From positions 1 through 42,456 of the IMG/VR virus record IMGVR_UViG_3300009509_000043: a DNA stretch of 42,456 nt; one strand, 5' to 3'. The translations under genes and the position numbers were made by a program. Within the stretch, counting starts at the first letter, position 1. Each line of letters begins with the position of its first letter. The notes beneath the pieces were generated by a model, which searched no databases, was not told the origin of the DNA, and saw nothing but the letters and a program-made list of their open reading frames with translations. The DNA is from a virus. Below are positions 1 through 42,456 of the stretch, piece after piece.

Positions 1-120
1 AAATGGGGTTGGAATTATGCCATCAGCTACCCTGATAGCAGGATAATGCACGCGGAAACATGCCAGGACTATGTGGTTGCCCTGCGCGAAGGCAGAGACC
101 GAATCAAGTCGGTAGACTGA
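1..120 (+). CDS. 3' end of a small phage protein (partial, cut by the window edge)
   Basis: The first base begins an open frame that reads to TGA at 118-120. Its 39 residues are identical to the C-terminus of the 99-residue protein at 41607-41906 except for one Gly-to-Ser change (SYPDG against SYPDS). It is the same gene met a second time on a second haplotype. The function is unknown. The protein is short and rich in aromatic residues and shows no signal peptide or membrane segment in the visible part. Confidence 0.85.
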   Translation, partial: KWGWNYAISYPDSRIMHAETCQDYVVALREGRDRIKSVD

Positions 121-132
121 AAGGAGAAGAGT

Positions 133-333
133 GTGAACCCAAATAAGGCTCTTGATGATCTTTTGGCCCAGCTCTCGGCAGAGAACCCCAATAGGGAAAA
201 AGTTGCTGGAATATTGGAGAATCTTGCGACTTGGGTAAAAGCTGGGAAAAACCTTCCCGTTGTCGCGTATGACAAAGACGATCTGACTTACTTTGTCCCA
301 CGAAAAACACTTTATGAAGGCCCTGACTGGTAG
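133..333 (+). CDS. Small hypothetical protein, haplotype-specific cassette gene (66 aa)
   Basis: A GTG start at 133 sits six bases after an AGGAG box (122-126) that also serves the corresponding gene at the right end. The protein is charged and helical in its first half (KALDDLLAQL), with a short hydrophobic stretch (NLPVVAY) near residue 40. I do not recognise the family. It fills the slot taken by the unrelated 123-residue gene at 41919-42287, between the same upstream gene and the same convergent downstream gene. It is therefore probably a dispensable accessory gene swapped by homologous recombination in the flanks. Confidence 0.6.
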   Translation: MNPNKALDDLLAQLSAENPNREKVAGILENLATWVKAGKNLPVVAYDKDDLTYFVPRKTLYEGPDW

Positions 334-334
334 C

Positions 335-706
335 TCACCCCTCATGGTACTTCCTCAGTTCTTCAGCCCCGATATCCTCGGGGCTTTTTTCATGGCCCCT
401 GAGCTCGATTACGACCGTCTGTTCTGGTTCGTCGAGGATTCCTCGTTTCACCTTCTCTATGTCAAACCAGAGTTTCCCAGAGGCCACAAAGGCCTTCCAG
501 ATTCTTAGGCTTATCCCCTCCTGCTGAAGCGCCTGGAGGGTCCTTTTCTTCAACAGCTCGAGCATTTCGACAGGCACGCCCCAGTCGTTTCGAATCCCCT
601 GAGCTGCCAAAGCGAGATCGCCCCGTAATCTCTTTCTTGCGAGGTCTCCCCCCTGACCCCCCGCGAGGATGCTCCTGACCTTTTCTAAGCTCCTATCCCC
701 GTTCAA
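335..706 (-). CDS. Hypothetical helical protein, possibly terminase-small-like (123 aa)
   Basis: The likely start is TTG at 706, preceded by a GGAG box eight bases upstream. The stop is TGA at 335-337. The right-end copy ends at the same residue with TAG. The protein is almost all helix: a basic N-terminal segment, then a block containing RGDLALAAQGIRNDW and LLKKRTLQAL, and a charged tail. The pattern recalls small phage proteins with a helix-turn-helix followed by a long helix, such as some terminase small subunits, but the gene is far from terL and the match is from memory. It closes a minus-strand operon that begins near 3461. Confidence 0.6.
   Translation of the reverse strand: MNGDRSLEKVRSILAGGQGGDLARKRLRGDLALAAQGIRNDWGVPVEMLELLKKRTLQALQQEGISLRIWKAFVASGKLWFDIEKVKRGILDEPEQTVVIELRGHEKSPEDIGAEELRKYHEG
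365..390 (+). terminator. Rho-independent terminator inside the end of a convergent gene
   Basis: The stem agccccga (365-372) pairs with tcggggct (378-385) around a five-base loop and runs into six T (385-390). It would end plus-strand transcripts from the cassette gene. It lies within the last codons of the minus-strand gene 335-706, so the same bases serve as protein code and terminator. It is conserved in the right-end copy at 42319-42344. Confidence 0.8.
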
Positions 707-727
707 CTTACATTCTCCACCCGTATA

Positions 728-757
728 GTATTACGAATAGCACAAAAGTAATACCGA
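728..757. promoter_or_regulatory. Inverted repeat / candidate operator upstream of the 335-706 gene
   Basis: GTATTAC (728-734) and GTAATAC (748-754) are perfect inverted arms 13 bases apart, and the right arm runs into CCGA. On the minus strand it reads TCGGTATTAC, close to ACGGTAATTAC at 3463-3473 and ACGGTATTTAC at 4076-4086. Each of the three lies just upstream of a minus-strand gene. A shared repressor is an inference. Confidence 0.4.
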
Positions 758-784
758 TGCTCTAAAAAAATGTGAGACTTTTTC

Positions 785-1060
785 TCAGGTTTGGTCATTG
801 TTCGTAATGCGCAAACGGTATATTGCCGCGACTTTTTTGTGTTGTCTTCTCGTAAGTCGTTCTGCGCTATAGACATCAATTAGGAAATCTCTCTCCCATT
901 CATTCAGGGACGTAATGTTTTCTCCTTCCAAAAGTTCCATGATTTTCCTGTTTGTGCTATCGGGACTCTCAACCCTGTCATAAGACGGCTTGTTTGGCTC
1001 GTTTGTAACTTCTACCGGCCCTCCAATACCGCTTCCCCATTGTGATTTAAGTTCTTTCAT
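785..1060 (-). CDS. Hypothetical protein with a C-terminal helical domain (91 aa)
   Basis: The N-terminal 45 residues look disordered (Gly, Pro, Asn, Ser). The C-terminal 45 residues contain LNEWERDFLIDVYSAERLTR followed by a basic helix. That WE-x-x-F-L pattern with a downstream 'L-x-x-x-Q-x-x-x-x-x-x-I-Y' helix resembles a small domain often found in phage replication proteins. The Shine-Dalgarno site is weak. The gene sits between the DnaB N-domain gene (1102-1416) and the 335-706 gene on the same strand, so a replication-related role is plausible but unproven. Confidence 0.6.
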   Translation of the reverse strand: MKELKSQWGSGIGGPVEVTNEPNKPSYDRVESPDSTNRKIMELLEGENITSLNEWERDFLIDVYSAERLTRRQHKKVAAIYRLRITNNDQT

Positions 1061-1101
1061 TCTGTTTTGTTAGAACCTTTCTCACTTTTGCGCATGATCT
1101 T

Positions 1102-1416
1102 TTATTGTCCAACAGACGTTCTTCTGCCGTCAAACCATATCCAGCGTCCGACAAGCATGTCGAGGTAATCTAGGCTTTCGAGATTTTTAGACTCTCCACG
1201 TCTAGCGATCTCTGTCGCGGCCATAACCTCGTCCACAGTACCATGTTCCGCATATAAAGCACTTGCCACGCTAAAGATAATCTTGTGGCGCACAGACATG
1301 AAGTCTGCTTCTCCGAAATGCTCAAACAGACAGGAGTTAGCTTCGCAATCGGCTAAAATGGCCCCGATAATTAGCCCTTCTGCTTTATCTGTCGTCGGCA
1401 TTTCTTGGCAGCACAT
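1102..1416 (-). CDS. Stand-alone DnaB helicase N-terminal domain (104 aa)
   Basis: After a short leader the protein follows the DnaB N-terminal domain closely: a first helix containing GLIIGAILAD, then EADFMSVRHKIIF (the family's 'F-x-x-x-x-H-x-x-I-F' core), a 'G-T-V-D' turn, and a last segment LESLDYLDMLV. In DnaB this domain forms the trimer-of-dimers collar and contacts primase. The RecA-type ATPase domain of a ~450-residue helicase is entirely absent, and no Walker motif follows. The start ATG overlaps the upstream stop (TAATG), so translation is probably coupled. With a DnaC-like loader at 13662 and no phage helicase, it may bind or compete with host DnaB or primase. That role is inferred. 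Confidence 0.7.
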   Translation of the reverse strand: MCCQEMPTTDKAEGLIIGAILADCEANSCLFEHFGEADFMSVRHKIIFSVASALYAEHGTVDEVMAATEIARRGESKNLESLDYLDMLVGRWIWFDGRRTSVGQ

Positions 1417-1991
1417 TATACCACTTCTATCGCGACTTCCTTTTCCACAGGTTTCTCCTCCTTAACGATATCTACTCTCCCAAAGAGTCCAAGCTGTCTG
1501 AGCATTTTAATCGACTCTTCATGATTATGGAATTTGCGATAAGTGCAGAAGAAATCTACATTTCCATTATCCTGGAGGCTGAGGACAACAGCTCTTCCTA
1601 AAGAAGGGATTAACCATTCAAGGTCAATACAAGGAACAAGAGGTTCGCTTCTTTTTAGCCGTCTGTTTATTAGGGTGATAGACCTCATTCTCTCTAATGC
1701 TGGAGCCGGCAGCTTTATCAGAAACTCCTTAGCAACCTTGATAAGGACTTGCTCTTCCGGGATTTTGACGACATTGCCTTCTCTCTTTACACCGGTCTCG
1801 CCTTGTAGCTTTAAATTGAGCTCCGTTAAGCGTTTCTCTACTTCTGGCCAAGTCCATTTCTTCCCGTCTATCGCTACTTTCCCTCCGGCAGCAACTTGGG
1901 CTTTCTTCAGCTCATCGTAAGCTTGTTTAACAGCTGGAGTTCTTGGCTGAAATTCATGAAGTGGGATAGGTTGTTCGTCAAAGAGATCCAT
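1416..1991 (-). CDS. Hypothetical protein, middle of the DnaB-N operon (191 aa)
   Basis: It is a soluble mixed alpha/beta protein. Residues 20-70 are charged and helical (KQAYDELKKAQVAAGGK, then KWTWPEVEKRL), the middle is hydrophobic and strand-like, and the end is Glu/Lys/Val-rich. I do not recognise the family. Its TAA stop overlaps the start of the DnaB-N gene, so the two proteins are likely made together and may act together. The start at 1991 lies only 22 bases from the arm of a hairpin (2014-2021 with 2078-2085), so upstream RNA structure could affect translation. Confidence 0.65.
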   Translation of the reverse strand: MDLFDEQPIPLHEFQPRTPAVKQAYDELKKAQVAAGGKVAIDGKKWTWPEVEKRLTELNLKLQGETGVKREGNVVKIPEEQVLIKVAKEFLIKLPAPALERMRSITLINRRLKRSEPLVPCIDLEWLIPSLGRAVVLSLQDNGNVDFFCTYRKFHNHEESIKMLRQLGLFGRVDIVKEEKPVEKEVAIEVV

Positions 1992-2677
1992 TTGGCTTCA
2001 TTTCCGATTAAGCGGCCGCTCCCCCCTGGGAAAACGTTCGGGCTGATAGGAGGTTAAGATTAGGTGTATATGAAGGAGAGCGGCCATTACTGAAAGCCCT
2101 TCCAACAGTTGCGGCTTTTTTTATCTGGAAAAAATCGGGCCAGGTGTTTGGGGAGTGTCTGTCGGGCAGGGGATCACCAAGGTCTGATCGTTTAGGTTTG
2201 GGTCCTAAACAACTACAATAGTTGTGTTTGGGCGATTTATGAGGAATACATGGCTGGGACTGGCCCGATTTCATTTGCAAGAGGCAAAAAGCTCGATTAA
2301 GATCGCCCACATGTTCAAACATAACCCCAAACTGAGTTTCGGATCGCCGTTTAGTCTCGACCATACCGGTCTGAAAACGGGATGTTTGCGGGAGTTCCAA
2401 CAAACCCGCCGCGAGCTGGCAATAGTGGGAGCAACGTCCGACCGCCCGACGACTCCCGACGGTCCTCCCCCGTTTAGCGGGGTTCTTATCCAGCCCAAGG
2501 CTCGCATCAAGTTTGGTGGTAGGTGGTTTCAGCATGACTTAAGCGGCGCTGTTAAATTTCTGCGTCGCGAAATTTTTGCCGAAAATCGCGCTCGTAGGTC
2601 TGAAGACTCTTAAATCCATACGGAACAAGAGAAGAGGACCGGATGTAGGGGCGGTGCGTCTTTATCTTTTCCATCAG
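1992..2677. other. Gene-poor structured region, candidate large non-coding RNA or leader
   Basis: No convincing gene lies in these ~690 bases; the open frames present have low-complexity, unprotein-like composition. Inverted repeats are dense. They include 2014-2021/2078-2085 (8 bp) and a 12-bp stem 2132-2143/2260-2271 that encloses three directly abutting hairpins: 2172-2176/2185-2189, 2190-2196/2204-2210 and 2211-2215/2219-2223. Further hairpins are 2388-2392/2405-2409, 2468-2472/2478-2482 and 2554-2560/2569-2575. Three hairpins with no base between them inside a long stem form a multibranch junction, typical of structured RNA. The flanking genes are both minus-strand, so an intercistronic or leader RNA on that strand is the simplest reading. 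Confidence 0.5.
2093..2122 (+). terminator. Candidate plus-strand terminator in the structured region
   Basis: AAAGCC (2093-2098) pairs with GGCTTT (2113-2118), followed by a run of T to 2122. The loop is 14 bases, so the stem is modest. If real, it would stop plus-strand transcription from the right and would help insulate the minus-strand operon. Confidence 0.35.
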
Positions 2678-2944
2678 TTAAAGTTGTGGCATTGGCGTTT
2701 CGTTAAAAGCTTTCTTCAGCGGGCTTTCCGACACTCTTATCTTCTTGCCAGGTGGGATTTCGTCTTGCATTTTTGTCTCTTCACAGAGGGCACGCATACG
2801 AGCCAACCCCAAGATTAATTTGGTTAACGACCCATTAGGTTGCTGGTCTTTTTCTGTCGCTTTTCGGAGGGCGTCCACGCCGGCGTTTAGCGCGCCCGCT
2901 ATCTGCTTCTCCGACTCTTCCAAGACTTTCGGCATTTGCGTCAC
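2678..2944 (-). CDS. Small hypothetical helical protein, out-of-frame overlap with the AT-hook gene (88 aa)
   Basis: It starts with ATG at 2944. Its first 37 codons lie inside the end of gene 2835-3461 in a different frame. The N-terminal half is helical and charged (KVLEESEKQIAGAL, VDALRKATEKDQ), followed by LTKLILGLARMRALCEET; the tail is basic and Pro-rich. I do not recognise it. An overlap of 110 bases is much longer than the 1-8 bases usual in this genome. Either this is a true overlapping gene or the true start is a later Met near residue 49. Confidence 0.5.
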   Translation of the reverse strand: MTQMPKVLEESEKQIAGALNAGVDALRKATEKDQQPNGSLTKLILGLARMRALCEETKMQDEIPPGKKIRVSESPLKKAFNETPMPQL

Positions 2945-3461
2945 CTATTTCGATTTTGGGAACGTCCTGGATAGTGATAGAAGCCGTCCCCGTAGTCACC
3001 TTCTCGGAGAGCTCCGTGTCCAACGCACCGATCTCGACAAACGGCTCCACTTCTTCTTCAAAGCCCTCTGGCGTTTCTATCTCCTCTGGTTCAAAGCTCT
3101 TATTGTGACCGGTCTCTTTTATCCTCTCAGCCCGCCCAAAAAACTTCTCCGCCCGGTGGTCAAAAACCTCGGGGCAGAACTGATTAAGCTCGCGACCTGT
3201 CATATTTGAAGCCAGGATTGCCGCCTCCTGAAAGAGACTCGAGTCTCCAGAGACAGAACAATCCACCAGGTCGTTCAGACTCTGACAAGCCGTGTGCCCA
3301 CCAGCCCTTATCCAGATCACGGTGTCTGGGACCTTGTTATGCCCCATTAGCCTCGTTATTGGCTGTTTCTTCTCTACCTTAACATTCCCCCCAAAGAATC
3401 CCTCGAGGTGCTTTAGCCATTCACCTAACACCTCGTCTCTGCTCTTAACTTTTATTTCCAA
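2835..3461 (-). CDS. AT-hook-like DNA-binding protein, first gene of the minus operon (208 aa)
   Basis: The frame opens at a TTG (3459-3461) with no strong Shine-Dalgarno site; no ATG lies further upstream in frame. The N-terminal ~100 residues are mixed alpha/beta. Residues ~115-160 are strongly acidic (EEIETPEGFEEEVEPF). The C-terminus is Arg/Lys-rich and contains RRRGRPPKSDRKR, whose RGRP core is the AT-hook minor-groove binding motif. A DNA-binding or nucleoid-associated role follows from the hook; nothing identifies an enzyme. It heads the operon ending at 335 and is preceded by the palindrome GGTAATTACC (3462-3471). Confidence 0.6.
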   Translation of the reverse strand: MEIKVKSRDEVLGEWLKHLEGFFGGNVKVEKKQPITRLMGHNKVPDTVIWIRAGGHTACQSLNDLVDCSVSGDSSLFQEAAILASNMTGRELNQFCPEVFDHRAEKFFGRAERIKETGHNKSFEPEEIETPEGFEEEVEPFVEIGALDTELSEKVTTGTASITIQDVPKIEIGDANAESLGRVGEADSGRAKRRRGRPPKSDRKRPAT

Positions 3462-3579
3462 GGTAATTACCGTTTTTTGCTGTTGTCCACAGTAGTAGAT
3501 TAAATTATATTACATACTTTACAGTATCAGTTTTCCTGGTAGACTCAAGAAAAATTCAGGGGGCCAGGAGGGTAGCCTT
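3462..3579. promoter_or_regulatory. Divergent promoter/operator region
   Basis: Between the divergent genes at 3461 and 3580 lies a plus-strand promoter, TTGTCC (3483-3488), a 17-base spacer, and TATATT (3506-3511). On the minus strand TATAAT (3509-3504) could be a -10 for the AT-hook operon. The palindrome GGTAATTACC (3462-3471) abuts the minus start. A second inverted repeat, ATACT-TTAC-AGTAT, occupies 3514-3527. This is the likely control point for both directions. Confidence 0.55.
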
Positions 3580-3831
3580 GTGGTAGCACGCAAGAAAACC
3601 AGAGAGCTAGCGACCCAAATACTTTTTTGGCTACTTGGCTCACTGTTCCTCGTATCTGCAGCAATGGCTGGAGCTTGGGCCAACAGCCAGAACAACTTCA
3701 GGAACGATCAGGTAGAAACGAACAGGTCTGTATCTGAACGTTTGGGCAGGATTGAGGCACAACTGCTAAATCTGTCAGCGGGGCAGAAAGATCTCAAAGC
3801 TTTACTGCAGAAGACTTTAGACAAGAGGTAA
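3580..3831 (+). CDS. Small membrane protein: N-terminal TM helix plus coiled coil (83 aa)
   Basis: The start is GTG at 3580, with AGGAGG about eight bases upstream. After a basic N-terminus (ARKKTRE) comes a membrane helix at about residues 11-33 (ILFWLLGSLFLVSAAMAGAW), then a soluble stretch with heptad-like spacing (VSERLGRIEAQLLNL). This architecture fits an inner-membrane protein with a coiled coil, such as a spanin-like or XhlA/BhlA-like lysis accessory, but no lipobox partner is visible nearby. It may also be a signal anchor for a lysogenic conversion protein. It has its own promoter (3483-3511). Confidence 0.65.
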   Translation: MVARKKTRELATQILFWLLGSLFLVSAAMAGAWANSQNNFRNDQVETNRSVSERLGRIEAQLLNLSAGQKDLKALLQKTLDKR

Positions 3832-3839
3832 TTGGTGTC

Positions 3840-4040
3840 TCATTCTCCGTAGAGCCAGTCTGTGATTATCCTGGCCCCAAGTCTCGATATAGACCGGTCA
3901 GAAGCTTCAGCTTCCTCTTTTAGGGCCGCAGCGTCCTCCTCCTTCAGATAAACCGTGACCTTCGCGTCTCGCCCCTCATATGGCCTCCCGGTCTTTTTCT
4001 TCTCGACCTTACCCTCAGCTTTTGCCTTCTTCTTCGACAT
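3840..4040 (-). CDS. Ribbon-helix-helix DNA-binding regulator (66 aa)
   Basis: A Lys-rich N-terminal tail (20 residues) precedes a typical RHH domain: a beta strand AKVTVYLKEED, helix A (AAALKEEAEASD), a turn, and helix B (SISRLGARIITDWLY). RHH proteins of this size bind palindromic operators as dimers and usually repress their own promoter. Immediately upstream (4072-4115) is an 8-bp inverted repeat with a second one inside it, which fits autoregulation. It lies between two plus-strand genes in opposite orientation, as repressors in control regions often do. Confidence 0.7.
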   Translation of the reverse strand: MSKKKAKAEGKVEKKKTGRPYEGRDAKVTVYLKEEDAAALKEEAEASDRSISRLGARIITDWLYGE

Positions 4041-4071
4041 TTCAGTTTTTACCCCAAAATACCTTGAGTCG

Positions 4072-4115
4072 CACAGTAAATACCGTAATAATGGTAACAG
4101 CAGTTGATTTTACTG
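4072..4115. promoter_or_regulatory. Nested inverted repeats, candidate operator of the RHH regulator
   Basis: ACAGTAAA (4072-4079 region) and TTTACTGT (4108-4115) form an 8-bp inverted repeat. TACC and GGTA flank an A/T-rich core inside it (about 4081-4096). On the minus strand the left half reads ACGGTATTTAC, the same core as at 3463-3473. The site separates the RHH gene start (4040) from the plus-strand gene starting at 4140, so it can control both. Confidence 0.5.
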
Positions 4116-4139
4116 TCAACCGTCAAACGGAGCAATCTC

Positions 4140-4421
4140 ATGGACGAAGCGAATAGCTGGGATAGAGCTATTTCATTAGCCCAGGAAGAGGTTTTTTACC
4201 TAATCGGTGGCAAAGAACATAGGCGTATCGGCTATGGGGACGAGTGTAAATATCTTGGAGCCCCAGAGTCACTAAGAAAAATTGCCCGTTCAAGGTCCGG
4301 CCCATGCCATGACTGTCGGGTATCACATGGCCAGTTCCATGTCCCTGGCTGTGATGTTGAGGAATGTCCAGTCTGCCATGGGCAATCGATTACCTGCCAA
4401 TGCTTGCATGGAGGAGAATAG
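4140..4421 (+). CDS. Zinc-ribbon-like small phage protein (93 aa)
   Basis: The ATG at 4140 follows an ACGGAG box at 4125-4130 and is preferred to an in-frame start 36 bases earlier that has none. The N-terminal 50 residues are helical. The C-terminal 40 are Cys-rich: C56-xx-C59, His67, C71, C76-xx-C79, C86 and C88, including PGCDVEECPVCHGQ. This arrangement is recurrent in small phage and bacterial proteins and should bind one or two zinc ions. The role is unknown; nucleic-acid or protein binding is usual for such ribbons. The next gene follows five bases later. Confidence 0.75.
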   Translation: MDEANSWDRAISLAQEEVFYLIGGKEHRRIGYGDECKYLGAPESLRKIARSRSGPCHDCRVSHGQFHVPGCDVEECPVCHGQSITCQCLHGGE

Positions 4422-4425
4422 TCCC

Positions 4426-4620
4426 ATGTTCGTAAAGTTGACCTCTGCGAAAACAAATAATGCCGTGTTGGTTAACTTGCGCAAGGTATTTGAGATTCTT
4501 GTCGATCTGGACGGTAGCACCCTCATCGTAGACCACGGCAATAATTGGGGGGCCGGGCTAAAGGTCACAGAGACGCTAGACGAGATCACGGCTATGCTGC
4601 CAGTTGAGTGGAAAATCTGA
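4426..4620 (+). CDS. Small FlbD-like fold protein (64 aa)
   Basis: The ATG at 4426 has a GGAGGAG box ~8 bases upstream, overlapping the end of the previous gene. The protein opens with MFVKLTSAKTNNAVLVNLRK, continues with a 'DGSTLIVDHG' strand, and ends with a helix (ETLDEITAMLP). The layout of two beta hairpins and one helix resembles the short FlbD-type protein family, which includes many phage proteins of unknown role. Longer in-frame starts exist upstream but lie within the zinc-ribbon gene and lack ribosome-binding sites. Confidence 0.65.
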   Translation: MFVKLTSAKTNNAVLVNLRKVFEILVDLDGSTLIVDHGNNWGAGLKVTETLDEITAMLPVEWKI

Positions 4621-4655
4621 AAGTACGGAGTCCTCGGGGGCATTCCGCACTTCCT

Positions 4656-4700
4656 CCCCGTTCCAATTTGCTCTGTGGAACGGGGTTTCTTTTTGCCCCG
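4656..4700 (+). terminator. Terminator with a mutually exclusive second hairpin (attenuator-like)
   Basis: A perfect 10-bp stem, CCCCGTTCCA (4656-4665) with TGGAACGGGG (4676-4685), runs into TTTCTTTTT (4686-4694) and is a good intrinsic terminator. CGGGG at 4681-4685 can instead pair with CCCCG at 4696-4700, which would break the terminator stem. It lies between the 4426-4620 gene and the holin-like gene at 4732. Confidence 0.75.
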
Positions 4701-4731
4701 AAAGCGCATAGCATGATGTGGGAGGTGCAGT

Positions 4732-4962
4732 ATGCTTGGCGTTATCCCTGCTTTTCTCGTGACGTTGGTCCTCTGGGCCCTTTTCCTCGGTTGTTGTGCC
4801 ATTGGTTCGGCTTCAGAGCAAGATAGCCCGATTATCTACGTCGCGCTCTTGGTCTTTGGCTTTGCCGTTCTTTCTACGTGCTGGCTCGCGCTCGAGCTGC
4901 TGCTCTTTGTCATCCGCATGATCACGGCCGTGATCCGCGATGAGCTCGATCGGCGGCCTTGA
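4732..4962 (+). CDS. Two-TM membrane protein, holin candidate (76 aa)
   Basis: ATG at 4732 has GGAGG eight bases upstream. Two hydrophobic helices are clear: residues ~2-26 (VIPAFLVTLVLWALFLGCCA) and ~34-63 (IIYVALLVFGFAVLSTCWLA onwards), followed by a charged tail (RDELDRRP). Size, two membrane helices and a charged C-terminus match class II holins, but no endolysin gene is recognisable beside it. A small host-modifying membrane protein is the alternative. An attenuator-like structure precedes it. It converges on the integrase gene, five bases away. Confidence 0.55.
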   Translation: MLGVIPAFLVTLVLWALFLGCCAIGSASEQDSPIIYVALLVFGFAVLSTCWLALELLLFVIRMITAVIRDELDRRP

Positions 4963-4967
4963 GAGCC

Positions 4968-5800
4968 TCATTCTTGGAAGTAAGCCGCTACAAGATCCTG
5001 GGCCTCACTCTGCATTTGCCCGCTAGCTATCCCATAGCGCAAAAATGTGCTAAGTGATTGCCAGCCAGCTATTTGCATAACCACAGCTGGCTGCACACCA
5101 GCGTCGATCGAAAGCTGGGCAAATACTCGGCGAAGATCATGTGGACGTAGATTTGGAGCCCCAGCGCCATTCACTGCTCTTTGCCACACCCCACGAAAGG
5201 TAGAAATAGCCCGACCGCGGCGGTGAAATACGTAATCCCCATTTCTCCTCATCCATCGGCGTTCTAAAACCCGCCGAGAAGCTCCACCAAGCCGTACATA
5301 CCGGATCTTGAGGTTCTTGCTTTTGTTCTGTGGGAGCTGTACTGATTCGCGATCAGTCGACACATCCCTCCACTCGAGCTTCCTGCTTTCTCCCTGTCTC
5401 CAGCCCATCAACAGCAGCCAGGAAACGAGATCGCAGATATCTTGGTCAAGAACCTCGAGAGCAGCAAGGATCTTCTTCGCTTGTCTCGGCGTGCAGGTAA
5501 CCGTACGGATATTGCAGACTCGGGGGAATCGTATCCTCGGTATATTGCGGACCAAGCCGAAGTCCTTAGCCAGGGAGAACCCCCTACGGAGAATAGAGAG
5601 CTCGTTCCGTAGAGTTGCTGGCGCGATACCTTCTGCCAGCCTCTGAGCCTTGTAACGCTCGATATCAGCCACCGTACGCGGTAGGTGCTCAAATAGTCTC
5701 ACCAACGCCCGAGAATGGCAAATAGCGGATTTTAGACTCCGCTTCTCTTCTGCCCTGTAGTCGTCGATCACCAGCCCGATCAGCTCTTGAGTCGTCATGG
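4968..5800 (-). CDS. int: Tyrosine recombinase (phage integrase)
   Basis: The 276-residue protein has an N-terminal core-binding domain (about 1-95) and a C-terminal catalytic domain. The active site is complete: Arg134 (MGWRQGES), a Lys at 161-164 (NKSKNLK), His220-x-x-Arg223 (PHDLRR), Trp246 in the His/Trp position (GWQSLS) and the nucleophile Tyr255 (FLRYG). It cuts and rejoins attP and attB to insert or excise the prophage. The ATG at 5800 is preferred to a GTG at 5816 because AAGGGG lies seven bases before it. The N-terminal arm-binding domain is short or absent. The 84-base gap upstream contains TTGCTGTTT twice, possibly accessory sites. Confidence 0.95.
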
Positions 5801-5884
5801 CGGTCCCCTTAACCACCGACCACCGTTGCTGTTTATTGCTGGTTAACTATCCTCTTTGCTGTTTGAGGCCGATTCAAGCTTTTT

Positions 5885-6109
5885 CTACGTTAAAGGCCGC
5901 CTGCAAAAACGGTCAATATCTATCTCATCCGTCTCTACTAGCCCGAAATCGACCCAGTCAAGGCAATATCCGACGACATCTGTCTGCGTAACCACTCCCC
6001 CGAAAACACGCCCTTGAAGCTTTTCTGCAATCCGCAAAATTTTCTCTATTCGTTCCTCATCTAGTCGGAAACCCTTTGCCACCTTTTTCTTGCGCTTGTC
6101 GGCGATCAT
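5885..6109 (-). CDS. Ribbon-helix-helix-like regulator next to the integrase (74 aa)
   Basis: Two in-frame ATGs compete. The AGGAG box lies one base from the first (6115) but seven from the second (6109), so the second is the probable start. A Lys-rich tail leads into KGFRLDEERIEKILRIAEKL (strand plus helix A) and then TQTDVVGYCLDW (helix B), which fits a ribbon-helix-helix fold. It lies upstream of the integrase on the same strand and is divergent from the early promoter. A role as lysogeny repressor, excisionase-type factor or integrase regulator is inferred from position. Confidence 0.6.
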   Translation of the reverse strand: MIADKRKKKVAKGFRLDEERIEKILRIAEKLQGRVFGGVVTQTDVVGYCLDWVDFGLVETDEIDIDRFCRRPLT

Positions 6110-6156
6110 CTTCATGCTCCTACAATACCACGTATAAAAAAAAATTCAAGTTTCTG

Positions 6157-6184
6157 TTGACATTTTACGAATACAGCGTATAAA
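6157..6184 (+). promoter_or_regulatory. Early promoter (sigma-70 type)
   Basis: A consensus -35 TTGACA (6157-6162) is followed after 16 bases by TATAAA (6179-6184). The spacer holds TACG and CGTA, an imperfect inverted repeat overlapping the -10, where a repressor could bind. A gene with a strong AAAGGAGG site starts at 6224. This should drive the long plus-strand operon up to 15966. A weaker divergent promoter (TTGAAT, 16 bases, TATTGT on the minus strand) would serve the RHH/int genes. Confidence 0.75.
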
Positions 6185-6223
6185 CAGTTAGTCGAACAAA
6201 CCAAGAACCGGAAAGGAGGCGAC

Positions 6224-6646
6224 ATGAACATTCCAAGCAATGGGAGAGAGTCGAGCGAGTCTGGCTCCCGAAAAAGTAGGTGGCGGGAGTGCATGGGAAT
6301 CGAACCTCTCCCCTCGCCTGTTAGGACCCACAGCCATCTTCAACCCGAGATGCTAGGCGAACCTCTCCCCTCCAAACCACGCATGTGGGCATGCGGGCAA
6401 TTGCCCTCTCGTCATCGTCAAGGCGCGAAACCCTGCCTCAACTGTGGAGAATTTCACATCCGACCTGGCGATCTGTGTGAATGTTGTACAGACGGCGATC
6501 TCCACGTGTGTGATGACTGCGGCGACGTCTACGAGTACTACCCGGATCACACTCTTCTTGAAATCCGCGACGAGGGCAAATACTGCTACGACTGCCTTCG
6601 GGATCGTCTGGAAGCAATGACGGAGGCAGAACGATGTCTGTTGTAG
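6224..6646 (+). CDS. Cys-rich zinc-binding protein, first gene of the early operon (140 aa)
   Basis: ATG at 6224 has a near-perfect AAAGGAGG site. The first ~68 residues are Ser/Pro/Arg-rich and look disordered; part of this segment is encoded by a 15-base direct repeat (6301-6315, 6358-6372), giving the echo EPLPS. The rest carries four Cys pairs: C71-xx-C74, C85/C87/C88, C96-xx-C99 and C121-xx-C124 (CLNCGEF, CDDCGDV, CYDC). Two treble-clef or ribbon zinc sites are likely. I do not know the partner. The stop overlaps the next gene's start region by 13 bases. Confidence 0.7.
   Translation: MNIPSNGRESSESGSRKSRWRECMGIEPLPSPVRTHSHLQPEMLGEPLPSKPRMWACGQLPSRHRQGAKPCLNCGEFHIRPGDLCECCTDGDLHVCDDCGDVYEYYPDHTLLEIRDEGKYCYDCLRDRLEAMTEAERCLL
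6301..6372 (+). repeat. 15-base direct repeat near the integrase (candidate att or duplication)
   Basis: cgaacctctcccctc occurs at 6301-6315 and again at 6358-6372, 57 bases apart. The first copy is preceded by GGGAAT, giving a resemblance to the T-loop end of a tRNA gene read on the other strand. However, the T-stem does not pair, so no tRNA is claimed. Its position half a kilobase from int makes an attachment-site origin possible. Confidence 0.4.
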
Positions 6647-6876
6647 AAAGACTGTCTCGCCTGATTTTCGACCTTGAACGCGCGGCAGAGGACGCCACCG
6701 CGTTGCTCCCGGGACGTCTTTGCCGGAAGGAGCTGGAGCGCTTTCAGGACAACTGGACCGGAGTAAATGGCCTGATCTATCAGGCGAAGCTCGCCAGGCG
6801 CATCGCGATAGATACCGCAAACGCTGAACAAAAACGGAGGGCTGAGTGGTTCAAAAAAACGGAGGCAAGATCATGA
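6634..6876 (+). CDS. Small hypothetical helical protein (80 aa)
   Basis: It overlaps the preceding gene by 13 bases and the next start by an ATGA. The sequence is nearly all charged helix (LSRLIFDLERAAEDATALL, then a block with LAR and KRR) with no Cys or membrane segment. Function is unknown. Its place between a zinc protein and a DUF6948-like protein in a tightly packed early operon suggests a host-takeover or regulatory accessory. Confidence 0.6.
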   Translation: MSVVERLSRLIFDLERAAEDATALLPGRLCRKELERFQDNWTGVNGLIYQAKLARRIAIDTANAEQKRRAEWFKKTEARS

Positions 6877-7147
6877 GTGACGCACGACATGTTCTAGTCA
6901 CGACCGAATATCGTGGCGTGTTTATGGGCAAGTTGGTCGAGGATTGCGGGACTAAGGTAACGCTCGAGGACGCCCAAATGTGTATATATTGGGATTCATC
7001 CACGCACGGGGTGTTTGGGCTTGCGGCGGTGGGGCCTGGAGAGCGCTGCAAAATAGGCCATCTGGTGCCTGGTCGTACTACGCTCCGAAAAGTCACGTGC
7101 ATATGCGACGTGACCGCCGAAGCGGTGGAGCGGTGGAGATCCCAACC

Positions 7148-7157
<10 letters not shown>
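6873..7157 (+). CDS. DUF6948-like phage protein (94 aa)
   Basis: The start at 6873 overlaps the previous stop (ATGA) with GGAGG ~8 bases upstream. The protein contains VTTEYRGVFMGKL, a 'VTLEDAQMCIYW' segment and THGVFGLAAVGP, a pattern I recognise from the phage-encoded DUF6948 family ('T-T-E-x-R-G-V-F-x-G ... C-x-Y-W ... G-V-x-G-L-A-x-x-G-P'). It is a small beta-barrel-like fold of unknown role, usually located beside other small early genes. The end reads into a TPEAV-like helix (VTAEAVERW), also typical. Confidence 0.75.
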
Positions 7158-7811
<654 letters not shown>

Positions 7812-7821
<10 letters not shown>

Positions 7822-7922
7822 CGCCAAGAGACTGGTGGAACTCGGCCCTGCTGCTTGGCTTGCTTGGACGTGGGGCCGTCGGGGCCGAGTGCTTACAAGA
7901 AGTAGGAGGTAGAAATGACTGA
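7812..7922 (+). CDS. Possible 36-residue peptide overlapping the nuclease start
   Basis: ATG at 7812 overlaps the end of the membrane peptide gene in another frame. The peptide (MAVAPRDWWNSALLLGLLGR onwards) runs through the nuclease ribosome-binding site to a TGA at 7920-7922. It has a short hydrophobic stretch. Gap-filling and the overlap on both sides fit the packing of this operon, but there is no good Shine-Dalgarno site, so it may be chance. Confidence 0.3.
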
Positions 7923-9039
7923 ACATCACCCAGCTGGATTCAGCAGGCTCGGGTTGCTATACAATTGTGCCGCCCCACTTCGAGAGGTCGAGAAGGCCCC
8001 CCGAAAGCCAACGAACAACGACGCCGCGATGGGCACATTGTGTCATGCGTGCGTAAAGGCTCGCAGCACAGCACCATTAGATGATTTTCAGAAGAAAGCC
8101 GTGGAGCGTGTTTGGGACTACAGGCTAAAAAAGACAGAAGAGATCGGCCTCAAGGTTGTGGAAGAGACGTACGAAGAAACCCTGCCCATCCACCAAAATG
8201 GCGAAGTCTGTACATTTGGGACGCTGGATTACAAGGCTCTTTTTGCTGGCGGGGGGCTGGTAATTGACTGGAAATTTTACCCATCCGGGAATATCCCGGA
8301 GTGGACAATATGGCAATTGCGTGCGCAGGCTGTGGCTGTGCTGCAAAAGCACAAGGACATCAACGCTGTGATCCCAATAGCCTATGAGGGGCACAGCGAT
8401 ACCGAATACGAGATCGCACCAGTCAGGAGAGATGACGTCCCTGGCCTTGTCACAGACATTGCCAAAATCGTGCGCGCCGCAATGGACGAGAAATTCCCGC
8501 AGCACAATCCAGGCCCATGGTGCGAGTATTGTCCGGCATCGCATAGCTGTCAGGCCGGTCTTGACGCGGTGATGAAGACGGCGCTGACGATTAGGCGGGA
8601 TGGAACACCGTTTATCCGCCAGGTGCGCGGAACTTACGAGATCGTAGATGACGAGAAAAACGCTAAGGTCTTCATGGAGCTAAGACAAGCCAAGTCAGTC
8701 ATCGAAGATGCTCTCGAGTTTGTTAAAACCGCTAACCTCGCGGCCATGGCTAACGGCTGGGAGTCGAAGTACCTAACGACAAGGCACACGGGCAAAATCG
8801 CTAAGATAATCGACTATGAAAGAGCATGGGACACAGCTCCAGAAGAAGCGACGTCGCATTTAAGAGGTATGCTTCTGCGGAAATGGGGCGTGAAAGATCT
8901 AGCAAAGGCGATAAAAAAAGCAAACCCGTCTATCTCTGACGCAAAGGCCAGACAGCAGGCCGAAGAAAGCTTGGCAGGGAACATAGAGTGGAAAACGAAA
9001 GCACCAAGTGTCCAAAAAAGGAAGGGAGTCCAGATATGA
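7915..9039 (+). CDS. PD-(D/E)XK exonuclease of the RecB/Cas4 type with four-Cys cluster
   Basis: The 374-residue protein carries the RecB-nuclease motif series: GTLCH around His44 (G-x-x-x-H type), Asp105 (GTLDYK), Asp118-x-Lys120 (VIDWKFY) and Gln134 (WQLRAQ). Cys18 plus Cys203, Cys206 and Cys212 (WCEYCPASHSC) reproduce the one-plus-three cysteine arrangement that holds an iron-sulfur cluster in Cas4/AddB nucleases. The expected activity is resection of phage DNA ends. AGGAGG lies seven bases before ATG 7915. It overlaps the start of the candidate annealing protein (ATGA), which gives an Exo-Beta type recombination pair. The C-terminal third is helical and family-specific. Confidence 0.85.
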   Translation: MTEHHPAGFSRLGLLYNCAAPLREVEKAPRKPTNNDAAMGTLCHACVKARSTAPLDDFQKKAVERVWDYRLKKTEEIGLKVVEETYEETLPIHQNGEVCTFGTLDYKALFAGGGLVIDWKFYPSGNIPEWTIWQLRAQAVAVLQKHKDINAVIPIAYEGHSDTEYEIAPVRRDDVPGLVTDIAKIVRAAMDEKFPQHNPGPWCEYCPASHSCQAGLDAVMKTALTIRRDGTPFIRQVRGTYEIVDDEKNAKVFMELRQAKSVIEDALEFVKTANLAAMANGWESKYLTTRHTGKIAKIIDYERAWDTAPEEATSHLRGMLLRKWGVKDLAKAIKKANPSISDAKARQQAEESLAGNIEWKTKAPSVQKRKGVQI

Positions 9040-9914
9040 ACAGGAAACCGGAGATCATTACAGAACCCGCTGCTCTTGAGGCCCTTACGAGAGCTGAGAT
9101 TGATGTCCAAGTGGCCACAGCAAAGAAATACCCAAGGGACATAGCTTCCTCGATTGACAGGGCGAAACAATTGATGTGCCTTGACCATGAAACCGCCGAG
9201 GAATGTATCTACATGATGCCTCGCGGGGGGAAGACAATTGAGGGGCCAAGTGTCCGCTGTGCCGAGATTCTCGCTTCTGCCTGGGGCAATCTTCGTGTTG
9301 CCGCAAGGATCATGGAGATCGGTCAAAAAGATGTCACGTGTGCCGGAGTATGCCAGGACCTTGAGTCAAACCTTACATACATTGTGGACGTAAAAAGGCG
9401 CATAACCCACAAAAATGGCTCACGTTATAGTGACGACATGATCCTGACGACCGCAAATGCAGCCTGCTCCATTGCCCATCGCAATGCAACATTAAAGGCT
9501 ATCCCGCGGGCTCTTTGGCTCAACGCATATAATGCAGTCAAAGAAAAGGCAAGAAAAGGCAGGGAGAACGACCCCCTTGAACAAAGACGGCGGCGTGCTA
9601 TAGCTTGGTTTGCCCAACAAGGAGTGTCTACTCACAAGGTTCTCAAGCGCCTAGGCAGAAATACTATTTCAGATATCAACGAGGATGACCTGCTGGTGCT
9701 AACTGGCATGAGGAATGCAATTACTCAAGATGGGATGTCCATAGATGAGGTTTTCGAAAATGGAGAGAAGCGGACAGAAACGGTCAAACTTAACGACATC
9801 CTGTCACCCGAGAACTACCAAGATCCGAAAGTCCCGGAAATGACAGAAGAAGAAATAAAGGCCGGCAATGGGAAATATGCCGGAATCTTCAATTCGCCCA
9901 GCGAAAAGAAGTGA
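9036..9914 (+). CDS. Candidate single-strand annealing / recombination protein (292 aa)
   Basis: ATG 9036 overlaps the nuclease stop. The core has QLMCLDHETAEECIYMMPRG, then GKTIEGPSVRCAEI, SAWGNLRVAARI and ANAACSIAHRNATLKAIPRA. I recognise this as a common phage recombination-module protein, annotated variously as hypothetical or RecT/Erf-like. The C-terminal segment DLLVLTGMRNAITQDGMSID resembles the closing helix and 'D-G-x-x-x-x-E-x-F' end of RecT-family proteins. Pairing with a RecB-type nuclease supports single-strand annealing. The fold is inferred, not shown. The protein lacks Walker motifs, so it is not a RecA/Sak4 recombinase. Confidence 0.65.
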   Translation: MNRKPEIITEPAALEALTRAEIDVQVATAKKYPRDIASSIDRAKQLMCLDHETAEECIYMMPRGGKTIEGPSVRCAEILASAWGNLRVAARIMEIGQKDVTCAGVCQDLESNLTYIVDVKRRITHKNGSRYSDDMILTTANAACSIAHRNATLKAIPRALWLNAYNAVKEKARKGRENDPLEQRRRRAIAWFAQQGVSTHKVLKRLGRNTISDINEDDLLVLTGMRNAITQDGMSIDEVFENGEKRTETVKLNDILSPENYQDPKVPEMTEEEIKAGNGKYAGIFNSPSEKK

Positions 9915-9919
9915 CTCTT

Positions 9920-10051
9920 GCCGAGCCGGAGGGATAATGTTTGGAAGCATGACCCTAGCGACTGACACGGAACTTTGAGGCTGACACCAAACTATGATTT
10001 TGGCGTAGGCGGCGAAGCGCTTTTCGGCAAAGTTCTGTACTCCGGTTCGGC
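9920..10051 (+). other. Nested inverted repeats between the annealing gene and rusA (structured RNA candidate)
   Basis: GCCGAGCCGGAG (9920-9931) pairs with CTCCGGTTCGGC (10040-10051), 12 bp with one G-U. Inside it GAACTTTG (9970-9977) pairs with CAAAGTTC (10028-10035). Inside that lie two hairpins, CCAAA/TTTGG (9987-9991, 9999-10003) and CGAA/TTCG (10013-10016, 10023-10026). No gene fits here. The nesting forms a branched fold of about 130 bases that ends 20 bases before the rusA start. Confidence 0.6.
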
Positions 10052-10071
10052 ATTATTTCAAAGGTGAAACG

Positions 10072-10455
10072 GTGGTTAAAGATATTCGTACAGAGGAGTT
10101 CACGTTGCCATTCCCACCATCGGTGAACCACTACTGGCGGAATATTGGCAACAGGGCAATTATTAGCCGGGAGGGTCGTGAATACAGGGAATCTGTGAGG
10201 GCTGCTGTATGGCAACAGCGATCTTGCCCGGCTCCAATATGCGGGGCAATAGAGGTCAGCATCTTTGCTCGAGTCCCTGACAAACGGAGACGAGATGTCG
10301 ACAATATGCTGAAGGCAGTCCTCGACAGCCTAGAGACCGCCGGGGCATATAAAGATGACAGCCAGGTGCTCTCCCTCACTATTCGGAAATGTGCGCTTGA
10401 CCAGGCCAAAAAGCCTGGATATGTTAGAGTGACAATTACTGGAATCGACACATGA
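10072..10455 (+). CDS. rusA: RusA-family Holliday junction resolvase
   Basis: At 127 residues it has the usual RusA length. It opens with the family signature LPFPPSVNHYWR. The catalytic acidic residues are present: Asp75 and Asp77 (RRRDVDNMLKAVLD), Lys81 and Asp96 (YKDDSQV). These match E. coli RusA Asp70, Asp72, Lys76 and Asp91 with a constant offset of five. It cleaves four-way DNA junctions symmetrically, processing recombination or replication intermediates before packaging. The start is GTG at 10072 with an AGGTG box. It is flanked on both sides by long inverted repeats. Confidence 0.93.
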   Translation: MVKDIRTEEFTLPFPPSVNHYWRNIGNRAIISREGREYRESVRAAVWQQRSCPAPICGAIEVSIFARVPDKRRRDVDNMLKAVLDSLETAGAYKDDSQVLSLTIRKCALDQAKKPGYVRVTITGIDT

Positions 10456-10523
10456 ATGGCCCAGGGGACCTCCTCTCTATTCCAATGACCGCGACTTCCA
10501 ACAACAACCTCCCCCTGGGCCAT
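10456..10523 (+). other. 12-bp inverted repeat after rusA
   Basis: atggcccagggg (10456-10467) and cccctgggccat (10512-10523) are perfect complements around a 44-base loop. It starts one base past the rusA stop and is the first of three successive hairpins. No T tract follows, so it is not itself an intrinsic terminator; it may be a processing or protective structure. Confidence 0.6.
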
Positions 10524-10529
10524 GTCTCA

Positions 10530-10583
10530 GCGGGCGGCACGTCATCACCCATCAGTTCTACCTCGCGTGCCGCCCGCATTTTT
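10530..10583 (+). terminator. Intrinsic terminator, second of three hairpins
   Basis: gcgggcggcacg (10530-10541) pairs perfectly with cgtgccgcccgc (10566-10577) over 12 bp with a 24-base loop and runs into ATTTTTT. The loop is long but the stem is very GC-rich. The T tract is followed by GCGT, as in the next hairpin. Confidence 0.65.
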
Positions 10584-10616
10584 TGCGTCCGCACTTCCTT
10601 TTTCCCAACTTGGTCA

Positions 10617-10657
10617 GCCCGGCCCCTTAATCCCACTTAACGGGCCGGGCGTTTTTT
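10617..10657 (+). terminator. Intrinsic terminator, third of three hairpins
   Basis: gcccggccc (10617-10625) pairs with gggccgggc (10642-10650), loop 16, followed by GTTTTTT (10651-10657). It is a strong GC-rich terminator. It stands 17 bases before the next gene's ATG, so that gene must rely on read-through, antitermination or its own promoter. Confidence 0.75.
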
Positions 10658-10673
10658 GCGTGGTTTGGTGGTC

Positions 10674-11222
10674 ATGAGTCTAATAGATTATTTGGAATCC
10701 GCATTCGAGGCAGTCTCGATTTCGGCGCTGCAGGCATTCCATTCCGGGTGCCAGAAGGCCGTCAAAGAGCTCGAGCCCAAAGTCGACGAGATAATCAAGG
10801 AATACGAGGACGTAATGAACCTCGCTAATGTCGTCGAAAGAGCTATCTCAGCAAAGAAGGCGGAGAACGAACAAAGGGCAAAAGACGCAGATGACAAAAC
10901 CGATTGGGGCGAGGTGTTGCGATTTTGGAATGCCCTAGCAGGCAAACAGGGACTTGTGGTGATCGACAGGATGTCTCCGGCGCGCAAGAAGGCATGGGCC
11001 GCGATGGAAAAAATGTATCCCGATTTCCGGGAACTCCTCACCGATGCAGTATGTAATAAACGAGGAAAGTGGTATCAGGAAAGACAGATGCCATCGTTTA
11101 AACAGGCGACCAACAAAGAGAAGTTTCTGGAGCTCAAAGAAGGCGGTTGGAATAGAAACGACCCGGGAGAGAAAGGAAACAAGGCCGAGCGAGTCTCAAG
11201 CTTTATAGGGACCACGGAATAA
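10674..11222 (+). CDS. Replication-protein C-terminal-domain-like protein (182 aa)
   Basis: The ATG at 10674 is chosen over upstream TTG/GTG codons lying in the terminator tail. Residues ~10-75 are long charged helices (coiled-coil-like). Residues ~85-160 follow the pattern of the C-terminal domain of many phage replication initiators and helicase-loading organisers: a 'FWNAL' motif, VIDRMSPARKKAW, 'YPDFRELL', then a W-rich segment ending 'N-K-E-K-F-L-E-L-K-E-G'. The N-terminal DNA-binding domain of those initiators is missing. A replisome-organising role is inferred. Its stop overlaps the beginning of a degenerate repeat array. Confidence 0.6.
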   Translation: MSLIDYLESAFEAVSISALQAFHSGCQKAVKELEPKVDEIIKEYEDVMNLANVVERAISAKKAENEQRAKDADDKTDWGEVLRFWNALAGKQGLVVIDRMSPARKKAWAAMEKMYPDFRELLTDAVCNKRGKWYQERQMPSFKQATNKEKFLELKEGGWNRNDPGEKGNKAERVSSFIGTTE

Positions 11223-11232
11223 TGGTTGATAA

Positions 11233-11516
11233 AAAAGACGACTGGGCCTGGCCTGGCGTGGTAATGCAAGGTCTGGCGCGGTTTGCCAAGCCATGGCAAG
11301 CGATGGCCCTCATCGGCGTGGCGTGGAATGGTTTTGCCCGGCATGGCACGGCAAGACATGGCTGGGATTTGTGGGACCAGACAAGACGGCTGGGCAAGCC
11401 TATGCCTGGCTTGGTCTGGTACGGTTCGGCCGAGCAAAGAATGGCTAGGTTCCGGCTAGGCTCGGCGCGGCATGGGTCTGCCGGGTAAGGCGCGGTACGG
11501 CTAGGCAAGACAAGGC
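11233..11516 (+). repeat. Degenerate pentanucleotide array 1 (NNGGC), about 56 units
   Basis: From 11233 the sequence can be cut into five-base units of the form NNGGC (tgggc ctggc ctggc gtggt ...), with one phase slip near 11390 and increasing decay in places. Period five is incompatible with a conserved reading frame. The array ends ...aaggcattttt, 11 bases before the AGGAGG of the gene at 11537. A second array with the same unit and the same ending lies at 12263-12508. Confidence 0.85.
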
Positions 11517-11536
11517 ATTTTTCATAGGAGGATACG

Positions 11537-12232
11537 ATGCCAAGGACAACGACGAAGAAACCCGTGAACCTCTCGATGGTGAAAAACGTGAGAGACCAAG
11601 CGGTGGCGAGACCAAGCTCGAAAACCCCGCCAAAGGACGGGACAAAGAAAAGCCAAGCGGAGACTGTTGTTATCCCGCGCATGGATCTTAAAATGGTCAC
11701 ACTGAAGTTCTCTGGGGAAAATCTCCTCGTCAACAGGTTTAGTCCAAGAGCAGTTGCCGAGATGGAGGGGAGAAAAGAGCACAAAGCCTCGGCGGGAAAA
11801 GAGGCTAAAAACCCGCAGAGGGACTACGAGGAGAGCATATATCGAGATGGCGAAGGGAATTATCTATTCCCGGCAAATGCTTTCCGAAAGTCAGCCATTG
11901 CAGCATGCACCAGTCTTGGGAAGGGGACTATTACCAAGGTGCTTGCCAGACAAAGCCATCGCATCCTGGACGACATGGCTATCCTTGAAGGCGAACCAAT
12001 CATGGATGCCAGGATAGTGAGGATTAACGGGAAGACCCCCGATATGAGGTACCGGGGTCTTTTCAAGGAATGGTCGACCACACTGACGATCGAGTACAAT
12101 GCCAGGGCAATTAGCCTGGAAAACCTGATTAACCTTTACAGTGTCGCCGGTTTTGCTGTCGGCGTTGGGGAATTCAGGATGGAAAACGGCGGCCCTGGAA
12201 CATTCGGTTGTTTCACGGTGGGCGCTTCTTGA
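11537..12232 (+). CDS. Phage protein of unknown function, array-associated paralogue A (231 aa)
   Basis: ATG 11537 has AGGAGG seven bases upstream. The first 45 residues are Lys/Thr-rich and disordered. Then come IPRMDLKMVTLKFSGENLLV, NRFSPRAV, a Lys-rich loop, 'RDYEESIY', FPANAFRKSAIAAC and a C-terminal beta-rich part ending GTFGCFTV. I recognise the family from phage recombination/replication modules, where it has no assigned function; the predicted look is a beta-rich fold with a basic loop. A shorter relative follows at 12520. Both are preceded by NNGGC arrays, so gene and array appear to duplicate as a unit. Confidence 0.75.
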   Translation: MPRTTTKKPVNLSMVKNVRDQAVARPSSKTPPKDGTKKSQAETVVIPRMDLKMVTLKFSGENLLVNRFSPRAVAEMEGRKEHKASAGKEAKNPQRDYEESIYRDGEGNYLFPANAFRKSAIAACTSLGKGTITKVLARQSHRILDDMAILEGEPIMDARIVRINGKTPDMRYRGLFKEWSTTLTIEYNARAISLENLINLYSVAGFAVGVGEFRMENGGPGTFGCFTVGAS

Positions 12233-12262
12233 GATGAGAAAACAAAGACAAGACATCCCCAG

Positions 12263-12508
12263 GTTTGGCTCGCTACGACGAAGCATGCCTCGGTTGGGTA
12301 AGGTCCGGCGCTGCTGCCCGTGGGTTGGCCCGACTTGGGATGTCTTGCCTTTTAAGTTGTGGAACCAATTTCTAAAGGCAAGGCACTGCAATGCAAGGCA
12401 AGGCATGCCGCAGCTGGGCGCGACAGGGCTGGGTGTGCCACGGCAAGGCGTGGTTGGGCCGGGCATAGCATGTCTGGGTACGGCTCTCCACCACAAGGCA
12501 AGGTTTTT
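12263..12508 (+). repeat. Degenerate pentanucleotide array 2 (NNGGC)
   Basis: The five-base NNGGC pattern runs from about 12263 to 12350, is interrupted by ~25 bases of unrelated sequence (about 12351-12375), and resumes (aaggc aaggc actgc aatgc aaggc ...) to 12508. It ends ...aaggcaaggttttt directly before AGGAG and the ATG at 12520. The array fills the whole gap between paralogue A and its short relative. Confidence 0.85.
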
Positions 12509-12519
12509 AGGAGTAAACA

Positions 12520-12837
12520 ATGCGCAAGACGATGAGCTATAAGATCGACGAGGTTGCTGTGCCGATAGAAGAGTTTGTTATTCCGAGAGTAGACATTAGA
12601 AGGGTTGTGCTACGCCTTGTTGGCGAAAATCTTCTGTACCACTGGCATGTGGGCAGGGAAATTTGCCCACATTGTGGCAACATTTCAGCATGCGACCGCA
12701 GCAAAAGGAGGGATATAGAATACGAAAAGAGTCTATCATGGATACCAAGGAACAAAGACGGCAAATGCCTAATGCCAGCAGAGTTTTTCAGGAAAAGTGC
12801 GATCGAAGCCGCGTCTCTGTTAAAAAGCGGGGGGTGA
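12520..12837 (+). CDS. Short paralogue B of the 11537 gene (105 aa; truncated relative)
   Basis: ATG 12520 has AGGAG nine bases upstream. It aligns with the N-terminal half of paralogue A: VIPRVDIRRVVLRLVGENLL, a 'YEKSL' segment, and MPAEFFRKSAIEA. It stops where A goes on for about 100 more residues. In place of A's NRFSPRAV loop it carries HVGREICPHCGNISAC, a possible zinc-binding insertion. The next gene starts three bases after the stop, so the truncation is either stable and functional or an old deletion. A start at 12532 is also possible. Confidence 0.65.
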   Translation: MRKTMSYKIDEVAVPIEEFVIPRVDIRRVVLRLVGENLLYHWHVGREICPHCGNISACDRSKRRDIEYEKSLSWIPRNKDGKCLMPAEFFRKSAIEAASLLKSGG

Positions 12838-12839
12838 AG

Positions 12840-13130
12840 ATGCAGCATATAAGGTGGACCTCAAAAGTTCCAAGGCAAACATGCCTGACTAGGGCTATTT
12901 TCGATCTCGCCCGAGTAATGCAAGACCTCGACACAGTCTTCGAGAAGGGGCACCCATTCTACAAGGAACACGTTTCCAAGGAGATGGCCTCAGCGTACGA
13001 CAAAAAACAGTTTTTGAGGTTATACCGGACCTTGCAAGATTTACGTAACAACGTACTGGAGAAAACAGTTGGTAAAAACTCCGAAGAACTTTCCAAGTTG
13101 ACAGCCGAACTGAGAATACGATTAATATGA
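12840..13130 (+). CDS. Small hypothetical helical protein (96 aa)
   Basis: ATG 12840 follows the paralogue B stop by two bases, with a GGGGTG box just upstream. The protein is basic and helical (LTRAIFDLARVMQDLDTVFE, then LYRTLQDLRNNVLEK). I see no enzymatic motif. Its stop overlaps the next start (ATGA). The frame extends far upstream through paralogue B, but that stretch has no ribosome-binding site and unlikely composition. Confidence 0.6.
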   Translation: MQHIRWTSKVPRQTCLTRAIFDLARVMQDLDTVFEKGHPFYKEHVSKEMASAYDKKQFLRLYRTLQDLRNNVLEKTVGKNSEELSKLTAELRIRLI

Positions 13131-13681
13131 GAAAACAATACTCATGGGCAGAGGGAGTGAGGTTCAAGTCAGATCCTGCCGCGGTTAGCAAACGGATAGC
13201 TAAACTGGCTAAGGCTGGGCCTGTTACACCAGATGCGTTCATAGAAGATGCGAAAAATCCAAAATCTCCGCAACACATTGATTTCCAGTGGGATGTCAAT
13301 GAGGCGGCAATGGAGCACTGGAGGTACACGGCACGGAACATGATTCGCTCGATCCGTGTAATAACGGAAGAGGCCCCGGACGCAATACCGCGAAGACTTT
13401 ACATCCATGTTTCAGACGAGATCGGTGGTGCTGGATATCTTTCTTCTGAGCTTGTAATGTCTAGGGCTGATCTGCGGCAACAGGCTCTTGACCAAGCCTT
13501 CTCGTTGCTTGAAGGTGTCCAGCGACGATTCAATGAACTCCAAGAACTCTCCGGAGTTTTCCAGGCTATCGAAGAGGCTAAACGGGCGAGGGGGAAAAAC
13601 CCCCGAAAAGGACCACCAAAAAGGCCGAGAGGCGGCAGCCCAAGACGGAAGGTTGCTGATTATGCTACCGCAGTCCCTTAG
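13127..13681 (+). CDS. Phage protein of the replication module, unknown function (184 aa)
   Basis: It contains VTPDAFIEDAKNPKSPQHID and 'F-x-W-D-x-x-x-A-A', which I recognise from a common phage family with 'A-K-N-P-x-S-P-L-H' and 'F-E-W-D' motifs found beside recombination and replication genes. A middle helix pair is followed by RADLRQQALDQAFSLLE and a long C-terminal helix. The last 40 residues are Lys/Arg/Pro/Gly-rich and probably bind nucleic acid. It overlaps the DnaC-like gene by 20 bases, so the two are translationally linked. Confidence 0.7.
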   Translation: MRKQYSWAEGVRFKSDPAAVSKRIAKLAKAGPVTPDAFIEDAKNPKSPQHIDFQWDVNEAAMEHWRYTARNMIRSIRVITEEAPDAIPRRLYIHVSDEIGGAGYLSSELVMSRADLRQQALDQAFSLLEGVQRRFNELQELSGVFQAIEEAKRARGKNPRKGPPKRPRGGSPRRKVADYATAVP

Positions 13682-14183
13682 AGGCAAAATCCCAGCGCTG
13701 TTTGAGTCTGCATCGATCTCAGACTTCCCCGGCCTACGTCATACGGGCGGCCGCGCCAGCACTTACATATGCGGGCCAAATGGCGCTGGGAAATCCCACT
13801 TGGCAGCAGCAATGGCTAAAGAACACAAATTGACATGGTGTCCGGTCCCAATGCTGCTGCTAGACCTCAGAAGTTGCATGAACAAAAACGCAGAGCATTC
13901 AGAGGGGTGGATTCTCAAAGAGCTGCGAGAGAGGCAAGGTCTCGTCCTGGACGATCTCATGGCTGGGACTAGAACCGAATGGTTCCTATCATGGCTCCAT
14001 GCACTCATCAATGCAAGGATCGAGGATTGCGTGGTGACTGTGATTACGTGCGACCAGTCGATCGACGACATAGCAAAGGTGGATTCTGGTATAGCGTCTC
14101 GGCTACGTGGGTTCCGGCAAATCATGCTGAGGGGGCCTGACAGGAGGGCGCAGAAACACAATGGGAACAGAGATAAACGATGA
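13662..14183 (+). CDS. DnaC-like AAA+ helicase loader (173 aa)
   Basis: ATG 13662 with GGAAGG ten bases upstream is preferred to an earlier in-frame start buried in the previous gene. The motifs are Walker A GPNGAGKS (residues 38-45), Walker B LVLDDL (94-99), a sensor-like VITCDQ (127-132) and an Arg-finger-like SGIASRLRG (142-150). At 173 residues it is shorter than E. coli DnaC (245) because it lacks the N-terminal DnaB-binding domain, which could be supplied by a partner protein. It would load host DnaB onto phage DNA. Confidence 0.8.
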   Translation: MLPQSLRGKIPALFESASISDFPGLRHTGGRASTYICGPNGAGKSHLAAAMAKEHKLTWCPVPMLLLDLRSCMNKNAEHSEGWILKELRERQGLVLDDLMAGTRTEWFLSWLHALINARIEDCVVTVITCDQSIDDIAKVDSGIASRLRGFRQIMLRGPDRRAQKHNGNRDKR

Positions 14184-14433
14184 CATGCTTAATGGCAGCG
14201 CACCAGTCCGCCCAGCTGAGGCCAAAGCATGCAAGGAGGCAAAGCGCATAATAGAATTACTAGAGTCCGCAGCGAAAAGACTTGTGAAATCAAAACCAAG
14301 AGGGCGAAATCAAGAAGAATGGCTATTTATCCTGCGTCATGCCGCTGACCTCCAATGCAAGATAGCAACCGCTAAACGCGAATATGGGTATGTACGGAAA
14401 GGGACAAAATGCAAAAGGCAAGAATCACAATAG
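14161..14433 (+). CDS. Small hypothetical protein (90 aa)
   Basis: It overlaps the end of the helicase-loader gene by 23 bases. The protein is helical and basic, with Cys at two positions and a Lys/Arg-rich C-terminus (YVRKGTKCKRQESQ). The run CKEAKRIIELLESAAKRLVK could form an amphipathic helix. I do not recognise the family. The coupling suggests a replication accessory. Confidence 0.55.
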   Translation: MGTEINDDMLNGSAPVRPAEAKACKEAKRIIELLESAAKRLVKSKPRGRNQEEWLFILRHAADLQCKIATAKREYGYVRKGTKCKRQESQ

Positions 14434-14606
14434 TGTTTATATCTGAAGTGGTACTTGAACCGTCAGATTTTCCAGGGAACCCAACTTCGGAAGAAATGCT
14501 GCAACAGTATATAAACCTTGCAACAGAAGACCCGGACCAGTTTTTTATTGATGAAGGAGGTAGATGGACCGCTACAGGCGAACTAATACAAGAAGAGGAA
14601 TCATGA
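14409..14606 (+). CDS. Small acidic hypothetical protein (65 aa)
   Basis: It overlaps both neighbours (25 bases and an ATGA). The N-terminal beta-type segment ARITIVFISEVVLEP leads into an acidic helical part (SEEMLQQYINLATEDPDQFF) and a W-containing end. Phage genomes often encode such small acidic proteins as inhibitors or DNA mimics, but nothing here proves that. Confidence 0.55.
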   Translation: MQKARITIVFISEVVLEPSDFPGNPTSEEMLQQYINLATEDPDQFFIDEGGRWTATGELIQEEES

Positions 14607-15067
14607 AGACAACGATATTAAGCGCAATATGCTTTATGTTGATGGTGTACGCTGGTCTGGCTGTTGTATTGGCGCAAGAGACAACGCCGCTTCACCCAAG
14701 CAAGCTCAAGGCGAGATGGACACATACCGGGCTTGGGGCAGATGGCACAACGCCAGTAACAATAGCTTATTTTCTGCTAGCGGCTTCAGCCGCAGATGTA
14801 GATCTGCGCGTAAGCGACACTGGGATTGCTGCCCAGCTTGTGCAAATAGATGAATGTGATATCGGCGGCAATACCTACGAAATAGGTCTCGAGACGCTAT
14901 TGGCTGACGTCACACTCACAGAAATCAAGATATGGGTGGCCGCTATCGGCGTCAATGGCAGCATGAGCCAATGGTCAGATCCCTGCCAAGTCGCGATAGA
15001 TAACTCGACACCTGAAAAACCAGTGCTTGAAATACGTCGGACCAGACCACTATTACTTCGGAGGTGA
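14603..15067 (+). CDS. Secreted protein with fibronectin-III-like beta domain (154 aa)
   Basis: ATG 14603 overlaps the previous stop (ATGA) with a GAGGAA box. Residues 1-24 form a signal peptide (MKTTILSAICFMLMVYAGLA, then VVLAQ). The mature part is strand-rich with regular Trp/Ile/Val spacing (AKLKARWTHTG type start, EIKIWVAAIGVNGSMSQWSD), like a fibronectin-III or similar beta sandwich. Export to the periplasm or surface from an early phage operon suggests a host-surface or superinfection-exclusion role; that is inference. Confidence 0.6.
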   Translation: MKTTILSAICFMLMVYAGLAVVLAQETTPLHPSKLKARWTHTGLGADGTTPVTIAYFLLAASAADVDLRVSDTGIAAQLVQIDECDIGGNTYEIGLETLLADVTLTEIKIWVAAIGVNGSMSQWSDPCQVAIDNSTPEKPVLEIRRTRPLLLRR

Positions 15068-15071
15068 TATA

Positions 15072-15368
15072 ATGGCAAAGAAAAAAACCTGGATTGCAAT
15101 GTCAGAACATATACTCCCTGATTATGTCAGTCTATCTGGCTCTCATCCTGTGGTTGGAGATGACTGGTATGGTCTTGAGAAAAGTTGGCAAATTTCTGCC
15201 TGTGGGAGCATGTCGGCAGAACTATTTGAGGCGATATTTGGGGTTAAGCCTCCGCCCTATGGATTATATTTCGAACTCACTTGCGCCCCAAATATCAGAG
15301 TGGTTAAAGTTTGGGGTGACACCGAGATCGGACTCCCAAATGGATGGATGTGGGAAGAAAATGAGTAA
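15072..15368 (+). CDS. Small hypothetical protein, Trp/Gly-rich (98 aa)
   Basis: ATG 15072 has GGAGGTG eight bases upstream. The protein has a W-x-x-M start, DDWYGLEKSWQI and a beta-rich C-terminal half ending GWMWEENE. There is no signal peptide. I do not recognise it. The stop overlaps the next gene by eight bases. Confidence 0.6.
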   Translation: MAKKKTWIAMSEHILPDYVSLSGSHPVVGDDWYGLEKSWQISACGSMSAELFEAIFGVKPPPYGLYFELTCAPNIRVVKVWGDTEIGLPNGWMWEENE

Positions 15369-15573
15369 AGCACCAAGCCCAAAAGAAGCCATTAGAAGAG
15401 TGATGATTGTGCTGGAAAACTACCCATCCGGGGGTGTCGGGGAAGATGGGCCAACACTCCCCGAAATGGAAGCCTTTTGGAATGAAGGGGGTGTGTATGA
15501 AGATGGTAGATATGACACGTGTCAACATGCATGGTTATTATTGGATGATCTACTAAAACAGCGGAGGACATAA
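15361..15573 (+). CDS. Small hypothetical protein (70 aa)
   Basis: The ATG at 15361 overlaps the preceding gene, with a GGGAAG box upstream. The sequence PKEAIRRVMIVLENYPSGGV, then LPEMEAFWNEGGVYEDGRYD and a final helix, is compact and soluble. No family is recognised. It is part of a run of three small genes at the end of the early operon. Confidence 0.55.
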   Translation: MSKAPSPKEAIRRVMIVLENYPSGGVGEDGPTLPEMEAFWNEGGVYEDGRYDTCQHAWLLLDDLLKQRRT

Positions 15574-15966
15574 ATGGGTAGTGAAAACGGAAACACGGGC
15601 AAATGGCTCTATGACCTAGAACAAATACCAAAAGACAAAGAACCACACTTTGGGATATATGATCACGATGATGGCGCCAACCTCAAAATATGGGTTGGGC
15701 CAAACGAGAACAAGAACGTTATTCTCTGGTTCCCCCTGCCTCCCTGGCAAACAATGGAGGTTTTTGACGGGATGCTCGATATCTTCAAGCTCATGGCGGT
15801 TAGAGGGAGCATGAAGACAAAGGGAGTGATTGCGTCTTTCGTCGCTATGAAGAAGGAAGAAGAGAAACGGCTTGTGAAAAAAAACCCTACTTATGTCCCG
15901 TTTTGGCTCGACTTCCCTTCTTCTTTCCCCTTTTACGTTTCCGACTCAGACTCGCCTGACAAATAG
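15574..15966 (+). CDS. Hypothetical protein, last gene of the early operon (130 aa)
   Basis: It starts immediately after the previous TAA. The N-terminal 60 residues are beta-like (EPHFGIYDHDDGANLKIWVG), the middle is a helix with FDGMLDIFKLMAV, and the C-terminus is basic then aromatic (VPFWLDFPSSFPFYVSD). I do not recognise it. A hairpin with a T tract (15965-16002) follows, ending the plus-strand operon against the convergent late operon. Confidence 0.6.
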   Translation: MGSENGNTGKWLYDLEQIPKDKEPHFGIYDHDDGANLKIWVGPNENKNVILWFPLPPWQTMEVFDGMLDIFKLMAVRGSMKTKGVIASFVAMKKEEEKRLVKKNPTYVPFWLDFPSSFPFYVSDSDSPDK

Positions 15967-16002
15967 CCCATGCCGAATCCTCGCTATAGCCTTGGGCTTT
16001 TA
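15965..16002 (+). terminator. Terminator at the end of the early operon
   Basis: AGCCCA (15965-15970) pairs with TGGGCT (15993-15998), followed by TTT(T). The stem is short with a 22-base loop, but the place between convergent operons supports it. Confidence 0.45.
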
Positions 16003-16019
16003 GGTGCTTCACACATCTA

Positions 16020-18593
16020 TCAAGTTTGGCTGGCATAGAGCATACCCTTATTCTCGTCCCAGAATTTTTTGAATAGTGGGTCTCTCAAATAACCCCTCAG
16101 CAAGGTTTTGAATGCTGGGTGGCCTATGTTCTCCCTCAACCGTCTGAGCTTTGCCCTGAAAGGGCCATGCGTTGCTGGATCTTTCAAAAGCCAATCTAGA
16201 CCCTTTAGCGCAACATTGCTACTGCCAGATATAAGATCTTTAAGCTTGCTCGTGTGATATATCCTGCTAACAAGGCCAGCTGCAGGATCGAGAGAACCAG
16301 TAACTCTATTGAGGCGATATACAGCCTCTCCTGCTCTCCCAAGCGGCCTTCCCCCTCTTCGCTTTGCCGTCTCTTTAGCCGCCCTCTTCGCCCCAGCCTG
16401 CAATAGCGGACCAATACGACCACCCATTTTTGACGTCGACTCCCTATTCAACATCTGATATGGTTCCCAAGGCATTGTGCCCCGAGCCGACCCACCTGCC
16501 GGCCTTGAGTCCATAACACGGGTGAATTTGCCGCCTTTGCCAGAAACGTTGGTAACTCCTTCAAGCTCGAAGTTGATGTAATGCCCCGCTTCAACGTCTA
16601 TGAGCGTGCTTTGTCCATAATCTTCTGGAGAATAAGAACGTTTCAGCCCAGTTTCGCCTTTATGTGGAGCATTAAGTTTTGGGGCTTTTGGCCTTTTTGG
16701 TGCTATGTCTCCCTTACCATACATAAAGGATAGGAGTTTTTCTTTGGGAACCGTATCAGCCTCTGTACGCGGCATCCCCCACATCTTTGCATGAAGCCTC
16801 AATTGACTTTCCTCCATGTTGGCTAGCAAGCCGCTTTTTATTGCTTCATGCCTTGCCTTGTCGGTAGCCACCGATATCGCCGCCTGTACTTTTCTGCGGC
16901 CGGATGGTTCCCCATTGACCTTGATAAACTCAATAAAAAACTGGTCTTTGATATCGGTATTGGCCTTGATTGTCTTTTCTGCTACCTCCGATTGTGGTTC
17001 AACGCGAATCCCCTTCCTGCGTCTGGCCCAGAATTGACGATTAAATGGACTAGCCCGTCCAGCTTTAGCATCTTTAGCCTCAAGTTCTGCGATCTTTTTA
17101 GTTGCCACAGTTATCGGCCTTCTTTCGGCTTGTGACGCTGTTAAACCCTCCCCGACAGCGGAGAATTCTGCTTTTTCAAGCATGGGATTCATCCCTGTGT
17201 CAACCACCCTACCACCGGTTGCTTCCTCAAGTGCTTTAATATGCTGATTAACCTCCAAAAGTCGTCTGGAAAGAGCAATTTGTTTTTGGCTCCGTTTCCC
17301 GCTTTTAGGGGTTCTAAGCTTATTATATCTGCCGCGAAGTTCTTCTTTCAGAGTAATAAGTTCTTTCAAAGACATTTCATTTAGTGGTTTCCAGACATTC
17401 CTCCCTTCTTTTTCTGCCGTTCTTCGCCGGCCCCATTCTTCTACAAGCTGTTCCGTAGGCGTGGTCTCTCTGCGCCGACGTTTCTCATGGCCTATCGTTT
17501 CAGTTCTACGAAGCTCCCTGATATTACGAAGTTGTTCATCGATATTACCAAGTTGCTTGACAATCACTTCATCTGCTTCAGTAATCTCTTGCCCTTTTGA
17601 TCGCACAAGTTGTTTCCCCAGTTTTCCTCTTAATGTGCGCAACTCTTGTTCTGACATCCCCTCTAGAGATTGTGTTGCAGGGTTTGGAACAGCCTTTGCC
17701 TCAGGAATATTTAGGGGTTCAGGCGGCCCTATGTCCGCATATTTTTCGAACTTTCTAGTCTGCTTCCCGGCAGGACCTTCTGGAACAACCCCGCGTAGGC
17801 CGCCACGTTGCCCGAGATATGCGTCAGGCGGCATTCCCTGGGTGATTTCTCTGTCAACAAAGTCATACCCGGCCTTGGGGCCTTTCTTCATCCCAAGTTG
17901 TTCGGCAATAGTTGGTGGTCTAGCCGGAGTTCGCCAGCCGCGATATTTGTTAGCAATCCCCTTGAGCGCTTTCCCAGCTACCATGCCGGCACCACCAAGA
18001 ATAGCCTGTCCAGCTGCACCGTGTATGACTTCTCGTTTGAGAGCACCAGTAGACTCTTTCTCTGTAGGGACAATCCCGGCGTTGCGAGCCAGAAAATCCA
18101 CAACACCTTGGGCCAAGCCGGAACCAGCACCAGCGGCCGGTATGCTGACGGCCAAACCTCCCCATGGCCCTCCAGTTGCTGCAGTACCAGCAGCCGCACC
18201 AACACCAGCACCTCCAAGCCAGCCGATATCTTTTATGAGATCTGTCCCATAATCCCCAAGGTCCTTTAACATCTCCATCCAGCCCCAACCGCTTTTCTCA
18301 ACCTTGTGCCATTTTGTCTCTCCAGGCTTTCGAATGGCATAGTGGTCTGCAGTCGGGAATACGTCGAACCCCTCTTTCTTCAACTCACGCACCATTACTT
18401 CGGGGCTGATACCCTCAGCGAAGTTCTTTAGCTTGAGACGCTTAGAAGTAGGGAGTTCTGGATGCTGTTCGTCAATGGCAGTTTCTGGAGAAGAACCTGG
18501 GCCTGTCAGCGTTGGGCCTACAATTGAATCCCATTTGTCTTTTGAGGCCTCAAACAGCTTATCCCAATCTCTAGTTTCTTTGTGCTTGGGCAT
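16020..18593 (-). CDS. Large internal virion / DNA ejection protein (857 aa)
   Basis: This is the last gene of the late operon. Residues ~1-60 are charged; ~125-210 hold a Gly/Ala-rich hydrophobic region (GGAGVGAAAGTAATGG, then GAAGQAILGGAGMVAG) that could insert into membranes. The remainder is Lys/Arg/Glu-rich helix with coiled-coil character. Large helical proteins with a Gly/Ala membrane-like stretch at the end of a podovirus structural operon are typically ejected into the host to form the DNA channel (T7 gp15/gp16 or P22 gp16-like in role). No lysozyme or transglycosylase motif is visible. The start overlaps the upstream stop by one base (TAATG). Confidence 0.65.
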   Translation of the reverse strand: MPKHKETRDWDKLFEASKDKWDSIVGPTLTGPGSSPETAIDEQHPELPTSKRLKLKNFAEGISPEVMVRELKKEGFDVFPTADHYAIRKPGETKWHKVEKSGWGWMEMLKDLGDYGTDLIKDIGWLGGAGVGAAAGTAATGGPWGGLAVSIPAAGAGSGLAQGVVDFLARNAGIVPTEKESTGALKREVIHGAAGQAILGGAGMVAGKALKGIANKYRGWRTPARPPTIAEQLGMKKGPKAGYDFVDREITQGMPPDAYLGQRGGLRGVVPEGPAGKQTRKFEKYADIGPPEPLNIPEAKAVPNPATQSLEGMSEQELRTLRGKLGKQLVRSKGQEITEADEVIVKQLGNIDEQLRNIRELRRTETIGHEKRRRRETTPTEQLVEEWGRRRTAEKEGRNVWKPLNEMSLKELITLKEELRGRYNKLRTPKSGKRSQKQIALSRRLLEVNQHIKALEEATGGRVVDTGMNPMLEKAEFSAVGEGLTASQAERRPITVATKKIAELEAKDAKAGRASPFNRQFWARRRKGIRVEPQSEVAEKTIKANTDIKDQFFIEFIKVNGEPSGRRKVQAAISVATDKARHEAIKSGLLANMEESQLRLHAKMWGMPRTEADTVPKEKLLSFMYGKGDIAPKRPKAPKLNAPHKGETGLKRSYSPEDYGQSTLIDVEAGHYINFELEGVTNVSGKGGKFTRVMDSRPAGGSARGTMPWEPYQMLNRESTSKMGGRIGPLLQAGAKRAAKETAKRRGGRPLGRAGEAVYRLNRVTGSLDPAAGLVSRIYHTSKLKDLISGSSNVALKGLDWLLKDPATHGPFRAKLRRLRENIGHPAFKTLLRGYLRDPLFKKFWDENKGMLYASQT

Positions 18594-20011
18594 TAGCGTT
18601 CAAAATCTCCAGAGTTTATAGCCTCTTCTACATATTCAGGCGGGACAGGTACAAATTTCCCAGTTGCGACCCTTTTCAATGACACCCATTCAGAAGTATC
18701 ACGCCCAGCACCAGTCCTTTCCTGGTCGCCAAGTAGATATTTAATCGTTGTCTCTTTAGGGATATTTAATCCTGGAATATTCGCTAGACTTTCTGCCCGT
18801 TCAACGGCTTTGTCATTGATGGCCTTATCATATGTTCCTACCAAAGTTGTCATGGAATCACGCATCTGATCTATCATCTTTTGGGACAAATCTTCATTAA
18901 CCCACTTTGCCCAGCGATCTTCTAGCCCGGCCCATATGCCATATCTTTTCTCAGCATCTTGTACATCGAAAGTGCTAATTCGTTTATCACCGAGTGCTAA
19001 AATCCTTTGCTTTATAGAGTCTTTGTGGGCTGTGGGGTTAGGACTATTAAGAAGAGCCAGAACCCTCTGGGCCGCGAATTTCGCCTCTCTGATCCCTTTT
19101 ATTTCAGAGCTCTGGAACCATCTATCACGCTCTTTAAGCATGATGCCTTGTATGCGAGTGTCTTCTGCTTTGTTCTCCTTCCCCCATCTACCAAGCGTGG
19201 CAGCTGTAGAGAGAAGAACGCTCGAGGGGATGTTCTCTGGTAGGTCGATGCCTGCAGACTTGAAAACCTTTCGTATCTGCTCACCTGCAATCTGTTCGTC
19301 GATCTTCCCGATCTCTTCTCTGGTATCTTCTGCGATGACAGGTTCGGCTTTTGGCGGCCCACCAGTTAGGAGGTAGTCAGCAGCCACAGAAGGATAGATC
19401 TTCCCCAACCCTTCAATGATATGCTGGAGACTCTGTTTCTTGCCCCGCTCCTTCATGAGGTTGCCAATGTCAAACCTCTTTTCATATGGTTCAGAAAGGC
19501 GCTTCAGCGATTCAATATTACCTTCAAGCCAATCTGCGTCTCCTCGAAGCTCTTTTTCTTTAGCCCTTTGATCTTCTCTCTGTTTTCGCTCATCTACCAG
19601 GTTTTGATCTTCGGCGCTTTTGGGCTCGTGGCCGGAAGGACGCTCCATGCGAGGCTCATAGCCTTCTTTGAAAAACCCACGGAGCTCTGGAGCCCCGGCT
19701 GGGTTCGGCGTCTCTCGAAACATTTGTGGCTTTTGCGGTTCCACAAATTGCGGCATTACGCCAGACAGAATATCTATTTCCCCTGGAGAAAGACGAGATG
19801 GCGGGCCTGGCGCTGCGGCCGACGGCATGTTGGCACTGGCTCCCGGTCTTTGCCCCGCGATCTCGGTCAAGAAGGCATCCAGGTTTTTCAGCTGCTCGTT
19901 CTCGAAGCCGGCTGGTGCTTGCGGGATGACGCCCGTGGCAGCCTGGGCAGCCCTTCTCTCCATCTCTTCAAGCTCAGCAATAATATCCGCGACATTTCTT
20001 TGCTCAGCCAT
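18593..20011 (-). CDS. Internal virion protein, helical (472 aa)
   Basis: It opens with a short coiled coil (VADIIAELEEMERRAAQAAT), a Pro/Gly/Ala-rich linker (about 25-130) and then a long helical domain with charged repeats. There is no signal peptide or membrane span. The position between two other ejection-type genes and the composition suggest a second internal protein, ejected with or packed around DNA. No sequence family is firmly recognised. Confidence 0.6.
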   Translation of the reverse strand: MAEQRNVADIIAELEEMERRAAQAATGVIPQAPAGFENEQLKNLDAFLTEIAGQRPGASANMPSAAAPGPPSRLSPGEIDILSGVMPQFVEPQKPQMFRETPNPAGAPELRGFFKEGYEPRMERPSGHEPKSAEDQNLVDERKQREDQRAKEKELRGDADWLEGNIESLKRLSEPYEKRFDIGNLMKERGKKQSLQHIIEGLGKIYPSVAADYLLTGGPPKAEPVIAEDTREEIGKIDEQIAGEQIRKVFKSAGIDLPENIPSSVLLSTAATLGRWGKENKAEDTRIQGIMLKERDRWFQSSEIKGIREAKFAAQRVLALLNSPNPTAHKDSIKQRILALGDKRISTFDVQDAEKRYGIWAGLEDRWAKWVNEDLSQKMIDQMRDSMTTLVGTYDKAINDKAVERAESLANIPGLNIPKETTIKYLLGDQERTGAGRDTSEWVSLKRVATGKFVPVPPEYVEEAINSGDFER

Positions 20012-20013
20012 GA

Positions 20014-21012
20014 TTACCGCCTATAGAAAAAATTGATGTTCGGGGGCTGTTCCTTGCCGAGATTCGGGTCCATCATCCCCCCAATAGCAGCACCAGCCCC
20101 GCGGCCTACGTTCATGATATTGTCCCGCATGGCCGCCTGCTCGGCATATTTCCCCTGGGACAGGCCGCCCAGAGCATTCGTAACGGCTCCAACTTGACCA
20201 AGTTGGTTAGAAAAATCCTGCTGGGCAAGTTGATTGCGGCGGTTGAGATTCGCAAGCGCTGTCTCATAGGAGGACATCTCGTTGGCATTGGCAATACCCT
20301 GAGCTGTCTGGGCATTCTGCCATTGTGCCTGCTGCGCCCTGGCCGAGTTCTCCCTGGCTTGTTCGGTGAGCATATTGGAAATCCACTCGTTAAAGCGGTT
20401 CAGCTGGCCTGCTCGTTCTGAGGAGAGCCCAATATCCTGCCCACGGAGAGCACCCCCAAGAGAGGCGAGGTTCAGGCCAGCACCATAGCGGGTTTGTTCA
20501 GCCCTGGTGGCCAGGTCGTTAGCCATACCACGGCCGAGCTCAGAGGCCTGCTGGGAGGCTCCAAGACGCATTGCGGCCTCAAGACCACCACCAGCCCTAC
20601 CACGGCGCTGCAAGTCCCTCAGCGAAGACTCTGTGGCCGCACGGTGGGCGCCAGACATGGTTCTCTGGGCTTCAAGGGCAGCTATCCGCTCAGACAGAGG
20701 CATCCCCTGATCTCGGATTCTGGCGAAGTAGTCGAGGTTTTCCCCCAACTTTCTCCTAACTTCAGGAGAATCCTGTGTGAGAGATACCGGACCCTCTACA
20801 TGCGCAGAGTAGTATTGGGGAAAATACTCAGCGACAATCTTTAGTTGGGCAGGAGTGAGCTCCCGCATATCGAACTCTGGTCGCTGGATCTGTTTTGCAA
20901 GCCGTACAGCTTCTGCAAGTTCTTCTCGCCCACCTTCGCCAGCGGCGCCGGCCATGACGGCAATGCCACCAAGGGCACCACCTAAAGATTCGCCTATCTG
21001 TCCGTAACCCAT
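20014..21012 (-). CDS. Internal virion protein, Ala/Gln-rich (332 aa)
   Basis: The ATG at 21012 is four bases after the upstream stop; an earlier in-frame ATG lies inside the upstream gene. The protein starts MGYGQIGESLGGALGGIAVM, a Gly-rich hydrophobic segment, then continues as Ala/Gln/Arg/Glu-rich helices with conserved-looking 'RGRAGGGLEAAMR' and 'ANANEMSSYETALANLNRRN'. Such Ala/Gln-rich helical proteins with a Gly-rich N-terminus are typical of podovirus ejection proteins. It ends NINFFYRR. Confidence 0.6.
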   Translation of the reverse strand: MGYGQIGESLGGALGGIAVMAGAAGEGGREELAEAVRLAKQIQRPEFDMRELTPAQLKIVAEYFPQYYSAHVEGPVSLTQDSPEVRRKLGENLDYFARIRDQGMPLSERIAALEAQRTMSGAHRAATESSLRDLQRRGRAGGGLEAAMRLGASQQASELGRGMANDLATRAEQTRYGAGLNLASLGGALRGQDIGLSSERAGQLNRFNEWISNMLTEQARENSARAQQAQWQNAQTAQGIANANEMSSYETALANLNRRNQLAQQDFSNQLGQVGAVTNALGGLSQGKYAEQAAMRDNIMNVGRGAGAAIGGMMDPNLGKEQPPNINFFYRR

Positions 21013-21016
21013 TATG

Positions 21017-22831
21017 CTAACCCATATAACCAAGTCCGAGAGTCTGGAGAACATCATCTCCGGAACTCTCATATTTCTTCCGGGCTCTTTTCACATTTTT
21101 GGTCCAGTCAGCTGCAGCCTGGTCTACAGCCGCTTGTCGTTTGGCAACTGCGGCCTGCTGGTCAGCGATAAGTTGGTCTGCAGCTGCCGTTATCTGAGCT
21201 GCCTCATAAGGCATCCCCGCTGCGGCAAGCGTCTGTGCCTGTCCTATAAGTTCGTCTATGCGCGCTAAAGTGGCTCGCTGCCGTTCTGTGGCCACGTTCT
21301 CTGCTGTGGGGACAACACCAGGTGAGTACTCAACATAATTCCTTGGATCTGGGAGCGGAGCCGCTGCGGCATTTAACGCCTCTGCGTAGTAAAGAGGGTC
21401 ATATGCCGCATAAGCTCCTGGTTCAGCAGGGACGCCACGGCGCGTTTCCGCAGATGGTCTCCCCGTCCTCGCTGTCCCAGCAGAATAGAGGGCTTCAAGT
21501 TCTCGTTGGCGAGCCTCTACCTGCTTTCCTACTCTCATCAATTCTTCTCTAAAGGCCTGCCTTTTTTCTTTCGTATCAAGGCCCAATTTCTTCATGTTCT
21601 TATGGCCGATGTTCCCCTTGACAGCGTCATCGAGTTGGAATTTGACGCCCTGATAGACAAAGAAGTTCTTTTCCCTACCCTTGCTTGAAACCCCGATTTC
21701 GGCGACTGGGATATCGGCGATATCGGGATATTTAGCCATAATCGCTTCCCTCTGCTGGGCGGCAGAATCAGCTGTGGCAGAAACATCGGTATAGAGCGAT
21801 CCGAGGCCTGCAGCCTCAAGTTGCTCTCTTGTCGGTGGCTCCCCTCCGGTTTGCCCCATTAATGCCTCATATCTTTTAGCCGTTTCAGCCTGATTTGCCT
21901 TTGCCGCCTCAAGCGACTTTAAAACGTCTGCATAGGTCCTGCCATGCCAATCTAGCGCGAAGGCGCGAGCCTGATCAGCGATACTCTGCTCTTGGGCTGA
22001 TCGTTCCTCAGCTCGTGCCGAAGCCCGTGATCGTTCCTTCTCGACGTCTTGGTAATACTTGTCTACCTCACTTTCATAGGCCCTCGCCTTACTCCTATAC
22101 CCAGGGTCCTCCCAGACATTTTGGGCTTCCCACTTCGCCATCCCTGGAGGAAGCCCAGTCATTTGGACAAGAGGGACAAGGCCCCTGCCTGAAGCAAGCG
22201 CTTCGGCCCGTGCCCGCAGCTCTGGCTCTGCAGTATAATCAAGCCCCTCTGGCCCTCGATAACTCGAACCAACAACGGCATGGGCCTTCGGCCCCATCTT
22301 CCCCTGTGTGATATATTGCGTAAGAGTATACGGGGCGTTTATCGACTCGAAGCTTCTGTCAGGCCCAGCCTGTGAGAAGAAATCCTGAGATGCCGTTTGA
22401 AGGCCGCCATACCCCTGTTCGAGCCCTGCCCTAAGTGGGTTGAAAAGGCTCGCCATCATATTTCGCGAGTCTGTCCCGAAACCGAGACTCTGGCCGAGGT
22501 CAGGCGCCTCAAAAGGTGCGGGGGCGGCAACACCTTGTTGCGGCGCCTGTTCGGCCGGAGTCGTAGTTGTTCCTTGCATAGGCGCTGCCCCTGGGCCAGA
22601 CAATTGGACTGCCGGGGCGACCGGTTCTGGCCCCTGCTCTTGTCTCTGTGGGTAGACAGGCCATTGTGATTCCTCCCCACGACCAAACATAACAGGTTGG
22701 GCACCAAGTTCTGTTTGCTGCCTCGGCCAAGACGTTGCCTGGCTCGAGACCATGTGCCCACCAAACTGCGGCTGGGGGGCTTTCCCAAGGAGGAAATCAC
22801 GACCATCTTCAAATGTTGATATGTAGGCCAT
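21017..22831 (-). CDS. Internal virion protein with long disordered N-terminus (604 aa)
   Basis: Residues ~25-120 are Pro/Gln/Gly-rich and probably disordered. The remainder alternates compact segments with long Ala/Gln/Glu helices (EVEKERSRASARAEERSAQE-like; QQAAVAKRQAAVDQAAADW near the end). It has no enzyme motif. Being adjacent to three other helical proteins at the 3' end of the late operon, it is most likely an ejection or internal core protein. It begins directly after the upstream stop (TAA-ATG). Confidence 0.55.
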   Translation of the reverse strand: MAYISTFEDGRDFLLGKAPQPQFGGHMVSSQATSWPRQQTELGAQPVMFGRGEESQWPVYPQRQEQGPEPVAPAVQLSGPGAAPMQGTTTTPAEQAPQQGVAAPAPFEAPDLGQSLGFGTDSRNMMASLFNPLRAGLEQGYGGLQTASQDFFSQAGPDRSFESINAPYTLTQYITQGKMGPKAHAVVGSSYRGPEGLDYTAEPELRARAEALASGRGLVPLVQMTGLPPGMAKWEAQNVWEDPGYRSKARAYESEVDKYYQDVEKERSRASARAEERSAQEQSIADQARAFALDWHGRTYADVLKSLEAAKANQAETAKRYEALMGQTGGEPPTREQLEAAGLGSLYTDVSATADSAAQQREAIMAKYPDIADIPVAEIGVSSKGREKNFFVYQGVKFQLDDAVKGNIGHKNMKKLGLDTKEKRQAFREELMRVGKQVEARQRELEALYSAGTARTGRPSAETRRGVPAEPGAYAAYDPLYYAEALNAAAAPLPDPRNYVEYSPGVVPTAENVATERQRATLARIDELIGQAQTLAAAGMPYEAAQITAAADQLIADQQAAVAKRQAAVDQAAADWTKNVKRARKKYESSGDDVLQTLGLGYMG

Positions 22832-23209
22832 TTAAGTTCCCCCAACGATCAACAATTTCACTTTCGTTTGGGTGCTTGGTGCCGAATCCCATTCTACCTT
22901 CACGGTTATTTTGCCTTCTCCAACCAACTTCCAAGCGAGCTTTGTATAGTCAAAAAGCTCTTCCCATAGGACAAAAACCGCGCTTGGTTTCCCCTTTATG
23001 CGCTGAAGGGTAATAGTCGTTTCCGTGTCATTCGAAAGGGCCAGCGCGCGGATTTCGGAATTGAAGTTTCTGTCAAAATCAATATTCCCCTGGCAGGCCC
23101 TTGTGAGTGTCTCAACCTGTTCAGAGAGCGGGGTGATAACTTCGAAAAGCTCATCTGGGAATCCCGGGATATCCCCTTTTGTTATTTTTCTGAAGTTTCC
23201 TACTTTCAT
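22832..23209 (-). CDS. Small virion-associated beta-rich protein (125 aa)
   Basis: It opens KVGNFRKITKGDIPGFPDEL, a pattern I have seen in short virion proteins of podovirus-like phages ('R-K-I-x-K-x-D-I-P'), followed by a helix and four or five beta strands (ITLQRIKGKPSAVFVLW). The start overlaps the nozzle-protein stop (ATGA). A tail or head accessory, possibly attached to the nozzle, is likely. Confidence 0.6.
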   Translation of the reverse strand: MKVGNFRKITKGDIPGFPDELFEVITPLSEQVETLTRACQGNIDFDRNFNSEIRALALSNDTETTITLQRIKGKPSAVFVLWEELFDYTKLAWKLVGEGKITVKVEWDSAPSTQTKVKLLIVGGT

Positions 23210-25854
23210 GCCGGTTCCCTAACGGTTCTTCCCCCAGTCACCCGAAATGTAATGGCCATATTCGTGATATCGAACTTCTCATACGCCCATTTATGGCGAT
23301 ATGTCACACGAAGCCATTGTGCTCTCTGACAGTCTGTCGGGATGTATGTGGCTATTGGGATAGCCGGAATTTGGTCTTCGTCCCATGGCATACCGCCCCA
23401 GCCGCCAGCCCCCCAGCCAGGGGTCACAAACTGGAGAGTCCCTGTCTCATATGTCTGGTCCCCATAGAAATTAGTGACGAAGGCGAGCTCATGCTTGTAG
23501 ACCCAATTCTCTGTGAAATCAAGTTGACACCTAGAAAACTGCTTCATGGCCGACGGGTTGCCGCACGCCTCAGGAATCCACGTAATGGTAGATACGATCG
23601 GTATCCCAAGAGATGCCTCAAACGCTGTTTGCGTGCTAGCGGTGGGGAGGCCGATAAGACCGAGTATGTCAGGAAGCCCGACCGTAGAAGATGGGGTTGC
23701 CAAGGTCGGGAGCGTTAGCTGGCCAGAAAGGTCAAGGGTATATGTCCCATCCTCATTGTCAGTAGCAGCAATTACCGCGGCCTCTTGGTCCTCATATTTG
23801 AATAACCAGCCGATCCCAAGGGTCGCGCTTGTGTAACCATAGCTACAGACAAGCTGCGTTACAGTGTTCCCGTCGTCATCTTCCGTGGTCGTATGGGAAC
23901 TGACAGTAGTAGAGATCGTCTCGTCAATGAAGTCGCTTACCCCTGAAATGGACTTTCGCTCCTCTAACACATAATGATCAACAGCGTGGCCCAGATAAAG
24001 CGTTTTAGTATCGTGGAGAACCATTGCGCAGCCACAGTTTTTCCTCCTGATAGTCCAAGTGTGGGTGAGGTAATTGTACACGTATGCTATGGTAGCATAG
24101 GTGTCAGAAGATGATTCCGGAACCCACAACCAATACTGCCGGTCGGATTCATAGGTGCAAGCATGTGTAAGCGCAGTATAGTTTGAGAAGGCCTGTATTT
24201 CCCGAAGGTCTTCCTCTATTTGTTGACTGACAATAGAAACGCCAGTCGCCTCGTCGATGCGGACAACACCTTGGTTACTCGAGCAAAAGACCGCGTTATT
24301 TAAGACAACAGCGGTCTCTGGCGCATCTATCCTCACCGTCGGGTCAAGCGGTCGGATATCGAAGTCTACCTCTGTCGTCCCAGTGAGGATGAACACCCCC
24401 TCCTCTTTTAAAATAATGAGAGCGTTTCTGAGGGGGAGAATTCTCAAAATGGGAGAGTCTTCCGACCCAATGGCGTCGACATTGCCAGCCGGAACGGCCT
24501 CTGGCTGTTCGAATTTAGAGTGGTAAAGCAGATTTGACCCAACTTCCTGCGTGCTAGTTGTGGACCATGTTTGTGACCCAGACCCACCCCATGCAAGAAT
24601 ATCTGTGCTCCAGACAACAATATCAGTATCAGTAAAGTTGTCTGAGGTTATCCTCATTTTGCCTGGCGGGTCGCTTTCTGTAGAGATGTACTCAGCATGG
24701 AACGGATATGACGTTGGGTAACGCCAATTTAGGTTGTTTATCCTTGAGACGATACTGTACAGCCCAAATCCACACGTGTATTCGACGTTGTATGCTTCAG
24801 CGTAATCGTCCTCTATCCTAACATCATAAGAGCCCGTGCCGGATGTGGTGAACGCAAGTACGAGTTGCTTCTCTCCACATTGTATATAAAGGTCTGAATA
24901 GTCTGCGGTTAGATAGTCTATGTCAACAAGCCTGAAATCAACGGAATGAGGCCTAGTCACATTAGCGTAAAACGTATAGCCTTTATATGTAGCCACGTCC
25001 TTTGCGCGGCCAGGTCTGTCGTTAGACTGGAATGCAGTTTCTTGGGTCGAGTTTGTGTAAAGTTCTCTGCTGGTATCGAGGAAAGCCTCCGTGAGCATAT
25101 CCCACAGGTAGACCTTGGTGTCTAACATGTTTTGGTCTATGGTCAACTCATGCGCCAAATAATGGGTATCTCCAACATCGGCAGAAAGCGCGGCAGCAGC
25201 TGTCCGGTAGAATAGGATCTTGTCTCCGACCTTTATCCCTGGTGGACAACGGATACTGAACACGGGCGTCCCGTCGTTGGATTCATCATGATTTCTTGAG
25301 TAGAGATTAGGCGTCGGAGCGCTTTCTATAAGCAGACCGTTGGCGTCTTCTCTGACAAAAGTGATTTTATATGAAACTTGTTCTTGCGGTGAAAGCCAGG
25401 AATACCCAACTGGGAAGACCATTGTCAGCTGGATTGGAGATGGGGATGGCAACCCAGCCTTTACAGGAGTCCCGGAAATAGAGTCGTTCTTATATATTCC
25501 ATTTGATGTCGTGAAGTAGAAATTCGAACGGGCCTGTGTACTGCGGATCTTCTGGCTCGAATCAGGTGAAGAGAATGTTCCTGTCCAGTCCTGCCAGTCA
25601 CCTGTGCCGTCGCTATCATATTTCAGCCTTTTGCCATCATGGACGATAAGGGTATCCTGGTACTGGAGCAATTTAGTTGGCGGGTTAGAAAGTTGGTCGC
25701 CATATCGTTCGAAACCACGGACCTTGGAAATTTTCCCTTGGCTGTTAATAACCACATTTTCGGCTTCAACCAGCGCACCCTCCGGGGCTAGTGCCGGGTT
25801 CCGGTTAGTGAATAGGCCAGAAGCTTTTCTGTGTACGACCTGTGGATCAGCCAT
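23206..25854 (-). CDS. Tail nozzle / tubular protein B-like, beta-propeller type (882 aa)
   Basis: ATG 25854 overlaps the adaptor stop by eight bases and is preferred to a start 24 bases earlier. It opens with VVHRKASGLFTNRNPALAPE, ALVEAENVVINSQGKISKVR and GFERYGDQ, the family pattern of nozzle proteins ('N-V-x-x-x-x-x-G-x-x-x-x-R-x-G-F-x'). The body is strand-rich with repeated Trp/Tyr/Gly, fitting the beta-propeller of T7 gp12-like nozzles (about 790 residues). It lies directly downstream of the adaptor, as gp11 and gp12 do in T7. It would form the tail exit tube. Confidence 0.75.
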   Translation of the reverse strand: MADPQVVHRKASGLFTNRNPALAPEGALVEAENVVINSQGKISKVRGFERYGDQLSNPPTKLLQYQDTLIVHDGKRLKYDSDGTGDWQDWTGTFSSPDSSQKIRSTQARSNFYFTTSNGIYKNDSISGTPVKAGLPSPSPIQLTMVFPVGYSWLSPQEQVSYKITFVREDANGLLIESAPTPNLYSRNHDESNDGTPVFSIRCPPGIKVGDKILFYRTAAAALSADVGDTHYLAHELTIDQNMLDTKVYLWDMLTEAFLDTSRELYTNSTQETAFQSNDRPGRAKDVATYKGYTFYANVTRPHSVDFRLVDIDYLTADYSDLYIQCGEKQLVLAFTTSGTGSYDVRIEDDYAEAYNVEYTCGFGLYSIVSRINNLNWRYPTSYPFHAEYISTESDPPGKMRITSDNFTDTDIVVWSTDILAWGGSGSQTWSTTSTQEVGSNLLYHSKFEQPEAVPAGNVDAIGSEDSPILRILPLRNALIILKEEGVFILTGTTEVDFDIRPLDPTVRIDAPETAVVLNNAVFCSSNQGVVRIDEATGVSIVSQQIEEDLREIQAFSNYTALTHACTYESDRQYWLWVPESSSDTYATIAYVYNYLTHTWTIRRKNCGCAMVLHDTKTLYLGHAVDHYVLEERKSISGVSDFIDETISTTVSSHTTTEDDDGNTVTQLVCSYGYTSATLGIGWLFKYEDQEAAVIAATDNEDGTYTLDLSGQLTLPTLATPSSTVGLPDILGLIGLPTASTQTAFEASLGIPIVSTITWIPEACGNPSAMKQFSRCQLDFTENWVYKHELAFVTNFYGDQTYETGTLQFVTPGWGAGGWGGMPWDEDQIPAIPIATYIPTDCQRAQWLRVTYRHKWAYEKFDITNMAITFRVTGGRTVREPA

Positions 25855-26800
25855 TTGCGTGAAGACCCTGAAGCGCAATAAACGGCGCCATACGAAGGAC
25901 TTTCCGTTTCCCTGGTATACGCGGTTTCATTGCGCCAAGGGCAATTTGCATTTTCTGGGTTAGTTTCTTCTCAAGGAACTGAGAATGTTCAAGGTCAACA
26001 GATGCCGTGAACTCTACCGCTGTGGCTAGGGCAAGTATTTCATGCATGTCCTTGGGGATAGCCGGGACTGCAGCTTCCTCCGCAAGACAGACATAATCCC
26101 CTACCTCTATCGCATACTCGCCAGTAAGCGTGCCGGCAATATCAGTCGTAAAGGTGATCGTTGTGCCAGAGACGGTGCTCGCTACCTTGTCCCAGCATTT
26201 GAGTTCGGCGCCGCTATACTTCGAATGGACGTCAAAAGTGTCATTCGTAGACCAACCGGCGGGCACCGAGGCTGAGGTGGTTATCGTTTTGGTGCCCGTA
26301 TTCACAGCGCTCACGACACGGACATTTGTCTCGAGAACGAGCTCGCTCGGCCGGAGAGGAACAACTTGCTCAAGAGAGCCGGATACGCTCGAGCCAAGAG
26401 TCGGGAGAAGGACGATATAGTCGCCTTCGAGGTAAAATCCAGTGGGGACAGTAGCTGAATCAGAATCTTTGGCCTGGTCCACCTCGCCGGCGGATATCTG
26501 CTCGAGTGGGGGACTGCGATACCCGCTTGAGTTGATATAGCGGATATCCCTGAGGGTGCCGAGGATAGCGCGCGGGTTAATCCTGTATCGCGACGTACTT
26601 GCAACAAGTGTCGTCCTCACCTGCCGATCGAAATATCCTTCTCTGACATCCATTATGGCCGGGGCCATGGTGTCTTTGAGAAAGAGGTTCATGAATCCGA
26701 GCAGGTCAGCATCGGCAGAACCAGGCGCTTCCGTATTCGGGATTTTCCCTATATCGCGTGCCAGCGTGAGTAGTTCATCGGAGGTAAAAACTTTCGCCAT
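25847..26800 (-). CDS. Head-tail adaptor (tail tubular protein A-like) (317 aa)
   Basis: The first 70 residues are helical (FTSDELLTLARDIGKIPNTE, then ADLLGFMNLFLKD and MDVREGYFDRQVR), followed by TSRYRINPRAILGTLRDIRY, a segment typical of podovirus adaptors ('Y-R-I-P-x-R-A-x-G-x-L-R-D'). The middle is a beta-rich insertion, and the C-terminus returns to helix. It should bind the portal below the capsid and seat the nozzle. The 127 bases before it (26801-26927) hold an AGGAGG site but no convincing gene. Confidence 0.75.
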   Translation of the reverse strand: MAKVFTSDELLTLARDIGKIPNTEAPGSADADLLGFMNLFLKDTMAPAIMDVREGYFDRQVRTTLVASTSRYRINPRAILGTLRDIRYINSSGYRSPPLEQISAGEVDQAKDSDSATVPTGFYLEGDYIVLLPTLGSSVSGSLEQVVPLRPSELVLETNVRVVSAVNTGTKTITTSASVPAGWSTNDTFDVHSKYSGAELKCWDKVASTVSGTTITFTTDIAGTLTGEYAIEVGDYVCLAEEAAVPAIPKDMHEILALATAVEFTASVDLEHSQFLEKKLTQKMQIALGAMKPRIPGKRKVLRMAPFIALQGLHANG

Positions 26801-26927
26801 TAGTCTGCTCTCGTTTCTCGCAAGTGGGGTCGCCGGCCATGCCGAGCTCTAATGCTAGGGTTGTCATTGGGCTTGGAAGGCAATAACCGGCTTCCCCACT
26901 ATTGTCGCCTCCTGAAATATCACTAAA

Positions 26928-27368
26928 TCACTTGGCATAAAGCCGCACATTACCTGTTGAGGACGTTACCGCATCACAAGATGTAGTAATGTTCATAATG
27001 AGCTTGCACCGTCCAAGCGGGAACACATGTTTCGCGTCTGTCGAAATCGTCCCGTTGGTCGCTGCCGTTGCGAGCCCGTCGGCAACAAGGGTAACGGCAA
27101 CTTCAAGGGTCGAGTCGTCATGAGTGAGCGCTATGGCAGTTGCGAGGTCAAGTTCCTCGCCAACAGCCGTGTCATCCTTGTCATAGCGCTGGAGTGTAAG
27201 CGTCGCCCCCCCGTCTGTAGCCGCGCCAACATTTACAATTGTGAAGAGGACCGTCACCTGGCTGTACCCCTCGAGGTTCAAGGTACCCGAGGAATGCGCA
27301 GCTGGGCTCCCCTTCATATTGATGTCTTTGATACCGAGTTCTGCAGGGCTGAGGTCAAGCATTCTCAT
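26928..27368 (-). CDS. Beta-rich virion protein (146 aa)
   Basis: After a short start (DLSPAELGIKDINMKGSPA) the protein is Thr/Ala/Val/Gly-rich beta sheet with motifs such as TVLFTIVNVGAATDGGATLT and 'LTLQRYDKDD'. It resembles decoration or fibre-like virion components. No coiled coil, signal or catalytic residues are seen. It sits between fibre genes and the adaptor in the late operon. Confidence 0.6.
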   Translation of the reverse strand: MRMLDLSPAELGIKDINMKGSPAAHSSGTLNLEGYSQVTVLFTIVNVGAATDGGATLTLQRYDKDDTAVGEELDLATAIALTHDDSTLEVAVTLVADGLATAATNGTISTDAKHVFPLGRCKLIMNITTSCDAVTSSTGNVRLYAK

Positions 27369-27376
27369 GGTTCACC

Positions 27377-27907
27377 TCATGAAGTTGGGGGAACGGCATC
27401 GAGGTAGACACAGCAAACCTTGACCTTGCCGGAACCGAAGTTGGTCGCTTGGGATGGATCACGAATCACGAGGTTTTTCTCGGCCGCCATAATAATGGGC
27501 GCCGCTCCTTCCCAGTCGCCATAATCGGTGGTTATCCCCAGATCTTTAGATAGATTCGTCCCAAAGGTTTCTGAGGCACTCTCGTAAAGGATTTCCCAGT
27601 AAGTCGGGCCAGTGATTGCCTCTGTGACCCTGGTAGTCAAAGAAAGCACACAACAACCGGTTGGGAAAAAGTCTGTGATCGTCTTGACGTACGCATCTGT
27701 TGGAAGCGTCACTTCGATGCACTTAACAACAAGCTTGTAGGAACCATATGTCCCGAAAGTGAGCTCTATCTTGGTATCAAGCTCGCCATAACGCTTGTGG
27801 GTGGTAGCAATGGTGCCGTCAAGAACTTCTCCGATATCAATGACAAGGTCACTGAGATCGCTTGAGTACTTGATATGCTGTTTCCCATGTCGGGGGACGA
27901 GTTTCAT
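27377..27907 (-). CDS. Virion protein of unknown role (176 aa)
   Basis: AGGAGA lies six bases before ATG 27907. The protein is beta-rich throughout (LSDLVIDIGEVLDGTIATTH, then YGSYKLVVKCIEVTLP) and contains two Cys-Cys or CxC positions (GCCVLS, VCCVYL). Its location among structural genes supports a virion component. The family is not recognised. Confidence 0.6.
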   Translation of the reverse strand: MKLVPRHGKQHIKYSSDLSDLVIDIGEVLDGTIATTHKRYGELDTKIELTFGTYGSYKLVVKCIEVTLPTDAYVKTITDFFPTGCCVLSLTTRVTEAITGPTYWEILYESASETFGTNLSKDLGITTDYGDWEGAAPIIMAAEKNLVIRDPSQATNFGSGKVKVCCVYLDAVPPTS

Positions 27908-27918
27908 CGCCTATCTCC

Positions 27919-28536
27919 TTATGAAGGGGCAATCACCGTTATGGGGTTTGCTTCCGAATCCCCGGTGATCGATGAAGTTTCGAATACGGTTTCGTCATCT
28001 TCATGGCACACAACCAATGAAGAACCGCTGCTGAGATCTCTCCTGTTGACGAGCATGGCGAGTGCACCGAGCATGCTCCTGAATGACACCGCGTCTCCGT
28101 CGCTAGACGTCCTGATCGACGTATAGGAGCGCCGCATTAGGATGTCTGCTATCTTCTCGGCAAAACTATCGGCAATCTTGGAGCTGGTGAGATAGTCATC
28201 TGCCATAAGGACGGTATCAGACGTATTGTCGAAATCATTAAGGTCCGCTACGTTCATTACAGGCGGATAGAATTTCTCTTCTGTTTGGGCACAACCTGTT
28301 GCAGTAGCCTTAAGGACGACTACATCGGCATTCATATCCTCCGCTGCAACTTGGACTTTATACCAGCCATTGCCGATTTGGCTCACCGCTGGCGTACCAT
28401 AAAGGGCCGCAAACGTGGCGCCATCTTCAGACACTTGGACCGTTGGTGAGGCGCCTGTTACTGGAGTAAACCCGTCATCCTCATCCACCATTTTAAAAAC
28501 CCAAAGATGGGTTGTATCCTTCTTTAGCTCTACCAT
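27919..28536 (-). CDS. Fibre or baseplate-type protein with BppU-like N-terminal domain (205 aa)
   Basis: The N-terminal ~85 residues read KKDTTHLWVFKMVDEDDGFT, PVTGASPTVQVSEDGATFAA and NGWYKVQVAAEDMNADVVVL: a beta-sandwich repeat common in phage receptor-binding assemblies (BppU-like N-domain). A helical linker (ADSFAEKIADILMRR) follows, ending in a beta-type tail. The same N-terminal plan recurs in the large fibre at 28793-30220 and more distantly at 32068-32433. The start overlaps the previous stop (TAATG). Confidence 0.65.
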   Translation of the reverse strand: MVELKKDTTHLWVFKMVDEDDGFTPVTGASPTVQVSEDGATFAALYGTPAVSQIGNGWYKVQVAAEDMNADVVVLKATATGCAQTEEKFYPPVMNVADLNDFDNTSDTVLMADDYLTSSKIADSFAEKIADILMRRSYTSIRTSSDGDAVSFRSMLGALAMLVNRRDLSSGSSLVVCHEDDETVFETSSITGDSEANPITVIAPS

Positions 28537-28793
28537 TAGAAATTACCTCTTACGGTATTAGAGGCCGACTTCATGAAAAATAGGCGAGTGCCCTGTTCTG
28601 TACGGCCCCACTGGCGTGAATTTTTTGTCGAGCGTTCAGACGGCGACTCGGCTGCAATTCCACGATAAACGCCGCAGACGTGCTGCCGGTCACCTTGGTC
28701 CATGGAGCTGTCAGCTACCGGGAGAATCGGAAACATCCATGGGAACATTGCGTTCATTGCAGAGCGGCGTTTGTTTTCAGAATCGATAGCCAT
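28536..28793 (-). CDS. Small structural-module protein, 'MAIDS-KRRSA' family (85 aa)
   Basis: MAIDSENKRRSAMNAMFPWM, 'LPVADSSMDQGDRQHVCGVY' and RGIAAE follow a short-protein pattern frequently found next to phage fibre genes. The last third is basic and unlike the family norm. Function is unknown; it may be a virion minor component. It is coupled on both sides by TAATG overlaps. Confidence 0.65.
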   Translation of the reverse strand: MAIDSENKRRSAMNAMFPWMFPILPVADSSMDQGDRQHVCGVYRGIAAESPSERSTKNSRQWGRTEQGTRLFFMKSASNTVRGNF

Positions 28794-30220
28794 TACGCGA
28801 ATTCCCCCTTCGAGAATGTGGTACCATTGTCTGAAAGCGGGGACGTGGCCACCGTCGAACCCGCGTCATTTGTAACTATCAAAGCGGAACTGGTAGAGCT
28901 CGCAAAATTGCGAGCCGCCATGTAGAGAAACATGATTGCATCTTCGAATGTTGGCGTTGCAGCTGGGACGGACGACAGTTCGCTTATCGTGTCGGTTTTG
29001 AGGACGTCAGAGACCTCAGCATTCACGTCAGCCTTCGCCTGCGCGGCAAGCTCGCCCACAGTACCTGTAACGTTGCCAGAGACATTACCACCCACATTAC
29101 CAGTAACAGAGCCGACGCTACCAATAACATTCCCGCCCACGTTGCCAGTAACGGAGCCAACCGCACCAGAGACAGTAGAAATCGTGACAGTCGACTGGTC
29201 TGCATTCAGGTCATACCCAGTTTTGTCGTCATTCGTCCCGACAGTGACCTTGCCCGTAGATGCGGTAATCGCGAGGTCGCCGAAGTTGGAAGGCGCGGAT
29301 GCGGCAAGAAAAGCGTTGTCCGTGCCGCGAGCATTTTCTAGAGCGTTTGTCGTGAACCGGCTAACACCGCCGTCGCTTTCTACTATTTCGTTAAGGAGCG
29401 CATCTGCAGCACCAGGCTTTGACGCAGGGTCATAGGTGGCTGCAAGCAAATGATCAAGATGGTAGGTTTCAATCGCCGCATCAACTTCGGCGTTGACTTC
29501 CGCGGCGGAGAGATCGTTTAGCCCAGTTATCTGGCCTGGGATTGTCGTGCCGGTATCGACAAGAATGTCGTCCACGATTCCGTCGATCGTGTCGAGCTTG
29601 CCGTCAAGGGTGGTGCCCGTGTCTACAAGGATTGAATCGACAATGCCGTCAATTGTGTCGATCTTGGTGTCGATCCCATCGAGGTCAAGTCCACCAGCGT
29701 CAGAGATCGGGAGCCCGCCAGCAGCATCGGCAGCCGCAGCGGGGAGAGCTGTACCAGCGAGACCACGGGTCGCACTATAGTTTGAACAGGCCGACTCTAA
29801 ATTGTCAGCCTCCGTCTCTTGTGTGTCCGCTCGCCCTACGGTCTTAATGTTGACGTCCATGAACCCGTCGTCCTTGGCCGCGAACAAAGAATCATAAGCG
29901 GCTTCGGATAATACCTGGAACGAGCACTCGACCGGTAGACAAACAGAATCATCCTGCACGATGACCTTGAGAAGCCCCTCCGTATCTGTATGCGAAGTCG
30001 TGAGCGTCAAAGAATAATAGCCATCGCAGCTCGTAACTGCAGCCCATGTCGCGCCTGAGATGTCTACAACAGACGTAGAACCATGTTTCAGGATTTCAGC
30101 CTCATCTGCGCCGCTTAGGGTAACTCCAGTTTCCGGAGTAAACCCGTCGCCAACGTCAACAAATGGGCCGATGGTGACTATCACTTGTGTATTTGCTCTA
30201 ATAAGACCACCGAATCCCAT
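28793..30220 (-). CDS. Tail/head fibre protein with repetitive coiled-coil and beta repeats (475 aa)
   Basis: The N-terminal ~110 residues form a BppU-like domain (VTIGPFVDVGDGFTPETG). Around residues 190-235 a tandem segment DTIDGIVDSILVDTGTTLDG / DTIDGIVDDILVDTGTTIPG builds a trimeric coiled-coil-like stalk. Around 355-395 the repeat GSVTGNVGGNVIGS continues as G-x-V-x-G-N-V units, a beta-helical or triple-stranded rod. The C-terminal head is Ser/Thr/Ala-rich. This is a virion fibre, probably trimeric. GAGG lies ahead of the start. Confidence 0.75.
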   Translation of the reverse strand: MGFGGLIRANTQVIVTIGPFVDVGDGFTPETGVTLSGADEAEILKHGSTSVVDISGATWAAVTSCDGYYSLTLTTSHTDTEGLLKVIVQDDSVCLPVECSFQVLSEAAYDSLFAAKDDGFMDVNIKTVGRADTQETEADNLESACSNYSATRGLAGTALPAAAADAAGGLPISDAGGLDLDGIDTKIDTIDGIVDSILVDTGTTLDGKLDTIDGIVDDILVDTGTTIPGQITGLNDLSAAEVNAEVDAAIETYHLDHLLAATYDPASKPGAADALLNEIVESDGGVSRFTTNALENARGTDNAFLAASAPSNFGDLAITASTGKVTVGTNDDKTGYDLNADQSTVTISTVSGAVGSVTGNVGGNVIGSVGSVTGNVGGNVSGNVTGTVGELAAQAKADVNAEVSDVLKTDTISELSSVPAATPTFEDAIMFLYMAARNFASSTSSALIVTNDAGSTVATSPLSDNGTTFSKGEFA

Positions 30221-30230
30221 TTTTAGATCC

Positions 30231-31229
30231 TCAATGGTGCATGTAATGGTACATGGCTATCGGGATATCCAACCCGCCACCAACGCCGACATATTCGTCA
30301 AAACCAATATCGCATGTTGTCCCGCTGCGGGAATCTCCTTCAAAATCGAGAGTTGGTACGCTCGCGTCAGATGCTGGGCCGACACCGGCATCAATGGCGT
30401 TGCAGCCAGACTTCAGAGTAAAATCATCGGCACCAACATTGTTGAAAATGGCGCTGTCTGTTTGGGAGTGAAGGGAATTCCCACCAGGAGCCGATGTGTC
30501 TCCTGACAAGTTGTAGTCGCTACCAGCTGCCCACGTTCCGCCATCGGTATCGAAATCATCTTCGGATGAAGCAGCCGAAGCAAAACCGATACAATTGACA
30601 ACCTTTACCTGCCCGTTGGCTTTATGCCGAGCCCAACCCGCATCTGCATAGTCGGCTGTGTTATAATTATGTCCAGTACAGTTGTAGCATGTCACCATTA
30701 GTGCGGCGGTTGTAGACGCCAGACCAATGGGTGCTCGGTCAATATCGTAAAAAAGAGAATTTTGGACTGTGTGGCCGTCAGAACTAGTTTGGATATAAAT
30801 GCCCCAAAGGCTGTCATAAATAACGCACGTATCGATCAAACAGTAGTCGCAAGTAGAGTCAAACTCAATCGCAATATCAGCCGTCGAGCGAAACTGCATG
30901 CCAATGACTTGCGTATAATCCTCATAAATCAAAATCGCTGGGCTTGATGTCTCATCAATATTGAAATAATCTGTATCCCAAACTCCTTGATGGCGGTAAG
31001 TTTGTGCCGTGTTAGTCCAAATTTTGATATAACGTGTGGAATCTGTAGTCCATCCGTTGATTGTGACTGTACTGTCAGAACCGCCGCTCGTATTGCGGCA
31101 ATCGGCAACAGCTATCTCATTGGCATCTGGTAAGTTTTTCTGCTCGCCTGTGTTCCACGAATCAAGATCGACATAATCATGCCCACCACCAGCGTCGACA
31201 TCGATAATGGATATAGATTCAGTTGCCAT
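30231..31229 (-). CDS. Right-handed beta-helix spike protein (332 aa)
   Basis: The body consists of short repeating strands of the parallel beta-helix type (SPAILIYEDYTQVIGMQF, IEFDSTCDYCLIDTCVIYDS, GHTVQNSLFYDIDRAPIG). It ends with TCDIGFDEY, a signature common at the end of secreted beta-helix (pectate-lyase-like) domains. The fold is typical of tailspikes that bind or cut surface polysaccharide; no catalytic residues can be assigned. It is the most likely receptor-binding protein of the phage. A 72-base gap precedes it. Confidence 0.75.
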   Translation of the reverse strand: MATESISIIDVDAGGGHDYVDLDSWNTGEQKNLPDANEIAVADCRNTSGGSDSTVTINGWTTDSTRYIKIWTNTAQTYRHQGVWDTDYFNIDETSSPAILIYEDYTQVIGMQFRSTADIAIEFDSTCDYCLIDTCVIYDSLWGIYIQTSSDGHTVQNSLFYDIDRAPIGLASTTAALMVTCYNCTGHNYNTADYADAGWARHKANGQVKVVNCIGFASAASSEDDFDTDGGTWAAGSDYNLSGDTSAPGGNSLHSQTDSAIFNNVGADDFTLKSGCNAIDAGVGPASDASVPTLDFEGDSRSGTTCDIGFDEYVGVGGGLDIPIAMYHYMHH

Positions 31230-31301
31230 GGAACTTCCTTAGTGGGCAGCGCAATCGCTCACAATAAAACTTAGAATCACAAATATTCCCGTCCTCCTCC
31301 C

Positions 31302-31652
31302 CTATCGTTTTCGCACGATATCAGCGACTGAAAATACTCCTACAAAAGTTGGTGTTGTCACTTCTGGGTCACGAACAGATTCAAGCTGCTCCGGAGTCAG
31401 TTTTGGCACATAATTGATTTTAAGTTGCCGCATTTGGTAGACGACAGGGTTACCATCTGCACCAATGTTATAATCAGATAAAGTAAGTTCAGCTGGACTA
31501 TAACCCCAATCGTCGATTTGGGCCGTGCCCCACCGCTTGTATGTCGCCTCTCCAAGGTCGATATCATTATCCTCATAAGCCTTGTAGATATCACCATCTT
31601 TATAATGGGTATCCCCTGGCCCTTGAGTCCGTGTCCAAAAAACCACAATCAT
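31302..31652 (-). CDS. Virion protein, related to the 31649-32068 gene (116 aa)
   Basis: It has a 'H-Y-K-D-G-D-I-Y-K-A-Y' N-terminal motif, then LTPEQLESVRDPEV and a short Lys/Arg end. Phage structural proteins of the type 'D-x-x-x-x-G-D-I-V-x-V' share this layout, as does the upstream gene. It overlaps that gene by four bases (ATGA). The role is unknown; it probably attaches to the head or tail. Confidence 0.6.
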   Translation of the reverse strand: MIVVFWTRTQGPGDTHYKDGDIYKAYEDNDIDLGEATYKRWGTAQIDDWGYSPAELTLSDYNIGADGNPVVYQMRQLKINYVPKLTPEQLESVRDPEVTTPTFVGVFSVADIVRKR

Positions 31653-32068
31653 GTTAAATCCCCAGTCTCATCTGATTCCGTCTCATCGTTTCGGATAAAC
31701 TGCCTAATTTGGGTCCACGTGTAATCATATGGCCCCGTATATGCGTCCGTTGCCTTAATCGTCACCTCACCGTCACTGAGCATTTTGTCCTTGGCAGCAA
31801 CCGGCATGTCATCTGCACGTAGCCGCCATTTTCTCAGCTGATAGATCGTTCCATCTGGGTTCAGAAAGCGATCACGTAGTTTCAGTAATTTAGAGGCCGG
31901 GATCAGCGGGATTTTGATAATACCAAAATTCGGCAATCTGCCTTTAGCCCCCCAGTCAACACCATCTTCCTGAATAGAAATAAAATCCCAACGTCTCGGC
32001 ACGCCAGTCCTGTTTTTGTCAGGATCAGGATGCGAATAGACCCTCAATTTGACACTAACTTCACACAT
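31649..32068 (-). CDS. Virion protein with HPDPDKNRTG motif (139 aa)
   Basis: The N-terminal half contains LRVYSHPDPDKNRTGVPRRW, DFISIQEDGVDWG and IIKIPLIPAS, which I recognise as a common small structural protein pattern ('D-P-x-x-x-R-x-x-x-x-x-x-G-D-x-V ... D-G-W-x-W-G'). The C-terminal half is helical and acidic at the very end (DETESDETGD). It begins one base into the previous stop (32068). Confidence 0.65.
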   Translation of the reverse strand: MCEVSVKLRVYSHPDPDKNRTGVPRRWDFISIQEDGVDWGAKGRLPNFGIIKIPLIPASKLLKLRDRFLNPDGTIYQLRKWRLRADDMPVAAKDKMLSDGEVTIKATDAYTGPYDYTWTQIRQFIRNDETESDETGDLT

Positions 32069-32433
32069 TATCTTCCAGGCCTTTGCCCGCTGAATTGGAC
32101 CATGTCGACCTGGAGCTTATCAACGCGGTCAAAAAGCGAGTCATAGACGTTCGATGCAACTACATGATAGTGGTAGATTCGCGATGACTTCGCTGCAGGG
32201 GAGGATGCAATAATGTCGAGTCGGCCAACGGGGTTTGTGTCATCCGAACTCAATTCAACGGAGAAGATGCCGGGTGCGATCGTGCTGACTGGGCTTTGGC
32301 ATTTACGAGGTTTGGGCTCGTCTCCGTTTCGCGATATCAGAACGGTTGGCTTGACTTCATCTGCCGTATGGCCTTCTGCGGGCTCGAGTGCGATATTGAC
32401 CCGAGTTGTCATCGCTACTTTTAAAAACTGCAT
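32068..32433 (-). CDS. Virion beta-sandwich protein (121 aa, start 32433 or 32412)
   Basis: Two in-frame ATGs (32433, 32412) lack a clear Shine-Dalgarno site; the second gives MTTRVNIALEPAEGHTADEV. Beta-rich to the end, with YHYHVVASNVYDSLFDRVD and VDMVQFSGQ at the C-terminus, a motif seen at the end of small fibre-associated modules. It follows the capsid terminator, so it may depend on read-through. The fibre-attachment or decoration role is inferred. Confidence 0.6.
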   Translation of the reverse strand: MQFLKVAMTTRVNIALEPAEGHTADEVKPTVLISRNGDEPKPRKCQSPVSTIAPGIFSVELSSDDTNPVGRLDIIASSPAAKSSRIYHYHVVASNVYDSLFDRVDKLQVDMVQFSGQRPGR

Positions 32434-32443
32434 ATAGCACCAG

Positions 32444-32480
32444 AAAAAGCGCCTGGACCGCCGGAGGGAGCGGCCCAGGC
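32444..32480 (-). terminator. Intrinsic terminator downstream of the capsid gene
   Basis: On the minus strand a GC-rich stem (GCCTGGGCCGC with GCGGTCCAGGC, 32480-32451, one mismatch/bulge) runs into GCTTTTTC (32450-32443). It lies 11 bases past the major capsid stop. It would raise capsid mRNA relative to downstream fibre genes, as in many phages. Confidence 0.8.
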
Positions 32481-32491
32481 TGAGACAAGGT

Positions 32492-33796
32492 CTATGTCGC
32501 GTTTACGATGTTGTTGATGTAGCAGCTGTAACCAGGGCGACCAGAATAAATCGCTTGGTTATCATAAAGCCTAAACTCAAACGCCGCCGTGTCAGCAACA
32601 CGTTCGATGGGAGAAGACTGCTCAATCGTGTCGAAACCAACGTCCGTGGCTCCGATACGACGCCAACGAGCACCCTTGTTCTTCGCCTCTGGGATAAGCA
32701 TTGCGAAGCCCTCTTTCATGTAGATAGAGGCCTCAATCCTTACCACCCCAGTGGCGGTAAAAAACTTGATTCCCTCAGCACCAACAGTGTATTGTTTCGC
32801 ACGCTCTCCAGTATGGCGCCGAAGCGCGACTTCATCGTCGAGAATGTCAGCCCAGGTTGTTGGGTTGACCAGGAGCAACATGTCTCCCTTGAACCCACGC
32901 GAGATCACCTGGTATAGGGCTTTTTGCACCTTGGAGAATGTCAACGTGCTGCTCGCCGCCGAATAAGAAGACGGCTTCCACACTGAGTAGTTTGTGCTGA
33001 TCCCGAAAAGCGTGGATGACGCAGTCATACAGCCATAAAGGCCAAGTTGCGTCTTCCAGCTCGTGCCATTGTGCTGACCTGTGGCGCCACCAGAATCAGC
33101 ATCTTCAACACCAAACAGAAGAATGTCTGTAGCTTGGATGCCACTAACGTCACTGACTGCCCTGTTAGTATTTGAGCCAATAACCTGTCGGTTGGCAATG
33201 TTGACCTGGCTTACTTCGAATGTTCCACGAACAGAACTAAGGGCTGTTGGGAGAACGGCAATTACTGCCCCCTCAGACCCAGCCCAAATACCAGGTGACC
33301 ATTGTGCAGCAGCGATGGTAATGGTATTACTGGCGACCGAACTAATCGGGGCAAGGCCGTTCGAGTCCTGGCCCCAGAACATGTCGATCTCTACACGCTT
33401 ACGAAGAGAGTCGTTTGAGTTGGCCACAATGGTGTCCATTGTGCCTTGGAAAGCTGTCTCTCCTCGTTTTTTGGCGCTTTTGATCGCGTTGTAGCCGATC
33501 CGGACTTTCAGAACGTGCTGGGAGCCCTGAATTTCTGTCGGCTTGGTTTGTGCGGCGACAGCATCGGCGAGGTGGAAAGCGTCTTCGCCAGAACCAGCAT
33601 AACATACGCCGTGTTCGTTCTGGAGCAGGGCCACTTCTATAAACTTGTCGCCGAGTTGCTCAGATTCAGAAAACGGCAAATGCCGCTGAAGTGTAAACTG
33701 TGTTGGGCAAAGTTTGTGCAGTTGCCCATAACGGGTTTTGAAAAACCCCTCTAGCGTCGAAGAAGTCGACGTTTTCTTGTTGTATGTGTCAGTCAT
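32492..33796 (-). CDS. Major capsid protein (HK97-fold type, 434 aa)
   Basis: The gene sits directly downstream of the scaffold gene and is followed by a strong terminator. The protein has an N-terminal arm-like segment (residues 1-50), a long helix with SLRKRVEIDMFWGQDSNGLA, a beta-rich middle insertion (about 180-260) and a C-terminal block (GFKGDMLLLVNPTTWADILD, then DTAAFEFRLYDNQAIYSGRP) typical of phage capsid proteins. Abundance is suggested by a clean operon position. The exact HK97 subfamily is not assigned. Confidence 0.8.
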   Translation of the reverse strand: MTDTYNKKTSTSSTLEGFFKTRYGQLHKLCPTQFTLQRHLPFSESEQLGDKFIEVALLQNEHGVCYAGSGEDAFHLADAVAAQTKPTEIQGSQHVLKVRIGYNAIKSAKKRGETAFQGTMDTIVANSNDSLRKRVEIDMFWGQDSNGLAPISSVASNTITIAAAQWSPGIWAGSEGAVIAVLPTALSSVRGTFEVSQVNIANRQVIGSNTNRAVSDVSGIQATDILLFGVEDADSGGATGQHNGTSWKTQLGLYGCMTASSTLFGISTNYSVWKPSSYSAASSTLTFSKVQKALYQVISRGFKGDMLLLVNPTTWADILDDEVALRRHTGERAKQYTVGAEGIKFFTATGVVRIEASIYMKEGFAMLIPEAKNKGARWRRIGATDVGFDTIEQSSPIERVADTAAFEFRLYDNQAIYSGRPGYSCYINNIVNAT

Positions 33797-33807
33797 TTAC
33801 CAAACCC

Positions 33808-34977
33808 TTATCGACCGGGGAGGAGATCCTCGATCGAATCAACGTACTCTCGCCCTGGAGTAGTACGCCGCCGGGGTTTGGTAGGCCGAATTGTCCGCCC
33901 CTTTTCGGCCGCCGAGCCCTTTTTGGTAGGACGACTCTGCTTTATCTGGGCAACTTTTCGCTTAAGTAGCTTTTTCGCAAGGTCTGGAGAAAGCTCTTCC
34001 AGCTCCTCGGCAGTAAGCGACCTTAAGCGGTCCTGAACACTTCGGCGCCCTTCTGAAACTATTTTTGTGGTCTCAGCATGAACGTCGTTATAAGTGAGAG
34101 TATCACCCTTACTTAATCTTGCAAGCAGATTTCCCCAGACCTTGTTGGCGTCTGGGTGCTCTGCAGTTATGCCATGGGAGCTAAGAGCGCGGCCCAAAAG
34201 GCCAGCGACATGATTAATATTTCGGTCAAGCTCTAGCTTTTTGATCTCTGCCTGGGTTCGCTCCCGCTCTTGGGCAAGCTGGAGTCGAGTCGCTTCATGG
34301 TCCTGGTTAATCCAGAAAGTGTCAGCCCCGCCTGGCATTTCTGCAAGTTGTTTCTGCGCCTGAACATATGCCGGTAGCAGCTGCGTGTTTAGGAATCTCT
34401 GAGCTGCAGCAAGGCCACCACAAGCTGGGGCCATAGCCTTGATTAGCGCATATAGTGGCCTCGGGACGCCGCCTTCTGCATACTCCTGGACCCGCTGAAA
34501 TTGCCCGAAAAAGGCCTCAGCGGTCTTCATAAGCTCGGACCCCTTACGGAAGTTCTCGTCAGCAGCCTCTACTTTTTGGTAGCCGGCAACAACCTCGCTG
34601 AGGGGCTTGTCAGATTCGACGCCGTTTATCTTGACTGGGATAAGCGGGTCTATGTCTTCTGAGTCGTCTTCTTCGGACTCTCCTAATTCAGAGTCGTCCC
34701 GTACCTCTCGATCTGGAGAATCCTCTGCATCGCCGCTATCTCCGAGCGAATCCAATTCAGCATCTGTTGGTTCTCCTTCTTCTGTATCTCCGTCTTCTTC
34801 TCCGTGCTCAGGGCTTTCTTCATCGGATTCAGATCCAGCTGGACTATGATCATCTTCGGTTTCTCCGGTTTCTTGTTCTTCGTCGGAATCAGCCTCTTCG
34901 ATAAAGTCATCGGCTGTGTCCTCTGTCTCAACAGGGAGATCCGCGATTTCCTCGACAAACGCAATATCGTCAGACAT
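33808..34977 (-). CDS. Scaffolding protein (389 aa)
   Basis: The first ~115 residues are extremely Asp/Glu-rich (EEADSDEEQETGETEDDHSP), followed by PLIPVKINGVESDKPLSEVV and 'A-G-Y-Q-K-V-E-A', a segment shared by many scaffold or scaffold-like proteins ('V-K-V-x-G-x-x-x-x-x-x-L-x-E-L-x-x-G-Y'). The middle is helical. The last ~40 residues are strongly basic (KRKVAQIKQSRPTKKGS). Acidic N-terminus, coiled helices and a basic C-terminus between portal and capsid are the hallmark of an internal assembly scaffold. Confidence 0.8.
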   Translation of the reverse strand: MSDDIAFVEEIADLPVETEDTADDFIEEADSDEEQETGETEDDHSPAGSESDEESPEHGEEDGDTEEGEPTDAELDSLGDSGDAEDSPDREVRDDSELGESEEDDSEDIDPLIPVKINGVESDKPLSEVVAGYQKVEAADENFRKGSELMKTAEAFFGQFQRVQEYAEGGVPRPLYALIKAMAPACGGLAAAQRFLNTQLLPAYVQAQKQLAEMPGGADTFWINQDHEATRLQLAQERERTQAEIKKLELDRNINHVAGLLGRALSSHGITAEHPDANKVWGNLLARLSKGDTLTYNDVHAETTKIVSEGRRSVQDRLRSLTAEELEELSPDLAKKLLKRKVAQIKQSRPTKKGSAAEKGRTIRPTKPRRRTTPGREYVDSIEDLLPGR

Positions 34978-35039
34978 ATCTTCTCCTGATAGTTTGGCGA
35001 CATCGGGATCTCTAGGCTAGCAGTCGCGAAATTGGGTAC

Positions 35040-37142
35040 TTACGGTGACATAGTTGGTTGTTGTTTAGGCATTCGGCCCATATTGCCGCCAGGACCGGCT
35101 TGGGGCTGTTCACCTGGTGCTTGGAGTTGACGCAGTGGTTTCGGTGCCGGAGCTCCTCCCTGGGGTTGTGGGGCCGGTGCGGGAGGCCCTCCCTGGCCCA
35201 TACCAAACGGCATGGGAGGCGGAACGGTAGGGAACCCAAGAGCCTGCATTGCCCATGAAACCTGCGGATTCATGAGCGCCTGGAAATGCTGGCCAATATG
35301 GGAGTAAACAGAGGCAGAAAGCTGGGGATCTCCACGGGCAGCAGGTGAAGCCAGAAGAGCTGCATGTTCCTTGATGTCGAGCACATGGTTATCCGTCCAC
35401 ATGTCGACTCTGGCCGGGAGACCCTTGGAAAGCTGCTCGTTCTCCTCATGAATCCTTGTGAGCTGGGCCTCGTCGGACTGGAGAAGCGGGTCAAGCTGCC
35501 CGGAACGGACAACGGTGAGGAACTCCTGCGGGACGGAGATCATGCCGCGTGAAAGGAGCTGCTCTGCAAGCCACATTTTGCCGGAAATCGTGTCCGTGAT
35601 GGGGTTGGACACGTCGACAATAATGCGGTCAATGCCGAGTAGGTCGTTTCTGGTGTAGTAGCCGACCTCTGTGCGGTTACGCTCGCCGGCAATGGAGATC
35701 ATGCGTTCCTGGTCGCCGTCGATCATGTCGCGACAAGTCCGCACGATGAACGTGCCGGTATCCTCGAGGGCCATGGCATAGCTCTCCTTTAGCGGAGAGG
35801 CGCTTTGTGCGGCCTTGGCGTCCATGACCTTTAAGGCCTCACCAGACTTGAAGTTAGATTCTGTCTGGCCTCTGGCGACGGAGTTGATGCCGCTCTCTCT
35901 CTCCATGGCCCGGAGGAGGAAATTAGAGAAACGCTCGTGGTCGGGGGAATTAGCTTGGAGCGATATCCCCTGGGGAGGTACTTGCCCACCCTCGAGAAGG
36001 AAGACGCCGTCTCCCATGAAGTCTTCGTTGAGATTGCACCCCGTAGGAGCCCATATGATCGAGTTTCCGGCGCCCATATGGTTTGAGGCAATCATGGAGA
36101 CTTCTGCGTTGAGAAGTTCCTGGGGGGCAGCGAGATCGTTAGCCGGCGAGTACCCAAGCTGGGTCATGAGAACTTCCCCAGGGACAATTCTCGTCACCGG
36201 GATACGTTCAAATGGAAGGTCTTGGGGATCAGAGACAGGGGTATCTGCGTCTATGAAGCGAAACCACCGACCGCTTTCACATGCATTGTTTCGGAGATGA
36301 TAGAAGTTCCAAACCCCGACAATGTCAGTAAAATCATCGCTTGAGAGATCGCCTGAACCGAAATACCCCATGTTGAAGAGCGTGATATCCTCTTCATTGT
36401 TGGTAGATGCGTCGACAATGGCCTGAGCGATATCATTGTCGTCTTGGCGAGCTGCAAGCTCGAAGCGGTTCTCATATGAGCGAGTAAGAAGCCAGTCGTT
36501 TCGTTTCCATTCCTTGACGCCGAGGTCGAAGACAATGTCAAAGATCGTAGGGTTAGCAAACTCGAAATCGCCCTGGGGAACTATCTCGAGTTTCTCTTGC
36601 CCTAACTCGTCGAGAACCACCTCACCGTCACGTCCGAGTAACGGGACAGCCTCTTGCTCACCACCCCATGGGTCCCAAGGGTGGTGGATATAGCCGGAAG
36701 TCATAACCAAAGCATGCTTGACGGCACGCTTCAACGCCTCTTCGAGCCCTCGTTCTCGCCGGTAGTGGTCGACTACATGTTGGGCGACCTTGGCCTGCTC
36801 GAAACTTCGAGCGTCGTTTTGTTTGGCACGGGCTTCGAACGAGAGACGCTGCTGGCAGACGATCGTGTAAATATGATCGATTATAGATCTATATTCGTTC
36901 ACGGCCGCCACAAGCATGCTGTCGGTTATCTGCCTAACGGCCGTGAAGTCGAAGTCGGCACCACCATCGAAATAGCAGTTGTGATAGTAGAGCCAGTTAC
37001 GAGCAACAACCCGCCAGAAGTGTCCTGCCCTAATGCATTGGAAGTGACGGTCTATTCGTTCCTGACAGTGCCCCGCAAGAACAAGGGGGTCCTCTTCATT
37101 TGCCCAGTACTCTATTTCTGGGCGTCTCTTTCTTCTTTTCAA
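35040..37142 (-). CDS. Portal protein (podovirus/P22-like type, 700 aa)
   Basis: The length and composition match large podovirus-type portals. It has NEYRSIIDHIYTIVCQQRLS, 'F-x-x-x-A-x-x-N-D-A-R-S-F-E-Q-A', then MTSGYIHHPWDPWGG, RSYENRFELAAR, and ANSPDHERFSNFLLRAMERE with a C-terminal Pro/Gln-rich tail. It forms the dodecameric DNA gate between capsid and adaptor. The only in-frame start is TTG at 37142; the best Shine-Dalgarno (GGAGG) instead suits ATG 37149 in another frame, which encodes a 17-residue peptide. Confidence 0.85.
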   Translation of the reverse strand: MKRRKRRPEIEYWANEEDPLVLAGHCQERIDRHFQCIRAGHFWRVVARNWLYYHNCYFDGGADFDFTAVRQITDSMLVAAVNEYRSIIDHIYTIVCQQRLSFEARAKQNDARSFEQAKVAQHVVDHYRRERGLEEALKRAVKHALVMTSGYIHHPWDPWGGEQEAVPLLGRDGEVVLDELGQEKLEIVPQGDFEFANPTIFDIVFDLGVKEWKRNDWLLTRSYENRFELAARQDDNDIAQAIVDASTNNEEDITLFNMGYFGSGDLSSDDFTDIVGVWNFYHLRNNACESGRWFRFIDADTPVSDPQDLPFERIPVTRIVPGEVLMTQLGYSPANDLAAPQELLNAEVSMIASNHMGAGNSIIWAPTGCNLNEDFMGDGVFLLEGGQVPPQGISLQANSPDHERFSNFLLRAMERESGINSVARGQTESNFKSGEALKVMDAKAAQSASPLKESYAMALEDTGTFIVRTCRDMIDGDQERMISIAGERNRTEVGYYTRNDLLGIDRIIVDVSNPITDTISGKMWLAEQLLSRGMISVPQEFLTVVRSGQLDPLLQSDEAQLTRIHEENEQLSKGLPARVDMWTDNHVLDIKEHAALLASPAARGDPQLSASVYSHIGQHFQALMNPQVSWAMQALGFPTVPPPMPFGMGQGGPPAPAPQPQGGAPAPKPLRQLQAPGEQPQAGPGGNMGRMPKQQPTMSP

Positions 37143-37172
37143 AATGCATAATCATCCTCCGCCCCCGGAGGG

Positions 37173-37364
37173 TTAATGGGTTAAAAGCTGAACAATCCTT
37201 TCCCTTAGTGCCCCGTCGATAACAGCCCACGAGCAGCGGTAATCCAAATAGATATTCAAAAGCGGCTCTGGAGAAAGCCATCGACTTAGAATCTTGTCCA
37301 CCGGTATCCTTATCCCCTTTACGACAGGGACATCTCCGTCGGTCGGTGTCTCGAGGTACTTCAT
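37173..37364 (-). CDS. Small DUF433-like protein (63 aa)
   Basis: The start overlaps the upstream stop (ATGA). The central VVKGIRIPVDKILSRWLSPE, then 'L-N-I-Y-L-D-Y', resembles the DUF433 family ('x-x-x-x-G-T-R-I-P-V-x-x-I-L ... L-x-x-Y-P'), known from VapB45-type antitoxins. No PIN-domain toxin is visible beside it, so a solitary or re-purposed DNA-binding role is likely. It stands between terL and portal, where phages rarely have insertions. Confidence 0.55.
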   Translation of the reverse strand: MKYLETPTDGDVPVVKGIRIPVDKILSRWLSPEPLLNIYLDYRCSWAVIDGALRERIVQLLTH

Positions 37365-37549
37365 GTCTCGACCTTGTCTTCTTTGTCTCTAAATTTGCTG
37401 CATGAATCATTTGGCCTACACAGAAGTGGTGTTGAGGCCTCTTCCATAGAGAAAAAGCTGTTTTCGAGTGGGACGCTGGCGATACATTCTCCTATGACGT
37501 GCTTTTGTTTGCCCCTGAAGAACTTGCAGTTGGAACAGCGCTTAGTCAT
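37361..37549 (-). CDS. Cys-rich small zinc protein (62 aa)
   Basis: ATG 37549 (MTKRCSNCKFFRG) lies five bases after the previous gene's stop. Cys residues are at C-xx-C (CSNC), GEC, LLC and SC, matching a recurrent phage pattern of 'C-x-x-C-x-x-F ... G-x-C ... C-x-x-F'. One metal site is probable. The role is unknown. No Shine-Dalgarno site is seen; it is probably translated by coupling. Confidence 0.6.
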   Translation of the reverse strand: MTKRCSNCKFFRGKQKHVIGECIASVPLENSFFSMEEASTPLLCRPNDSCSKFRDKEDKVET

Positions 37550-37554
37550 GGCTG

Positions 37555-37731
37555 CTAAATAAAACACTCTTTTTCAAGAGGGACCTCTATAAGCTCGAAT
37601 GTGCGCAGGTGACCGTTTTTTAGCAATGATTTAGACTCGGCTGCTTTCGACTTGTCCATTGATGCATACACAATATAGGTGTCGTCGCAGTCATAGCACA
37701 GGACTAGGTAAACTTTTTGTTCTGCGTTCAT
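37555..37731 (-). CDS. Small hypothetical protein (58 aa)
   Basis: ATG 37731 overlaps the previous stop (ATGA). The peptide starts MNAEQKVYLVLCYDCDDTYI and continues VYASMDKSKAAESKSLLK, ending EKECFI. It is a compact alpha/beta protein with three or four Cys (LCYDCDD). Coupling on both sides and the unbroken frame make it a real gene despite its size. The pattern 'K-V-Y-x-V-x-C-x-D-C' is not one I can name. Confidence 0.6.
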   Translation of the reverse strand: MNAEQKVYLVLCYDCDDTYIVYASMDKSKAAESKSLLKNGHLRTFELIEVPLEKECFI

Positions 37732-37991
37732 GGTAGTGCCGCTTCAAGGACCAATTCATTGGCGGGGACGGCTTGTATGAAGTAATCCTTAGTATAAAGT
37801 TGACGGTAATAGTCGCGCCTTTTCTTTGTTTTGAGCTTTGGGTGGGACCTTGCCACTAGACTATCAACGTAGTCTTTAATAAACGCCTTGGCTTTTCTTT
37901 CGCTAAGAGAGATGAAACAGATAGAATTGCTGCTTGGATACTCATCATAGTTGTCACGAAAAACAATGAACAATAGACGTTGTTTTGTCAT
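37728..37991 (-). CDS. Small hypothetical protein after terL (87 aa)
   Basis: The start overlaps the terminase stop (ATGA). It opens LLFIVFRDNYDEYPSSNSIC, followed by a long basic helix (SERKAKAFIKDYVDSLVARS, then KTKKRRDYYRQLYT) and AVPANELVLEAALP. The layout resembles the following 58-residue gene (strand-rich start, then a basic helix), so the two may be related. Function is unknown. Confidence 0.6.
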   Translation of the reverse strand: MTKQRLLFIVFRDNYDEYPSSNSICFISLSERKAKAFIKDYVDSLVARSHPKLKTKKRRDYYRQLYTKDYFIQAVPANELVLEAALP

Positions 37992-39484
37992 TTGGAAAAC
38001 GCCCTGACAAGAGGGTTCCTCTTTCTTTTCCGCTTGTTCAACTTGGGTCGCTCGGAATGATGGAACTTGTTTCTCGGGAGAATCTTGTCTGGAAACGGGT
38101 TGTCAGACCAACGAGCCTGCCGGTTTGCATACTGAAGCGCCTTTATCCCGTCGCAATGGCCAAGAGCCTCAGATCTAACGAATTCGCTGCGCTTGTCATT
38201 ATATATGCCGTTGTCTAGCTGATAAATCAGTTGCTTGCAGCGAGGGTGTACAATGATCTTGTGCTCTTGGATATTGCGCCGAAGTGACGCAAGAGAAGCC
38301 TCGGCGTCATGCTTTATTGCAGGCTCTACCTTGAATCCGAAATCTACCGGGAATGACTGGATAGAGATCATTTGAGAGTCAGCAATGCGTCTTAGCTTCG
38401 AGATATGCGCTACTTCGTTATGGTCCCATAGCTCCGGCTCCTTCTGGCGATGAAGGTCAACAAGCTGCCCTTGGGTTGTGTAGTTCACCCAGATTTCGTC
38501 TTCGACCACAAGCTTCTGAGCTTCGAAGTCTACATAGAAAAGGAGTGAATGGGTCTTGTCCCTCCAGCCAATATCCATAGACACCATGGGATAGAAATAA
38601 GACGGCCGAGTCCACTCACGTATCAGAGAATCCCTTGCTGCTAACCACTCTGGGACGATCATGGACTCGGGGTCTGTAATGTGCTCTATCTCGGCCTCTC
38701 TTCTCCACGCCACAGTGTCCTTAGAGCCGCAGACGAGGAGGACGAGACGTTCATCCTCTTTGGTGAAATCGGGGTTCTGGGAGGCTTTGATCCCGAAATA
38801 CCTGTCAGCTGCCTTTGCCTCCGGTATGTACTTCGTTATTAACGGATGATCCATAGAACGCGGCGGGGTGGACATAAGGCATAGGAAGGGTTTATGCCTT
38901 TTAGCGAATTGCCAAACGACGATCTCGTTTATCACGCGCTCGAGTTCGTTGACGTAGCCGGCCTCGTCGATGACACACATGTCACAACCACCGCCGCGAA
39001 TAGCGTCAGGGTTCGGGTTGACGCCGTATATTTCTAGTACGGAATCAAGAGCGTCAGAGGGCCAATTCGGGTTCCGAAAGACGTAAGAGAACCGACTCTG
39101 CCTCGGACGGAGAGCGCTTGGACAACTTGACAGGACACGCTCCATGTTGGGTCTGACGATTGGATGGGCTTGTTCTCTAGTTGGTGCAAGGAAAAGGATG
39201 CGCTGGCCAGGTGTCGATATACAGCGTTTGGCGGCCCACATAAGGAAGAAATGCGACTTCCCAAAGCGCCTATGGGTCTCAATAACAAATGGTTCTGGAG
39301 TCGGGTCTCTCTCGTGACGCTCTTCAATGAAGTCCCATACCCAAAGCTGTCCATTTGGACGTAGCTGACCACGCTGATCACCTCTGTACCAACATGAATC
39401 GCGGTAGGCCTTACGAAACGCCGGGTCTCGCATGGCTTCCTGGAATTGTGGTATGGTGAGGATCTGGGACGTCATGTCTTGCAA
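37988..39484 (-). CDS. terL: Terminase large subunit
   Basis: This is a 498-residue two-domain packaging motor. The ATPase domain has a Walker A-like ETHRRFGKSHF (residues ~69-79, the Arg-x-Gly-Lys-Ser terminase form), Walker B CDMCVIDEAGY (~167-177) and motif III LMSTPP (~203-208). The nuclease domain begins near residue 300 with SMDIGWRDK, where Asp304 is the first metal ligand. It cuts concatemeric DNA and drives it into proheads. The start may be ATG 39484 or 39475; both overlap the end of the upstream regulator gene. No TerS is recognised beside it. Confidence 0.93.
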   Translation of the reverse strand: MQDMTSQILTIPQFQEAMRDPAFRKAYRDSCWYRGDQRGQLRPNGQLWVWDFIEERHERDPTPEPFVIETHRRFGKSHFFLMWAAKRCISTPGQRILFLAPTREQAHPIVRPNMERVLSSCPSALRPRQSRFSYVFRNPNWPSDALDSVLEIYGVNPNPDAIRGGGCDMCVIDEAGYVNELERVINEIVVWQFAKRHKPFLCLMSTPPRSMDHPLITKYIPEAKAADRYFGIKASQNPDFTKEDERLVLLVCGSKDTVAWRREAEIEHITDPESMIVPEWLAARDSLIREWTRPSYFYPMVSMDIGWRDKTHSLLFYVDFEAQKLVVEDEIWVNYTTQGQLVDLHRQKEPELWDHNEVAHISKLRRIADSQMISIQSFPVDFGFKVEPAIKHDAEASLASLRRNIQEHKIIVHPRCKQLIYQLDNGIYNDKRSEFVRSEALGHCDGIKALQYANRQARWSDNPFPDKILPRNKFHHSERPKLNKRKRKRNPLVRAFSK

Positions 39485-40053
39485 TACTGTGGGAGTACTG
39501 TTGCCGCACAGCTTCTTAACTTGCGCTCTGCGCGGAGAATAATCTGACGAGCGCGTTCTCTGGTGACGAAAAGGGCTTTTCCTATATCTGCAAGTGTGTA
39601 GTTCTTGTGATCATATGGGGGTAGGGAATAATGCATTTGTAAGGCGAGCTTCTGTCTTGGTGGCAATTTGTCGAGGAGCTTTGACGCGGCTTCCTTGCTG
39701 TCAATCTTGTTGTCGAGATCTTCAACAAAGTCGGTAGATTCTAAAAATTTCTGCCTCTGAATAGTCTCGAGGAGCACCTGCTCTGGTATTTCTGTAACTT
39801 TAGCAAGGTAGTTTGGGACTTTAACACCATTAAGAGCTTCCGGGAGAATTGATTCGAGTTTAAGATCTAGGTGGGCTGCGACCCTAACAATTGAAGCAAA
39901 TGAAATACGCCTGAAGTCTAAACACTCGAGCTGAGAAATAACACATGGGGATACGTTCGCTGCTTCAGCGAGCTCCTTTTGTGTTAGGCCGGCCTTCTCT
40001 CTGGCCGACTTGAGTGCATGATTCTTAAGGCGTATCTCGGCCCGGATCTTCAT
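39472..40053 (-). CDS. XRE helix-turn-helix / sigma-region-4 fusion regulator (193 aa)
   Basis: Residues 13-67 form an XRE-type helix-turn-helix (SAREKAGLTQKELAEAANVS, then SQLECLD). Residues ~127-180 match region 4 of primary sigma factors: LPPRQKLALQMHY, then YTLADIGKALFVTRERARQI and a final ILRAERKLR, which normally contacts the -35 element and the RNA polymerase flap. Sigma regions 2 and 3 are missing. Such a protein could bind its own operator through XRE and contact polymerase through region 4, activating or redirecting transcription. It lies just ahead of terL, so late-gene control is plausible. A terminase-small role cannot be excluded. Confidence 0.7.
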   Translation of the reverse strand: MKIRAEIRLKNHALKSAREKAGLTQKELAEAANVSPCVISQLECLDFRRISFASIVRVAAHLDLKLESILPEALNGVKVPNYLAKVTEIPEQVLLETIQRQKFLESTDFVEDLDNKIDSKEAASKLLDKLPPRQKLALQMHYSLPPYDHKNYTLADIGKALFVTRERARQIILRAERKLRSCAATVLPQYCKT

Positions 40054-40262
40054 TCCTCTCCCTCGGCTCGAAAGGCGGCAATGCGAGCGCCGAGGATGTT
40101 GTGATAGTCAAGCATCGCTTTTCCCTGGAGATTGAGGCGTTGTCATTCCTGTAGAGATATTTGGTGTTCAAAGCCCTGGCTGTTTAGCTTCTTTTGAAGC
40201 TTATCAAGCTTTGCCCCTAACTCTCTCCATTCCTCAACAACGCGGTTCTGCCAGTCTTCCAT
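40050..40262 (-). pseudogene. Small conserved phage protein interrupted by an in-frame TGA
   Basis: One frame from ATG 40262 to the final TGA (40050-40052) encodes 70 codons, with a single TGA at codon 40 (40143-40145). The first part (MEDWQNRVVEEWRELGAKLD...) and the second (QRLNLQGKAMLDYHNILGAR, then IAAF) together match a well-known small phage family (labelled crAss001_48-related in annotation, from memory) in which both halves are one protein. The position of the TGA falls where Trp would fit (LQE-W-QRL). Either it is a nonsense mutation (TGG to TGA), programmed readthrough, or a sequencing difference. The end overlaps the regulator start (ATGA). Confidence 0.75.
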
Positions 40263-40492
40263 TGTTCTGGAACCTCCTCAAAAACATGAACAATCCCATG
40301 AGTCGGGAGAAATATCGGTTCTGAGATGCGTCTAAATCTCTTTCTCTGTGGCAGACTAAATGGGTCGTTTACTATCTGGTTTATACCGATGTCAGCCCTA
40401 TCTGGGAAAACAGGGACATAAACATCATCGTGGATACTTGAGACTTGCTCGATTGCCGCAAAACCGTTTAGAGATATCAGCAAGGCCTTCAT
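40217..40492 (-). CDS. Small hypothetical protein at the start of the late operon (91 aa)
   Basis: It begins at ATG 40492 (MKALLISLNGFAAIEQVSSI), then HDDVYVPVFPD, a basic PQRKRFRRISEP stretch, and ends RTALLRNGES. It overlaps the interrupted gene below by 46 bases. The protein is beta-rich and soluble. The family is not recognised. It is the first gene after a 290-base gap, so a promoter should lie just upstream; TACAAT (40515-40510) could be its -10, but no matching -35 is clear. Confidence 0.55.
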   Translation of the reverse strand: MKALLISLNGFAAIEQVSSIHDDVYVPVFPDRADIGINQIVNDPFSLPQRKRFRRISEPIFLPTHGIVHVFEEVPEQWKTGRTALLRNGES

Positions 40493-40781
40493 GCGGTTTA
40501 CCCATCCCTATTGTAATGGGATAAAGTGTGAAGCGGATGGCTGGCAGCTTTTGGCGGAGGGATCTCAAACGAAGTGCAATTCATATGCTCCTGGCTACAA
40601 CTATAAAATCGCCATCCGTCTTGTTCTTTATAGAAGCGTATGATATCTGTTTTATTCTGCGGAAGTTGGGGAGACGACCGCTCACTTACAAAGAACGAGC
40701 ACTTATCGCCTATGCAATAGCGACCGTAATGCGCACATGAACCATCATAAGAGCAAGAGCCTGACGCTGTTGCGCTTGCCC
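40493..40781. other. Gap with a possible plus-strand gene (40528/40537-40740)
   Basis: No minus-strand gene is evident. A plus-strand frame (MAGSFWRRDLKRSAIHMLLA, then SVLFFIEAYDICFILRKLG and a basic end, 67-70 residues) is open, with a GAAG-containing but weak upstream site. Its hydrophobic centre and basic ends could be a small membrane-associated protein, or chance. The late promoter for 40492 downward should also be here. Confidence 0.3.
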
Positions 40782-40991
40782 TTACGCAAAAGGGCGCAAG
40801 AGCACCTCCACACGGTCAAGCTCCTTCTCTTCCATAGAAGCAGCGTTGATAGCCTTGGCACGCGCAGAGTCCGCAGACATAGCCAAGAATGGCGGCAAAC
40901 AGGCAACGATATGGCCTATTTCTCCGTCTTCTGCTTCCTTCTCAGTCGGGTTCACGATGACGACTGCTTCATAGCACGTTGCTTTGTTCAT
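40782..40991 (-). CDS. Small phage protein of the 'E-V-L-L-R-P-F' type (69 aa)
   Basis: ATG 40991 with AGAAGAAG seven bases upstream is chosen over two earlier in-frame starts. The protein follows a recurrent phage pattern: 'Y-E-A-V-V-I-V-N-P-T-E-K-E-A-E-D-G', then ACLPPFLAMSADSARAKAIN and a final DRVEVLLRPFA. I recognise the family (often 'A-V-x-x-x-P-T-K-K-E-x-E-E-G ... R-V-E-V-x-V-R-P-F') but not a function. It is probably a small regulator or virion-associated protein near the terminase. Confidence 0.7.
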   Translation of the reverse strand: MNKATCYEAVVIVNPTEKEAEDGEIGHIVACLPPFLAMSADSARAKAINAASMEEKELDRVEVLLRPFA

Positions 40992-41096
40992 GGTGACTTC
41001 TTCTTTCTGCATTCTTCGAGTATCTGTTTCGCTGCCAAGTGCAGGATAAGAGCCCATATCACTGGGTCTTGCAATTCGAGGCACGTTTTAGCGATT

Positions 41097-41516
41097 TTAT
41101 TCGCCATGGACCTCAGGGCTGGCCTGACGGTTGTTTTCATCTTTCCCAACCCCAGACGTGTCGACGCCGAAAACGCTCTTCATGAAAGCGGCGGCAGCCC
41201 TATTGCCCATTCTCGCGAAAACAGGGTCGTCAAGGTCGTCGCCGAATTCGTCGTTAAGGATTTCAGCAATAATGCCAGCGAGCTCTGAATGCCAAGAATG
41301 CGCGTAGCTGCCAGGCGTTGACGGATCGTCTTCCATCGCTTCTTTGAGCGTGTTGAAGGCGCCGAATATGGCAAGTGAGTCTGTCATAGTTTCTCCAAGG
41401 CCGTGCCGTTGACGTACTACCTTTGGCGTTTCACGCTCTCCACCGTCGCGAATCTTCACCTTTATCTTCTCGCTGGTTATTGGCGGTGGGGAGCCAAGTT
41501 TATCTTCAAAGCTCAT
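41097..41516 (-). CDS. Phage protein with S-Y-A-H-S-W-H motif (139 aa; start uncertain)
   Basis: The conserved part is MTDSLAIFGAFNTLKEAMED, 'G-S-Y-A-H-S-W-H-S-E-L-A', then DPVFARMGNRAAAAFMKSVF, a pattern of small phage proteins ('S-Y-A-W-S-W-H-C-N-x-A ... N-x-G-A-A-R-F-M-x-x-x-F') of unknown role. ATG 41387 has GGAGAA five bases upstream and would give a 96-residue product. The longer start at 41516 adds a charged N-terminus (SEKIKVKIRDGG) without a good ribosome-binding site. Either or both may be used. Confidence 0.65.
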   Translation of the reverse strand: MSFEDKLGSPPPITSEKIKVKIRDGGERETPKVVRQRHGLGETMTDSLAIFGAFNTLKEAMEDDPSTPGSYAHSWHSELAGIIAEILNDEFGDDLDDPVFARMGNRAAAAFMKSVFGVDTSGVGKDENNRQASPEVHGE

Positions 41517-41606
41517 AACAACTTACAATTTGCGCGGTTTTTACCGTGAAAAGGCCTTGTATCGAGGGTATAAGGTAGAAGGACAAAGTTTTGAAAGGAG
41601 AGAAGC

Positions 41607-41906
41607 ATGGACAAAAAATGCACCGAGTTATGCGGCGTTCCAATACCCGTATTTTGGCAACAAACGGGGAAGAGCCTTACCGAGGCCAAGGGAAGGACAG
41701 TGGAAGCGATGGTTAACGCCTTGGACGTGGGGTTCAACCCGGCCATCTTCCTTATCGACGGGCACCTCCTTTTTATCTTTCGGAACAAATGGGGTTGGAA
41801 TTATGCCATCAGCTACCCTGATGGCAGGATAATGCACGCGGAAACATGCCAGGACTATGTGGTTGCCCTGCGCGAAGGCAGAGACCGAATCAAGTCGGTA
41901 GACTGA
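41607..41906 (+). CDS. Small hypothetical protein, first gene of the accessory cassette (99 aa)
   Basis: ATG 41607 has AAAGGAG eight bases upstream. It opens MDKKCTELCGVPIPVFWQQT with two Cys, has a central GFNPAIFLIDGHLLFIFRNK (hydrophobic but too short for a membrane span) and ends REGRDRIKSVD. Its last 39 codons also occur at 1-120 with one change. Function is unknown. It is plus-strand between minus-strand blocks, typical of a moron or accessory gene with its own control. Confidence 0.7.
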   Translation: MDKKCTELCGVPIPVFWQQTGKSLTEAKGRTVEAMVNALDVGFNPAIFLIDGHLLFIFRNKWGWNYAISYPDGRIMHAETCQDYVVALREGRDRIKSVD

Positions 41907-41918
41907 AAGGAGCCAGTG

Positions 41919-42287
41919 ATGAGCAGTTGGGACATAGACAAAGTCAATCTTGTTTTCTTTGGCCTTGTTGGCCCTGTCGTGAAAGCCACATCCAAAAATG
42001 GATGTCCCATGTCGGTATCCGGAATCTCGCTGCCATGCACGGCAAGCGGTCTCAAGGAACTTTCGGGCCGGTACCCAGTTACTAGCCAAACTCCGATTTT
42101 GGACAAACGCACACCCTTGGAATCCGACTGGGGCTTGGCTGTTCGCGGCCCGATTCTTTCCCAGGCTCCACGGTCGTTCAAGGGCTACGGATACGCTGGA
42201 GTCGACGAGTACCTGTCCTGGTGGATCGACCACGGAGCCAGAGTCGGCTACTTGTCCGAAGACAAGGGCAAGATAAACTGGAAGTAG
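41919..42287 (+). CDS. Hypothetical protein, alternative cassette gene (123 aa)
   Basis: ATG 41919 has AGGAG six bases upstream (the same site that serves the 133-333 gene in the other haplotype). The protein has DKVNLVFFGLVGPVVKATSK, CPMSVSGISLPC with two Cys, TPLESDWGLAVRGPIL and a C-terminal 'Y-L-S-W-W-I-D-H-G-A-R-V-G-Y-L'. It shares no sequence with the 66-residue gene it replaces. The role is unknown. The variable position between conserved flanks suggests diversifying selection, for example against host defence or for host range. Confidence 0.65.
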   Translation: MSSWDIDKVNLVFFGLVGPVVKATSKNGCPMSVSGISLPCTASGLKELSGRYPVTSQTPILDKRTPLESDWGLAVRGPILSQAPRSFKGYGYAGVDEYLSWWIDHGARVGYLSEDKGKINWK

Positions 42288-42288
42288 C

Positions 42289-42456
42289 CTACCCCTCATG
42301 GTACTTCCTCAATTCTTCAGCCCCGATATCCTCGGGGCTTTTTTCATGGCCCCTGAGCTCGATTACGACCGTCTGTTCTGGTTCGTCGAGGATTCCTCGT
42401 TTCACCTTCTCTATGTCAAACCAGAGTTTCCCAGAGGCCACAAAGGCCTTCCAGAT
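42289..42456 (-). CDS. 3' end of the 335-706 homologue (partial, cut by the window edge)
   Basis: It is the second copy of the last 56 codons of the gene at 335-706. The stop is TAG (42289-42291) where the left copy has TGA, and the final residues YHEG are the same. It continues beyond the window and corresponds to position 502 of the left copy. A frame-preserving difference in the stop codon supports two real haplotypes rather than an assembly error. Confidence 0.85.
   Translation of the reverse strand: MWKAFVASGKLWFDIEKVKRGILDEPEQTVVIELRGHEKSPEDIGAEELRKYHEG
42319..42344 (+). terminator. Rho-independent terminator (right copy)
   Basis: It is identical in sequence to 365-390: stem agccccga/tcggggct followed by six T. 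It ends transcription of the alternative cassette gene inside the coding end of the convergent minus-strand gene. Confidence 0.8.

What the first reader, a model, noticed from the sequence alone, without database searches (positions are those of the whole stretch)
11233..12508. Two degenerate pentanucleotide (NNGGC) arrays, each just upstream of a member of the same gene family
Arrays of five-base units with constant GGC and two free bases fill 11233-11516 and 12263-12508. Each ends in AAGGC(A..)TTTTT and then the Shine-Dalgarno site of paralogue A (11537) or B (12520). Period five cannot be maintained by protein coding, the units are decayed but in register, and one array has a phase slip, so DNA-level amplification or an RNA/DNA function is implied. 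A duplicated array-plus-gene unit suggests the gene product acts on its own upstream repeat, for example binding the DNA or the leader RNA. I know of no named element of this type.
Basis: partly seen in the sequence, partly recalled or inferred. Interest (0 to 1): 0.85.

Follow-up and report, generated by a model that had tools for sequence, protein, structure and literature searches.

The report
Phage VIPR guide arrays beside vipr
The two odd five-base repeat arrays are guide-RNA genes of VIPR, a recently described CRISPR-like weapon that phages use against each other, and the neighbouring gene encodes its RNA-binding protein, so this is a new but somewhat eroded member of a known system.

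Summary
In detail: two degenerate NNGGY arrays (11242-11516; 12262-12503), lag-5 identity 0.49 and 0.44 against shuffle means of 0.27 and 0.26. The link to the 231-aa gene is general. Of 88 strong NNGGC arrays found in viral contigs by DNA pattern alone, 76 have a homologue within 1.5 kb, nearly always on the same strand. In the other direction, all 5 cultivated-phage homologues inspected and 12 of 15 in bacterial genomes have arrays, against 0 of 44 control loci. The protein family (phrog_4652) matches the solved SUSP1 Vipr protein (PDB 36pp, E 2.6e-40) and its model has a Cas7/Csm3 RAMP fold. This is a VIPR locus (preprint PMC13142463): arrays encode vrRNAs, GGY is the protein-bound scaffold, and the NN pairs are read on target DNA with a 1-nt skip. 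It falls in a Vipr clade whose partner gene is phrog_15946 (13127-13681), apart from SUSP1. What sets it apart: the lowest GGY adherence of 99 loci, no AGGC junctions, a long branch, and a truncated second vipr with its own array. It may be eroding. No target was convincingly found.

The parts
11242..11516 (+). Array 1: about 55 NNGGY units upstream of vipr, in three registers; putative vrRNA blocks 11245-11387 (28 units, perhaps two guides), 11388-11452 (13 units) and 11454-11516 (12 units)
   Evidence: array model and unit list; shuffles; block boundaries are inferred from the phase shifts
11537..12232 (+). Gene A, 231 aa: Vipr protein (RAMP family, phrog_4652)
   Evidence: PDB 36pp, family profile E 2.6e-40; fold; keeps 14 of 16 strongly conserved columns
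12262..12345 (+). Array 2, first block: about 16 weakly conserved units
   Evidence: model score 6.2, same register as the second block
12244..12352 (+). 19-nt inverted repeat (arms 12244-12262 and 12334-12352, 89% complementary) bracketing the first block of array 2; role unknown
   Evidence: RNA fold z -2.6
12377..12503 (+). Array 2, second block: 25 NNGGY units in one register, ending next to the ribosome-binding site of gene B
   Evidence: model score 34.9
12520..12837 (+). Gene B, 105 aa: truncated vipr paralogue (N-terminal half only, no G-loop)
   Evidence: 42% identical to A over residues 42-130; profile positions 2-89 of 188
13127..13681 (+). Gene D, 184 aa, phrog_15946: candidate vipr-accessory protein (vap) of this clade
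   Evidence: found beside vipr in 28 of the array-selected viral loci (a 29th, L070, has D and arrays but no vipr in the piece held) and in the Mycobacterium, Gordonia and cyanophage homologues; presence clustered on the Vipr tree; model without significant PDB match

Best explanation
This is a VIPR locus of a temperate phage. The arrays are transcribed into vrRNAs of roughly 12-14 NNGGY units each. Vipr subunits (gene A) assemble on the RNA, holding the GGY parts and exposing the NN pairs. The NN series pairs with double-stranded DNA of a competing phage or prophage, reading two bases and skipping one, and the bound complex blocks transcription there, probably helped by the accessory protein D. 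Shown here: the arrays, the Vipr homology and fold, the general array-vipr association, and the clade with D. Taken from the preprint on SUSP1 and P. fulva: vrRNA expression, co-purification, the 1-nt skip rule and repression. Inferred: that this copy works the same way; whether it is still active is open, because its arrays are the most eroded of those sampled.
For: PDB 36pp 'SUSP1 Vipr protein' matched by the family profile at E 2.6e-40. Fold search of the model ranks Csm3/Cas7 RAMPs first. 76 of 88 strong arrays have vipr within 1.5 kb; same strand in 81 of 83 loci; median gap 9 bases. Protein-first: 5 of 5 cultivated-phage regions and 12 of 15 bacterial-genome loci carry arrays, 0 of 44 controls do. 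Positive control: the GGY form of the model finds in SUSP1 one array upstream and three downstream, as published (PMC13142463). Units keep GGY while NN is near maximal entropy (1.85 and 1.94 bits).
Against: The window has the lowest GGY fraction of 99 loci (0.594, median 0.915), lacks the GGC|AGGC junctions of its clade, shows no clear 3' tail, and gave no convincing target. RNA expression and binding were not testable here.
Confidence: 0.94

Rival explanations
1. A VIPR locus in decay: the family assignment holds, but guides, second vipr copy and perhaps the whole system no longer function and drift neutrally. (This competes with the claim of activity, not with the family assignment.)
For: Lowest GGY adherence of 99 loci; long branch of A, 1.23 changes per column against a median of 0.46; B is half a gene; junctions missing.
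Against: A has an open frame, 14 of 16 strongly conserved columns and a confident RAMP model; array registers are kept over up to 28 units.
Confidence: 0.45
2. One reading: the protein binds the repeat in its own leader RNA or DNA and regulates its own gene; no foreign target is involved.
For: Arrays sit directly upstream of A and B, and RAMP proteins bind RNA.
Against: In relatives the arrays also lie after the genes, and can exceed 1 kb; the NN hypervariability needs an explanation; for two VIPR systems the preprint shows reprogrammable DNA targeting (PMC13142463).
Confidence: 0.04
3. A microsatellite expanded by slippage, without function, next to the gene by chance or common descent.
For: High-G+C bacterial genomes contain NNGGC runs with no vipr gene in the stretch held.
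Against: Same-strand adjacency to one gene family across very diverse phages, none in 44 controls; slippage gives identical copies, not a constant GGY with free NN.
Confidence: 0.01
4. The arrays are coding sequence for a low-complexity protein.
For: An 88-aa open frame overlaps array 1 (11222-11488).
Against: Period five does not keep a codon frame; the arrays hold TA units that make TAG stops; frames shift freely between loci.
Confidence: 0.01

Closest known systems
VIPR (Viral Interference Programmable Repeat), preprint PMC13142463 / doi 10.64898/2026.04.26.720920; characterised members: Escherichia phage SUSP1 and a Pseudomonas fulva prophage (type II)
   Same: Vipr RAMP protein next to intergenic GGY/NN arrays, phage-borne, with one small accessory gene
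   Different: GGC rather than SUSP1's mostly GGT; no SUSP1-like tail seen after the arrays; accessory gene D has no detectable similarity to the gene after vipr in SUSP1; a second, truncated vipr; low GGY adherence
VIPR loci of Gordonia phages Pipp and ODay, Mycobacterium phage Quico and cyanophage Cy-LDV1 (identified here; their genes are annotated as hypothetical proteins)
   Same: Vipr, D and arrays together; same part of the Vipr tree
   Different: Their arrays carry regular GGC|AGGC junctions; the window's do not
Class 1 CRISPR RAMPs (Csm3/Cas7)
   Same: Fold of the model: Csm3 chains lead the PDB ranking; sequence-unrelated at about 10-13% identity
   Different: No repeat-spacer array and no cas genes recognised among the proteins scanned; 5-nt instead of 6-nt RNA register

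Membership tests
VIPR | Vipr protein: RAMP homologue with RRM core, G-loop and thumb | tested here: met
   Family profile matches SUSP1 Vipr at E 2.6e-40; the model matches Csm3/Cas7; glycine positions of the C-terminal loop retained. The thumb was not examined separately.
VIPR | Tandem GGY/NN pentanucleotide arrays flanking vipr | tested here: met
   adherence is low, 59% exact GGY
VIPR | vrRNA variable regions of 9-16 repeats | tested here: inconclusive
   Runs between phase shifts are 28, 13 and 12 units in array 1 and about 16 and 25 in array 2; true RNA ends unknown
VIPR | Invariable structured 3' tail after the repeat tract | tested here: inconclusive
   No SUSP1-like tail; the arrays end next to a ribosome-binding site. 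An inverted repeat brackets one block
VIPR | Small accessory gene (vap) beside vipr | tested here: met
   D, phrog_15946, is phylogenetically clustered with this Vipr clade; whether it is one of vap1-6 could not be checked
VIPR | vrRNA expressed and bound by Vipr | not testable with these tools
   Needs RNA sequencing and pull-down
VIPR | Targets on foreign DNA read with a 1-nt skip | tested here: inconclusive
   One 23-of-24 match (L255), not in wobble register; the other cores at chance
Class 1 CRISPR-Cas | CRISPR repeat-spacer array and further cas genes | tested here: not met
   No repeat-spacer array in the tandem-repeat scan; no cas gene among the neighbouring proteins scanned

The most novel reading that the evidence does not exclude
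The truncated second Vipr (B) with its own array is a working, specialised half-RAMP, for example a cap or regulator of the A filament, and the locus uses a looser code than strict GGY. This would be a two-Vipr variant not mentioned in the main text of the preprint.
Probability: 0.08. Interest if true: 0.55.

Novelty: new member of a known kind. Interest (0 to 1): 0.4.

Why it matters
VIPR is proposed in the preprint as the ancestor of CRISPR RAMPs and reads DNA with a noncontiguous code. This locus, and the dozens fetched with it, are an independent, sequence-only confirmation that NNGGY arrays and Vipr belong together across phages of many hosts, including mycobacteriophages, Gordonia phages and Pseudomonas phage LESphi2. 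The eroded arrays and the half-gene here offer a view of how such a locus ages.

Tried and rejected
Single-protein searches of viral contigs with A and with the 308-aa gene found no close relatives; the diverse alignment A1 could not be used for that search. Diversity-generating mutation of an AAGGC template was considered early and dropped once the Vipr match appeared; a TRAP-like ring (also about 5-nt spacing, from memory) was dropped for the same reason. Coding function dropped: TAG units lie within the arrays. Target search: five 8-unit guide cores (one each from blocks 11454, 11388 and 11245, two from block 12377) gave 8, 5, 22, 7 and 2 contigs; agreement outside the core is at chance except in L255 (7 of 8), where the skipped base falls on codon position 2, not on the wobble base, and the flank is A-rich, so it is only a lead. 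Guide windows from all arrays against all fetched sequence showed no excess at any skip length (only the first 700 of 1147 windows were run, on about 2.5 Mb). Rfam: nothing relevant near the window arrays and no match in 19 relatives. D shows no similarity to the gene after vipr in SUSP1 or LESphi2 (against single sequences, so weak). The array scan of bacterial genomes was dominated by high-G+C runs without vipr and is of little use for the association.

Full report
OBSERVATION. The window is a 42,456-base virus record. It encodes a tyrosine integrase (4968-5816, PF00589, E 2.9e-18), so the phage is probably temperate; terminase and portal genes are recognised at 37988-39484 and 35040-37142. 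The two arrays are real: lag-5 identity 0.49 and 0.44 against shuffle means of 0.27 and 0.26, with none of 2000 shuffles reaching either value; a register-aware model scores 77.5 and 34.9 against at most 2.1 in shuffles of the whole window. The constant triplet is GGY with mostly C. Array 1 has two register shifts, array 2 none.

THE LINK TO THE GENE, TESTED BOTH WAYS. A profile grown from the 231-aa protein finds family members in 83 of these 120 loci and in the window. Among 88 loci with strong arrays, 76 have the gene within 1.5 kb; the nearest array is on the gene's strand in 81 of 83 loci; the median gap is 9 bases; several of the 12 misses have the array at a contig edge. In the other direction, protein similarity alone found homologues in Gordonia, Mycobacterium, cyanobacterial and Pseudomonas phages; all five regions inspected contain arrays. 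Of 15 full-length homologues in 398 bacterial genomes (drawn from the phylum of a Pseudomonas genome), 12 have arrays above threshold and the other three a weak one at a shared position; 44 control viral loci (377 kb) have none.

IDENTITY. All 69 aligned members match phrog_4652, function unknown; Pfam and NCBIfam give only isolated weak hits for the family and PADLOC none for the window's proteins A, B and D. The family profile matches PDB 36pp chain D, 'SUSP1 Vipr protein', at E 2.6e-40 over nearly the whole length. The AlphaFold model of the window protein (pLDDT 87) finds Csm3 and other Cas7-type RAMPs at the top of the PDB ranking. The preprint PMC13142463 describes VIPR: Vipr, an ancestral RAMP; vrRNAs of 9-16 YNNGG repeats plus a tail; recognition of double-stranded DNA by the NN bases with one skipped base; repression of competing phages; accessory vap genes; seven types. 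As a positive control, the GGY version of my array model recovers in phage SUSP1 one array upstream and three downstream of vipr, which is what the preprint reports from small-RNA sequencing.

WHERE THIS LOCUS SITS. In a quick tree of 107 Vipr proteins the window groups with loci that also carry D (phrog_15946, 13127-13681); presence of D needs 6 changes on the tree against about 30 for shuffled labels. SUSP1 and LESphi2 lie in another part. In these loci arrays stand upstream of vipr, between vipr and D, or after D; L297 has array-vipr-array-D, the window's order without B. Arrays of loci with D are cut into runs of mostly 7-13 units by a 4-base junction GGC|AGGC, seen 140 times; these may be the staggered arrays of the preprint, but its supplement could not be read. 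The window's array 1 shows runs of 13 and 12 units after its first and second shifts, but no such junction.

HOW IT DIFFERS. Only 59% of the window's units are exact GGY, the lowest of 99 loci (median 91.5%). The branch of A is long. B is half a vipr with its own array. The first block of array 2 is weak and bracketed by a 19-nt inverted repeat. These point to an eroding system, although A keeps 14 of 16 strongly conserved columns and an open frame. I put about 0.45 on erosion or loss of function, within the 0.94 for VIPR membership.

MECHANISM. Inferred from the published system: transcription of the arrays on the gene strand, Vipr assembly on the RNA, and binding of foreign DNA through the NN bases. 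The clade's D would take the role of a vap; its model shows no significant PDB match, so its activity is open. None of these steps was measured for this locus.

TARGETS. Under the 1-nt skip rule no self-target stands out. Five 8-unit guide cores were searched in viral contigs. Only the last guide of array 1 gave more than chance: 23 of 24 bases in L255, in a 207-aa gene. The skipped bases fall on codon position 2 and the flank is A-rich, so this remains a lead.

VERDICT. The system is already described in a 2026 preprint. The window is a new, rather eroded member.

Noticed in passing
window 7374-7693: Hexanucleotide array (period 6, about 54 copies, 87% matches) inside an open frame (6980-7720) that would encode GYGYGDGHG repeats; lag-6 identity 0.88.
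   Followed up: no
window 1-126 / 41787-41912 and 330-502 / 42284-42456: The contig ends repeat each other at 98-99% identity in two pieces with different offsets, as if terminally redundant or circular with a length variant between the copies.
   Followed up: no
window 12244-12262 / 12334-12352: 19-nt inverted repeat around the first block of array 2; the right arm can also pair with 12374-12385 at the start of the second block.
   Followed up: partly
window 39472-40053: A 193-aa protein joins an N-terminal helix-turn-helix to a sigma-70 region 4 domain (PF01381, PF04545).
   Followed up: no
L126 4591-4895 (Pseudomonas phage LESphi2): Three NNGGC blocks of 55-67 bases, 61-62 bases apart, upstream of vipr; by eye each is followed by short hairpins with differing stems (GCTGC/GCAGC, GCTG/CAGC, GCTGGA/TCCAGC). 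VIPR is thus present in the LESB58 phage.
   Followed up: partly
L058 2079 and L022 1663 (3' flanks of arrays): Shared tail GAACCTGGGYACGTTCG-AAACTGCCCA after arrays of two relatives; by eye GAAC/GTTC and TGGG/CCCA could form a pseudoknot.
   Followed up: no
L062 10563-10898; L078 3093-3437 and 3928-4310: Strong NNGGC arrays with no vipr homologue found within 1.5 kb; candidates for orphan vrRNA arrays.
   Followed up: no
L222 319-4355: A bacterial contig with two vipr genes of different clades, one array and D, so two-vipr loci are not unique to the window.
   Followed up: no
window 30305-30328: A 20-of-24 contiguous (0-skip) match to twelve NN pairs of the second array block; about 0.05 by chance after multiple testing (my estimate) and against the published skip rule.
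   Followed up: partly
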